This document shows positions 1 through 64,000 of a DNA stretch of 64,000 nt, one piece after another. The notes beneath the pieces were generated by a model that saw nothing but the letters and a program-made list of their open reading frames with translations, made no database searches and was not told where the DNA came from. Positions within the stretch are counted from its first letter, which is position 1; each line of letters starts with the position of its first letter. Origin of the DNA: Hysterangium stoloniferum (lineage: Eukaryota > Basidiomycota > Agaricomycetes > Hysterangiales > Hysterangiaceae); contig WHVD01000216.1 in assembly GCA_015178975.1 (NCBI GenBank), positions 1-64,000 of the forward strand. The letters run 5' to 3'. The position numbers and the translations under genes are program-made.

Positions 1-728
1 GGAAAATGGGAAAAACATCTCTTTCCAAAAAATGGTGGAAGTGTTTAGGTAACATGAAACAAGGGGGGCAAATATTCAGAAATTGTAGGTTCAATTTCAT
101 TCAACCAATTCACCCAACTGGCTTTGACATGTAGCATGTCCCAGATTCCCAGTTGGCCTGGCTTGAAGAATATTCAAAATGTTCAAAATGTTATTACATT
201 GGACTTTTCCGATGGCAACACATTTTGGAATATTTTGAAGGTAGGCTTACTCCCCATCAGGCATTTTTATTCTGATAATGTTACAGACAACAGTCCCTTG
301 CATTGTCCAATTGTTTCCACCCAAGTCATTCTTTGTTCACTGTGTCTATGCCTTGGCAACATTTTGAATGTTTGCAGGCTTACATATGATCACCTTACTG
401 CAATTGGACAGAATGCAAGTTGCTTTGGGTGAATATGAGACATGCTGTGAAGTATATGTTTTTTCTCAGCTCATAAAATAGTTTTCCAACAAATTTTACA
501 GGTAGTGAGTGCTGAGTATGGGAAAGACTTCCACTTCCCAAAATAACATGCACCATCATATCTTTATCATGACATCACACACAAAGGATCAACTATCAAT
601 TACACAACACAAACAGGAGAATGATTTCAGCAAGAATCCTGAGCTGCGTACTTTCAAACTAAATACAAGAATGTGGAGAAACAGGTGTGTATTACAGTAG
701 ATTACTCCTATTGAACAGCTAATTAAAC
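1..728. other. No gene recognised
   Basis: AT-rich sequence with only short chance reading frames. It lies upstream of the transposon-associated fragment that starts near 729 and may be its decayed 5' part, but no recognisable protein motif was seen. Confidence 0.4.
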
Positions 729-2256
729 TTGTTTCAGATAGTCACCATTGATGCAAACAAGGAGGCACTAGCCTATATTGCAATGGATGTTGAAACCTAT
801 GACAATGAGCTTAAAGAGCTGAAGGCCCTGTATGATGACAACTATGAAGAAAATAACACCAGCAAGGAGCTGACAGCACCAATAGACAACAATCACTGGA
901 GGCTTGGGGCTCCTCAGCATTGCCTAATGACATCAAAGCTGTCTACAATGTTTCCTGATAATCCCATTCTTCACATTCTTACAGAGGATATCTCCAATGT
1001 TGTTAGACAATATCTTGGTCCAAGTGAAATCATTTCAACAGGATACAAGGTAAATATTTGATTCATTTTTTTTAGACTTAGTTTGACAACATTACAGATT
1101 ATTCCCTACAAATGTGTCCATATTCACTACACAATCTCTTGAGGACTGGAAGGCTGAGAAAGATATTGCATGCTGCAATCCATCCTTTCATGGCCACCTT
1201 TGATATGACTATATCCTTATTAACACAAACCCAGTGAGTTATTGTCATTTGCTGTTTGTATTCTCCTGTATCCTACGGTCAGGACAGACAGTGGATATGT
1301 GTTACGACTGTGTCGCAACCTGACGGTCCCCAAGGTTATCGCCACCTATCGACGATTCAAGTCATCACTCAAGTCCCCACATCAGAAGCTGTCGGCTTCC
1401 TGATGCTGATGTATACATTCGCAGTGATCAAACTCCATTTATGCCCCTGTCAAATATACTCGTACTATCTAGTTAAACTCTGATACGTCCCTTTTTATTA
1501 TGATGATCCACTCTACTCTATGTTTCACATATGTCTATATATACCTGTAACCCTCGGACTATTTCCTTTTCTCGTAATTCTGCTCTTGGTTATCCTATGG
1601 TCTCCGAACTAATCATAACCTTCCCGTTCCTAGTCAAGCTTATTTGTCAATACTGTTTTCCACTCTTCTCCTAGTTAGTATTTCCTAGACGCCGAATACT
1701 TGTATATGAACCCATTGTAGTTGTAACTACTAGGCAATCAGAATATCGACTCAGAATACCCTCCTACACCTACAGAAGTCTCATACTAAGTACCCCACCA
1801 TCCGCCTTCACGCGCGCTTGCCCACTCTTGGCCTCCAACCCCTTGGCCCGACACTTGACTTATCCCTCATTTTCTGATCGGTAGTTCGCCGAGAGGTTTT
1901 CGTTAGGACTAGTCTTCACCTGCCCGAAATTTAAGGACACCCAACAGATAACTGCAAGGGCGCAGCACATAAGCTGAAGCCAAGTTCCTCCGATCGGTCC
2001 CCGTCAGCCCACCGACATTAGTCGGTTTTCAGTTCTTAACAATATGGCAGTTGTCCAGTGGCTAAAGGAAGCTAAGTGGAAACCAAAAACATACTGGAAG
2101 AACTGCCAGGTATTTGAGGAGAAGGGAAGAAGTATAATCTTCCTCAAGTATGTGGTGTGGGCATGCCACATGATTCCAACATTTGGTGGACCTGACAGGA
2201 TGTACTACTTGAATGATATAGTTGATGCAGATATGTTTTTATGCTGTGGTAACTAG
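729..2256 (+). pseudogene. Fragment of a transposon-associated ORF, split by a solo LTR
   Basis: Exon-like pieces at 729-1050, about 1080-1299 and 2042-2256 read as the C-terminal part of a protein type that I associate with Agaricomycete transposon islands. The visible landmarks are RLGAPQ, NPSFHGH, a hydrophobic LLFVFSC stretch and a final DIVDADMFL motif before the stop at 2254. The last exon is cut between GTGGATATG and GCAGTT by a 742-bp solo LTR. No complete frame or transposase core is visible. The family assignment is from memory and only moderate; it could be the tail of a KDZ-like element or of another repeat-borne ORF. Confidence 0.45.
1300..2041 (+). repeat. Solo LTR (copia-associated family), 5-bp target duplication ATATG
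   Basis: The 742-bp repeat begins TGTTACGACTG and ends TTCTTAACA. It is homologous over its whole length to 11069-11814. The five bases ATATG stand directly before (1295-1299) and after it (2042-2046), which is the mark of an integrated LTR. No internal retrotransposon region is present, so this is a recombination scar. The same LTR type ends at 10204, directly before a copia gag, which links the family to Ty1/copia. Confidence 0.85.
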
Positions 2257-2387
2257 GAGTTGTCAGTCTACAATGTAGCCTTAGAATAGACTTCATTGCA
2301 TGGTAAGGGGTCAAGCAGTAGGAGGGCTAGTGTGGAGAGCTAGAAGGCTGATGTGCACTTACAATATCTGTGTGACTCTGCAAAATA

Positions 2388-3444
2388 GTTACATAATTTA
2401 ACTTGATTTGATTCAGAAACATAACCAGAACTATCTAGCCTACCAATCCATATTGTGAAACTTATTCCAAAAGGATAATCTACAGATGATTGTTTGACCA
2501 ACTTTTATCTAATACAAGACATATATTAATTAATACTTCCTTGTTCTCCAGAGTGACACCTGATAGACTGGATTTTATGGAATATTAATTCTTTGCCAAA
2601 TAATATAAATATACTTGATTGAGTAAATAATTTCATAGTTTTTGTTTATCCTCCTAGCAGTGGGATATCCAAAGAGAAATGGATAAGGAGAGGGGCCTCT
2701 AATAGCACTCACTACTTTACTATAAGTATAACATCAGTTACTACTTATTATTATTAAATTTAAAGGCGGAAACACGAAAGGACTTGATCTGTAAGTTCAT
2801 CTCAGTGAGTGAACAAGTTTCACTGAGGTATGTGGTGAGGAGGATGGTCACACTTTATTGAATATCCAAATTTTACTGAATAATCCTCATATTTTCTAAG
2901 TGAGACTATTCCTTCTGGCCATGACAACTTATTCTATGAGTTTATATTTAATTACCTGAAATTTTCAAATATATTTCATATAATTTAAATTTAGTTGGTT
3001 TAGAGAGTTAACCAGAACTATCTGGGGTACCAATCCTCATTGTGCAATTTATTCCAAAAGAATAATCTACAGATGATTGGTTTGACTAAATTTTGTCAGA
3101 TATAGGATAAATATTAATATTTTTGCATTCTTCAGAGTGATACCTAATCAACTGAATTTGATTAAATATTAATTTTACAACAAACAATGTAAATATATAT
3201 ACTTTAGTGGATAAACAACTTTTTAAAGTTTTGGGTTATCACTTTAGGGGAATTCTTTAGGAGAGTAAATAGGAGGAATTTAACTAATCAAAGTTTCTAA
3301 TTAGTTGCATCATTAAGGAGAGATTTGTAATTAAGGAGTTAGTTCCCCCTTAATGGCACTACAATATATGTGCATATATGCACATATACTCATCATTGGA
3401 TCCATACTTCAATTAAGTATTATGGGAAGACTTGATTACTAACA
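2388..3444 (-). repeat. Two diverged LTR-like copies downstream of a copia element
   Basis: About 2388-2760 and 2975-3444 are diverged direct repeats sharing blocks such as CCAGAACTATCT, ATAATCTACAGATGATTG and CAGAGTGA. The second ends at 3444 where, read on the minus strand, a purine tract GAGGGAAAG is followed by TGTTAG. That is the expected junction of a copia 3' LTR. Both copies are old. The exact outer borders are uncertain. Confidence 0.5.
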
Positions 3445-6400
3445 CTTTCCCTCAAGTTGAGTTTTGATAAGACCAAGTTTCGATATAAAATGAATAATCT
3501 TTGGACGAGGTAGAGCTTTGGTGAATATATCCGCTATCATCTCCTTGGTTGGGCAATATATGAGTGTAACTGTGTCATTCTCCACAATTTCATATATGAA
3601 TTGGTATTGTATGTTGATGTGCTTTGTTCATCCTTGAAATCATTATTTTTTGATATGATAATGGCAGCTTGATTATCACAGTGTAGTGTTATTGGTGAAA
3701 TGAATGGATGGAAAACCTCATTCATAAACTTGCAAATCCAGCATGCCTCTTTGATGGCATATGTAGCTGAAACAAACTCAGCTTCAGTGTGAGATAAAGT
3801 AATGAGCCTTTGTTTGTTTGAACTCCAAGAGAATGTGCCACCATTTAATAGAAAACAGTAACCTGACATTGAATGGTGATCTGGTTGTTGTCCCCAATCT
3901 ATATCTGTATATCCTATTATTCCTTCTTTGTTCCTCCCCAATGTTAGTTTGAAATCTTGTTTTCCTTTCAAATACTTCAGTACTCTTTTTGTTGCTTCCC
4001 AATGTACCTGTCCTGAATTTTCCATAAATTGGGATAAAATAGATACTGCAAAGGCAATATCTGGCCTGGTACCCATTGCGGCCCACATTAATGAACCAAT
4101 GGCTTCACGATATGGAATATTCTTCATATTTTTGCACTCTCTTGGTGTTGTATGACACTGTTCCTTTGATAGTAATGGCTTGGGTTCCATAGGTAGTGTG
4201 ACTGGGACTGCATCTTGTAAATTGAAATGTTTGATAATTAAGTCGATATATGCAGTTTGTCCAAATGAGATTGTATGCACTTTTATATCATATTTGACCT
4301 CTATGTTCAGTAGCCAATGTAATTCTCCCATATCCTTCATTTTGAAACATGATTTGAATTGCTCCTTTATTTGAATTATTCCTTCATTTGTATTTGCAGT
4401 AAGAGTAAGATCGTCTACAGCTACTGCAATCATGATAGTGTTGCATCCTATCTGTTTGTAGAATACAGCTGGATTGGAGAGTGAGCAAGTGAATCCTATT
4501 TAATTAATTACCTTGCTAAGTAGTTTATACCACTCTCTACCTGATTGTTTTAAACCATATAGAGCTTTCTTTAGTTTGAGTACTTTCGATGGTGGACCTT
4601 GAGGGAACCCTGGTGGTTGATGCATGTCCACTGTTTCTGTAAGCTTTGCATTTGAGTATGCATTATTGACATCTATTTGTTCTATAGGCCAGTTATTCTG
4701 GGCTGCTATGCCTGTTATTAGCCTCAGTGAGGCCAGACAAACAATGGGAGAAAACATCTCTTCATAGTCTGTTCTGAATATCTGTGTAAAGCCTTGGGCT
4801 ACGAGTCATGCTTTATATGTGGTAATGTTTCCATTTGCATCGCGTTTTATTCTGAGTGTCCATTTAGAACCGACTATATTGACTCCCTCGGGTTTGTCAA
4901 CAAGTTCCCAGGTGCCTAAATCATCCAAGGCTTTTAATTCCTTTAGAAATGCTGGTTTCCACAATGGCCAATCATCTCCTCTCATAGCATCTTCCACTGT
5001 AGCTTGTATTCCTTCTTGAAGGTTTGCTGGCATCCCTATAGTCACTGACCTCTTACTATCCATCCCATCTATAAAATCCATCCATTCCAGTGGGCTGTAT
5101 GCATCTGCATATGAAACATTCTTATCAATTGTAATTGGTGGGTCACTTGAGTTACTTTCCCATGATATTGAATCTTCATCAAAATCATTTTCATCTTCTA
5201 AGATAACACATGTAGCTTTTCTGAGTTCTTCTGGTACTTGTAGTCCTGGAGGGAATTAAATTTAGCTGGGACTTGCAGTACCTTCCCCTTGTTTGAGATG
5301 GTGCATATAATCAGATGGAAATCTGGTTCTTGTACTTTGTCTCAGTTGTTCTTGAGGTAAAGATTCTGTGGTTTCTGGTAGCTCTGGAGTGTCAGTATAA
5401 GGTGATTGGGGCAATGGCACATCTGTGGGTTCTTGAGAAAGAATTTTGTTCTTCAGTTCATTTGTTCTGTACTCCAGATCCCTTCCTGATATAAGTATAG
5501 GTGCCTTGGTTTTCCCAGGAAATGCCATGTTTCGTTCTACAGCCACAGTTCATTTTTCTGCCCAATATATGCAGTCAGTGTCCTTCACTGTTAAAGCTGT
5601 ATCCAACCCAATAGCCCTCTTTTGCTTTGGGTCCTAGCTTGCCACCCTTTGGCTCCATCCTCACCTACACATTTTCTCCCCATTCTGGTAAGTCACTTAA
5701 GTTTTTCTTGTTGTGAATTAGCTCGTATGGTGTTTTTCCATTGAGAGCTGATGTTGCTGTTCTGTTTTTTAGATACACCACATGTTGTATGCACTCGCCC
5801 CATAGGAACTTGGGCAGATTGGCAGTGATGAGCATCGATCGAATGTGTTCAACTAGTGTTCAATTTAGTCTTTCTGTGACACTATTCTGTTGGGGAGTAT
5901 CATGAATGGTTAATTGCTGGAGTGTTCCTTGTGAGGATAGATAGTCTTTGAACTCATTAGATGTATATTCGCCTCCATTGTCTGATTGTAACTTCTTAAT
6001 TGTAATGTTCCTTTGTTGTTTTAGGACCACTTCGTACATCTTGTATTTCTGAAATGCTTCTCCTTTTGTTTTCATCAGGTAGGCTCTTGTTTCTCTTGTA
6101 AAATCATCAGTAAATGATATATACCATCTACAACCTCTGATGGTCTGAACTTCAGATGGCCTCCACACATCAGTGTGTATCTTCTGGCCTTGAAATTTCG
6201 CTCATTCTGATTTGTGAACTTTTGGGATTGGTTCTTGAGTGATCTTTCCTTTTATACAGGCTTCACAAAACTCGATAGGCCTTGAGTGGTCTAGTGTAAT
6301 TCCTTCAATTGCCCCATTTTTGACCATTTGCTTCACAGCAGCTGGTGCTATGTGTCCCATGTGTGTATGCAGTTCATTTATACTCATCGTGGTGTATGAT

Positions 6401-7660
6401 TCATCTTGTAGATTATTGGCTTTGTATCTGATATAGCTTGTTTGATAGAGACCATTAATTTGCTCAATTTGTCTGCATATACCTCCCTTCAGATTTTGAA
6501 GAGTGCATTTCCCATAGCCAAATGTGCATGTGAGCCCATTTTTATCACAGCATGTGATGGAAACTAGAGTAAAAGCCAATTCAGGTGAGTACAACACATC
6601 TTGCAATTGTAACATGAGTTGACTTGTTGCCGTTTGGCACTTGTATGCACATATGGCCAATCCCTGTGGCTAGGAATTCTGTTTTGTCAGTGACATGAAT
6701 CTTTCAAGGTGGATGTATTGCTTTGAAGCTTGAGAATAGGTTTAAATATGGGGACATATGAGAGTTAGCTCCAGAGTCCTATACTTCAACAATCTTTGTG
6801 CTGTTGCTGCTAGTTTTGGTATTCTTTAAGACCCCTGTATTTAGTGAGGTCACAAATGCATACAACTTTTCATTTGTGATGTTTGCATTCCTGCTATTGC
6901 CTGCATTGTATCCCCCTTGGTTTTGCCTTGAGTTTCCATGCATATATCTTGGTCCTTGTCCCTCCTTACCACCACCTTTAGCTCAGCAGTCAGCTATAAC
7001 ATGTCCAACCCGTCTACAATTTGGGTTGAAGAATACTAAGTTTCGATTTTGGGTTGTGGAGGTATTTCTGGAGTTCCAGGAATTATTACCAGGACCTGTA
7101 TTTCGTCACTGGCCTCTAGTGTTTGCTAGGAGTGCTTGATTGTTATTTTTATTTGAGTTTGGGGTTTTTTTTGATTTTCTGTGCTCATATTTGGCTTTGA
7201 TCATCATAATTAGGCTTGTTGGGATTAGGACGGTCCCAGTGGCTGTTGCAGAAGTCATAACTGCATTCATCATGATGTCATAAGAGTCCAGGAGTAAACT
7301 CAACATGATATTGAAGAAATCAGTATCTTCTATCTTCATTCCCATGCTTGCTAATCGCTGGTGCATTTCTAGAAGGGTGTCAAGGTGGGAATGTACATCT
7401 TCTCCTTCTTTATAACTTAGAGTACACATTCTGCACTGCAGATCAACTTGAGCCATTTTCAGTTTCGACTCGAATTCTTGGCAAATAGCTTCCCATACCT
7501 CTCTTGCTGTGCTGAACCTTTGTAGATTGAGCATAAGAGAGGGGCCAACTGATAGGAAGATTGGAGCCTTGACTCGTCCTTCACATGCAAGATAATGATC
7601 CAAACGATCCTCTTGCGGTGATTTCAATAGGGACACAATAGGCCCATAACCTGTTAAAAT
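3445..7660 (-). mobile_element. Ty1/copia retrotransposon internal region, broken fossil
   Basis: On the minus strand the parts run in copia order: gag (7106-7636), GAG-pre-integrase zinc-binding region (6202-6660), integrase core (5860-6168), integrase tail and reverse transcriptase (4500-5546), and the end of reverse transcriptase with RNase H (3537-4433; landmarks DDLTLTAN, GYTDIDWG, HCDNQAA). The copy carries several breaks and its upstream LTR was not found. Divergence suggests an old insertion. It is a fossil with no expected function. Confidence 0.9.
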
Positions 7661-7952
7661 TGATACCCTAGAATGTAGTTCTCAGTCTCGTATATTCGTA
7701 GTATAACAGACTCTACAATAGGTACCTAGAATGTAGTTCTAGTACACATGAGGTTAGTTAAGGAAATTGTCTACTTGATAAATAGACAGCTCACCTCAGT
7801 CTTGTATATTCGTAGTATAACGGACTGAGGCAAAACTATAATTGACACCCAATATATGTGTGTGACAGTCAATGTGACTGTGATTAGAACAGAGGATGTG
7901 ATGGGGGCAAAAGAAATATTTGTTTGCCTGATTTCGGATTTGATCGTCCCTA
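7661..7952. repeat. Short-repeat tract between two copia remnants
   Basis: The blocks AGAATGTAGTTCT (twice) and TATTCGTAGTATAAC (twice) recur within 170 bp. The tract lacks coding features. It probably represents LTR debris of another element; the family is not identified. Confidence 0.35.
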
Positions 7953-8930
7953 GTGCATATAGAAGTATATGTGGTGTCTCTCTTCCTCAACACAGACCTT
8001 TCTTACACAGCAACTACACTCAGCAAGTTTGCCTCAAATCTGGGGAGAGCACACTGGAACACACTCACTCACATGCTGCATTATGTCAAGGGAATGCTTG
8101 ACCATGGGATCAGATATGGCAGCTTGAACAAGAATCTTGCTCCAATCAGGTACATTGACACAGATTACACAGGAGATATTGATACACAACAGTCTTGCTC
8201 CAGGCACATCTTCATCCAAGCTGGGGGCCAACTGCAGGAGGCTTCAAGTACCAACCAACAGTAGTATTATCCACAACAGAGGCGAAATACATGGCACTCA
8301 CCAGAAGCATGAAGCAGATTCTATGGATGTACACCACTATGGATGAAGCCAGTTTCCCACAGCCAAAGCCAGCAATGCTGTATAACAATAACTCAGCTGT
8401 ACTCCTAACCAGAAATATAAAACATAATGCACATGTCAAACACATTGACATACATTTTCAATATATACAGGAACATGTCGAGGAAGGGGACATACAAGTA
8501 TACCGAGTCACATCCACAGATAATCTTGCCAACATGTTCACAAAGCTGCTGGCCAAAGCCCTCTTCAACAAGCAGTGTCTCATTGTGACTTCGCAAGAGC
8601 ACATCGAGCCAGGGGGGGTGTTGAAATAGGCTCTAGTGCCTGAGTCTATGTCAAGCTTACATGACCATGCCAAGCCACATGGTACCTTAGACACATATAC
8701 AATTGTCTCATGCTCTCATTGACAGTAGCCTATTTAACTCCCATACTTGCAATTCCATACCTCAGTCGAAGTACACATTTGTATCGACTGAGGTACGTTA
8801 TAATTGTCATAGTCATAGTTATGTTAGCTCACTAAATGTACTGTAGCATACTTCATTACAGGTAACGAATATAGTCAAAGTACACATTTGTATTGACTGA
8901 GTGTACTTCCTTACAACTCCATCCTGCTAG
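7953..8930 (+). mobile_element. Copia 3' end fragment with LTR, broken
   Basis: A plus-strand remnant of the copia RNase H region (landmarks STTEAKYMAL and NNNSAVLL) runs to about 8629. It is followed by a G-rich polypurine tract and TGTTGAAATAGG, the likely LTR start at 8619. The LTR continues to about 8930 and contains two copies of AGTACACATTTGTAT. Only the 3' end of the element is present and it is broken. Its orientation is opposite to the 3.4-7.7 kb element, so it is a separate insertion. Confidence 0.75.
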
Positions 8931-8937
8931 CTAAATA

Positions 8938-9390
8938 ATGCTGTGTCAGGCTCCTGCTACAGAGGATGACTTTGTTGTTGACCGTCTTCAAGAAAGCGTG
9001 CGAGTGAACAGACCCTTTAAAGCCCCTACACGCCCCCAGATCATCGACCATGTTCTTCCCCGGCGGAAACGGAAACATGTATCAAATGAGGACCAAAGCA
9101 GGAGGTGTTGTTCCCATTGTCCTGACAAGTGCGTCTCTTGGTGTCCAAGCACCTACGTCCATCCCTCCCGACCATTACACGATCCTATGCAGGACCACGT
9201 GATTGTTCTGTATGATCCGACTATCGATGAACGGGAGACCGATGAAGAAGGCAAAGAATGCATGAAGGAAGAAGAGCGTGTGAATGCTATAAAGGAAGTG
9301 CAGGAAAAGAATAAGGGATTATTCAACTCTCCTAAGAGCCTTCGCTCTCTACTTGGCGAGAGGCAACAGAAGAACCAAAAGCAACAATAG
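8938..9390 (+). CDS. Hypothetical 150-aa reading frame next to LTR debris
   Basis: This single open frame reads as a charged protein with a Cys/His-rich patch (CCSHCPDKC) near residue 57 and an acidic to basic C-terminal half rich in Glu, Lys and Gln. I do not recognise the family. The placement right behind a copia LTR makes a repeat-borne or truncated gene plausible. No introns are required. Confidence that it is expressed is low. Confidence 0.3.
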   Translation: MLCQAPATEDDFVVDRLQESVRVNRPFKAPTRPQIIDHVLPRRKRKHVSNEDQSRRCCSHCPDKCVSWCPSTYVHPSRPLHDPMQDHVIVLYDPTIDERETDEEGKECMKEEERVNAIKEVQEKNKGLFNSPKSLRSLLGERQQKNQKQQ

Positions 9391-10009
9391 TGCAAAGTAC
9401 AATTGACTAGTAGTTATAGGTAGTCAAGATGTAGATTACGATTGACCTTTAAGGTGCTATCGATAGATAATTACAAGGGCAGATCAACCTTACAGTGCGA
9501 TCCGACTCTGTAGCTAGCTGGGCTGATGGCCAAGTAGATGAGAGAAAGTATATATTGCAAGAGAGAGAGAATATCCTAAGAAAGGGAGCTACGATGGATA
9601 TTCTTACTGTGCGAAGCAAGAAGTTGAAGTCGAGTCGAATAGTAGTAACTAACTTCAACTGTTACTGTGCAAAGTGCAGTTACTGCTGATCTGGGAAGAG
9701 AGATAGAGTGAAGGTTAGTTTTAGACAAGACCCCGAACCAGTACTTGTGTGTGCAGGTGATGGTTGTCAGGGTTGAAAAGTGTCTAAGTTTCTCACATGT
9801 GACTACTACTGTGACATGTGCATACTTCTTGTGGGCTAGAGCGCCCACAAGCATACATGGACTCTCAAACTAATAAAAAGGGGTATGACCCGTATTTATG
9901 AGTGATAGAAAAGAAAATAAAAATATAAAACATAAAGGAAATAATGGAATTATAAAGCAGCTAAGGGGTAAGGCTTAGAGTCTTCAGTTGTGCCTCCTAT
10001 GTGACCTAT
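9391..10009. other. No gene recognised; repeat debris
   Basis: Low-complexity and purine-rich sequence with short repeated words (TACTGTGC, GCAAAGTAC). No open frame has family features. Confidence 0.3.
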
Positions 10010-10809
10010 CCTTCACACTTGACTCATCCTTCAGTCCCAATCAGTAACTCACCATGAGGTACTCATTAGGACTAGTCTTCACCTGTCCGAAATTTGAGGA
10101 CACCCGACAGATATTTGCAAGGGCACAGCATATAAGCTGAAGCCAAGTCCTTCCGATCGGTCCCCGTCAGCCTACCGACATTAGTCAGTTTTCAGTTCTT
10201 AACACCTGAAACCCCACTCAACCCCAACTGATTATATAAAATATGTCCACCCAAGCAGCCCTATTCATGCTACAATCAGAAGACCATTTCAATGGACATA
10301 ACTGGCTCACCTGGCACAACACCATTTGGTCCACTGCAAGTGCACAAGGTGTCCAAGGATATCTGGATGGAACCATCCAGAACCCTTCCCACATAAACCC
10401 TGATACCATACCCACACTGACAAGCTACTGGGAACCAAAGAACCCCTCACCTGAGGAGTGGGAACAATGTAACACATATGCAAAAGCAATGATCAACCTA
10501 AATATCAAAAACCCCATTGGCCATGGCATCCAACTCACAGATACTGCACATGAAGCTTGGTCTACACTCAAAGAAGTGCATAGCATGTCATCTGATATGG
10601 GTTTGTTAAATGCCAATAATGAGCTTTGTGCAGTAAAGCACATCAACAGCATGGATATTGTAACTCACTTTGCACGATTGTGGGAAGGATGGGTGAAGGT
10701 TAACATGCAGGGAGGAAAAATGAATGACTTGACCTTCCATACAATCACGATTGCCTCAATTCCCAAGGAGTGGGACCTAGTAATCGGCACATTATTTTCA
10801 TTAAACTAG
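10010..10809 (+). mobile_element. Copia remnant: truncated LTR plus gag
   Basis: 10010-10204 matches the 3' third of the LTRs at 1300-2041 and 11069-11814 and ends TTCTTAACA. After the primer-binding region, 10243-10809 encodes a gag-type protein of the copia UBN2-like kind, with FNGHNWLTWH near its start. No integrase or reverse transcriptase follows. The element is broken and partial. It links this LTR family to Ty1/copia. Confidence 0.75.
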
Positions 10810-11068
10810 CCGAGCTAGCAAGCTCTCCTAGATGGCTCTAGACAATATAGATGGGAGACTTACTGATCTTCCCACTTTCCTGATTACGTGTATTAAATGC
10901 ATGTATGGCATCAATGCATGCAACCTGCAGAACTCATGGCAACTGTGAAAAGTGGCTGTATGTGCTCTTATATTTTCTTGACCCATGGCAGCTATATTGT
11001 CACTTTTATAATGGAAGAGAATTATTTTAAGGAATTTGCACAACAAGTGGCTTGCTGTTACAACCTGT

Positions 11069-11814
11069 TGTTATGACCGTGTCACAACCTGATGGTCCCC
11101 GAGGATATTGCCACCTATGGACATTTCAAGTTATCGCTCAAGTCATTGCATTGGAAACTGTTGGTCTCCTGATGCTGATGTATGCTTTCATGGTGATCAA
11201 ACTCCATTTACGCCCCCATCAAAATATACTTGTACTATCTGGTTATACTCTGATATGTCCCTTCTTGTTCTGATGATCCATTAAACCCTATGTTTCACAT
11301 ATGCCTATATATACTTGTAATCCTCGGACTATTTCCTTTTCTTGTAATTCCGCTCTCAGTTATTTCATGGCCTCCAAACTTATCGTAACCTTCCCGTTCC
11401 TATGTAGTCAAGCTTATTTGTCAATAATGTTTTCCACTCTTTCCTTAGTTAGTATTTTCTACATGCCAAATACTTGTATATGAACCCGCTGTAGTTGTAG
11501 TTACTAGGCAATCAGAATATGGACTCAAAATACCCACATACATCTCTAGAAGTCTCATACTAAGTATTCTGCTCTCCACCTTCACATGCACTTGCCCACT
11601 CTCGGTCCCTGACCTCTTGGCCCAACACTTGATTTATCCTTTGGTCTTGATTGGTAACTCACCAAGAGGTACATGATAGGACTAGTCTTCACCCGCCTGA
11701 AATTTAAGGACACCCGATGGATATTTGCAAGGGCACAGCATATAAGCTGAAGCCAAGTCCTTCCAATTGGTCCCCATCGGTCTACCGACATTAGTCAGTT
11801 TTCAGTTCTTAACA
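11069..11814 (+). repeat. Solo LTR of the same family, 5-bp target duplication CCTGT
   Basis: The 746-bp copy begins TGTTATGACC and ends TTCTTAACA. CCTGT stands directly before it (11064-11068) and directly after it (11815-11819). It is therefore an independent solo LTR rather than the 3' LTR of the gag remnant just upstream. Confidence 0.85.
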
Positions 11815-11884
11815 CCTGTGCACTTGGCACACCATTGGACCTGATTGGACCTCATGCAAAACTTCAATCGCTCACAAACTGTCA

Positions 11885-12444
11885 GTAAACTGACTAACCC
11901 CATTTAGCACATCCATTGTTCCTGATTGGTATTTTCCGTCCACCCTTTCTATACAACCAGTTTACACCTCTTTCCGCCTCCATAGTAGTCTACATCCAGA
12001 TTTTTAATGTTCCATCTATCGGTCTCCGTCCTCATGTCACTCCATATGTAGTTCTGCCTTCTCCATTAGTACTTTCCTTTATTCTGTTCTCATTCAGATA
12101 AGTGCCAGGTTTCTGTATATATGCCACTCATGTATCATAGTATTAGGACAATCAGAATATCGACTCAGAACACTTGTATACCTCTCTCATATGTATCCCA
12201 CTCTAAGTACCCCACTCCCACCTTTGCTTGCACTCACTCACTCTCAGTTGACCCCCAACTGTCCTTCAGCTTCCAATCAGTGACTTACCAAGAGGACTAT
12301 TCGACAGGATTAGGTTTCCACCCACCCAGAATTTAAGGACATCTGGCAGTAACTTGCAAGGGTGCAGCACATAAGCTGAAGCCAAGTCCTTCTGTTCGGT
12401 CCCCAACAGTCTACCGACTTCAGTCAGTTTTTCTGTTCTTAACA
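11885..12444 (+). repeat. Diverged LTR copy of the same family
   Basis: Shared blocks include CAATCAGAATATCGACTCAGAA and the terminal part CATAAGCTGAAGCCAAGTCC up to TTCTTAACA at 12444. The 5' border is uncertain. It is older than the two solo LTRs nearby, judged by divergence. Confidence 0.6.
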
Positions 12445-12559
12445 CTGTCAGATAATTTCAAGTGCAGCAGGATAATCACCAAATTATTCCTCAAAATAAT
12501 TGAGATAACTAATGGATGCAACTATTTCTTTGGAATAAATGACAGCAATTCCTTTTTAA

Positions 12560-12900
12560 AGACAGTGGCAATGGTCGAACTCAGTCTCAGACTGGTTCAC
12601 AAACAGTCTGGGAATAATTGCCACCATGAGAGGTGTATATGTAGTCTTACAATATATTTCATTATTAGTCACAAAACACAAAGTCCTACAAAACTAAACA
12701 TATCATCGACCGAATTCTCTTCAGCAATGCAATCCAGAGTTGCAGTGAGCATAAGATGTGACTGTATGAGCTCTCAACCCGACTCAGGTTTTATGAAACT
12801 ATTAATGCCCCTAAAGCGAGCTGAAGAAAAGGAACAGGAAAAAGATATTATCCTGTTCCTGGTTTGCTTCTAATATACCCGTCAAAGGTGTGGCCACCGT
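12560..12900 (+). repeat. Inverted partial copy of the 14 kb minus-strand locus
   Basis: This stretch matches the reverse complement of about 13985-14345, with many substitutions and small indels. Shared words include CAGAGTTGCAGTGAGCATAAG. The reading frames are not kept in step between the copies, so at least this copy is non-coding debris. Confidence 0.6.
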
Positions 12901-13048
12901 GTGAAGGAATGAGGGATGGAAACTAAATTACTAAGACACTCAAGGCTGTACCGGTTTGTTGATGAGCTGCACATTGTGTAAGGAGACAAACGAGAATGGT
13001 CAGTGGATTGAGCTTGAAAGATGTGATACATGCAGATTCCAGGTCAGA

Positions 13049-14493
13049 TCATCCAGCCATCAGTTCAGTACAACTGCAATGATTCCTTTGATAGCCGACA
13101 CCCATGGTCAATATGGTCTCTGAGTCATTTGTGTCAGGGATGGACTGGTGTGGTAATTTCATGCACAATGAAAACAATATTCGAAGAGAAATGATTAAAA
13201 ATCGAGCCGAATTCATTGAGTAAGACCTTCCCCCAGCAGCCAATAATTCCTGAGTACTAGATTTTAGGGCATTCCATCTTTCTGATATTTTTTCTGTCAT
13301 TTGAGGTGTTGCATATTCTGGGCTTGCGGAAATGGAGTGGATGCTATCCAGAGTGATGCTGAGCCGTTTGCTGCTTTGGTGGCCCTTATAGCTGGCGAAA
13401 TTATGTGCTTCATGTTCAACTCTATCTCAAGACTTTGAATGACGAGAAAACAAGTTCGATAATTCTCTAGTGTGACAAGTAAATTGGAGTTCATATGAAT
13501 AAATTGTGCCTGCAATTCACAATCAGTAATAATTAGCGAAGTACAGCCCATCGTATTATTGTCTGTCTTATTCAGTGGACTGTTCGCCCCAGGCTCACCA
13601 TTCATCCATTTATGTGGCTGATCGATGTTATCACGGCAAGGTGGTGTGAAGGACTGTGAGTCCTTGCGAATAGTCACATCTGGCGGTGTCTCCTTGGCTG
13701 GTGCCATTGTTGCGCCTGGCTCAGCAGTATTATTTTTGATAAAACGGCCTGGAAGCCTTATAGTTATGTTCCGGGGGGTTATTTGCCAGAAAATGGAGAC
13801 CTAGGTCAAATTCGCCAATGCTACCGACCCATTAGTGCCAGGTGTGATGACTACGCAGAGGAAGGAGCAGGTGACGACAACTAACGTTCAAGAGTCCCAT
13901 AGATCTTCGCTCTGGATAGCATCCACTACACAATGCGCAGCTCGTCAACGACCGGTTTAGCCTTGAGTGTCTTGGGAATTTAGTTTTCGCCGCTCGTTCC
14001 CTGCCACGCCTTTCATTGGTATATTGAAAAAAATCAAGAGGAGGATAAAATCTTTTTCCTTTTTCTTTTGTCCTTTCAGCTTGCTTCGGAGGCATTAATA
14101 GCTGCATAAATATACATCGTTTGAGTTGGGTAGAGAGCGCATACAGTCGCTTCTTATGCTCACTGCAACTCTGGGATGCATTGGTAAGGAAGATTGTGTC
14201 GATGATACCCTTAGCTTTATAGGACTTGTGTTTTGTGACGAATAATTGAATACATTGAAGGAGTGCATATATATATCTCACAGGCAATAAATATTCACAG
14301 ACTGTTTTTGAACGAGTCTGAGACCGGGTCGACCATTGTCGGGCTCAAAGGGCACAATGAAGAGACCGGCCGCGAAGGGGGTGTTAAGATGGCAGAAAAG
14401 AGGCACGTATAAGCATAGCTCAGCATGATGAATCTTGACATACCGGGAGAGCTCCGCCTGCAATAGGTCAAGCTGCCGGTGGGTCACAATCAT
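13049..14493 (-). pseudogene. Unrecognised minus-strand locus, probably decayed
   Basis: Several minus-strand frames follow one another: 14278-14493, 13832-14287, 13297-13707 and 13049-13300. The 13297-13707 frame gives a 136-aa soluble protein with a helix-like stretch from LLVTLENYR to IELNMKHI. I do not recognise a family and could not join the pieces with convincing splice sites. Part of the locus is duplicated in inverted orientation at 12560-12900. It may be one broken gene or two small hypothetical genes. Confidence 0.3.
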
Positions 14494-15268
14494 GGATCTA
14501 CCTTGTCATCGTCGCATGGAAGAGTGATGTCCACGCATTCATAGTGTGAGCCTGGGGCGAAACGTTCCACTCAGATAGACAGACAAGAATATGGCGAGCT
14601 GTAAGTAAGTGTTCCCTGATACGGGATTATATTTTAAAGTCTATTAATATCAACATTGATGGACTCGCCACAATCAAGGTCATTTAAGTTCGACACCTAC
14701 GTACCTCAATAAAATCTACTTTGAGAACTCTAGTCTTGCTCCTTCTCATCCTCGGACGCTCCACAAAAATTCAAGCTGCTTGATATGGCAAGGGAGAATG
14801 AAAAAACTACTATGACTTGTCCTGGGTTTCTCCTCATTGACAGCTTTGATAGCATTGAACAAGAAGCGCAATCTTGCCGATAAAGTTTCAGGTTCACAGT
14901 GCCAACTTGAAAGCAGCAGCCCCGCCGGGAAGCATCACTCTTGATAGCATTTCTATTATCCATGGCAATGTCACTTCTGGAATGTCAGAAGGGCCGTATT
15001 GCTTTCAACTCTGACGCTCAATTCCAGAAATACTGTACTATGGGGTGACTAATGAATAAGCTATTATTAGATGCTGTGTGAGTCTTCGGCAGCCGTGAGA
15101 AAGTAGTAAGGTACCTTAGTGCACTAAAGGCTTTATGGTCCGAAGAGGGTGAGGGGATGTGATTTCCAAGGCAGGGATGACAGGCTGTGAATCCTGTGTA
15201 AGCAGGGCCACAAGGCTGTACCTTGGGTCAATTAACTCTCGACTGACTGCGCCATAAAAGGTCCACCA
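14494..15268. other. No gene recognised
   Basis: Intergenic sequence upstream of the 15.3 kb gene. The minus-strand frame at 14730-14963 lacks family features. Confidence 0.3.
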
Positions 15269-15973
15269 ATGTCTACTTTCAACGAGATGACTCTGGGGAA
15301 TCACGATCTGGAAACGGCTGAGTCCTCCCTTGAAGACGTTGAGGAACTACCACCCGTAGTTTCCCCAGGTGTATTGAGCTCAGCGCAACAGGAACAGATC
15401 AATGAGGCATGGATGAGGAAAAGATTCCGGTTGAAGCTCAGGGAACGATGGAGCTGTAACGAACCAGGTCATGATTTATGTTATCGGACCCCTGATGACG
15501 AGCACTTACAGTTGTCTGCAAACCATATAGAGGTTTGGGTTGACGAGTTGGTAAGTAAAGTATAATGCCATTTCCATGGGATCTGGCTCACATCCGGTAC
15601 ATTTCAGTGTCAAGGAGAAACGAGTTACCATGACCCACCGACTGTTGTTGAGGTGTCGGGGATATTCACCAAGACGACATCCAATCTCAGCCCATATCGC
15701 AGTCATGCTGAGAACTGGGGAATGGACTCACAGTATGTTGGGACATCTTCCAGTATTGAAATTGGCCCCGGGTATTACTGTGGAGTCGGCTTGGAAAGGG
15801 TTGGGATGAAAGTCCTTTACAGTGCAAAGAAAGCTTCGCTGATGGCAAAGCTGAGAATATACCAACAAATCATGAGTGGATACGACGGGGAGTTCAGCAA
15901 GTTTCTTTGCAAGCATCTGACGCTGCCAAGACTGGGAAGACTACTCCAAGAGACTGTCGATTTAATGAGGTAG
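15269..15973 (+). CDS. Hypothetical two-exon protein, 215 aa
   Basis: Exon 1 (15269-15550) and exon 2 (15608-15973) join through a 57-nt GT-AG intron (GTAAGT ... TTTCAG) without changing frame. The first part is acidic (residues 10-40), followed by a basic Arg-rich segment. The C-terminal half has a Gly/Tyr-rich turn (IEIGPGYYCGVG) and a helix. No family was recognised. The same frame stays open behind the stop as far as 16058, so one in-frame stop separates this gene from additional coding-like sequence. It may be the first half of a gene that once continued into the next locus. Confidence 0.45.
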
Positions 15974-16059
15974 GGACAACTCAGCGTCAATGTTGAATAT
16001 ACTCGAAATACCGACGTCTTCGTAGACCCACATATCCACCTCAAATTCAGCAAAGAGTG

Positions 16060-17446
16060 ATGAGGGTTATAAGGAGGTTCCCCGTGTCTTCACGTCGTAT
16101 GCGGCGGGATAGCAAAGGTCACACCGCCCACCTTATGATATCTTTGGCTTCGGCCTTCATTTGCTGCCCCGGCTTCTATAGAGACGCGTCACCTGCGATT
16201 ACGTCATCACTTTACAACGTTTTAGTCAAGTCACCGCTGCACACCAACTTTAATGAGGTTGCATCAACATTTCTCATACACATGGCCCGTTATTTTGTAG
16301 AAGGTAATGATTCCTTTTCCATTTTCGCCGTCTTGGATATGGTGGAAGGGATCTGCCACGTGCGTCAACTATCTGTAGAGGAGCTCACGGCGATCAGACG
16401 TTGCATTGAATTCTGGCTACAAGTGTGCGTCGCGACATCACATCATTTCATCCTGCCACCAAAACCATAACAGAAAATATCACACACAAGAACCTTACTA
16501 TTATAAATATCATATACAGCTTCTCCGATGTTGCATCCATCAAGATGCATGGTTTCGAGATATTGCTGGAGCTGTATTGAAAAATTTATTGGACGCCATC
16601 AACATCAGTATAGCGTCATTGACGCTTCATCTTGATTTCGACACGTTGGACTCGCTGTATTACAGTATTTACTCCTTACGAACCTTCTTCGACGATATCA
16701 TGCTTCTCGTCGATCATATCAATCAGCTAAATGTGATTGCTTCGTTCATTGGGCCCATCGTACGGTACGTTCACTTTATTTTATCTTCCAGCACCGTCTT
16801 ACATCCGTCCATGGAACGTTCCTACCAGTCTGATTCTGACGCACACGAATCCAAGTTGGAATCTCCTGGAGTCTGGTGTGCACATAATCGCGTTGACTCT
16901 AACACTGATAATTGAATCTTCCCACCCCGAATCCGCGTGTACCACAGTGCGCAGCCTCGATACCATCGCAATTCTCGTTTCTCTCCTTCCACATTGTGAC
17001 GCCATGCGCGGCTCGGCCAATGACCAATTCATCAGTAACCTGCTTGAGTATTTAGATCGCAACGTACGTGACTTCCTGTGCGAGGTGGCCACACCTTGCA
17101 CTTGTGTGTCGTGTGTCAGTAGGGTATAATCAGAACCCCACATCAATGTTGGAGGAACATGGTTACCCTGACAAAGGTCTTGGACCATCAATTGGACACA
17201 ATTCTTATTCATTTCTCTTGGACAATCCAGAGACATCCCAACCAAACCCTTTATTCAACTCACTTTGCAGCTGAGGTTGCAGATGTTATAAAGCTGTATG
17301 ATTTGAGCCGAGGTAAGAACGCATATAGTCACTTTGTATTATCCCTGCAAGCTCTGCAGTTGTCCTCATACATGTTGAATACATTTGGGGCCACTAGCCG
17401 TGCCTTGGCTAACATCCGAATCATGAACGACACTCGGTTTAGATAA
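16060..17446 (+). CDS. Hypothetical five-exon helical protein, 375 aa
   Basis: Exons at 16060-16422, 16520-16764, 16829-17063, 17123-17312 and 17352-17446 join by GT-AG introns of 97, 64, 59 and 39 nt, and all phases agree. The protein is rich in Leu, Ile and Ser and reads as consecutive amphipathic helices, comparable to an armadillo/HEAT-like or fungal HET-associated helical protein. No catalytic motif is seen and I do not recognise the family. Consistent splice phases across five exons argue for a real gene. The start is the first ATG of the frame; an upstream exon is possible. Decayed copies of its last exon lie at 18.9-19.2 kb. Confidence 0.5.
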
Positions 17447-17602
17447 GATATAATTGAAAGTCTGAAAACGGCCTCCCCCGTTGCCGTTTCCATACATGTC
17501 TTGTTCAGGCTTCAGGACAGTGTTCAATCGACATGATTGATGATCTGATAGGGAAATATTTTGCAATAAACCGGGGGCTTTCACACTGTGCGAGGCACTG
17601 TG

Positions 17603-18834
17603 TATTAGGTTATGATAACATACCATAAGTATGATATCATAACTCGTCTTGTGATTGCATATTTCGGACCAGTTCATATCATGTGATAGTATATATAGTT
17701 TAGGTTCACTAGATCCGTAGCACGCCATAGTGCACAGACCAGTGCACAGACCATGTATTCTAGTATATAGTTCGTTCCAGATGAGAGTAGAACCTCATCT
17801 GGAAGCCTAGTTATATCACCGGTTTAGTTCTTCACCGCTCCACTCTAAGTAGCTACGCTCCAACAGTCGAGAGTCCTCGTACTGTGATTCCCCAGGCTTG
17901 CAGAATCCAACACTTCCAGATAACCCTTTGTTCCAACCATGTCTTCCGACGTCGCAACATGGCGTAACAAAGTAGAAGCTTTGCTGAGGAAAGCCCCACC
18001 CTCAACCTCGAATCCCGGATTCAACACTGCCATAACGTTGATCTGGACATTCGTAATTGAAGTGGCCACAGCATTAGTCGGTTTCATACAGTCTGTCTCT
18101 GTGCAAACTGTAAATCTTGCGACCGCCAACATATCGCAAGCAAAGCAAGCCTCCGTACCCACTAAGTGTACGAAGTGCTCTGCCAAAGGACATCAAGCTT
18201 CGGCCTGTCGTTCGAAAAATCCCGCGGCTGTTAGACGAAGGATTGCTGCTAACAATAAGCAGCGTAGTCGTGTTGCCACGCTTCCACGTTACACAAACCT
18301 CCCCGCCCAGCCCCATCTCCTTCCTTACCTCGCCCCTCAACCAGACTTCGCACATCTTGCCGAAGCTGCTGAGTTACGACGCAGGACGGCGCAATCAAAA
18401 CGAGACCGGGCCCGTCAGACTAAGGCGAAAGCTACCCTGACTACCCCGGCTAAACCCTCCTCTTCAAAAAGGAAATAACCGTCGTATCTTACGTCTGACA
18501 AACGTGATACTCGATTAGGAGAAGGTATTAGGTTATGATAACATACCATAAGTATGATATCATAACTCGTCTTGTGATTGCATATTTCGGACCGGTTCAT
18601 ATCATGTGATAGTATATATAGTTTAGGTTCACTAGATCCGTAGCACGCCATAGTGCACAGACCAGTGCACAGACCATGTATTCTAGTATATAGTTCGTTC
18701 CAGATGAGAGTAGAACCTCATCTGGAAGCCTAGTTATATCACCGGTTTAGTTCTTCACCGCTCCACTCTAAGTAGCTACGCTCCAACAGTCGAGAGTCCT
18801 CGTACTGTGATTCCCCAGGCTTGCAGAATCCAAC
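17603..18834 (+). mobile_element. Young non-autonomous LTR element (LTR-gag-LTR)
   Basis: Two direct repeats of about 309 bp (17603-17911 and 18526-18834) differ at only one base that I could see. ACTGTG flanks both ends (17597-17602 and 18835-18840). Between them lies one open frame (17939-18478, 179 aa) with a gag-type CCHC zinc knuckle (CTKCSAKGHQASAC) and a Lys/Arg-rich tail. There is no protease, integrase or reverse transcriptase. It looks whole for a non-autonomous element of the kind called TR-GAG in plants. The near-identical LTRs imply a very recent insertion. The exact LTR ends are uncertain by a few bases. Confidence 0.8.
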
Positions 18835-18904
18835 ACTGTGTTGGATGAATTCCTTAAACTACTTTTTCCATTGAAACCTTGTCATTAAAGCTGCCATAGG
18901 TCGA

Positions 18905-19245
18905 GAAAATATAAGAGCGCATACAGTCGCTGTTCACCGCCGCCGCGGGTTCTGCAGCTTGTATCCATTGATGCCATATATGAGTTGAATACCCTTGCGG
19001 GCACCACCAGTGGCTAGACCCGATATCCTATTTATGAACGACAATCATTTAAAAGAGTAGGTTGATTTGAGAATTGTATCAAGCTGCAAAATTTGAGACA
19101 ATGTACAAGCGAAGATACCCCCTTGTAATCCTCACTGCGAGGTTCTCTAGACTGGTGTTGAATTTATTACGAGCACTACCCATGGCTGAAATCAAATCGG
19201 ATGTACTAGCGATAACAGTTTCAACCGAATACCACTAGTCCATCT
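18905..19245 (+). pseudogene. Decayed copies of a terminal exon
   Basis: About 18905-19050 resembles 17312-17446, the last intron and exon of the upstream gene; shared words are CGCATACAGTCGC-like, TTCTGCAG, GTTGAATAC and ATGAACGACA. About 19075-19245 is a third, more diverged version beginning AAGCTGCAAAATTTGAG. Frames are lost. This indicates former tandem copies of the 16-17.4 kb gene. Confidence 0.45.
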
Positions 19246-21319
19246 CAAAGAAGGCGTTATCCTCGTGTCATTTGTTTGAGAGAACAGGAACCCGGGCGAG
19301 GCCATTGGACAACACCATGATCAAAACACCTACACTTCTTCACATATCGTGAACCTTCACCTTGGATAAGAGAAAAGTAACTCACAGTCATGGAGGCAGA
19401 ATCACTTACCAGCTAAGGGGTGAATAATACCCACGACGACCAGCCGTGTGGATCCACGAAAAATCTCGCTTGTGTTGTGTTTCAATATTTCAGTCGCTAG
19501 AATTACATTTCACACCACGAGAATTTGTCTTACTCGCTATCCCGACATTTCCCCTACTGCTCCCAATTATGTTGACTGGATTTCATTCCACCAATTGTCA
19601 TGTTCGACTAATTGTATTTTGAGTAGTAGCGAAATAGCCACTTGTTCGATCCAATATTAAAGAGGGCATCGGCCAGATCTGTGGGCCTCTTTAACGTTGG
19701 AGGATACTGTGAGAGTATCTTGGGGGCTGGAATATTGAAGGAGGGTGATTGGGCCCATTTAAAATGAAGTGAATGGCACGGTATATCAGCTGCAAGCACA
19801 GTGCCAACATTATATCTGGAAATTGACTCTCCGTCTACCTACGCCATGAAAATGTCAGCATACCTCCTACTGAGAATTTACAGAGAAGGTGGATTAGTAT
19901 AGCCTTAAGAACTCTAAAGCTGCTATATTATGTGGTGACAATTCACTAAACTGCTCCTAGCTCTCATGTGTGCACTTCGAAGGAGACAATCTGACGAAGC
20001 GTAAAGAATAGTTTAGGCAATAATCAGGCAACTTGAGGTATCCTAGAGCCTGTATAACTCAAAGCAAAGATATATTTCGTTGTCCGTATTGCGAGATGAG
20101 TACATAGTTAATTTCTTAGGTTGATGGCTGATCGTAACGCTGCACACTTTTAACAGTATCACCGGAGTCCTTAAATATTGCGAGGCATCCCCTCCAGATC
20201 AACAACGGTTTCCTGGAGCCATATGTCACATATGTGGGTTTGTGTTTTCTTTTTGGCTTATGCTTCTTCATCATCTGATCTGATCTCCGGGAGCTAGCTG
20301 TGACTAATATATTACTTCCAGCGTGTCAAATCACAATCTGTCCGCATCCTCGTTTACACACGTGGCTATGGAAATGTTGACAAGCAACGTATCCCCTTCG
20401 ACAACGCCGTTCGCTAGGCCGCTGTCGGCAAATGCGATATCCTCTCCATTGAGCATCTCTACTCATACATGAGATCGTCGCAGTTGGCCCCGGTCTCGAA
20501 CAGCTATTTTCTTTGTCACGCCTCGTTCTATTCAGTGTTTAGCAATGGCCTCAAACTTCCTCTGGCCTTTGGAACCATCCCGCTGATGGTGGCCATGTAG
20601 GCGAACCACCCAACGCCAACACGCCGATCAGGCAGATAAACTACTAAATAGGCCATGATCAACTGCTAAAATTTTTCAATGCCCGATGACCTCCATCTAC
20701 CTTTGGGGGTTATATGAATGCGTTTGATCAGTTTGCGAGTGCGAGGTAATATAAGTTTTTGGGTACAGTTTTAACCGTGGATAAGGGATTTAACCAAAGG
20801 CTGTAACGATGATTTCTAGACTTGAGACTTGCACATCAGAAATTTGGAGATCTATAGCCAGTGTAGATAGTTCAGCTATGTAGATTACCCAGAATCCTCT
20901 GTAAAACAAGGAATTATGGGTAGTCTATCCCACTGACATGCGTTATGTAGGACTAAAATAAACTTGAAGAGAAACAACTTGGATCCGAGCTGCCTTTGAC
21001 TTGCTTACGTTGGAAATCTGTTGCACCATTTTGGTTTTCAGGACGAACAGCGAACGATTGAGATCAACCCTGGGGACCCCTTCGATTTGGCAGACGATGG
21101 ATATAAATTCACAAGTACCATATATACCCGAAGTATAACGTGCGGACTAAGTCACGGCCAGCGTACCAATGGAGAGGGGGTTGTAGACAAGGGTGAGGTA
21201 CTGAGCCTATGAAAGAGAAAATGGCATAGGAACATGACGACATAAAGGAAAGCGACCATGGTGAATCAAAATGACAAAATGAGCTGCATGTAAATATGAC
21301 AGTTCTAGTCGGTGACAGC
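19246..21319. other. No gene recognised
   Basis: About 2 kb without a convincing coding frame on either strand. Short frames such as 19448-19660 lack family features. Confidence 0.35.
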
Positions 21320-22523
21320 CTACGCATAAGAGCGTCCACTGGAATATCCTTGAAGACTCTTGTTCTTATTCCTTTCCTCTTCGTAAGCCCTTTTAAATGC
21401 GATATATTCCTCCTCAATCCTCTTCTTCTCCTTCCTTTCATTCTCGGCCATCTGCTCGGATAAGTCATCGATTATCCAACAATGTATCATAATACGTACC
21501 TCCTCGAGCCTCTTGTTCTCCTCCTTGAGCCTCTCGTTCTCCTTCCTTCTCTCTTCGGAATTCTTTATTGCTTCCTGAATACATGATGAGATGAGTACTT
21601 GATTATTATAGACTGTTCCCAATACTCACCACCTCTAAAGATTTACGCTCCCTATATTGCCGAATTCTTGCGTTTTCCACTACCCACGCTTTTTCAAATG
21701 GTTGTAACATGTCCTCAGGCTTGCGGCCTTGTGTACCCATGGGGATCGTTTGGCGATAAGGCAAGATAGGAAGTTGACAAGTACCCAACTTCCTCTTCGA
21801 AGGTTTAGCAACAGTTCTGACATGTGTGTGCGATTGAACAGTTCGGTAAACACATGCGGCAAACCAATAGCATTGGTTTGGTATTATGGTGTAGTCGACG
21901 GCTTGGAGACGGACGACTTTGACCAAAGTAACGAGCTTTGATAGAGTGAATGGCTCTCTAATGCCCCTCAGATCCAATGATTCGAGTGTCTCAAACTCCC
22001 GCCATGGCTCGAGGAAGGCAGTGGTACCGTCAGGAGAAAATTGGAGCTCGTCTGAGGCGTCCTGGGAAGACGATGAGATGGAAATGTCGACGGATATATC
22101 GGTCAAAGAACGAGGCGGGGACTTTCTGCTTGTTTTCGGGGATCCTATGTCAATTTTGGAAGCACTTTCCGGAGACAAGTCACTAAGAGGGAAATTGGAG
22201 GTATGAGGAACAGTGGTGGGAAGGTTAGACACAGGATGTTCTTCGTTCTTCTCCTTCCTAAGTCGTTCCACCACGACATAAGATCTTCTAGGAGTTCGCT
22301 GGGGTCCTTCGGTTTGTTCAATGAGATGACATAAAAGAAATTCGTGTTCCGGGTAGCGCAACATCTTGTTAAACTCGACGCGCTCTACTGTAATCTTGTC
22401 AGGGTTCTTGTCCATCGTCACGCAGCTGGAGGCATCTATGATTGGAATCTTAGTCGCCTTCCGAGTATCAGCGAAGGTGCCATTCTCCCTGTGAAACAGG
22501 AATTTGCTATTTTCATTGCTCAT
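21320..22523 (-). CDS. Conserved hypothetical Agaricomycete protein, 366 aa, coiled-coil tail
   Basis: Exons run 22523-21630, 21574-21500 and 21451-21320, with GT-AG introns of 55 and 48 nt. All phases fit, giving 1101 nt. The N-terminal half has a Ser/Pro-rich linker (residues 100-165). A conserved core then follows with the landmarks LDLRGIREPFTLSKLVTLV and IPNQCYWFAACVY. The C-terminus is a long charged coiled coil rich in Glu, Lys and Arg. I know the NQCYWFA-type core as a lineage-specific family of unknown function in Agaricomycetes. The start at 22523 (MSNENS) was chosen as the first ATG after a possible upstream splice acceptor. The 5' two thirds and the promoter are duplicated at 29.1-30.2 kb. 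Confidence 0.75.
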
Positions 22524-22926
22524 GATGTAGTGGCGTAGATAAACAGCGAACTGGTAGCTGAAACGAAGGAGATACGTTAACATTATCGGAGTGCCTGTTC
22601 AGTGTTAAATAGTAAGTAGATATTCAAACACGAGGTTTTATTTTACTATGGACAAAGTCCAAGTTTTCGAAATGCGAAGAGGGAAACGTGACGTCGAGCC
22701 TCGAGGCGAATGACACTTGGTACACAGGATTTGGGAAGCAAGTAGTAAAGACGCCCGGCTACTTGACACGAGGTTTTGGCAACCTTGGCGATATGTACCA
22801 ACTGTGGCCAATAGATAAGTTATCAAAATGAGTGTTAATCTAAAGGTGCGTTTGAAAATAACACAGCCCGCAAATCGAGACAGGGCCGTGTTTCCGTGTA
22901 TCGGGGCAAACGCGGGTGATAGAACG
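21785..22926 (-). repeat. Segmental duplication unit, copy 1 (partner 29082-30239)
   Basis: This block covers the promoter and most of exon 1 of the 21.3-22.5 kb gene. It is nearly identical to 29082-30239 over about 1.15 kb. Homology stops at CCAACTTCCTC on one side and at GGTGATAGA on the other. Confidence 0.85.
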
Positions 22927-25790
22927 TGCCATTAATTCGTAGGTTTCTTACTCCAATCGCATTAGATGCTTCACATTCCCATCTTTTAATTGAAACGTCT
23001 ATTGCAGTAGCACTGACATAAATTGTATTTGGCCGCACAAATATCTTATGATTTGTTTCTATGCATATCATATCACACGTTGATTCGATTTACACAAACC
23101 CAGGCATTCCGGACCGGACTTGCCTTAATAGTCAAGTATAAAAGCATTAGGTATCCATGGTTATTAGATTGATTATAGAGGTATCGTGAAGTTGTCATTG
23201 ACACATGAAGCTGATACCCTATAGCTTTAGACGGACTCGGAATGCCCATAACGTCGTAACCCTTACTAGTTTCGCACTTCAATGTATGTCTTGTGTACAA
23301 AGGGACTTTAAGGGCTGACTGACCATGATTCCAATAGAATATATGTATTTTGTGCCGAAATCAAAGTGCAATCATATGTCTTTCATCAAGGACTTTTCTT
23401 GGGCGTGGCGCCAACATGCATCTTCATACGTGGATTTTACATTCCGAGTCTCATGCATTTCCAAGGTCACAGGAAAGAAAAATGCATTGAAAGCATGTTA
23501 ATCGTCTATATTATGCGACCTTTTCTTACAATATACAATACTTCTTCAGGCAACATCACAGCCTCGCGGTTACCTCGGTCATTGCATCTCTTTCAATAAG
23601 TGACATTCTTGCCGTTCATTTCGAATGTTAATCCGACATATTACTTCCATACGATCTTAGTGGACTGTGTCGGAGTGCCGGTACCGCTCTTTCCCTTCCC
23701 GCAGCATTCTCTGATTGAGGAATGTCCTTACTAGATATTCCGCGGCGATTAAAGTCACATTTACAACAGCTACGCAATAATATCTCCCTGGCACCTCACC
23801 TATACATCCCCTGAAAGAATCAGTGAGATCGTGCAGCTTAGACCAATTATTGAGTGTAATATTCTATAAGGTGATTTCTCACCTTTGATTGTTCAGCTTG
23901 AAACGATCGATGGACTATCCCGCACCCACAGCCCCGCATTGCAAGGACAGACGTATTACCTTCAACAGGCCAACATTTTGTCGATATTTTCAAATGTGGA
24001 TACAACATGCTGATTCCACGAGACTTTAGTGTGTTGTGAAGTGCCAGTGTCACTCCATTCACTTCTCGGCACATAATCTGACCGAGGAATACACTTAAAT
24101 TCGTCCCAAAGTCAACTATTTACAAATTACTACGCGAATAACATGTATTGATCTAAATCTTCAAGACCCGTATTTCTTGACAACTCAGTTATGCATTCGA
24201 CTGCCGAAATCTTAAAGGATGCCTACAATCACATCATCCTCGGAGGTTTAGATAATCTAATGCCGAGGCTTTAATACTAACTTACACTACAGGCATTGTT
24301 TTTTATGAATAATCTGTATATTATCTTAGATAATACTATTATATGTACTTAGTTCTTTGCGATCGTCTTTTTTTTTTTTTTTCATTTGTGTCTGCAATCG
24401 AATCTTAATAACTGCTGTCCCCTATTGGTGACACTCTGTGTTATTCCATTGATTAGACAAATAACTAAGCGTGATTTCCCATAAGTGGACTTTTAGCTGT
24501 GATTCCTTGAATTGAATCGATCGATCGCCTATTCCTAACAGGAGCAAGATCAAACCTAGAAGTTGGAATCTCTCAAGTATCCCTAGATTCTATACTATGG
24601 TCCATCTCTTCCTTCTGTCAATGTGGCTCATATTTGTATCCAGACATTCCGGAGGTGAGACAAAAATGAGATGGGCCATGCTGCATGTGGTGCGTGAGGT
24701 GAAGGAAGCAAATAATAGCGACAGGGTCGGACAGGCACAAATTAAACTGTTCTAGCATCGGATGTGAAACATCGCCTCTGTCGTTGAATCTATTCTATGA
24801 TCTGCTTGTCCTGAACAGCATGGTGCGTAGTACAATGATGGATGATGTCTTGAAAAACCATTGAATGCAGGAAACCTCATTGCAAGGTGCTAAAAAAGCC
24901 TCACAGCATGAGGACCGGCAGTGCGTTTCAACTACTATTGGGGGTTAAGATAAACTAACATAGACAACATCCAAAAAGGTTGTAGAAGGCGGTCGTTATG
25001 CTACAGATGGCTCAGGCCATAATCAGGTTCTTACATAACGCCCTCACGTATTACCCGCTATCGATTCAAACACACGTTTTGGAGCATGTCGAGACTGGAG
25101 CTCTGACGGAAACGCATCAGGTCAGTTGACAATAATGAATTCTTCTTAGTAGAATTCGCAATCACTAATGCAACTCTGACTCGTCGGTAGCGTCAAACAA
25201 ATCTGGAAATGTACCCAGCGCCCCACACTCCACAATGCGAATTAGGTGCACCCCATGTACCACTTGATCAAGGGAGCAGTGCCAGGGAGATAATCGCATG
25301 TGTTTCTTAGCTTTGATACCCTATGACTTGCTAAGCACTTTACAACCGGTCTTAAATGGTGGGGACATTTGGTCTCAAACCCCGTCATGCAGAAATACCA
25401 AGTATAATTAACCTTTAAGCAGTCTAAATACGACCCCATAACAGGTTCTCCTCCTTCACTAGTAATATCTTTTGTAAGCGCGAAATCTCTAGATATGAGT
25501 TCTATTACTTCGTATTATTTTCACACTAGTACAATTCATCTAGCGCTTATGCTGTACATTGTAAGAAGCGATGAACGCAGAAAAGTAGAACAATTTTGCC
25601 TCTCATTGAGTTATTTAACACGTGCCCAGAACCTCAATTGAATTTCCCTTATTGTTGTTGAGGATGGTTCTTTGCCAATTATCCCCGTCAATCCCATAAG
25701 TATATACTCTTAATCATGTTTTGAATGAAATGCACATTAAAGTTCGTTGAGATAGTCCTGAAAATTCTACCAGTGCTCGCCGAGCCCCAA
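22927..25790. other. Gene-poor stretch, no gene recognised
   Basis: Almost 3 kb of AT-rich sequence with only short unsupported frames. A run of 15 T lies at about 24368-24382. Confidence 0.4.
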
Positions 25791-25799
25791 ACAACCTTA

Positions 25800-27060
25800 T
25801 ATAATTACATGATCGTCACACAATCTAACAGGTTACCTAGGACTTTTTGCCTATATTTCATCATCTATATTATCACCGTAATCACCATCTTTTCAGGACC
25901 CCATCTGTAGTATTCACCTTTCCAGCAATCCCGCGATCCACCATTCAGTCCTCTGACACCAGTGTCCCTGACAATGGTGTTCCAACAACTCATTTGTTGA
26001 GTGATTTCCTTTTTGGGTCACACTTCTCCACTTTGCTCATGATAGCCTTCCACTATTCCCTGCATCATTTACTTGTGGCATTCACTTTTCTTTGAATTCC
26101 TATTGTTTTGTTTAATTTGTATATTCATCATTTTGATCTGTTACCTATTTTCCACATCTCACTCTTCCAACTATTGCTTGTAATTCTATTTTGGAACTCC
26201 ATCATGTTCTGTATCATTCCATGGAGCTAGTTAGTATAAACTCCTCTACCTGTACTCTCCTATTCCTCAGTTTGAATATTGACTTAGGTCCCCCTGTTCT
26301 AGTCTTTGCACAAGTTTAATTCTAGTACTGTTAGGATCCTAACCTTTTGGGCCTCCACAGCTTGTTTTCACTCTGACAACCCTCCAGCAACCTCTACCTA
26401 GGTTTTTCAGTGGATATTCTGAGGGCTTTCCAGAAATGGTCTGGGGATTTCCTGGGAGACACTCTGGGGGAATAGTCCACAGAGCTTCTGGAAAATTATC
26501 TGGGATATCAGAATATTACCAGGGTATGAGAAGGACTTGGTTTCAGCTTATGTCCTGTGCCCTTGTACACACATTCTTATTTCAAGCTCATGGATGATTA
26601 CATTAAAAATATAAATACCTGGAGTTCTGAGGAGTTCCAGACATTAAGCAGACAGAAAGAGCAAAGGAGTAGATTAGACTAATTTGAGATACAAACTGGG
26701 GAGTATGTAAGTACATACATAAGTATGTTCTAACCCTCCAGGTTCCTGGAGCCCATCCTCTTTATCCCTAGGAACTCCCCCTTGTTTAGACTTTAACAAG
26801 TACTTACTCCTTTGGCCAGTCCAATATTTAATCCATCTTCAACCTTAGACTTGGGCTCTCAAGTTATTAGCTGAGTGTTGGTTGACTTATAGTTTTGATA
26901 TATACTTCTTGTTTACTTGAAATACCAGGGCAACCAGACAATTTATGTGGGAGCACAACACATAAGTGGAAGCCAAACTTCACTTGTTTTAGAACTGGAC
27001 CCCTGGTTAAGTACATACAGGCCTCCCAGTTTTCTACCTAGTCCCCTCTTTATCCCAACA
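25800..27060. repeat. Degenerate LTR fragments in both orientations
   Basis: About 26326-26590 on the minus strand resembles the 3' end of the LTR family seen at 1300-2041 (GCACAGGACATAAGCTGAAA-like block, end AGGATCCTAACA). About 26930-27010 on the plus strand has a similar block (CACAACACATAAGTGGAAGC). The neighbouring T/C-rich sequence resembles LTR interiors. The copies are old and incomplete. Confidence 0.4.
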
Positions 27061-27639
27061 CCTTCACAATTCTACATAATCCTGCCCTTCAGAAAATTGA
27101 ATGAAAACCAGGATTTTCTACCTGAAAAAACCCTATGCCAAGATGAGGTTTCTCTCAAATTTTTGTCAAGGGGAAAACTTCAAAGAAATGTAGAATTTAA
27201 TTATGTTTGAAATCATTGAAAAAATTATATATTTCAACATGTTTTCCTTGGTCACAAACACTATGGAAATTCAAGGAATGTGTTTGTGAAATCTTGACCG
27301 TTTTTTTCACCTGAGCTTGGAGGTTTTTTAAGGTGAAAAACCCTGAATCGATTTGTACAGATTCAGCACAAAAATCTTCCCGGGTTGTCACAAATCATTT
27401 GTGACAAATCATCACGGCGAATGGTGACCAATGGTGACCTATTAGTGTGACGTGTCTGTGTCACATGACGGTGTTTAGGTCCACTACGGTCCACAACTGC
27501 CAGATGGGTATGCGGTGTCAAAAGTTCTATAATATGCTATACTTCTGAGTTAGAAAAGTTTTCCCTCAGTGCTCGTTTACTACGAGACTGAGGTCAGTAG
27601 ATATTCTAGATAATGATGTTCTATAACTGATACTTGTTA

Positions 27640-27735
27640 AGTTTTCGTGGTGCTGTTCCTAGACCGTATAACTTTCCGTTTGTCTGAGTGAGGTGGCAGT
27701 ACTCGTTGTAAACGGATAAGGACTAAATAAGTACA
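27640..27735 (+). repeat. Interspersed repeat shared with about 51,600
   Basis: The block GGTGCTGTTCCTAGAC...AACTTTCC...TTTGTCTGAGT...AACGGATAAGGACTA recurs at 51605-51690 with small differences. It appears without coding capacity and is probably an LTR or MITE end. Confidence 0.5.
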
Positions 27736-27871
27736 AATAGACCTTATGTAACCCATAGTACGCGGTGAATCCCCAATGCTGCGACCCGAGCCCTAATGCT
27801 CGCAATCCGTCGCTAACCCGAAATCCCAGAAAAGTCAACAATACTGATTTATTATTAGTACATTTGTTATA

Positions 27872-29083
27872 GGTTAGCAATCATAGAATATAGTGCTCGT
27901 TTACTACGAGACTGAGTACATTTGTTATAGTTCTGTATTACAACATGTTCCACCTCAGATATATAAACCATAGATACCATGCTATTATACATCCATTATA
28001 AGAGACTAAGTTTAAAACTGAGCCTTGATAGGGAAGAGTCGGCTGCACTCCGGGATTGAGAGGTCCCCTTCTGTAAATGATGGAGCCTCAGGAAAATTAA
28101 CGACAAAACCTTCATAAACATGCGGTCTAAACACGGAATCATTCCAAAGATAAATCCTCCAGCGCCTAGGTGGAAGTGAGCCCCCTGACGCATGCACATC
28201 GATGGCAACAGTAAAAAAAATTTTACATCTTAAATTAATTATATTTATAGGTATATTATAGGGGAAGTTCGAGGAGGAACAAGTCAGGAGGGCTGTGAAC
28301 ACGACTCGAGTCGTCGAGTCAGTGAAGTCTACCGTTAAACAGCTGACCGCCGGCCTTCGGTAGCAGTGGAGACACATAACCTAATAGCTTCCCCATCTCT
28401 TTGTATCCAGTCCGTTTTGCTATCTTGACCTTCACTCCCTCTACCCCTTCTTCATCAATAGTGTCAGAAAATTGATGAAGAAGGGGTAGAGGGAGTGAAG
28501 GTCAAGATAGCAAAACGGACTGGATACAAAGAGATGGGGAAGCTATTAGGTTATGTGTCTCCACTGCTACCGAAGGCCCCGGATGTCTTACCTGTTGGCG
28601 GTCAGCTGTTTAACGGTAGACTTCACTGACTCGACGACTCGAGTCGTGTTCACAGTCCTCCTGACTTGTTCCTCCTCGAACTTCCCCTATAATATGCCTA
28701 TAAATATAATTAATTTAAGATGTAAAAATTTTTTTACTGTTGCCATCGATGTGCATGCGTCACGACTCAGGGGGCTCACTTCCACCTAGGCGCTGGAGGA
28801 TTTATCTTTGGAATGATTCCGTGTTTAGACCGCATGTTTATGAAGGTTTTGTCGTTAATTTTCCCGAGGCTCCATCATTTACAGAAGGGGACCTCTCAAT
28901 CCCGGAGTGTAGCCGACTCTTCCCTATCAAGGCTCAGTTTTAAACTTAGTCTCTTATAATGGGTGTATAATAGCATGCTATCTATGGTTTATATATCTGA
29001 GGTGGAACATGTTGTAATATGAAGCTATAACAAATGTACTCAGTCTCGTAGTAAACGAGCACTATATTCTATGATTGCTAACC
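27872..29083. mobile_element. Foldback element: 1.2-kb near-perfect palindrome
   Basis: Left arm (27872-28459) and right arm (28471-29083) are inverted copies with only a few differences, around an 11-nt centre (28460-28470). The ends read GGTTAGCAATC and GATTGCTAACC. Each arm has the same open frame, about 120 aa on the outward strand (28012-28377 minus, 28553-28943 plus), ending in IPECSRLFPIKAQF. No transposase is encoded. The structure fits a foldback DNA transposon or an inverted duplication. The right end directly abuts the duplicated gene block, with no spacer. Confidence 0.75.
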
Positions 29084-30239
29084 AACTTCCTCTTCGAAGG
29101 TGTAGCAATAGTTCTGACATGTGTGTGCGATTGAACAGTACGGTAAACACATACGGCGAACCAATAGCATTGGTTCGGTATTATGGTGTGTGTAGTCTAC
29201 GGCTTGAAGGCGGACGACTTTGACCAAAGTAACGAGCTTTGATAGAGTGAATGGCTCTCTAATGCCCCTCAGATCAATTGATTCGAGTGTCTCAAACTCC
29301 CGCCATGGCTCGAGGAAGGCAGTGGTACCGTCAGGAGAAAATTGGAGCTCGTCTGAGGCGTCCTGGGAAGACGATGAGATGGAAGCGTCGACGGATATAT
29401 CGGTCAAAGAACGAGGCGGGGACTTTCTGCTTGTTTTCGTGGATCCTATGTCAGGGTTGGAAGCACTTTCCGGAGACAAGTCACTAAGAGGGAAATTGGA
29501 GGTAGGAGGAACAGTGGTGGGAAGGTTAGACCCAGGATGTTCCTCGTTCTTCTCCTTCCTAAGTCGTTCCACCACAACATAAGATCTTCTAGGAGTTCGC
29601 TGGGGTCCTTCGGTTTGTTCAACGAGATGACATCAAAGAAATTCGTGTTCCGGATAGCGCAACATCTTGTTAAACTCGACGCGCTCTACTGTAATCCTGT
29701 CAGGGTGCTTGTCCATCGTCACGCAACTGGAGGCATCTATGATTGGAATCTTAGTCGTCTTCCGAGTATCAGCGAAGGTGCCATTCTCCCTGTGAAACAG
29801 GAATTTGCTATTTTCATTGCTCATGATGTAGTGGCGTAGATAAACGGCGAACTGGTAGCTGAAACGAAGGAGATACGCTAACATGATCGTAGTGCCTGTT
29901 CAGTGTTAAATAGTAGATATATATATTCAAACACGAGGTTGGATTTTACTATGGACAAAGTCCAAGTTTTCGCAATGCGAGGAGGGAAACGCAACGTCGA
30001 TCCTCGAGGCGAATGACACACTGGTACACAGGATAGCGCTTGCGTTTTGAGAAGCAAGTAGTAAAGACGCCCGGCTACTTGACACGAGGATTGGCAACCT
30101 TGGCGATACGGACCAACTGTGGCCAATAGATAAGTTATCAAAATGAGTGTTAATCTAACGATGCGTTTGAAAATAACACAGCCAGCGAATCGAGACAGGG
30201 CCGTGTTTCCGTGTATCGGGGCAAACGGGGGTGATAGAC
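29084..30239 (-). pseudogene. Truncated copy of the 21.3-22.5 kb gene with its promoter
   Basis: This is a near-identical copy of 21787-22926. The start (MSNENS) is at 29825-29820. Early in the frame a TTA leucine codon of the parent has become TGA (after PEHEFL, near 29633), and the 3' third including the coiled-coil exons is missing, because the block is cut at the foldback element. The frame remains readable downstream of the stop, so the inactivation is recent. Confidence 0.85.
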
Positions 30240-30276
30240 ACATGTCCTGTTTTCCTTTGTTCCACTCTTACACTGT

Positions 30277-30341
30277 TCCACCTCAGATATATAAACCATA
30301 GATAGCATGCTATTATACACCCATTATAAGAGACTAAGTCT
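30277..30341 (+). repeat. Detached piece of the foldback arm
   Basis: About 65 bp (CCACCTCAGATATATAAACC ... ATTATAAGAGACTAAGT) is almost identical to a segment of both arms of the 27.9-29.1 kb palindrome. It begins about 35 bp beyond the end of the duplicated gene block. Confidence 0.7.
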
Positions 30342-31095
30342 ATCGTATAGTCGCCGTTCTACAAGTGTGTCGGTAATAGTGAGAAGGTCAATCCTCTTGT
30401 AGCATTTCGAACGAAAGATTGCGAATGAGTGTAATCGATGCTTCGGCGATTAGACATGATCCTTGCCGTGCAGCAGTTCAGTCTTCGTTCACGGAGCCCC
30501 TTTAATTGCCTGGGTAGCTGCGTCACTGAACACCCTTTTTAAGATGGTTTCAAATAATAACACGTACTCCTCAGCCTTGTCCTGATCAACGCAGCGTTTG
30601 TAGGAGGACCTGAAAGGCCACAATCGGTGTCGGAGAACAGCCGATATCTATTTCTACCATCATGATTATGATTAACCAGTAAGAGTTTTTAACCCAGTGA
30701 TATGTGGGGCCAATGAAAGCTTTCTGTGTGATTGCAATGTGGGAATAATTTGAGCCAAACGGTTGAGTGTGCATGTGAAACCACATGCAGCTCACCGTAT
30801 ATACGGGGGTTGTCAATGCAGATGACTCCTTTTGTGTTTGACAGCGTATTCAATAATGATAGTTCCCCAATGTTTCATTCTCACTTATTTATTAGCAATT
30901 ATCTAACTGTAGTCTACGAGGAACTGTGTCGCTGCAGTAAAAATGTCTGACCAGCCTTCCGGTTTGTCATACACCATATCTCGAATGACAAAAAAAAATT
31001 CAAGCTGTTGCAACGTGCTTGTCTGGTTTCATAGTAATATATATCACAGAAAATAAGGGGCCAGAATAATGGATTCTGGGCTGGTGCGCCGAGAT
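30342..31095. other. No gene recognised
   Basis: Intergenic sequence downstream of the F-box gene. Only short unsupported frames are present. Confidence 0.35.
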
Positions 31096-31955
31096 CTAGG
31101 CACTGCAAATATCAAGGAGCATCTGAACACACGCTTCTGTGACGTCCTTCCAGGGTGCTTTGGAAGGATCCTTCGATTCTGCCATCAAGACGGCATTGTG
31201 TCGATTCTCACACATGATGTCAATACGGTCGCCGGCCCAGGTACCACGGTGGATGTCTCCTTGATAGGCCATAGACGAAGAGGGATCATAAGACCAGCAA
31301 ATACGCGATAATATGGCCTGTGTGATACCCATCTCTTCCAGGTCGGCTTCCGCAGTTATGCCACTTTCGCGGATATACTCTTTCTTAGACAGATTTCGAA
31401 CGACTCGTACTTGAGGCAACCTTTTCTCAACAATCTCTTGAAAAATGTACCAATCAGGTGACCATGGCACCATTGCCGCTGGAGGAAGTATGCCATTGTC
31501 TTTGTTCCAGTATTCAAATTCATGGGTCCACGAATACAGACCTCCTGCTTCAGAAACCTCGACAAGCTCTTCCTCAGTAAGCATTCCAGGGGGGTAGTCA
31601 TCCTTCAAAACATAATCTCCAACACAAATAATGCGATGTTGGGCCGCAAGAGGAACGACAGCTTCCATTGCCGTTGGTAGAATAGTTTTAATAGCATCCC
31701 ACATCACCCAGCAAGTTATTGCAAGGGAGACGGCGTCTTCGACTGGGAGGGCATTAAAGATGGAGAGATGAATATCATATGGGAGCTGTTCAATTTTACT
31801 TTTTGGGTATTTGGAGCTACATATTCTGTTATGGACGTGATTCTTTTTGAGAGAGTGTAAACATACCTGCCGTCCCTAGGCCGAACGATTCCGTGATCAA
31901 AGCCTTCGCGGATAGACCAATTCCTTTCGATATTTTCCATCACAACGTCACACAT
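31096..31955 (-). CDS. F-box-like protein, 269 aa
   Basis: Exons at 31955-31867 and 31816-31096 join through a 50-nt GT-AG intron in frame. Directly after the junction the protein reads IEQLPYDIHLSIFNALPVED followed by AVSLAITC, a good F-box motif (Leu-Pro start, Ile-Phe centre, Leu-Ala end). F-box domains bind Skp1 and place the protein in an SCF ubiquitin ligase; the substrate is unknown. The C-terminal part has the landmarks ILSRICWSYDPSSS, GDIHRGTWAGDRIDI and WKDVTEACV, which I recall from a large Agaricomycete F-box family of unknown targets. The start ATG at 31955 is the only in-frame choice before the intron. Confidence 0.75.
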
Positions 31956-32837
31956 TACAGGCCAACATAGTAATACTATGATGTTACGGTGTTCGTTCCA
32001 AAAGAATTCGCCTAACTTTGACCCGAAATTGTTGAGAGGAATAAGCCGTTGTGCATCTAAATCGACTCTTAAAGGGTGATGTTATCGATGGCAACTTGAG
32101 TAACAATTATTGAAATTATCTACACACATACGCCAATACTGTCCCATTTGGTAAGAGAAGAATGTTGTTTCAGAAGATGTCGCAGTTGATAAGTTGTTTA
32201 TGGCAAAAAACAGGTTTGAGATTGAGAAAGCAGGGTTTTAAAAAGGGTTGGACGAAGGTGACGCGTCACATCAATCTGTAGATCAACCACGAGGTCCAGA
32301 AAGAATTATATAAAACGATTTCACCTTAATGTCCGTAGGTAAAAAAAAAAACTGATTGATGTAAATGTGTCAAGGAGTCGTGTGTGTGGCTGACGTTTGT
32401 TGAAAAGTAGGCGTTGTTTGAGAACACATCTCCGACCAGCCATGCGGTTCTGTTGTGCCCCGCATCTACGGAGCAATCGAAACTAAAGTAAAGGTCATCA
32501 TTCAATAGGTAATGGAGTTTACTGTAATGCAGGGTATAGTGAAATTACGACATCCAGTTGTGTATATTGTACTTGTATCCTTTGAAGACCACCAGATTGA
32601 TCAAGAATAGTTGTTTTTTCACTGAGGGCCCCGCTATTGCCGCTACCAACGGTCACTGAATCCATGCTACCATAGGGATAAACAAGCACGGGTACGGTAT
32701 TACTCGTGGGGTTTCCAAAAAAAAGGTGAGCCTAATTGTTATATCTATTTTCCTTGTGACATGATCAAGCTGCGCATCCAATGATCACTCCACTTCAGAG
32801 CATTATAGTAAGTGATCATTCTGATCACTTTAACCTC
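31956..32837. other. No gene recognised
   Basis: Upstream region of the F-box gene, with a short A-run near 32341. No coding frame is supported. Confidence 0.35.
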
Positions 32838-33155
32838 ATGCTTCAATTCCCAATCTGTCGTATCCATCGTTTGCTCAAGAAAGCCAACTATGCTCAGCGT
32901 GTCGGTGCCGGTGCACCTGGTGAATAACTTTGATTTGTGTGATCAACCTGGTATAATATTAATGCAGTTTACCTTCCTTTCCTCGAGTATCTTGCTGCTG
33001 AGTTCCTCGAGCTTGCCAGTAACGCAGTCCGTGATACACCATCCCACGTCACTTGTAACTCGCTATCCAAAACGGTGAGGGATTGAACAACCTTATCGGA
33101 CATGTCGTCATCTTCCAGGGTGGTGTTGTCCCCTACATTCAAGCCGAGGTTGGCC
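32838..33155 (+). pseudogene. Histone H2A pseudogene
   Basis: 32841-32919 reads [20 protein letters not shown] then VGAGAP. An intron-like 48-nt gap follows (32920-32967, GTGAAT ... TGCAG) at the usual AP/V position, then VYLPFLEYLAAEFLELASNA and, in another frame, IPRHL ... LAIQNGEGLNNLIGHVVIFQ with GGVVPYIQAEV. This is the histone fold of H2A. About five residues (the KKTRI region) are missing with a frame change, CAG after PRHL is replaced by TAA, and several core residues are altered. The N-terminal tail is not found. It still has an intron, so it is a duplicated gene copy rather than a processed one. Confidence 0.85.
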
Positions 33156-33392
33156 CCAGTTGTTATCACTGCGTTCTGTTACTAGCGCATAATCGGAAAC
33201 TAGACTGGTCAACTCGTTCCCTTTCCTTTCCTTGCCATCCCCCTTATGCCTCAAGTTCCTTCAGTATCGTCAGCAACAGGAAATCTTACTCCAAATTACT
33301 ATATACACACCACCAGCTCCAACTTCGTCAAGTCTCATGGTCGGACGCTCTTACTACAAAGTGTGAACTTGTCTGGATCCTTATAGACACCC

Positions 33393-33743
33393 GTGGGCTC
33401 GCAGACGCAAGTTCTTGAGAACTTTTGGGAAGACACGGAGTCTGGCGGGAAGAAGTTTATTGTCCGGCTGTGGAACTTGGAGGATGGCTCTGCGGATGTG
33501 TATTTAACGAGTCTTAACGTGGGGTTTCACATAGGTATGTGGTCACTTGAGAGGCCTTGGAACGCGAAGGTCCGTGGGTTATACCCTGCGCTGCGCTCTT
33601 TATTTCCACGAACTAACACCCTTAGACAGGAAAGTAAATTCATGGACTACACCGTTCGTATCCTACGAAAATGCGTAGAGTACGGATCAATGTCTTCATT
33701 GTCCCTCACCAAGATATTGTACATTGTTATTAGCACCATTTAA
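33393..33743 (+). CDS. Hypothetical frame, 116 aa
   Basis: An open frame behind the H2A pseudogene encodes a globular-looking protein with EDTESGGKKFIVRLWNLEDG, a possible beta-sandwich type segment. A GT-AG junction (TTCACATAG/GTATGT) within it suggests that the true exon structure differs. The family is not recognised. Confidence 0.25.
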   Translation: MGSQTQVLENFWEDTESGGKKFIVRLWNLEDGSADVYLTSLNVGFHIGMWSLERPWNAKVRGLYPALRSLFPRTNTLRQESKFMDYTVRILRKCVEYGSMSSLSLTKILYIVISTI

Positions 33744-34082
33744 TTATATCCTTTATGGCATCCCTCAAGTGCTCTCACTTCACCGGCAGTTCAAGCGCAC
33801 CCCATTGGACCCTAATTGTCTGGGGTACGAACGCCACATGACAACCACCCAATCCGGAATAGTCCACTGTGAGTACCCCGCTCCCCAGTCCCCCGACCCT
33901 CCCTCGCTCCCCATCATGCTCTGGTCGACCGACTACGGGCGACTCGCCGCCCAAACCCTTTTCCACGCAATCCTGACTCGGTGAATGCGGAAATGACACA
34001 CAATACGACATGGGGGTGGCAAAAGGATGTCCATCGCATACGTCAATCCCACCCCGAAGCAACCCATTTCGTGAAAATCTTT

Positions 34083-34900
34083 AGGTGCCTCTAGTGATAT
34101 TGATATTAGTGTATCAGGAAAACCGTCTTCAAATTCTTGGCATGTAACTTGAGTAATGGCAATGCCATTCAGACATACATGCATTTATGGTGGATTTGGT
34201 GACGGGGGAGTGTGAATTGATCATATCAGTGTACCTTATTAATGTAATGGTCTGGGAAACAGCTATGATCAAGGCAATGGAATGAAAGTCTCCCTCCGGT
34301 TTGAACTTTTGAATTCGTACAATGAGTGGCGACTGTGGCCCTCTGGACTGGATATGCCTTTACCTTGAATTTCCCAGTTCACTCAACGGGCCCACATCAT
34401 TATTTCGGATTTATGTCAATCAAGGAGTTTGATATTGGATGATATCATAAATACAGTCGCCGATTACCCTCTACACCTAGTAGTTTGCATTGTCTTAGTA
34501 TCTGAATCCTGATCCTATATATAGAGCTTGCTTAACTCGAAGCACTGCAGAGCCCTCCAGAGCTCGAAATCGACATATCTGCTATACTTATTACCCACGC
34601 AACGCCACATACATCCCGGAAAGGATATTATGGCCTGTTACTGCCTACTACTGTGGCCATAACCTCCAAAATCTGTTGCTCATTTAAATACGCTTTCAAG
34701 GTGGTAAATAATTCTTGTATTCTTGAATGTCGATGGTTGGCATACCACTGGTATAGGCGAGTGCGATTCCCCGACTCCATTCCACAACCTTTGCATCTCT
34801 CTCCATCCAATTGAAATCGCTGTAAGATGTCGGGAGGCTGGCCGCCTCGTATACCTGTGGGGATCTCTTGCGATGTAACAAGTACCAAATGGGACGTAGA
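34083..34900 (-). pseudogene. Chimeric pseudogene: CMD 3' end fused to another gene fragment
   Basis: On the minus strand, 34760-34530 matches the end of exon 3 of the CMD gene at 45173-45542 (LAYT ... PTIDIQEY ... LNEQQILEVMATVVG), and 34530-34237 matches its 3' flank. Directly upstream, 34875-34770 instead matches the C-terminal exon region of the 21.3-22.5 kb gene; the shared DNA runs from TGTAA.ATGTC to ACC.GTGGGGATC. The two parts do not continue in one sensible frame. 34083-34215 is repeated at 35066-35201. The copy lacks exons 1 and 2 of CMD and is diverged throughout. Confidence 0.7.
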
Positions 34901-36706
34901 AAAATCGCTGAGGACCTTGACTACGTCCCGCCCGTGTATATTTTAAATTAATATCGAACATTCGTTGTATTTAGAGACTGTGATACTAGCATCATGGTAT
35001 TGCTGCAATGGCGTCCGTGGTTCGATATAGATTAGTCCTATTATTATAATTTGGAATGAATATTAAAAATAGTATTAGTGGATCAGGAGGGCAGTGTTCA
35101 ATTCCAGGCATTTAACCTGAGTAAAAGCCATGTCATCTAGGTTTGCATACATCTCTGGTGGGTCTGGTGAAAGGGGGGGAGTGTGAGTTGAAGGGAAACT
35201 GCATCAGTAAAATGGTATTGGGCGCTAAATGGCTTGAGAGCCGTCAGGAACGCTTACTAGTCTAGACCTCCACCAAGAGAGTCCGGGCGCTTCCAGAACT
35301 CTCCAGAAGTGGTAAATGTGCGTCCGGGCAGCTCCAGCATATTCCATGAGTGGCGCTTATGTCCCAACTCCTCCTGCACACGCGGAAGCGACACATGCAT
35401 GGGTGCACCTGTAGTACCCACGCACCCATATCTAGTTAGGCGCAGAACACTAGCGCTGCTCGCCTTATAGTTAGATAGGATAGCCATTGTCTCCCTCTCC
35501 CGGAAATAATACTGTTTTATAATTCTGCCTTGAATAATAATAAAAATTTCCCTCGCGTATTCTTATGTACTCACAAAGCTATTATCAGACATGACAACTG
35601 CCCCAACAACACACCTGTACTTTCGGCAACAGCATCAGTAAAATGGTATTGGGCGCTAAATAGCTTGAGAGCCGTCAGGAACGCTTACTAGTCTAGACCT
35701 CCACCAAGAGCGTCCGGGCGCTTCCAGCACTCTCCAGAAGTGGTAAATGTGCATCCAGGCAGCTCCAGCATATTCCATGAGTAGTGCTTATGTCCCAACT
35801 CCTCCTGCACACGTGGAAGCGACACATGAGTGCACCCGTAGTACCCACACACCCATATCTAGTTAGGTAGCGCTGCTCGCCTTATAGTTAGATAGGATAG
35901 CTGTTGTCTCCCTCTCCCAGAAATAATACCGTTTTATAATTCTGTCTTGGATAAAAAAAATTATTTTCCCTCACATATTCCTATGTACTCACAAAGCTAT
36001 TAGCAGACATGACAGCTGCTCCCACAACATGTCCACAAATACCTGTACATACTTTCGGCACACTCCAGCACTTAGAGCTTAACTGCAAACACATTCAAAC
36101 TCCGCTTGAAAATTTTTTTTGTACTTTTCTCGATTCACCCATCCTTACATTTTATTTTGTCATTGTTTTTGTTACTTTCTTCTGATCACCAAATGAATCA
36201 AGCTAGTGTTAGCCCAAGTATGTTCAATTTTCTTTGCCTTTCTTTATATTTACATAATGCCATTCACAGGTTTGTCACCATCTCCACCACCACCTCTGCT
36301 CCTTGTTCTGCCCCCATCTCTGCCTCTGCCCCAGTTTCTGCCTCCATCTCCACCTTGACCTCCACTTCTGCCTTGGCCTCCACTTTAGGCTCAGCCTCCA
36401 CATCCACTACTATATCTCATGAGTTGAGTCTCAGCCTTAGTGCTAGGACTGGCCTTCCAGAGTATTGCGATCATTACCAAACGATGACAACATAGTCTGG
36501 TACAAAACTGAAAGGCAACTTGTGGAGTTGGCTGTGTCGAACACAGATGGGTTCAGCAGCGGTGATTCTGCACTACACACTGAGCTGCAAGGAGGGGAAG
36601 ATCCGTCTATGATAGATCCATCCATGAATAATGTGAGTGTTCTGAGTAATGGCATTGCAATATCTTCGTTATTCACCTTACTTCATAATATTCAAGTCTT
36701 ACCAGC

Positions 36707-36997
36707 ATGAGGGACGTCCGTGCCATAACAGAGGCGAGGGAGGTGTTCGCAAAAATTTGCTCGCAGCAAGACGAGCTTCAAGAGTGTGTCAAGTTTCTGC
36801 AAGAGTGCAGCACAGAGATGGAGTACGATTTGAGTATTGTACGGAAGCAAGCCCAGGAGGCCGACATCTCCCACCGGTTAGCTGAGAATATCAGTCAGCA
36901 CTTCATAGAGGCGACTGCAGCCCTCTATGAAGAAAACCGACAACTTACCCAGGCACTCAAGCATGCCTACACTATTTTCGTAGAACAGATCAGTTGA
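36707..36997 (+). CDS. Coiled-coil frame inside the nested element, possibly captured
   Basis: A 96-aa open frame encodes an almost purely helical, heptad-like protein (AREVFAKICSQQDELQECVK, then LYEENRQLTQALKHAY). It follows an intron-like CTTACCAG acceptor at 36700-36707. It sits exactly where the intact relative at 42.2-44.5 kb has the DUF6532 core. A captured host fragment is the simplest reading; function unknown. Confidence 0.4.
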   Translation: MRDVRAITEAREVFAKICSQQDELQECVKFLQECSTEMEYDLSIVRKQAQEADISHRLAENISQHFIEATAALYEENRQLTQALKHAYTIFVEQIS

Positions 36998-37302
36998 TGT
37001 TTATAACAACGGGAATGCAGCCATGGGATAATGGCGACCAATCCGATTTGGAGCATTGCGAATCATCCACCAGTGACATGGACTCGGGCGATGACAGGAC
37101 TTGGATGCTTAGTATGTCTATGTCTAGGTTTCAAATCGGTGAAATTGTACTAGTGATTAGTTCATTACTGCTGGCAGCATCTAGAATTACTTAAAATCAA
37201 GCTTTTTAAAAAGTTAAATAATATTAGTTTTCAAAGCCATTTGACTGGGACAGCGGGGTAATTAAAAGAAAAATTTATTAATATATAAACAATATACAAG
37301 AC

Positions 37303-37400
37303 ATGTGGATGATGCTGGAAGTCTGTGGACAACACTGGAAGTCTGTGGACAACACTGGAAGTCTGTGGATGACATGGGAGGATGTGGATGACACAGGAGG
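37303..37400 (+). repeat. Subterminal tandem repeats of the transposon right end
   Basis: CTGGAAGTCTGTGGACAACA is repeated in tandem (three near-perfect units), followed by variants with GTGGATGACA. The intact right end at 44705-44760 has a shorter version. Subterminal repeats of this type bind transposase in CACTA-like elements; binding here is inferred. Confidence 0.6.
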
Positions 37401-37779
37401 CAGTATGATCCAGCGTCATCCGGGACATCCAAAGGCATTCCGACGTATCCCAGACACTCCACGACGCTGCCAGAATGGGCGACCTCCTCCCACGCCTCCA
37501 GCGCTCATGGAGCGTCCAAGACCATCCAGGCGCCAATACCATGTTACTGATGCACTCCAGCACTTAGCGCTCCGAGTCATGTTCTGTTCGAGCTCATCAT
37601 CGGCGACATTGTCAAAATCACTTCACCAACTCTTCTTTGTCTAACTCTTTCTTTTGTGCCATATAGAATTCTATCCTATCTAACTATAAGGCGAACATCA
37701 AAAAGATTAATGTATTTACAAATAAAAATAAAGATAATAAAAATATTTAGGAGTACTTAACTGTAAATCAATATTGTTT

Positions 37780-38520
37780 GAATGATAGAGCAACCTGTTT
37801 AAATAGTAAGCATTAGGAACCAATATTGGACCTGGAGCATACTCCAACATCTTTCCACATTGTCACACATATCCTTAGAAACCAATACTCATTCACAATT
37901 TATCTTATTTTTCTTGTTGTTTGTTCATTTTGGTCACAGTCTCAAGACCCAGATATTCCACTGGGTTCTGGAATGTCCCTTATGGCTTCTGACCCTAAGT
38001 TGTCTAAGACAATTCATCTCTTGGGTCCTGTCAGATTATTCCATGAATGCTAGATGCTTTGTAACCTGTGTTCTGCCCTATCTCTGGTTTGAATTTGACA
38101 TATGTATGTGTAGTCACTTGCTTATTGTGCTATTTGGACTTGTACCATTTCCTGCCCAACCCTTGTTCCTAAACCAGTCAACCCTGTATCCTTCCTGTCT
38201 TCCCATTTCATCTTTTTGTCTGATTGGATTAGTAGCATAACAACTATAAGGTCTATGTATATACATCAGTAAAATGGTATTTATTCTGGACAGCTCCCGG
38301 AGGAGATCCCCCCATTCTAGGAAGCTCCTGGATGTTGTGGAGCATGTGGAGCATCCCAGAATAGGGATACCTCCTCTCAGTGTTTAATACCATTTTCCTG
38401 ATGTAGTCTAAAGAATAATCAGAATATCAACTTAGCTACACCCCAGTACATTTCCCAACCTATCAGTCTTAAAACTCTAAATCATGTATTTTCAGAGCCT
38501 ACAGATAGTAACAACATTGT
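37780..38520 (+). repeat. LTR-like debris, interrupted by a MITE
   Basis: Pyrimidine-rich sequence and the block AATCAGAATATCAACTTAG at about 38415 resemble the interior of the copia-linked LTR family. The copy is old. The MITE at 38264-38403 is inserted in it. Confidence 0.35.
38264..38403. mobile_element. MITE of the same TIR family (140 bp)
   Basis: It begins CATCAGTAAAATGGTATT and ends AATACCATTTTCCTGATG, and TA flanks both sides. The interior (GGAGGAGATCCCCCCATTCT, GTTGTGGAGC) resembles the reverse complement of the right end of the 9.7-kb transposon. A second copy lies at 59714-59851. It is a deletion derivative that could be mobilised in trans. Confidence 0.85.
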
Positions 38521-38584
38521 GGACTCAACTGTGGAAAAAGAGAAACTAATATACAACACTATCCTCTGATGCTGTAATCACTAT

Positions 38585-41500
38585 CTAGAAAACTGTCTGA
38601 AATGTAGCTTTAGTGTGGAATGAGTTGATCCAAAATCGCTCCACACACTCAATAGTATTTGTTCCACATAACACATTACCTATTGGGTCCAAATTACTGG
38701 CTTTCTCTCCAAAACATGGTGATAATGGACATGGCTGTACTACTTGATCCAATTCAATGATGTCTGTGGTTTGATGCCCTGAGTGACCATAAGATTTCTG
38801 CACAGCATACATGCTTATATCTGAATTATATCCATCATAGTCAAACCACTCAACATAGGCCAGATGCTTGGGGTGAGGGTGGGGCCCTTTCAAATTAATA
38901 TGTGCTGGCCTGAAGATCATCCGTAGTTGTGCTACTCTCAATCCTGTAATAGTAATTTCAATTGGTTAATGACTTTGAAAAGTTAAGACTTACCTTGAAG
39001 TCCCATTTGTTGAGAAGAGCTTGTTGGGTTTGTATCAACAAGGACAATATCAAAAACATCTGGAATTTCTTTCTGTGTCACAGTGGCCTTCTTTCCAAGT
39101 GCAGCTCGTATTATTCTTGTTTCAATTGGATCATGCAAACTATCAAGAACAGGCAATGTAATGCGAAACATTTTCCAAACATCCAGGGTCTTGTAATAAC
39201 TTGGGATACCAGTTTCAACTGCCACCCGATCCCACCCTCTACCAGATGCCTGTGAGCCCAAAGACCTTTTAGCCTCAAATATTTTCACAGCTTCTTGAAA
39301 TTGAGTTGGACTTATTGAAAACAATTTCATAAGTTTCATAATTTCCTGTGATGCTATTGATGGCCGTTGTGCTAGCTTTGGCTCATAGGTCATTGTGGGA
39401 AATGGTATTGCTTGAATTTCTGTGTCACCATCAAATTCAGGATCCAGACCACTGTTATCTGATTCAAGTTGGGGTTCTGAATCTGAATTCCAATATCCTG
39501 TGTGTTGTAATTGTCGCCATTCAATGTATCGCTCAAAATAACGAAGCTTCTCTTGGCGATCCAGCCATCTAACCATTTGCTCTGTATAGTCTTTCTTGCT
39601 AACACCCCGATATGCTTTCTTAGCATATTCTATATGATAACGCTCTGGTGTTTCAGTTGTAAAGTTAGTGGTTGCTCCAAACCTGCGAATGAATTCTGGA
39701 TAATGTGGTCGTGTATGTAACTTAGGAATACGGAAATGAGGAATTGTCCCTTTCTTTCCTCTTCGTGCTCCAGTGGTGATAAAGATATTTTTATTGAGAT
39801 GCCATATTTTATTATATTCCATTAATTGGGAAAGTGTCTCTTCAGTGTGAGAACGATATTGAGCCATATAGATAAAATCTAACTCTGCCCGTGTGGCACG
39901 CAGAGCTTGTGAAGGAACTGCTCCTACTAATGCTGGTAGTATTGAACGTTGTAGGTCTCGATGTTCCTTTCCTGTCCACTGTGATATCTTTGAAATCCCT
40001 GCAGTAAAATGACGAAAACCTGGAAACTTAGGCAAGCGTTGAAAACGAGCATCAAGCTCTAATTTTCCCACAAGGTTTATGTGCCATGCCACACAGTGGT
40101 CTTTAAATGCCTTGTGTAATCCATGAAGAACATCTGGACAAACAGCCTTGCAGATATCCAAAGAGGGAAAGTCAATCCACCATGGTTCTTCTACACCATT
40201 CAATTTTCGTTCTTTGGCTACCATTGCAAATTTCCAAGTATCTGCATCTGGAAACTCCTGGCGAATTCCTTTAATTGTGTCCAATATTGACTGGCCAGTG
40301 CGTGGGATCTGCACATGGTCAGCATCAAGTAAGTGTGTCCCAGCCAAACAGGGTATACAATTATTGGGTGCAAGACTTGCAACCAATGCCTGCTCTGGTG
40401 TATCAGCAATATAGAATAATGGTGCTAGTATTTCCTTGCGAATATATCCTTCACTGTCCACCATTTCTATAGGTGTCACTGTAAATGGAATCACTGGTTT
40501 CATGACTTCTCTCATGCACATGTGGTACAGGTGCCTTGACAAGATGCCTGGTAAAAGACTGGCCTGTGTGGGATTTTGAAATTCCAAGTGGGAGAATTTC
40601 CCCTCAGGAATAAAGGCAAGAGGTAAGAAAACCCATTTACTTGGCTTTGCACGAACATTTTGGCGAATATGTGCTGAGGAAATAAGAAGAGGTTTGACCT
40701 TCTTATCACCAGTCAACTGTGTCAGATGAGTACTATCTGTTGTCATGATAAAGGGATTGATTGTAAGATTGGGAAATTTTCTCTGTAATTCATTCCATGC
40801 TTCACCACTTGCAATTTCACTATAACAGCGAATTGTTCCTTCTCCATCCACATACTCCTCATATGGCACATAATCTTTTTCTCCCAATTCTGGATTGGCT
40901 TCAAGCCACTTTAAGCATTCCACAGGATCTCTATACAATAGCAGCTGTGGATCTTTAGGTGCCTCTGGCAAAGTAATCCACCTTGCATTCCAAGGTGGCA
41001 AGCCAGGCAAGGCCTCAATGCGATTTATAAGATCACTACTGGTCTTGAATGATGGTACATGCCCAGGAGCATTGACCTGTATGAGTATGAAATGAGTAAG
41101 CACAACTATATGCCTCAAAAGGATTGTGTTACCCAAGGTAAATTGAGAAACTTATCAATCTGAGTATTGGGAAGTCCACTACTCCCTAGCCAATTAGCTA
41201 ATTGCCACTCCTCTTCTGTTGCAAATGGAAAAAATGGGGCATTTGGATCCTCATTTTGTTTAGTTTTCTCATAGGGAGTGTCAGCTTTCTGAAGCTTCTT
41301 TGCAACATTTGAAAATGGAAATTTGTAATAGCACTTTGGAAAGTCAGAAGTATTTGTATGGTCCCGAGTGGTTGATCCAGCAGGATTAGGAATGCATTGA
41401 GGAGTAGCATTCCCCACTGAGCAGTCAACATCCATACTATCCATGGAATTACCAGTATCCATGTTATTCATGGAATCATCAATCTCCCAACCACCATAAT

Positions 41501-41714
41501 TATCATCACTGTCTGAACTATCTTCCTCAGGCTCTTCATAAAACCCGGGAAGATTATTTGGAAGTGGAAAAGATGAAGAATTGTCAAGATTAATCTCTTT
41601 ATAGTCCTGAGATTCTAACCATGCTTGACAAGAGGGTGACTTTGCCATATGAACTGATAAACTGCTGTTAGATCCACAAGTAACATTGCATAAAGGTGAG
41701 GGACAAATGGGCAT
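38585..41714 (-). CDS. Plavaka-type transposase, complete, 1007 aa
   Basis: Exons 41714-41133, 41076-38994 and 38943-38585 join by introns of 56 and 50 nt with matching phases (3024 nt). Residues 4-29 form a Cys/His cluster (C4, C9, C13, H22, C29) like the N-terminal zinc finger of this group. Residues 60-160 are acidic. The catalytic region follows family order: an Asp in MTTDSTHLTQ (about 308), a CxxC pair (434-437), a second Asp in CPDVLHGLHKAFKDH (about 509), WTGKEHRDLQ (about 561), and Glu in NFTTETPERYH (669-672). The C-terminus has the usual LRVAQLRMIFRP and YVEWF segments. Family: DDE transposase of Plavaka elements, which cuts and pastes DNA at terminal inverted repeats. No stop or frameshift was seen. 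The alternative upstream ATG (41756) is less likely, because MPICP starts the zinc finger. Confidence 0.9.
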
Positions 41715-42210
41715 TTTAAGTGTTGTGAGATGGGTCAGTAAAGAGAACAACCACACGGGAGATCAGTGGAGATCAGTTGAGTGATGAGTGATTTCTGCAG
41801 TCATGTGATTAACAGCCCTTTTCGGAGCTCCTTATAGTATCATGAGTTTAATTTTTTTTTTTTTACCCTTATATTCTATAAAAAAACCCTTCAAAACAAA
41901 AAGAGTATAAAAATATAAAAAGAAAATTCTTATGAGTAAACAAGACAAACAAAACAAAAAAACAAGGTATACTGAAGGTAGAAAGGGGCAGGCTAAGCTT
42001 GCACGAAGCTTAACTGCAAACACATTCAAACTCCGATTGAAAATTTTTTTGCACCGTTGCTCACTTTTCTCAATTCACCCATCCTTTACATTTTATTGTC
42101 ATTGTTTTTGTTACTTTCTTCTGATCACCAAATGAATCAAGCTAGTGTTAGCCCCAACCACAAAATCCCCAAAAGAAAAGCTAAGGTAAGCTTTAATATT
42201 TCTATAGTGC

Positions 42211-44507
42211 ATGTTTACTGATCTAGAATACAAGGCTACAACAATGACAAGACCTACAAGATCCTCAGCAAGGTCAAAACAAGCTCAGAAGACTAGTCCC
42301 ATAGAGCCTGAACCAACTACCACTGCTCCACACCATTGTAGTACCCAAAGTCAAAACCGGCTAGGTTTTTCTCAAAATAAGCTGGAGATACGAACTCATA
42401 AGGTATATCCTATATTCTGTTTTACAAATATTGTATAACTAATTTACAATAGGATAATGATAATATCCCCATGACAATAGACCCAAATTTCGAATTTACC
42501 TTTGATGATGGCATGCCTGAAACACTGGCACGGGAAGACTCTGAGTTTCGGTATATGGTGGATGATAATGAGGGTGGAGGTGAAACTGAAGGTGAGGTTG
42601 ACTATGAACAACCCTCTGTGGTTGTTGATGTGGTTTCACATGCCGCTGAGGCTGAGATTGCTCGCCTCAAACATGAGCTTGCTATGGCAAATGCACAAAA
42701 TGAATTCCAGTCACATTCCATGTCCAGACAGCCCTCCATCTCCATCAATGAGGCCCCTTTACCTCCTGGAGTCCCGAAAACAGGCCCCGTGGCTGGAAAA
42801 AAGGTGAGAAGTTTCTCACTACTTTCCTCTTCGTAGATATCATTTGCTTACTGCTAAATAATTTTGTTTTATTGCTATTATTAACCTACTATTTCTTTTC
42901 ACCAGCGCTCAGCAGTATTATCTGAGCCATATAATGTTCTTGTGGCCCACAAAAAAAAAAAAATGACTTCAAAGAAACTTCCCACGGTAAATTTTCTTCA
43001 ACAGCATGCCGCACAACAGGCTGCTGCCACTAAGTAAGCTCAATTTTCTTTGCCTTTCTTTATATTTAATGCCATTCACAGGTCTATCACCATCTCCACC
43101 ACCACCTCTGCTCCATTTTCTGCCCCCATCTCTGCCTCTGCCCCGGTTTCTGCCTCCATCTCTGCCTTGACCTCCACTTCTGCCTTGGCCTCCACTTCAG
43201 ACTCAGCCTCCACATCCACTACCATATCTCATGAGTCGAGTCTCAGCCTCAGTGCTGGGACTGGCCTTATTGCCAATCCTGCCGAAGGTGTCAGGGCAGA
43301 CCAACTGCGTGCGTACACCCCAAACCACAAAAGGTTTTTCAACCACACAAAACGATACATCCACTTATTCCTTGCAACTCAAGATGCTTTTCCGACTATT
43401 GAGGTTTCGGAAAATTTTATTGTCAATGCAGTCCGGTTTGCGAATACAGACATGGGTGTGGATGTGAAGATATCAACTGATATTCGAAAAATGGTAAGGT
43501 TATATTATTTTCATTGTTATTTTAATTTACAGATTGATTACTAGCTGAAGAATGAGATGTCGAAAGTTCGAAACAGATGGAAGGCAGCCGCTATGAAGGT
43601 GGTCCGTGATGAGTATGGACTAAGTGGTACCCATGAACAGATAAAAGCACGCGCAACATTTATTTTACAGGATTTCCGTTATGTATACATCAGGTCAGAC
43701 AGCCCAGAGTTGGTAAGCCTGTACCCCATTATCTACCATGGTTTATTTTCAATTTTTGCTAATTAATTTCTTTTCTTTCTTTTTGTTTCTAGGAATATCG
43801 TCGAGAGCGCCCATTTGAACACACGTGCATTGCAAATGTCGTGAAGATGTGTGCCTTCACACATCATCAAAGCATCGCACGTCTTAAGGAAACAGCACTC
43901 AAACCTGTTCCGGCTCAGGTCATTGCCCTCGCAACTATTGTGGTATGTTCTAATTCACTTATTGTACTCAGTTATTTTTTGGGGGAACTAACATTTGTTT
44001 TAGATCCATAATGCCGTCGCACAGTGGAGGGAGACAGGTAAACTGAAAAACATATCATTGGAAGACAAAAATGGCTATTGCGCCAAATACCGCAAGATCC
44101 TTGAACACCTCGACATCGTTCGGACAGGCAGACCAACATATTTTAGTGCCCTTCAAACAAGTTTGTATCAACAGGGAATGTACGCCATAAGTTGTTAAAT
44201 GATTCAGTCATTATTTTCTAACAAATTTTTCAGGGCTACGTTGGGTATCACAATACAGCGCGCTGGATCTGACGATGATCATTTCACCATCGGAGACGAT
44301 ATCACTCCTGACAGTGCCATTTCCCCTTCCATGTCACCCCTTCAAGTTCCCATCACTCGTAGTAAGCGTTTATTGTACCAGGCAGCCACACGGGATAACG
44401 GCGACCAATCCGATTCGGAGCATTGGGAGTCACCCACCAGCGACATGGACGCGGGTGACGACAGCGACAATGGCAGCGTAATTCCAACCGATGACTTAGA
44501 TGCTTAG
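42211..44507 (+). CDS. DUF6532-like protein of the transposon, apparently intact
   Basis: About nine exons join in frame across GT-AG introns (donors near 42399, 42804, 43034, 43493, 43713, 43942 and 44180). The order is a basic N-terminus, an acidic segment (42470-42620), a short coiled coil, a Ser/Thr/Ala/Pro tract (43090-43260), the core from about 43310 to 44170 (KVRNRWKAAAMKVVRDEYGL, ATFILQDFRYVY, IANVVKMCAFTHH, PAQVIALATIVIHNAVAQW) and an acidic tail. The core resembles DUF6532, an uncharacterised basidiomycete domain; the match is from memory. ATG 42211 is used, but ATG 42132 (MNQASVSP) followed by a short intron is possible. It is divergently oriented to the transposase, with 0.5 kb between them. 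A role in transposition or target choice is inference only. Confidence 0.65.
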
Positions 44508-45172
44508 TATGTCTATATCTAAATTTCAAACCGGTGAAATTGTACTACTAGTAGTGATAGTTCATTACTGCCGGCAGCATCTAGAATTACTTAAAATCAA
44601 CCTTTTTTAAAAAGTTAAATAATATTAGTTTTCAAAACCATTTGACTGAGACGGCGGGGCAATTAAAAGAAAAAATTATTAATATATTAGCAATATACAA
44701 GACATGTGGATGACGCTGGAAGTCTGTGGATGACATGGGAGGATGTGGATGACACAGGAGGCAGTATCATCCAGCGTCATCCGGCGTAATCCAAGACATC
44801 CAAGGCATTCCGACGTAATCCCAGACACTCCACGACGCTGCCAGAATGGGCGACCTCCTCCCACGCCTCCAGCGCTCATGGAGCGTCCAAGACCATCCAG
44901 GTGCCAATACCATGTTACTGATGTGTAATGGCTGGGGAAACAGCCATGATCAAGATTGAAATGAAAAGTCCCCCTTCCGTTTAAACTATTAAATAAGTAC
45001 AATAAGGGCGGCTGCGGGCATGGACTGGATACACCTTCATGTTGGATTTCCCAGCTTCGTCGCGTCCCCCACTATTATCTCAAGTCAAAGGAATATGATA
45101 TTGGATGGTGTAATTGATACAGTCGCCCCTATGTATCTTGCCACCTATTATAATCCAGTATACAGAGCTTAC

Positions 45173-45930
45173 TTAACTCGAAGCATTCCCGAGCCCTCCA
45201 GAACTCGGAATCACCACGTCTGCCATATCACCCACATCTAACGCCACAAGCACCCTCGAAACCATATTATAACTTGCTACCGTCGCAGTCACCTCCATAA
45301 TCTGCTGGTCACTCAAATGCGCTTTCAGGGCAGCGAATATTTCTTGGGGGACTTTGATGTCGATGGTCATGGCATCGGTGTAGGCGAGTGCGATTGTAAA
45401 TAATGGAGATAAAGCGGACGCACTCGACTCGAAGGGAGGGTGTTGTGCGGGCGAAGGAGAGTGGGTGTGAGCAACATCACCGATTGCGCTGATTTGTGAA
45501 TCTGTGAGGCCTGCTGCACGACCGATGACCTCGTGTGCTTTCCTGTATATGAAGAGAAGATCATAATAAAAATGAACGAAGCTCAGAAGAAAAATACCGA
45601 GTTCCGAAAATGTGTGTGACTTGCCATTCGTATGCCGCTGAATTTAAGGCAGCAACTCTGAGAATCTAGAAATTGTGGTGGAAAAATGAGTGACATGCTA
45701 GTATATGACAAAAGGTTGCCTATACTAACCAGCAATTCCCTCAACGCAGCATCTAAAGTACTCTTCTGCCTCACCGCCCCAAGTAAATGACTATAGCCTT
45801 CTGCAATCGCAGGTGCATTCAAAAAGACGCCATCGAGCTCAATTAGCTTGCCATCTTTGCGACGGCTGCGAATTTCGTCGGCAACAGGCGAGGTACCGGG
45901 GTCGGGGAAAACGTAGGGAATGCGAGGCAT
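45173..45930 (-). CDS. Carboxymuconolactone decarboxylase (CMD/AhpD-like) family protein, 212 aa
   Basis: Exons 45930-45730, 45665-45598 and 45542-45173 join by introns of 64 and 55 nt (639 nt, phases agree). The N-terminus MPRIPYVFPDPGTSPVADEI and the motif ELLILRVAALNSAAYEWQVT are typical of fungal CMD-like proteins. This all-helical fold is shared with AhpD. The CxxC of true AhpD peroxidases is absent, so a decarboxylase/lactone-type or unknown activity is more likely. Many fungal members have unassigned substrates. The protein should be cytosolic; there is no signal peptide. The gene is divergent from MED16. Its 3' flank was hit by the 9.7-kb transposon, 250 bp beyond the stop, and a partial copy of its end survives at 34.5-34.8 kb. 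Confidence 0.9.
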
Positions 45931-46449
45931 TAACGGTAGTTGTGACTATAAACCGTTGCTTATTCCGCTCCGGTACATAAATCATCGTGAGAACTGCCAG
46001 GCCTGTTTGTGTGCGGAGTTGAAACCCACGTTGCGCACAAGTCGGGCAGCTGCAGCTGAACGAGCTAATTTGTCTATAAACTTACTTTAAAACACAGTCT
46101 TCAGCTGAAGCCAAGTGCCAAGATGTCCAAGATCACATATCCGTGCACTGATACTAAGTCATTTGGTTATTCAAGTGCTGTAGGTGCTCTAATCTTAACT
46201 CCCACGGGTTTGGGCTACAGCTGCCGGCTGAACCGCCGGTCACTCACAGTCACGTGATACACCGATTCACTGCCGATCTAGATTGATTTACATTCAGCTA
46301 AAGAATCTCCATTATTGTCCCATATACGGTCATCGGTAGAAGCTCTAGACGTCAACCAAAATACCTCAAAACGCTTTATTCGAACCCTGAGGATACGACG
46401 GAGGTGTATCGGAAGATTGTCGCACAATCGCCTCTCCGACTTCACAATA
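45931..46449. promoter_or_regulatory. Shared divergent promoter region of the CMD gene and MED16
   Basis: The 519 bp between the two start codons must hold the promoters of both genes. CACGTGAT occurs near 46252. No TATA box is convincing on either side. The assignment rests on gene layout only. Confidence 0.5.
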
Positions 46450-49400
46450 ATGACCACTGAATCTCGTCGCAGCTCTGCGTCACATAAACATTGGGATCTT
46501 AATTGGTGGGATCTTTGGCCATTGGTAGATGGGGAACGACGGTATGTATTATGACAGGATTCAGTGGCATGGGACTAAGGCTGTTGTACAGGCCACTCCA
46601 ATGGACAAGTGAATCGCTGATTCTATCATCCCATCCAACAATTCCTGCAGTCATTGCTCGTGTTTTCCCCTCATCGTCATCTTTTATGCTACCATCTCCC
46701 GGCCCTGTCCTCAATAACCCCACCGCCTATTTTCCACCTCGCATCATCGAAGTTTCTTCTGAGAATGATAATATTTTTGCATATTTTGAGTCTAAGGCTG
46801 GCGATAATATTGCCTGTATATGGACTCGCGGGGAAACAGTAGACACCTGGAAGGTTGGGGCAACTTGGGCTGCGAAGCAAGGGGAGGGTTTCGTTGCGGC
46901 GAAGTGGCTGGCAGAAGAACGGACGGTATGTACAGTCGTCTTTTCGAATGATAGCGTCTTTTTTTCTTCTTTTGATTAAATGAAAAATCCATCCAGTGGT
47001 TCCCAGGAAGCCCTCCAGTTCGAACTCCTCCGATAGGTCCCCGCGACCCACTTTGCAAACCTGGTCTTCTCATCGTGACCCAGAACCATACGGTTCAATT
47101 AGTACATCAAACAGCGGGACAGCTCCAGGTCACATTGGCGTCGTTAAGATACCCTTCCCGAGAACCCGCCTACGAGCGCCAACCACTAAGAGACATAGCG
47201 AATGGTTCGGGTGGCGTAAACGTGTGTGTTAAGGCGGCCATTGGTCTTGGCTATAATGGTTTGAAATTATCATATCCTCTTCTTCACGTCGTTAACCATT
47301 TTCTAGAATCATCAATTCTTATAGCGACCGCTTCTACACTTGTCCCACCATCATCAGCCGCCAGTCCAGAAATCCCGGAACACCTCGGAGCTGTGATGTC
47401 AGCATCAGCTTGCTTACCGCCAACGCCATGGGAAAATTTTGGCACTGAGAGAACTATAAATCTCTGCAAAGTAAAGCTGACCTTCAACAATTTTATTCTG
47501 AGTAAAACTTTTCTGTATTTTGGCGAAATGCATACCGAATCTTATTCTGCCGACAGCTATCAACACCAATCCGCTCCCGCCTCTGTACCCGCAGGTCGCC
47601 TTATCAAACCATCTCACTGATATTCTTATCATACCGCATCTGTCCACCGAGATTTCTGAGCCGATACTACAGAACAAGAATACACAATCTGATGGAAATT
47701 GGATGGAAATTGTTCTGGCTTATATTGATGTGGAAGACTGTAAGTCGAACATGGTAGGCAACATTGTCCAAAAGGTTTCAAACTCTGCCCTGAGATAGAT
47801 ATGTCGCCAAAATCCAATCTCATCTCTTTTGAACTGAAGAGAAGCGAACCAACCCCAACCAGCACCGATGCAAGATCCTCCTGGGTGAGGTTATTTTCGC
47901 ATTTATTACACCCACCCACCTCTCATTGTATATCTAGACACATCGTTATCTCCACTCCCGTACTTTCACCGAAACCGCAGTGTCATTTGTAGCCCCGTCT
48001 CGAAGAACTGGTTCGGCAGCAATCCTAATAGGCCTACTTGATATGGAAGGTTTTGTACCTAGACAGTCGAATGGTGATAAAAAAATCAAGGAAGTACGAA
48101 TAGGCAGGATTTCAAGACTACATCTGTTAGTTCTGTTTTTAATTCCCGAGTTCACGCAACTTATAAAAATAATGAAATTGCAGACCTCAATTGACGGACG
48201 ACGAATCGTGGGAGTCGTCGGCTTTAATGGTTGGCATTGACGAAGTTGGCGCAAATCGTACGTAATAATATTACCTTGGCGTTTTAAAAAAATTTATGCT
48301 GACTCACCAAAGCCCCTTTATCGGCTGCGTTATCCCCGAACGAACTTTTGATATGCACTTCGCCGTCAATATGGTCAAACCAGTCGAAGATTAGTGTACA
48401 TGCACTTCCTCGACTTAAAGCCCCAGGAGGTGACCATTGTTTTCCTCCTTGTATCTCGTACTCGGATTGATGGGTCTACTTTTATCAATACGATAGACTC
48501 TTTATCACCGGAAACATTATCAGAAATCTTGCAGGTGATCCTACTTAGCAATCACTCCCCCGCCGATCTCGTGTATCTCATGTCCAAACCGACATTCCCT
48601 TTCTCTTCGGTCGTACGGGTTCTTGAGCTCACGTCTCGACGGTTCGATCAAACTGGACCGACGATACGTGACTGGCACTTTTCGATGGCGCAGGTTATCA
48701 CGGACACTTTCCGGTTAGTTTCGTATCCTTAAACTTAATATTCTTTTACTCAAACCTTGTCCCTTCGTTCACAGATCTCGCTCGAAACATATTTCCTCCA
48801 CTGAGTCGACAGAGAAGGACAAGAAAGAGAAAGAATTGCTAGACCGAGCCTGTGTCATTGCACATGATCTTTGCTCTGTAAAAGCCGTAAAAGGCGCATT
48901 CGAAGCCTCCAAAGAAGATGAGGGCTATGACATGGGTGAGACCCCGTTTCCTGTCATGTGCTGGATGATTAACAATAAACCCTTATTAAGACCCCGTATG
49001 GCACCTAACTGCCCTTGCAACGTGGCTTGTAGATTTTTCTGAGAAAATCGCGCGTGCGTGTGTGCTGTGGGAAGGCACTATGGCTGTACAGGATGCGCCG
49101 CCGAAAGTCCTGAATAAGGCGCCCCTGGTAAAGGTTGAGGTGACTGAGGTCGAAGTTGGATTTACGTTGCTTGATGATAACGGTAATCATGAGATATAAT
49201 TTTAAATTTTAAATTCGCCTGCTTACAATGTCCTTTAGTAGTACCAACGGACGACTTGACACCTAGTACATCCCCGATATTAATTACTATCATCCATCCC
49301 TACATGTTGGATAATTTTATTGGCGCATTATTTCATTTGAACACCTTCCGTGCATTTTTGGACACACTCACGGCCTCGAAACTCAAGGCGGGGATCGCGA

Positions 49401-49944
49401 AGGAGGTTATCGTGGATATTATTGACGGCTCGGGAATCAATCTCAAGCAGTTCGAAGCAGAGCTTCGGAAGATACAGCAACTCGAGGAATTGACATCGTT
49501 GGACGGTGAACATTGTATATTATGATTTTTTTTTCTTGCGTTAACATTCTGGCAGACGAACTCTTGCGGAGATGCTTTTGTTTTATGTTCCCACTCCCAC
49601 CAATGCACAAGCTCATCACCAAAGCTTGCAGCCTTGTGACTTCCCCCCATGTCATCTCCAAAGCACGACTCTTCATCAAACCCGCTGATCTCGTCGATGG
49701 CATATCGAGACTCAATCTATCCGCCACAAAGGCAGGCCAGGAGCGCGACGTAGTGTCAAAGGGGATATTGGGCATTCCCAATAACATGCGCACTTGTGTG
49801 CGCTGTGGCGGAAAGACGGAGACGATGCAGAGTCGTCTGCCCCCGGGGAGAGAGACAATTGATTATAGCTGCTGGGCAATGTGGAAACACGAATGGGACC
49901 GGTGTATCTGTGGGGGTTTGTGGATAAAGGGGTCAAGTTGGTGA
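46450..49944 (+). CDS. MED16: Mediator complex subunit 16, 918 aa, 14 exons
   Basis: Fourteen exons starting at 46450, 46592, 46997, 47307, 47557, 47799, 47938, 48184, 48313, 48497, 48775, 48991, 49239 and 49556 join by 13 GT-AG introns. Their lengths sum to 2757 nt with every phase consistent, so the gene looks intact. The N-terminus (WDLNWWDLWPLV) and the following WD-type strands (FAYFESKAGDNIACIWTRGE) match the MED16/Sin4 propeller. A mid-section carries PLSAALSPNELLICTSPS. The helical C-terminal part ends in the family's Cys-rich motif CVRCGGKTE ... CICGGLW. Mediator links transcription factors to RNA polymerase II in the nucleus, and Med16 belongs to the tail module. The start ATG (MTTESRR) directly precedes the conserved Trp-rich segment. 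Confidence 0.88.
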
Positions 49945-50584
49945 GAGAGCCTGAGCACAAAGGATAGCTCCTGGGCTTTTCCAATTGTCCGGGAGGCGTC
50001 GCCATATCTATTCCGTATAACACAGTTTAAAAAAGCAGATATATAAATCTATAAATGTCCGGAGGTGCCTGTTAAGTCAACTGGCACCGTTTGTGTTTGG
50101 GTCTAGATGTTGACTCCTAGGAACTAAATATCTGGTGCTAGTTTGGTGGAAACCCACCCCACATAGTTTTTAAGAACAGCGGCTCGGTTAACAAGTGTAA
50201 ATAACTAATTGGTTTGTAAACGGCCCGGAATTCCATGGGAGCCAGTAATATTCAAACTAGTCGGGCAAGTAAATGGACGTGTTATGGATGTAGCAGTATT
50301 TACAAATTTACACGAACCAATAGACGTCCCGTTGAATTGGCCTTTTTATATTGCGACCGTACTGTTTGAATATGTATCTGTTCTGTGTCGGAAGAGCATA
50401 CGATTCCCACGGTGTGCATTACATCCACTTAAATATGATAAAATCTTTTTCTTTATTTGACCTGTCACCTGCCCCTTTCAGGGGACCATTTTTGCTGGCA
50501 ATTGTCTTCATCATTTCTGCATAATCACTTATAGGTGTATGGGATAGGCCTTGTTGAAGTCAACCCTAGTGTAAACGGCCATGT

Positions 50585-51240
50585 TCAAGTCAGTAGCATC
50601 TCTTCATCTTTCGATCCATTGTCTAACATGAGCACAATCTGTTGGAAATGGTGATGAAATGCATCAGCACCTTTGGCCAAGATGACCTGGACCACTTTGA
50701 TATGAGCATTTGACGCCACTGCAGTGAGTGGGGTACAATAATGACTTTCCTGGACATTAGGATCAGCATACCTCCATAAGGAGAACAAGGATTTTAGAAA
50801 ACCTACAAGATGCTGCTGCAAGGAGTGATGTCCCAAAATGAACTGCCTGTACATTGTGATCACAAAGGAGAGCCTAGCCCACAGTCACATGCCTACATGA
50901 TGCTACCACAGTGAATGACAAATGAAAATGACCTCCCTGCACATTGGGGTCAGCACCATGGCTAATGAGAATTTGCATCGATTCAATGAGTCCACATGAT
51001 GCCACTGCTGTGAGTGATGTCCCAAAATGACCTATCATGAGGGCATGTGGAATTATGAGACATGTGAAAGTTGTCCTTGCCAGGGTGCTGATCCTGTTGT
51101 GCAAGGAGGTCATTTGGGACACCATTCACTGCAGTGGGATCATGGAGATTCATTGAATTGGTGCAAATTCTCCTTGCACATGGTGCTGATCCCAATGTGC
51201 AAGGAGGTCATTTTGGTATACCACTCCTTGCAGTAGTACC
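50585..51240 (-). pseudogene. Ankyrin-repeat gene remnants in inverted arrangement
   Basis: The minus strand of 51040-50600 encodes ankyrin repeats (LTAVASCGLIESMQILISHG, ADPNVQGGHF, then ADPNVQESHYCTPLTAVASN). From about 51080 to 51235 the same repeat type is read on the plus strand (GADPVVQGGHLGHHSLQ). The opposite orientations meet near 51050, and frames shift several times. This is a rearranged, non-functional piece of an ankyrin gene. Ankyrin arrays of this kind often belong to fungal NACHT/STAND receptors, but no such domain is visible here. Confidence 0.7.
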
Positions 51241-52067
51241 ATAGCATTGTGTGTATGGGACAATTGTGTTAGAGTATGATATTACAGCTCTTACATAGTC
51301 TATGATGTTCCCTATATTTTTCTGATATTTGTAGTATTTTTCCCAGCACTGTAGGTGCAGTATTGAGTGAGTTACCTAGTAAGGTAACTGATGTGTAGGT
51401 GCTTAGGTAAGCACCCTGTAGTATACTCCGCTGTGGGTGTGGGAAAGTCTCCTTAGTGTTTACTTTCCTCACACTCACAGGTATGTAGTTATTTCACAGT
51501 TGAATACATTAAGTGTTTACTTTCCTCACACTCACAGGGTGTTTGTCAAGAGTTATTCAACTGTTTCAACAAATTGAAGGGAGTGTTTGTTGAAGTTTGA
51601 TGGGTGCTGTTCCTAGACTGAATAACTTTCCATTTGTCTGAGTAAGTGACAGTTAACTCATTGCAAACAGATAAGGACTATAATACATGTCTCATCCATA
51701 TATACCTAGTAACCCGCTTACTAATATCCCCATATGGTTCGAGTTCCTTCAATCATGATTAATACTCCGTAGGATTATTAGCGCAAAGTAATAGGTTTTC
51801 TGTATTTGGTTGAATACAACCCGCTGACTGGACTTATACGCTTTGCCAAGAGTATGGCCAGCATCAACAAACTGAACGTGGTTGAGATGTCAGTAGTAGG
51901 GTGCTTCAGTTTTACGAAGGTCCAATAGTAACCGGTCAACGTTACCGTTGAGTTGAATTGAATAAAGTCAGAGGGACGGAGTCGTAGTTAAAGTCGAAGA
52001 ACCTAGAGGTTGGACACGACGCACGAGGCGTTCCGATCTATTATACTCTGAGGTGGTGTCACTACAT
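51241..52067. repeat. Repeat-rich spacer; includes the 27.6-kb repeat block at 51605-51690
   Basis: TTAGTGTTTACTTTCCTCACACTCACAG occurs twice (about 51454-51481 and 51511-51537). 51605-51690 matches 27640-27735. No coding frame is supported. Confidence 0.5.
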
Positions 52068-52299
52068 CTGTTCCGTATAATACAGAATATAAAAAGAAAT
52101 TTTATGAAATTATAAATATCCACAAGTGCTGATAAGTCAGCTGACCCCTACTTTATTTGGGTCTAGAAGTTGAATCCTTAGAAACTAAGTATTCTGTTGC
52201 CATTTAGCTGGATTAACCCACGGCGCATAGTTTTTAGGGCAATCCTGTCCCATCCAATTGGCTGTTCATAATAATCACAGGGACGATCGATATCCACCC

Positions 52300-54480
52300 T
52301 CAGCGCTCTCTCCCTAGAATGAGTGCCGCTTTCTGAGGAGAACGTGGCTTTATCGAGCAATAAAATGGTTGTGGATGACTGCAATCACACATAAGTTGAG
52401 CTATTCCATTGACGCTCAACCAATATGGAATAAATCACCTTACTACGCCGGGAAGTGGATCAAGCGCGAAGCTGACGTCAATTTGCATGCCACATTCGCC
52501 GACCGCCTTGGAGATGTCGAAGACGGATAGAATCGATGCTACTGCTATCCAAACGGAAGCGTCGCCAAGATTGCGACCTGGGCAAATGCTATACCAGAGT
52601 CAGCCAACAGACAGAAAGTCTATGCTGTGTCCAACGAGTAACTGACCGCCTGCCATACCCAAAGGCTCCGTTACTCGCAGGGTCGTTGCTGGTTCTGCCA
52701 TCACTTCCCTCTAGAAAACGTTCCGGGCGAAACAAATGTGGCTCTGGATATAGCTGAGGGTCATGCAATATACTCCTGCGCAATTCGCGTGGGTTAGCAA
52801 ATTTCCGACGACTCCAGAAATAAAACGCTACCTTGAATTGGGAATAACGATACTACCCGCCGGAATACGATACCCCTTGTAGATGTCTTCCTTGGTCGAA
52901 ACATGGGGGAGCCCTAAATAAGACCCGTCGGCGAGACTTCTAGAAGAACGCTCGTAAATCTTACAAACCTGTCGGAGCTACAGGGAACCATCTGAAAAGT
53001 TCTTTCACGATCGCGTTAATATATGGGAGCGCTGGCCGATCGCTGAACTCGGGAAGCCTAAAGCCTTCAGTGCAGCTATCAATTTCAGTTTGTGCTTTGC
53101 GTTGCACATCTGGGTTGAGAATCATTGCGAGGAGGAAGGAGTGGACTGTTGAAGTCGTCTGCTTCAGTTAGATTTAAAGCTAGTTGGGGGGTGGAAGGGT
53201 GCCTACCGTATCAGAGCCGGCTGATCGTCCGCGGAATAGATGTGTGTGTAAGTAGTGTCTATGAACTGAGAAAATATTCCAGTCACCTGCGAATACGCTT
53301 CCGGCGACCCTCTTTATGTTCAAGACGTCTTCACTTGAATCATCGTAAGAATCCAGTTCAGTTAATGCATTGGACACGAGAGAAGGTCGCGCCACGCCTT
53401 TCCCCTGTGAGATTAAGAGTTTAAAGGCAGATAGATGGAGAGCCACTAAATGCATACCAATTGTTCCTTAGCAGCTTGAAACGGTGCATCTCTAGCCTCC
53501 TGAACATTTCTCCGTGTTTCTTGTGCAATGCGTTTGAATTCTGCGCCGGGAAACCACGAAGGCACATATTTTACTGAAAAAATGGCGTACATTTAGCTTC
53601 CCAATTTTGAACGTCCCAAAAAATTGTCACAGACGAATTGGGAAGACATCGACAAGATATGCCCCAGGCCGCAATGTTCGAGAGAGGATATGTAAATTGC
53701 GCTCAGCCAGAACCACAAATCTATCATTCTCCGTAGAAACCTCATAGCCGTATGCAATATCCATAACTATGCCAGTTGAGTAGCTGTAAAGAGATATTCT
53801 TGAAAAAGTTCGAACGATTTAAGCGACTGGACTTACTGCCGAAGATGGTGTGAATACCTCTCGGGAGACTTTAGCAAAGAATGCAGAAGCCGTGTAGAGG
53901 CCATTACAAGTTGGGGATAAAACCTCCTAACTGCAACAGAATTTAGTTGTTTGTGATAGAGAGTCCGATGTTTTCGCCATATGTCTCCATATTGCTGGAA
54001 AGTTGTTGATGCTCCGAAATCCATCCTATATGAGACCGAAATGCGATTAAATACGCAGCTACATATATCAATCATAATCCCCTTACATATCAGTAAACAT
54101 CGTGAAATGGGGTCGATCAGAATAAATAGCTGCTCTGTGTTCCAATAACTCGTATACCGCCTCGGAAGAGTTGAGAATGATAATGGGCTGCCCATATGTG
54201 GTGAGGTAAACGATAGGACCTGGTTGACCATTAGAATGGCCTCAATACGCACAAAGGTAATCTACTCGCCATATTTTTGGGCCCAGACGGAATACGTCTC
54301 CCAAGCCTTCCCCTTCGGAAGATCCATCACGTTGCCCAGAAAGGGGAGGGGCCTGGGTCCAGGGGGAAAGGGGAGGTACTGTGCAGCAATATATTTGAGA
54401 TACACCAGGTAGCATAGAAGTACAAAGGATATTCCCGTTAGGAGGAAGTACACATGTGGGAGAGTGATACTGCTGAACAT
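52300..54480 (-). CDS. Cytochrome P450 monooxygenase, multi-exon, apparently complete
   Basis: The gene starts at 54480 with a membrane anchor (VYFLLTGISFVLLCYLVYL, residues 10-30) and the Pro-rich hinge FPPGPRPLPFLGN. Later exons show DIWRKHRTLYHKQL (C-helix), YSTGIVMDIAYGYE, AGSDTTTSTVHS (oxygen-binding I-helix), KELFRW (ExxR), FRPERF, and the haem loop FGYGRRICPGRN, which is split by an intron between FGYGR and ICPG. The end is SHPQPFYCSIKPRS with a stop at 52300. At least 12 introns are needed. The first (54269-54220, 50 nt) appears to use a GC donor. The product would be an ER-anchored haem monooxygenase of the Agaricomycete type related to O-methylsterigmatocystin oxidoreductase-like P450s; substrate unknown. 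Confidence 0.88.
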
Positions 54481-56320
54481 TCGGCTCTATGTGTCGACTA
54501 TACGTATAGACCGCCGTTACCCTTTTATATGCATCAGACGCAAATAAATGCGGAAATAATGGATGATGCGGGAGAAGCAGGCTATAATAACTTAGTGGAG
54601 GGTTCCTGCGTTTCTATTCAGCGCTCATTCCTATCCTAGTCATACGGCGATACGGCACAATTTCCGAAGTAATGCAGTCCTGAAGAGGTGAGTAACTGTG
54701 TTCTCGTAGAAGATCTGTCATATAGCAACTCCAGCCGTGGAAGCAGAACAACTAATTTTGAGAATTCTCAGGCAGGTATTTACATCCCTAAAGCGTGCTA
54801 AGTAACGCCGCTAGAGCAACGTTGCGGACATAATGTTTCGCAAGCTGAATACGGGCTCTTGACGGTCGACCTCAAGTAATGGCCAACGGCGGAAGTATTA
54901 GGAGCTATGTGACCGCACGTGGAAAAAGCGAAGGAAAAAGCTCGGTAAGGCGTCATTCGACGAATACGGAAATATGAAAAAATCAATTTATGTGCTTTTA
55001 GTTTCGCCTCTACCCCCTGAAGTGTAGTAATAGGGTTGTTGGCGGGGTGCGCCAGAATGCCGGGATCATAAGCTATATAGTTTATTCACAGGCGTCAAAC
55101 AAGGTTTCTTTCCTTAACAGATGCCAGAACGCGGTCTTACCACATGTTAGACTGAGGCTCTTACCCTCTCAGTCTCTCATCTCCGCGACTTCTCAGAATA
55201 TCATAGGGACGCTCTTTGGCTGGTTATCCGTTGTTAGAGGGATAAGTACGGTCACCTGGCGTCCCAACATTTCCTTATTTTCAATAGATATTGTCAATCT
55301 ATCGTAATTCAACTTAAACGTTTCTCAATTGCTATCTGCTCCTCCCATCTTTATCTATCGGAGAGACCAAGCCGTCAACCATGGGACTGACCTGCAGCGA
55401 GTGAGGTTGATTGTGTAGACCTTCGATGTTTCACCAAGGCAAGGTGGTAAAATTTCTTATCCAAGTTCGTGCAACGATATAACATTGTGAGATAACGAGC
55501 ACATGGGTTCATCTGACAGTTTTGGTCAGGGTAGTGAGCACGTCATTGTCGGCGGCACGCCGCATTTTGAATGAGAATTTGCTGCGCATTCATGTCGTGC
55601 ATCAAACAATGACTCACAGACCATTACAGCGCTATATGATTGTCTCGCAAGTTTAGCTCTAGGCTGCGACAAGGACATAGTATTTTGTACGCCGCTCCGC
55701 GGAGTCCAGGTTTTGGCGAATCCGCTCATACCTCAAATTTAACGCGTACAAATGACACGAAATCATATATAGCACTCCGAGACTTGCAGGGTGGGCATTT
55801 AACAATCGCTTACCGGCGTTTATTCAGGCGATGCTTACTATCTCCGTGGGAGGCTGATTGACTTGCAGTCTTCTTTCATTATGATAGCCTCGTGTTATAC
55901 AACTCGGAATTACAGTCCGAATATTTCGTAACGATACGCGAGGTTAACAGCCAATATCTCCGCAATACAGCACTTTCAGGCTATACTGTACACCCAATAG
56001 TTAGGACACAAAGTATGTCCCTATCTGTACACTGTGGCAATTTATGAAGTCCGGAACGAGGCCTTCGATCCGTTACTATTTTAAACATTTGATTGGAAAA
56101 ACGTGGAATACAGGTGGTGCGAACAATTTCCCATGTCAAATTGTGTACGCTCTGCCTTTAACTTGACTGGAGCGAACACGTGGATATCGATGCTTCCGGC
56201 TGTCGGCGATAGACGTATAGGGGAACTATCGATCCTTCACTCACAGCTTCACCTATTACTATCATCAACCAAAGGTAAGGAGTGCACCTCTTGAACTTTT
56301 ACTTGACTTCCTAGCCCATC
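54481..56320. other. No gene recognised
   Basis: 1.8 kb between divergently transcribed P450 and dehydrogenase genes. Short frames (55047-55307, 56103-56294) show no family features. Confidence 0.4.
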
Positions 56321-57603
56321 ATGCCTTTCACACTTGATTACACAAACAAGGTGCGTCTTGTGTGTAGGGTCTTCCAATTTCCCAAAGGAGCTAAATAAGG
56401 CCCCAGAATTTTGTAGTGGTGATTACATTTCCTTAATCCACAATGCAGTCATGCCTGACCGATCTTTTTCAGACAGGAGGCAATCGAGGTATAGGCCTTG
56501 CTATATCGCGTGCTCTCGTTAATGCAGGAGGCAACGTGGCCATCATCTATCGAACCTCAAAGGATGCCCCTAGTGTTGCAGAAAAATTAGCGAAAGAGTT
56601 CGGTGTCACTGTTAAGGCGTATCAGGCGGACGTGAGCGACCTCAAACGCGTTCGTGAGATATTTTCCCAGATAGACCAAGACTTCGGTACAATCCATGGC
56701 GTTGTTGCGGTTTGAGTTTTCCTAATTTCAGATCAAATTGCCTTTATCTCTCATTATTGTCTTCGTAGAATGCAGGGGTTGCTATCGTGAAGCCAGCATT
56801 GGAAATCGAAGGTCGTGAAGAGTTTGACTTTATGTGTAACTTCTTATTATTCTCATTTCCGTCACATGGACCTATCTTGTTGGCATAAGATGATACCAAC
56901 GTTCTTGGGGTTTTCAATGCTGCACAAACAGCAGCCAAGTCGTGGATTGCCAAAGGATTCAAAGAAGGTTCAATTCCTGTACTCGGAATTCAATTGGGAT
57001 GCTCATTTACATTCTGTCAGGATCCATTGTTGTCGTCTCTTCTATGTCTTCCCAGATTTATAATCAATCAGGACTTTGTCAGCCCTTAACACATGTCAGT
57101 GCTATATCTCTTGCCGATAGAATAACCCCTGAAAGAGTACAAGGTTTTCTATAACTCCTCAAAAGCGGCAGTATCTTCTCTGGCAAAGGCACTGGCTGCA
57201 GAATGGGCCCAGTAAGGCTACCATGTCTGTCCTATTTGTAGCTAAAATCTCCCACAGCCATTCTATCCGCGTGAATATTGTATCGCCCGGGTATGTCGCC
57301 ACCGAGCAGAGCGGGGTTCATCCGCCAGAAGTCCGTAAGTTCCAAGCAGCCAGCGTTCCCCTCGGACGTGTAAGTCCAGTACTAGGACAGAATTTACATC
57401 TAATTCAATTAATACCTACATCCGTAGTATTCCGAACCCAGGGAACACACCGCTCAAGTCCTACTTCTCCTCTCACCCGAATTTTCGAGTTACACAACAG
57501 GCTCTGAAGTATTCATTGACGGTAAGCGATTGACATCTGCCACACCCAATCGAGCAATAACGAAGTCGGACTTTGCAACACAGGCGGATTTCTTATCTAC
57601 TGA
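56321..57603 (+). CDS. Short-chain dehydrogenase/reductase, Sou1/mannitol dehydrogenase-like
   Basis: The start MPFTLDYTNK is followed by TGGNRGIGLAISRALVNAGG (Rossmann, NADP-binding), NAGVAIVKPALE, the catalytic-Ser segment SIVVVSSMSSQIYNQ, YNSSKAAVSSLAKALAAEWA (catalytic Tyr and Lys), IRVNIVSPGYV, and the end GSEVFIDGG-FLIY with a stop at 57601. Exons join by GT-AG introns, including one splitting GG at the end. The family reduces sugars or carbonyls with NAD(P)H in the cytosol. One junction is odd: between 56769 and 56890 the obvious donor (TTTAT/GTGTAA) joins out of frame. Using GAAG/GTCGTG (56812) keeps the frame but loses about seven residues. Either the junction is unusual or the gene has recently been damaged. 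Confidence 0.8.
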
Positions 57604-59713
57604 CCCCATTTTTAAACACGTCGAAATAGGTTGTGGTTGTAGAGTTAAATACGCTCTTCTTTGCTCAAATAGATTGAGTTACCCAATGTCTAGTGGGAAG
57701 CACTTGTTTGCGGGGAAGAAACCTCCGGTGAACTGGCTTGGCAGCCTGATAATTACCGTGATGCTTCTGAGATGGATTTTACCACTTCGTTGGCATCCGT
57801 TAATTTCTGTCTTGAGACCAATGTAATGGTAGCCAGCCGTCATCGCCACTGCGGATTATTGAGCGGCTACCGTGTAATGGGAACAGCGCTTCAAATGCCG
57901 GAATTTCTCATAGTCATTCTTACCTGTTCTGCTCGGTGGAGGGATCTCTGCTATATTCACTCAAATATTAGTAAAATAATTGGGTGGGAGTATTTTCTTG
58001 TTTGTTATTGAAGTTTCCAAAGCTAAGTAAATGAGTGTCCGAGTGCCCATAATTACAGTGTAAGTACCAAATTCATATAATTATTTTCTTGTCCAGACTC
58101 ACATTTCTTTTCCCGCTATTTAGTCTAAGGCTCGAAGTATTCATGTATGCCGCAACATACACTGCCTGAATCTAATCACATTTTCTTTTGCGAGTGATAC
58201 CCTAATTCGGTGATATACCTACTATCCCGCTCTTTGCTTCGTTGGAAATTAATTTCTAATTTTGAATGTAGAAGGTTTACTGGTCATAAGCGACCAGAGA
58301 TATGACAGGATATCACACGTTCCTGAGTAATCACCCGATGGAAACGGCCATAAGCTAGATTTAACTGGTCAATAAAACGTGGATTAATTATCTTACAGGG
58401 GTGGTCCTTACTCACGTTTCCGTGCGCAATACAATTGTAAATGTCGTCTCTATAAGCAGCTTGAAGTACATACCGAAGATATTAAATACCTGAATTGGGA
58501 GACTTGCCGCTATGACCCAAGCCCTCATGTCTCCATTTGAAGAACTTATGTGGTCTATAACAATATGATTTGTTATTCTGAACTTATATAATTACTCATT
58601 GGGGGAGTCCGGTCGGAGGACCGATGTTTCCGGTTGCGGCAGTGTTTTCATTCCATAACTTCTTCCAGACACGAATTAAACTCACAGCCTGCCAAGAACC
58701 ACTCTAAATGCTAATACCTTCGAAAACGCGTAAGTACTTCATGGAGCATCACGTGTTCCCCGGGCATGCTTACATGGGATGCAATGAGACAAAACAAACT
58801 CCACGGTGACCCCCGGGCGTGCACGAATCGCCAACTCATACCGACGCCGCTGCAGTTTGAAAACATTGATGATGGCCTGCCTACATCCCTAGTGAACGGT
58901 CTAGTCGCAATGTTAAAATGGTCCCGACCTCGGCAGTTTTCGGCATTATGCTAGCTGGGGAGATGGAGATTGCATCCTTGACAGTAAAATCCAGGGAGCC
59001 CGCACCAGACCGTGCCATAACACTTCACTTCACAGATTATCGATCACCTTGTACAAGCCCTCCATACTCTGAGAAGTGTAGTATTAAGGGTACCAATATG
59101 GTCTGTACGAATTTTCCATTAACATGCGCCACCATAATGTTCTCCCGGATTTGATATTATTGGTGGATAGTTGGATGGACCACCCCAAGAAATCACGCCT
59201 GGCTGAATCTATGGATGCCACTTCATTTTGAAGATTAGAAGCCAGAATCAATGATCCGTTTAAAGGAGCTTAAGGTCGTACCGTTTATTGAAGTCGCAGC
59301 AAATGGGAATCTGTTCATGATCAACTAAAGATCCCAATATGGTATTTTTCAATTGTGTATTCATCGTTGATGTTTGATGACCTGTACAATAGCCTACGGG
59401 AGGTCACCGCGTCGGAATCGATGCCAGCAATGACTGAGTGTATGGATTGAACTACAGGCGCCAGCTTATATATGATGTTGAGCTTGCCTGGGACTCAACT
59501 GGCATGCACCCACCTAACGGTCAGCGCTGTAAGTCTCAACGCTTTCACCCCTTTGCATTTCTGCTCAGCGAAAGCAAGTATCAATTATTCAGTGCCAACG
59601 CGGCCACGATACTCTTATTTATTCCACCCATACAATGTATTTTACAAATCAGCTAACAAGTTGTTATCAATCTTCAGAGTCGAGTAAAGCCCAGTGAGAT
59701 TCTCCCGAGGCGA
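57604..59713. other. No gene recognised
   Basis: 2.1 kb with only short unsupported frames on both strands. Confidence 0.4.
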
Positions 59714-59851
59714 CATCAGTAAAATGGTATTTGTTCCGGACGGCTCCCGGAGGAGATCCCCATTCTGGGAAGTTCCTGGACGTTGTGGAGCGTGTGGAGC
59801 ATCCCATAATAGGGGTACTTTCTCTCAGCGTTTAATACCATTTTACTGATG
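59714..59851. mobile_element. MITE, second copy (138 bp)
   Basis: It has ends CATCAGTAAAATGGTATT and AATACCATTTTACTGATG, a palindromic outline, and GA on both sides. It is closely similar to 38264-38403. The perfect terminal match to the 9.7-kb element marks it as its non-autonomous satellite. Confidence 0.88.
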
Positions 59852-61485
59852 GAGTCTCCTCTTGCGTATCGCTGCGCTAAGGCTCATGTCGACCCACCCA
59901 AAATACGGCTCAATATTGAAGACAACCAAGATTTTGGAGCAAGCTGAGACTGGATGATTCCGGTGCAACGATCATGACATTGCTACATGCGCGCGGTACA
60001 TGTCGTCAAATGGGCTCACAGGCGGGTCACACGAGTTGACAGGACCACGTTGTATTGTCTAGAGCGAGACTGGATACAGAACAGAGTAGTATACGGTAAG
60101 GAAAAGAAGGAAAACTTCCCGGGCTATATATGCCGTGATCACGTGCAATCGTGCAATCAGAACTAAAGGGTGGAACAAGGGGCGGACGCAAACAAAGGGT
60201 GAACGTGAACAAAGGTGAACGCGTAAGACTGGGGTGCCAGGGTTACACTGTGAGTGTAAATTGGTTGCGTAGTCAGTGTGATGATAAATATTTGGAGAAC
60301 CTGGAGAGATAGAATGTTAGTGCTTGCGTCTCTTCATTGATTTATTTGATAATAGCTTCAAAAGAAAGAGTGGGGTGCGAGTAAAACATTGTCTGGAGGA
60401 GCTGAAGGAACCAGATGCAATTGCGGATCATGAAGTCAAATACAGGCGCGATTTTGCATCGGAGGACGACGAGCTTAAACCAAGCCAAAATGGGGATGAG
60501 CAGATGGACTGGCATCAAGCAGTAATGCTACCAGTGATACAGACGCGGACACAGAGTCAAACAGTGGCGTTGAGATTACTTATACATAATCCACATGAGG
60601 CATGATCGTGCATTGAATTGTTTTATGTTCTCAAACGTAGCGGCCTTCTAACGGATACTTCTGTGAGACACTAGCTGTTTTGCGTACGGATAACAGTAGG
60701 GCATCAGGAAAATATCAGCCTTTTTTGCTTGCTCACTCTGTAATTAACAACTGGGTCTCACATAAACGTGGTAACCAGCCAATTCGTTTATAGGTAGGTA
60801 GACACTACCCTCTGGTCCCTGGGTCCGAAACAGAGCCATACCTATTCCCATACAATCAAGCGGCCCGATCCACGATGCGGGTGTGGTCGGCTGGTTGTCC
60901 GAGATGCCGGTGGTATGTCCTTCGAGATAACCTGAAGGCCCAAGCAGTTTGCTAACACACGAAAGTATCGATGACTAAATCGTGCCCGCAAAAACACTGC
61001 GCTCAGCTCTCTATGTTGATGTATTAGGATTACGTCAGCTGCTTTAGATAAACTGGAACTCACCGAGTAACTGTATAGTTAGAGACCGCTTATGAATACT
61101 CTATATGGAATGGAGACCGACCGCGTAGCACCCAAACGAAGGTCTATCACTCCCTGAGACTGTACACTGGCAGGGAACGCCTGTAACACCCGGAGGGAGA
61201 CGGGAATGGAGGTCAAATTTGACAAATGATCAACGTGAAAATGCGGTGTCCCTTCCGAGTTACATAATGTCCATTCACCTCGAGCACGCGTTATAGTCAA
61301 GGAAATGAAAGTAATTTCTACGAACAATCCAAGCCAAACCACAACTATGGCTAATACAGTTCAACGTTGCAACAAATCGAAGTAATAAAGCAAACAATGG
61401 TAACTAAACAGTCATAAAGTCTTTTCTGGCACTATCCGGAAGTTTTCATGGTATCGATCAAGAAACATAGAGGGCAAAAATCAAA
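59852..61485. other. Mostly unassigned; two weak frames
   Basis: A plus-strand frame at 60324-60605 (93 aa, charged) and minus-strand frames at 61079-61342 and 60842-61063 are open. The former of the minus frames begins with a hydrophobic, signal-like stretch (MVWLGLFVEITFISLTI). No family was recognised and no clean splice model was found. Confidence 0.25.
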
Positions 61486-62402
61486 CTAGAGGCCATATAA
61501 CGCGATCCACGTCGCCGCGACGCCGAAAATGGCAAATGACGGTCTAAATCCTATAGAATCCGCGCCATTCCCGGACCCAGTTCCCGAACTGCTGCTGGCA
61601 GGGGGGCTCGTGGCACTCGGCGTAGTAAGACCCGAGCCCACAAGTCCTGTTGTGGATACAGCTTGAGCTACAGTTTGAGTTAGTGGCACGGACGACGGTG
61701 CCGTTCCCCCGGTGCTCGCGTTCGCGTTCGCGCTCGACACTGGCGACGATGACAACGGGGGAGACAGCACCGTGCCGCTTACGCCTGTTACAGGGAAAGA
61801 AGAGGCTGCGCTGGGCGTACCGGAGGGAAGCGCGGCGGTTGAAATGATACGGTTCGGGTCTTCTCCCGGGAGAGTGAGCTTGGGGAGAGGGAGACTAAAT
61901 GCATCGCAGGAGGTCGTAATGACTGGAAGGAGAGTGGTGAGTGCAAGCGGTTTGCGCAAGAAAGGGATGGAGAAATGTACGGTCTAAATCACGTTGAGCC
62001 TGGTCGTAGTCCGTTGCGCGCTGGACACCACCGAGGCATATGTAGCAATTGAAAAGGCCGGTTTGGAACGTCGGTGTGCACAGACCTACGTTGACGAAAT
62101 GATGAGATCTCTCGATTCGTCAATCCATAGGTAAGACTCACAAGAGCCAATGGGGGGTGCGCAGGTCTATTTTTCGACATGGTTATAATAAATAGATGTT
62201 GCCATTTTGAAAACAAAGCACTGACTTGAAGTAACGATACCGGACTTGAACAGTTACCCTGGCATTCTGTTGGAATTGGAGACGGCACAATTGCGAGTGA
62301 TTGAACGCCCTTTGGTAAACTGAGAAGGTTATTGACTCCATTAACAGCCAGAACAAGCTGGAAGGTCGCTGCTAAAATAAGGAGGGACTTAAGGAAGGCC
62401 AT
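61486..62402 (-). CDS. Predicted secreted, GPI-anchored Ser/Thr-rich protein
   Basis: The first exon from 62402 encodes a signal peptide (MAFLKSLLILAATFQLVLAV) and a short Cys segment (ECQGNC). After one or more introns a further Cys-rich piece follows (LCTPTFQTGLFNCYICLGGV). The last exon, entered at a CCTTCCAG/TC acceptor near 61915, has ITTSCDAFSLPLPKLTLPG, a long Ser/Thr/Pro/Gly/Ala tract and a hydrophobic C-terminus (FAIFGVAATWIALYGL), which looks like a GPI-anchor signal. A cell-wall or membrane surface location is inferred. The spacing of the cysteines is reminiscent of small fungal surface proteins, but CFEM is not clearly met. The middle exon borders are uncertain. Confidence 0.65.
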
Positions 62403-62683
62403 TCTCGTGCTGCAGTGGTGGTGGTGGTACGCTACAGGGGCATAACCACGCTGTCAAATAAAATAACTCCACTCCACTAGGCGAACCGAGGTCGTCTCAT
62501 TGATTCTGTACGCTTACATAAGAGAAGACTGAATGGATGAGGTTCTTCTGCAATTACGTAACCCATAGCCGTGACATCTTCAAGTGTTTCAGGTTATTTT
62601 TAGGTTACCAGTTCGTTCAAGTTCACTATGAAACAAGTCGTACAACTGTCCCGGAATATTGTGGATATTCCAACAGAAATATT

Positions 62684-63155
62684 ATGCCAAACATTCGCGG
62701 ATCGGATACTGGTGCTAGTGACGCAAGTTGGAAAAGTCGGGAATCTCGTACGTTGACCTGGAATTTTTCTGATTTATGCTATAGAGCCGCTACAGATTCA
62801 AGCCTCAATCCCCCACACTGCACAACTTATCCCAACAACAAATGCGGAAGAAACTACAGCCGAAGTTCTGCCGGAAACTGAGAAATTACTGCCCACACCG
62901 CCGCCATCGATCAAACTCACACCTTTGATGGGAAGCGCCCCCAGCGAGCACATGCACACGCTGCATTCTTTATACGCATCACAAGTGGCGACCTTGGTGT
63001 GGTTATCTGCGGAATCCCGAGGTGGGATGCGCAAACCGATCATCGTGGGTATTGCTCTTCGAAAAGGCGGCATATCCGATGAAGCGCTCGAGCGGAAGAC
63101 GTTTATGGGTGTCATGCAGATGATCAAGGAAATTTTGTTTGAAGGAGAGCAGTGA
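62684..63155 (+). CDS. Hypothetical two-exon protein, 144 aa
   Basis: Exons 62684-62747 and 62785-63155 join through a 37-nt GT-AG intron in frame. The N-terminal half is disordered, rich in Thr, Pro and Glu. The C-terminal half is compact, with a helix (LHSLYASQVATLVWLSAE), a strand (KPIIVGIALRKG) and a final helix (FMGVMQMIKEILFEGEQ). I do not recognise the family. The consistent junction and clean stop support a real gene. Confidence 0.5.
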
Positions 63156-64000
63156 AGAGGTATGCAGCGAAAATGAGGATATTGAAGCTCTGAGCACGAA
63201 AACTAATAAATCAGCTCAGTTGGAGCTTGGCTAGCCCCAGAATGTCGCAAGTCAGGCTTATCTGGCCTATATTAAGCCATGTAATTATTTTTATGGAGAA
63301 GCCGGAAGTAGTGAAAAAGAAAGATTTAGACGACAAATATATCGTCGTGAGTGCGTTGCGTACAAATAGCAGGCACTGTTAGTAGTTTAACCTGAGGTAC
63401 TCGTAATGAGCCTTTGATCCAGGTTCTGACGCGGGTGGTTTTCAGACTGGGAGTTGAGTGTTTGTTGGCAATTTCGGCGACTGTGAACCATGACAACAGA
63501 ACAATGACAGCGGTCCCCTTCTCCCTTCTACTTGAAAACATCTCCATGTATATATAAACCCTGCTCGGGACCGCTCTAAGCTATGGGAGTTCCGTCGAGG
63601 CCTTCGCTACGTTAGAAAGGGGTGAATCATTAAGTTCTAGGTTAGATGTTGAATTCTATTACAGCCTCACTAGATGGTATAAGACTCACACAGCCATAAT
63701 CCACGAAGTCGAATGGAAATAACAATCATCTTAGGGAGACCGTCTAAGTATATATCCCTGGGAATCCGATTTACATAAAGGGTGTGCGTATCTTTTTACC
63801 TGCCATAGGGAAGGTAGCCAGGTGCCGAGATGATATATAACAACGACATAATGCCATATACACGTTTTACGAGAAACTTCGATAAACACGTAGTGATGCT
63901 TAGCGAACATATCCAGGGGGAGCGTCCTCAAGCCACAGCAAAAGAAGTACATCCTGACAACACCGTTTTTGTCTATCATACAGCGCCCGGTCAGAGTTAC
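63156..64000. other. No gene recognised
   Basis: Only short unsupported frames to the window edge. TATATATAAA on the minus strand near 63550 is a possible core promoter but no gene is attached to it. Confidence 0.35.

Follow-up and report, generated by a model that had tools for sequence, protein, structure and literature searches.

A probably autonomous PlavakaB-type transposon of Hysterangium stoloniferum with a divergent DUF6532 gene

PlavakaB elements and the transposon under study

CATCA..TGATG ends with target duplications of 2–3 bp are the published mark of PlavakaB transposons (Kojima 2025, PMC12730594 section 3.2.2), and in the text of the same paper the TET+ Plavaka elements of Agaricus bisporus and Gymnopus confluens are described as PlavakaB with a TET/JBP dioxygenase. 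For En/Spm (CACTA), the description in PMC2613891 gives a system of two proteins, the transposase TnpD and the subterminal-repeat binder TnpA. Here we analysed a window, the whole stretch of 64,000 nucleotides from the contig presented above, in which a sequence-only reading had proposed one complete and possibly undescribed autonomous transposon at 35202–44923. Within this block we observed the PF18759 domain, CATCA..TGATG ends and a TG/TG duplication of 2 bp in an element that we call F1, and the same ends were found in two further families, F2 and F3. Since CATCA..TGATG ends with 2-bp duplications mark the published PlavakaB, the ends and enzyme of F1 are already known, and F1 is best placed in the PlavakaB lineage of the CMCT clade of DDE transposases, an assignment belonging to an overall explanation which we consider probable. 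According to this explanation the block would be a recently active, probably autonomous cut-and-paste PlavakaB transposon of 7,802 bp, later invaded by a non-autonomous relative of 1,920 bp, with DUF6532 as a second element-borne function. Of the proposed undescribed element, the two genes and probable autonomy are retained, while its extent as one 9.7-kb unit and the novelty of its ends are not. The DUF6532 partner was not found in the literature searched; the ends and the type of transposase are known.

Nested elements, captured fragments and deletion copies

From the comparison of copies, the block 35202–44923 resolves into two nested transposons, an outer one of 7,802 bp and an inner one of 1,920 bp. 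The matching inverted ends of the earlier reading, CATCAGTAA[A/C]ATGGTATTGG, are present at 35202(+) and 44923(-), and its TG duplication can be read at both borders (35200–35201 and 44924–44925). However, the block is not one unit, as a second pair of ends lies at 35633(+) and 37552(-) and the copy at C101:142915-150712 aligns end to end to the block minus 35633–37552 (99.68% by BLAST, 99.73% in global alignment). Because this copy lacks the inner segment and the second end pair is present, we read the outer element as 7,802 bp with a nested 1,920-bp relative. Its left arm of 431 bp (35202–35632) starts with the CATCAGTAAAATGG end and is contiguous in the C101 copy with 37553 onward, and its right part (37553–44923) closes with the inverted CATCAGTAACATGG end. 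Genome-wide, the end pattern occurs at 38 exact places, compared to none for the reversed-pattern control. The insertion point had been deduced from a paralogous empty site, and the flanks do align over the junction with 33990–34760, but the paralog is diverged and leaves about 14–16 unmatched bases at the junction. The borders of F1 are better supported by the TG duplication and by the C101 copy than by this local paralog; a search of the genome with the joined flanks for a clean empty site elsewhere matched only the window's own two flanks.

The outer element also contains a 140-bp MITE (38264–38403) that is bounded by CATCAG/CTGATG ends, has TA at either flank and is found in the C101, C22 and C388 copies as well. 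In the right subterminal region (44604–44903) the words GGATGAC, TCATCCA and CGCTGGA are repeated, amounting to 47 repeated 7-mer pairs per 300 bp versus a shuffle mean of 7.5, a value that 3 of 66 internal windows also reach. Among the families, such an excess was observed at the F1 right end and at both F3 ends and was not seen at the left end of F1 or of F2, with the right-end excess of F2 and F3 consisting partly of AT-rich simple sequence.

The nested relative (35633–37552) lies 431 bp inside the outer element, has the same ends as F1 and lacks a transposase. It matches C112:1013509-1015401 at 99.6%, with siblings elsewhere at 98–99.6%. On its forward strand it carries a fragment (36457–37001) that is absent from the autonomous element and is matched at 89% by C431:405218-405773, a putative donor gene from which it was likely captured; an open frame of 102 codons (36689–36997) lies partly within it. 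The features of Pack-TYPE elements seen here are the shared ends, the lack of a transposase and the donor place on C431, where the status of the donor as a gene is only putative. Two related short elements, C260 and C441, have a donor at C224 in which some pieces match a phosphate:H+ symporter. Captured fragments of this kind could be a route for the shuffling of coding sequence in these genomes, and no report of PlavakaB-ended short elements carrying host pieces was found in the literature searched.

End-to-end copies with one gene, which the sequence-only reading had named as evidence against its element, are literally present: C527 (2,570 bp) and C9 (17.4 kb) retain the two ends together with a portion of the DUF6532 gene and have no transposase. 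We read them as deletion derivatives, since they share a nearly identical internal deletion (from 647 to 4811 or 4817 in outer-element positions) and also lack 638 bases of DUF6532 coding sequence. The traceable one-gene copies look like deletion derivatives and not like a refutation; that deletion copies carrying either DUF6532 alone or the transposase alone exist counts against the overall explanation. A reading of the C9 copy as a cargo-bearing giant was rejected: the transposase is deleted from it, and a retroelement-like frame of 1,554 aa and other sequence lie inside.

The two genes and their pairing across the genome

The transposase gene occupies 38585–41714 on the reverse strand, and its three exons (41714–41133, 41076–38994 and 38943–38585) splice without a stop to 1,007 aa, the main exon matching PF18759 (Plavaka) at 5.6e-65 and 220 bits versus a cut-off of 26.3; the intact Plavaka-type transposase of the earlier reading was thereby recovered. 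The DUF6532 gene, for which the same holds, lies on the forward strand at 42244–44507 and comprises eight exons (42244–42402, 42453–42803, 42906–43033, 43082–43493, 43545–43712, 43793–43942, 44004–44179 and 44234–44507) that splice stop-free to 605 aa in a model built by eye, in which the start codon is uncertain and an upstream alternative was considered. Residues 303–493 make it a true DUF6532 member (PF20149, 2.1e-32, 113 bits versus a cut-off of 24, profile positions 3–192 of 194). Both genes are open over the same codons in the un-nested C101 copy. They stand head to head, as had been proposed, with 529 bp (41715–42243) between the two start codons, presumably a two-way promoter region.

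Within F1, DUF6532 is under purifying selection, with dN/dS of 0.28–0.46 against five older copies. For the transposase, dN/dS is not clearly under 1, with values of 1.92 against C101 from 8 changes, 0.54 against C22 (p 0.17) and 0.71 against C388, where the alignment is poor. In an alignment read by eye, the F1, F2 and F3 transposases have a C(2)C pair and three H in common, where the CMCT clade has D, D, E with C(2)C and H motifs; the structure prediction of the transposase gave an unusable model (mean pLDDT 33.5). Among solved structures, the best relative of DUF6532 was found at E 0.14, which we take as noise. No relatives were confirmed by tblastn for DUF6532 in viral_contigs (viruses), nor for the transposase in viral_contigs and genome_contigs (viruses, prokaryotes). 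Pfam scans of the F1 open frames found no TET/JBP domain, and a search of this genome for PF12851 (TET/JBP) gave 0 matches, with the control genomes equally devoid of a match.

Across the genome, DUF6532 lies within 20 kb of 20 of the 61 merged Plavaka loci and is divergent at all 20 of them, compared to 1.4% expected per locus (chance P = 4.5e-22 if copies are treated as independent). For this count, rows at already-listed loci were removed, and the Plavaka loci C126 and C510 were included although they fall under the Pfam cut-off. At the other 41 loci DUF6532 is absent within 20 kb, and none was seen in the sizeable C54/C77 Plavaka family. F1, F2 and F3 share one plan of CATCAG ends, a Plavaka transposase and a divergent DUF6532 gene, at transposase identities of 41–63%. 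In copies of F2 (C515, C12) and F3 (C62, C70, C112, C533), each end has the CATCAG motif and the flanks carry 2-bp duplications. Matching dinucleotide flanks were read in 18 of the 21 copies for which both ends were found and both flanks read, a 3-bp duplication in 0/18; outside this count are C388:396k and C151 (F2) and C16 (F3), with one end each found or read. An unrelated transposase between CATCAG ends, which was to speak against the proposed element, was not seen in the two further families followed to both ends, F2 and F3, which carry Plavaka transposases. Most likely, these CATCAG-ended Plavaka elements have DUF6532 as a standing component.

Role of DUF6532 and comparison with known systems

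We propose a model in which the Plavaka transposase would recognise the F1 ends, cut and join, while the DUF6532 protein would provide the second element-borne function. By analogy with TnpA, it could bind the repeat-rich subterminal regions and help or regulate transposition, a role that we prefer only tentatively. The F1 proteins would also act in trans on shorter end-keeping relatives such as 35633–37552 and the 138–140-bp MITEs, and the 1,920-bp relative would have inserted into the outer element afterwards.

Alternatively, DUF6532 might shield the element from host repression as an anti-silencing or regulatory factor outside cutting and joining. Such genes are evidently of use to PlavakaB, as some of its members carry a TET/JBP dioxygenase thought to counter host repression, according to the text of PMC12730594, and the conserved divergent position would suit a regulator equally well as a helper. 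However, Pfam scans found no enzymatic or chromatin domain besides DUF6532 in the second gene, no solved relative came to light, and nothing favours anti-silencing over the helper either; we regard it as rather unlikely. Less likely still is a passenger gene acquired by an ancestor of these families and without a role in the element's life. In its favour, related short elements hold host fragments and copies without DUF6532 exist; against it stand the low dN/dS of DUF6532 and a divergent position that is conserved among three families of 41–63% transposase identity. That 35202–44923 is a single 9.7-kb element, as its matching outermost ends and the TG on both sides would allow, is contradicted by the C101 copy and by the inner segment with its own ends and close siblings and was rejected, and chance adjacency of the two genes is at odds with their divergent pairing across loci; either reading is hardly credible. 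The TnpA-like helper remains our preferred role.

With the placement described here, PF20149, a family of unknown function, gains a concrete setting as a fixed-position gene within a group of fungal transposons. We suggest, with due caution, that CATCAG-ended Plavaka transposons have DUF6532 as their standing second protein and form a TnpD/TnpA-like two-protein system with an unrelated helper; much of the family in mushroom genomes would then be transposon-borne, and short relatives would pick up and spread pieces of host genes. Should this setting be general, what is annotated as an ordinary fungal gene of the DUF6532 family would often be a transposon gene, and PlavakaB would become a two-component system.

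F1 has the Plavaka transposase, CATCA..TGATG ends and 2-bp duplications in common with PlavakaB as described in PMC12730594, the text of which names no DUF6532, here the second gene; PlavakaB families of Kojima 2025 may carry DUF6532 unremarked. In TET+ Plavaka the additional gene is the TET/JBP dioxygenase, in F1 it is DUF6532. Plant Pack-TYPE elements, as presented in PMC8903248, are likewise short, end-keeping and loaded with host pieces, and the fungal hAT with a captured histone H3 of PMC6710886 likewise carries a host piece, whereas the ends here are those of PlavakaB. While TnpA of En/Spm is, in the account of PMC2613891, made by splicing of one transcription unit and F1 has two divergent genes, the second with an unrelated domain, both systems feature two proteins and repeat-rich subterminal regions, and this likeness serves as our working analogy.

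Nested organization and borders of the window element

The window corresponds to C131:1-64000 of the genome searched (111 Mb, 554 contigs). The end sequence CATCAGTAA[A/C]ATGGTATTGG occurs at 38 exact places in this genome, and the backwards pattern gave no match in the same pattern search. Exact matches in the block lie at 35202(+), 35633(+), 37552(-) and 44923(-), an order which suggests one element within another. On contig C101 of the same genome, a copy of 7,798 bp (C101:142915-150712) matches the block minus 35633-37552 end to end, with an identity of 99.68% by BLAST and of 99.73% by global alignment (21 substitutions, 4 gap columns). The 1,920 bp left out of this comparison share 99.6% identity with C112:1013509-1015401, and 98.3 and 98.6% with copies on C512 and C547, respectively. 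From the un-nested copy on C101 and these siblings we infer that a 1.9-kb relative jumped into the 7.8-kb element (35202-35632 and 37553-44923). The block, taken for a single transposon in the sequence-only reading, therefore has to be divided into two nested elements. At the nesting point, the window holds three additional bases compared to the C101 copy, CAG, which we interpret as a duplication of CA and a single G. In the surrounding host DNA, 33990-34760 and 35000-35201 + 44926-45320 are adjoining diverged copies, the second of which is interrupted by the transposon.

Target-site duplications were assessed in 21 complete copies for which the sequence on either side had been read. Dinucleotides match on both sides in 18 of them, namely 12/15 for the window family (F1) with its short relatives, 2/2 for F2 and 4/4 for F3, the latter two being further Plavaka families with a DUF6532 gene; none of the 18 displays a three-base match. 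The duplicated words varied (TA, TG, CA, CT, CG, TT, AA, AG), and the copies without matching dinucleotides are the nested one and those on C22 and C279. The F3 copy on C62 is flanked by an abundant repeat, and a copy of this repeat on C13 runs on without interruption close to the insertion point, apart from five additional bases.

Short relatives and probably captured sequence

Within the nested element, 545 bp (36457-37001) match C431:405218-405773 at 89%, and this query found 8 places, seven in elements with the same ends plus the one on C431. Two elements with F1 ends, C260:13669-16389 and C441:24386-27129, carry about 1.1 kb of a phosphate-symporter-like gene, for which the closest place is C224:442064-443189 (85%), with weaker matches of 73-74% at C224:428371 and C13:477837. 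Pieces of the C224 place match the phosphate:H+ symporter TIGR00887 with 8e-43 at best, below the whole-protein cut-off as expected for pieces, and a frame of the C441 element matches Sugar_tr (2.1e-7). Since the protein pieces that match are spread over different frames, the captured C224-like DNA probably includes introns. In the C441 element (element position about 919-950), visual inspection showed an inverted repeat with two 16-base arms exactly at one capture junction, a structure that would be compatible with template switching in the course of repair. The left end of the C260 element is partly inverted. Besides the 140-bp MITE within the outer element (38264-38403), a second member of its family, 138 bp long and with GA on both sides, lies at 59714-59851 of the window; this MITE family occupies at least 40 places in the genome at 89-100%.

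DUF6532 as a partner of Plavaka transposases

Both gene models of the outer element were drawn by eye. Splicing of the three transposase exons yields 1,007 aa, with the main exon matching Plavaka PF18759 at 5.6e-65 (Pfam), and splicing of the eight exons of gene 2 (GT..AG introns) yields 605 aa matching DUF6532 PF20149 at 2.1e-32 (Pfam), which bears out the earlier claim of an intact Plavaka transposase of this length next to an intact DUF6532 gene. Both genes could be compared in four F1 copies, of which two are intact: the window copy and the C101 copy, open across all 1,007 and 605 codons, versus those on C22 and C388 with stops and frame breaks.

Searches with PF18759 and the transposase query, and with PF20149 and the gene 2 query, resulted in 61 Plavaka and 40 DUF6532 loci after merging. 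DUF6532 lies within 20 kb of 20 Plavaka loci, corresponding to 19 elements as C13 counts twice, and the orientation is divergent in all 20. Uniform scatter would predict 1.4% per locus (P 4.5e-22), a value treating loci as independent, which copies of one family are not; the family count of at least three is therefore the safer measure of pairing. Transposase identity amounts to 57 and 63% over two pieces between F1 and F2 and to 41% between F1 and F3, and the DUF6532 domains follow the same order (34% and 22%). CATCAG is found at both ends of the F2 copies on C515 and C12 and the F3 copies on C62, C70, C112 and C533, and GGGCGCTAA is common to the left ends of F1 and F3, about 21-29 bases in (read by eye).

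The proposed two-gene composition is challenged by copies on C527 and C9 that keep both ends but have no transposase; these lost it through a nearly identical deletion. In F3, the transposase stretch is missing on C90, C196 and C442, whereas C133, C261 and C533 have lost the DUF6532 stretch completely or in part; the DUF6532 region of C533 is broken. The C9 copy (C9:88353-105726), 17.4 kb long, features F1 ends, a TT duplication, a 1,554-aa retroelement-like frame inside and two GC-rich stretches, seemingly inverted copies of each other. No DUF6532 lies within 20 kb of 41/61 Plavaka loci, many of them short fragments, and in the sizeable C54/C77 Plavaka family tblastn found no DUF6532 (nothing below E 0.1). 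The members of this separate family, C54:111500-120500 and C77:82600-91600, are 95% alike across 4.2 kb. Conversely, 21/40 DUF6532 loci have no Plavaka match within 20 kb; those on C31, C301, C57, C399, C235:427016, C441:1588480, C442:410066 and C529:303815 are either decayed elements or host genes.

Possible role of DUF6532 and relation to known systems

Compared with five older F1 copies (C22, C388, C527, C9, C51), DUF6532 shows a dN/dS of 0.28-0.46 with a neutrality p of 4e-5 to 0.011, in a test assuming 23.5% synonymous sites; compared with C101 it amounts to 0.5 (8 changes). The transposase reaches 1.92 in the comparison with C101 (8 changes) and 0.54 in that with C22 (p 0.17), and a poor alignment with C388 gives 0.71, so that no selection on it is demonstrated by these three comparisons.

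Repeated 7-mer pairs were counted in the 300 bp adjoining each end and compared with the shuffle mean and internal windows. The right ends contain 47 pairs in F1 (7.5 shuffled; reached by 3/66 internal windows), 41 in F2 (9.8; 0/53) and 175 in F3 (25.5; 0/76), the excess in F2 and F3 being partly AT-rich simple sequence. At the left ends, 12 pairs were counted in F1 (6.9; 31/66), 12 in F2 (9.1; 26/53) and 104 in F3 (13; 1/76). En/Spm requires TnpD as well as TnpA, which binds subterminal repeats (PMC2613891). We consider a TnpA-like partner of the Plavaka transposase the most likely of three putative roles for the DUF6532 protein; it may otherwise act as an anti-silencing factor, which we rank second, or be encoded by a passenger gene, ranked third.

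The suggestion of an undescribed element holds in part. In the literature searched, with subscription journals and supplements outside its scope, we found no description of DUF6532 as a component of a Plavaka element, leaving the regular DUF6532 partner, documented in this one genome only, as the apparently new part. Plavaka occurs in 11 papers of that literature and DUF6532 in one; in the passage concerned, the latter paper, on Ganoderma, names both domains as additional ones in the same pair of species and does not link them, and the TIR motifs of Marasmius Plavaka are placed in a supplementary figure (PMC8290104). For ends and enzyme the suggestion fails: Kojima 2025 divides Plavaka into PlavakaA (TGT..ACA, 2 bp) and PlavakaB (CATCA..TGATG, 2 or 3 bp) (PMC12730594), and the window element fits PlavakaB in the features testable here, its ends and transposase thus being of an already described kind.
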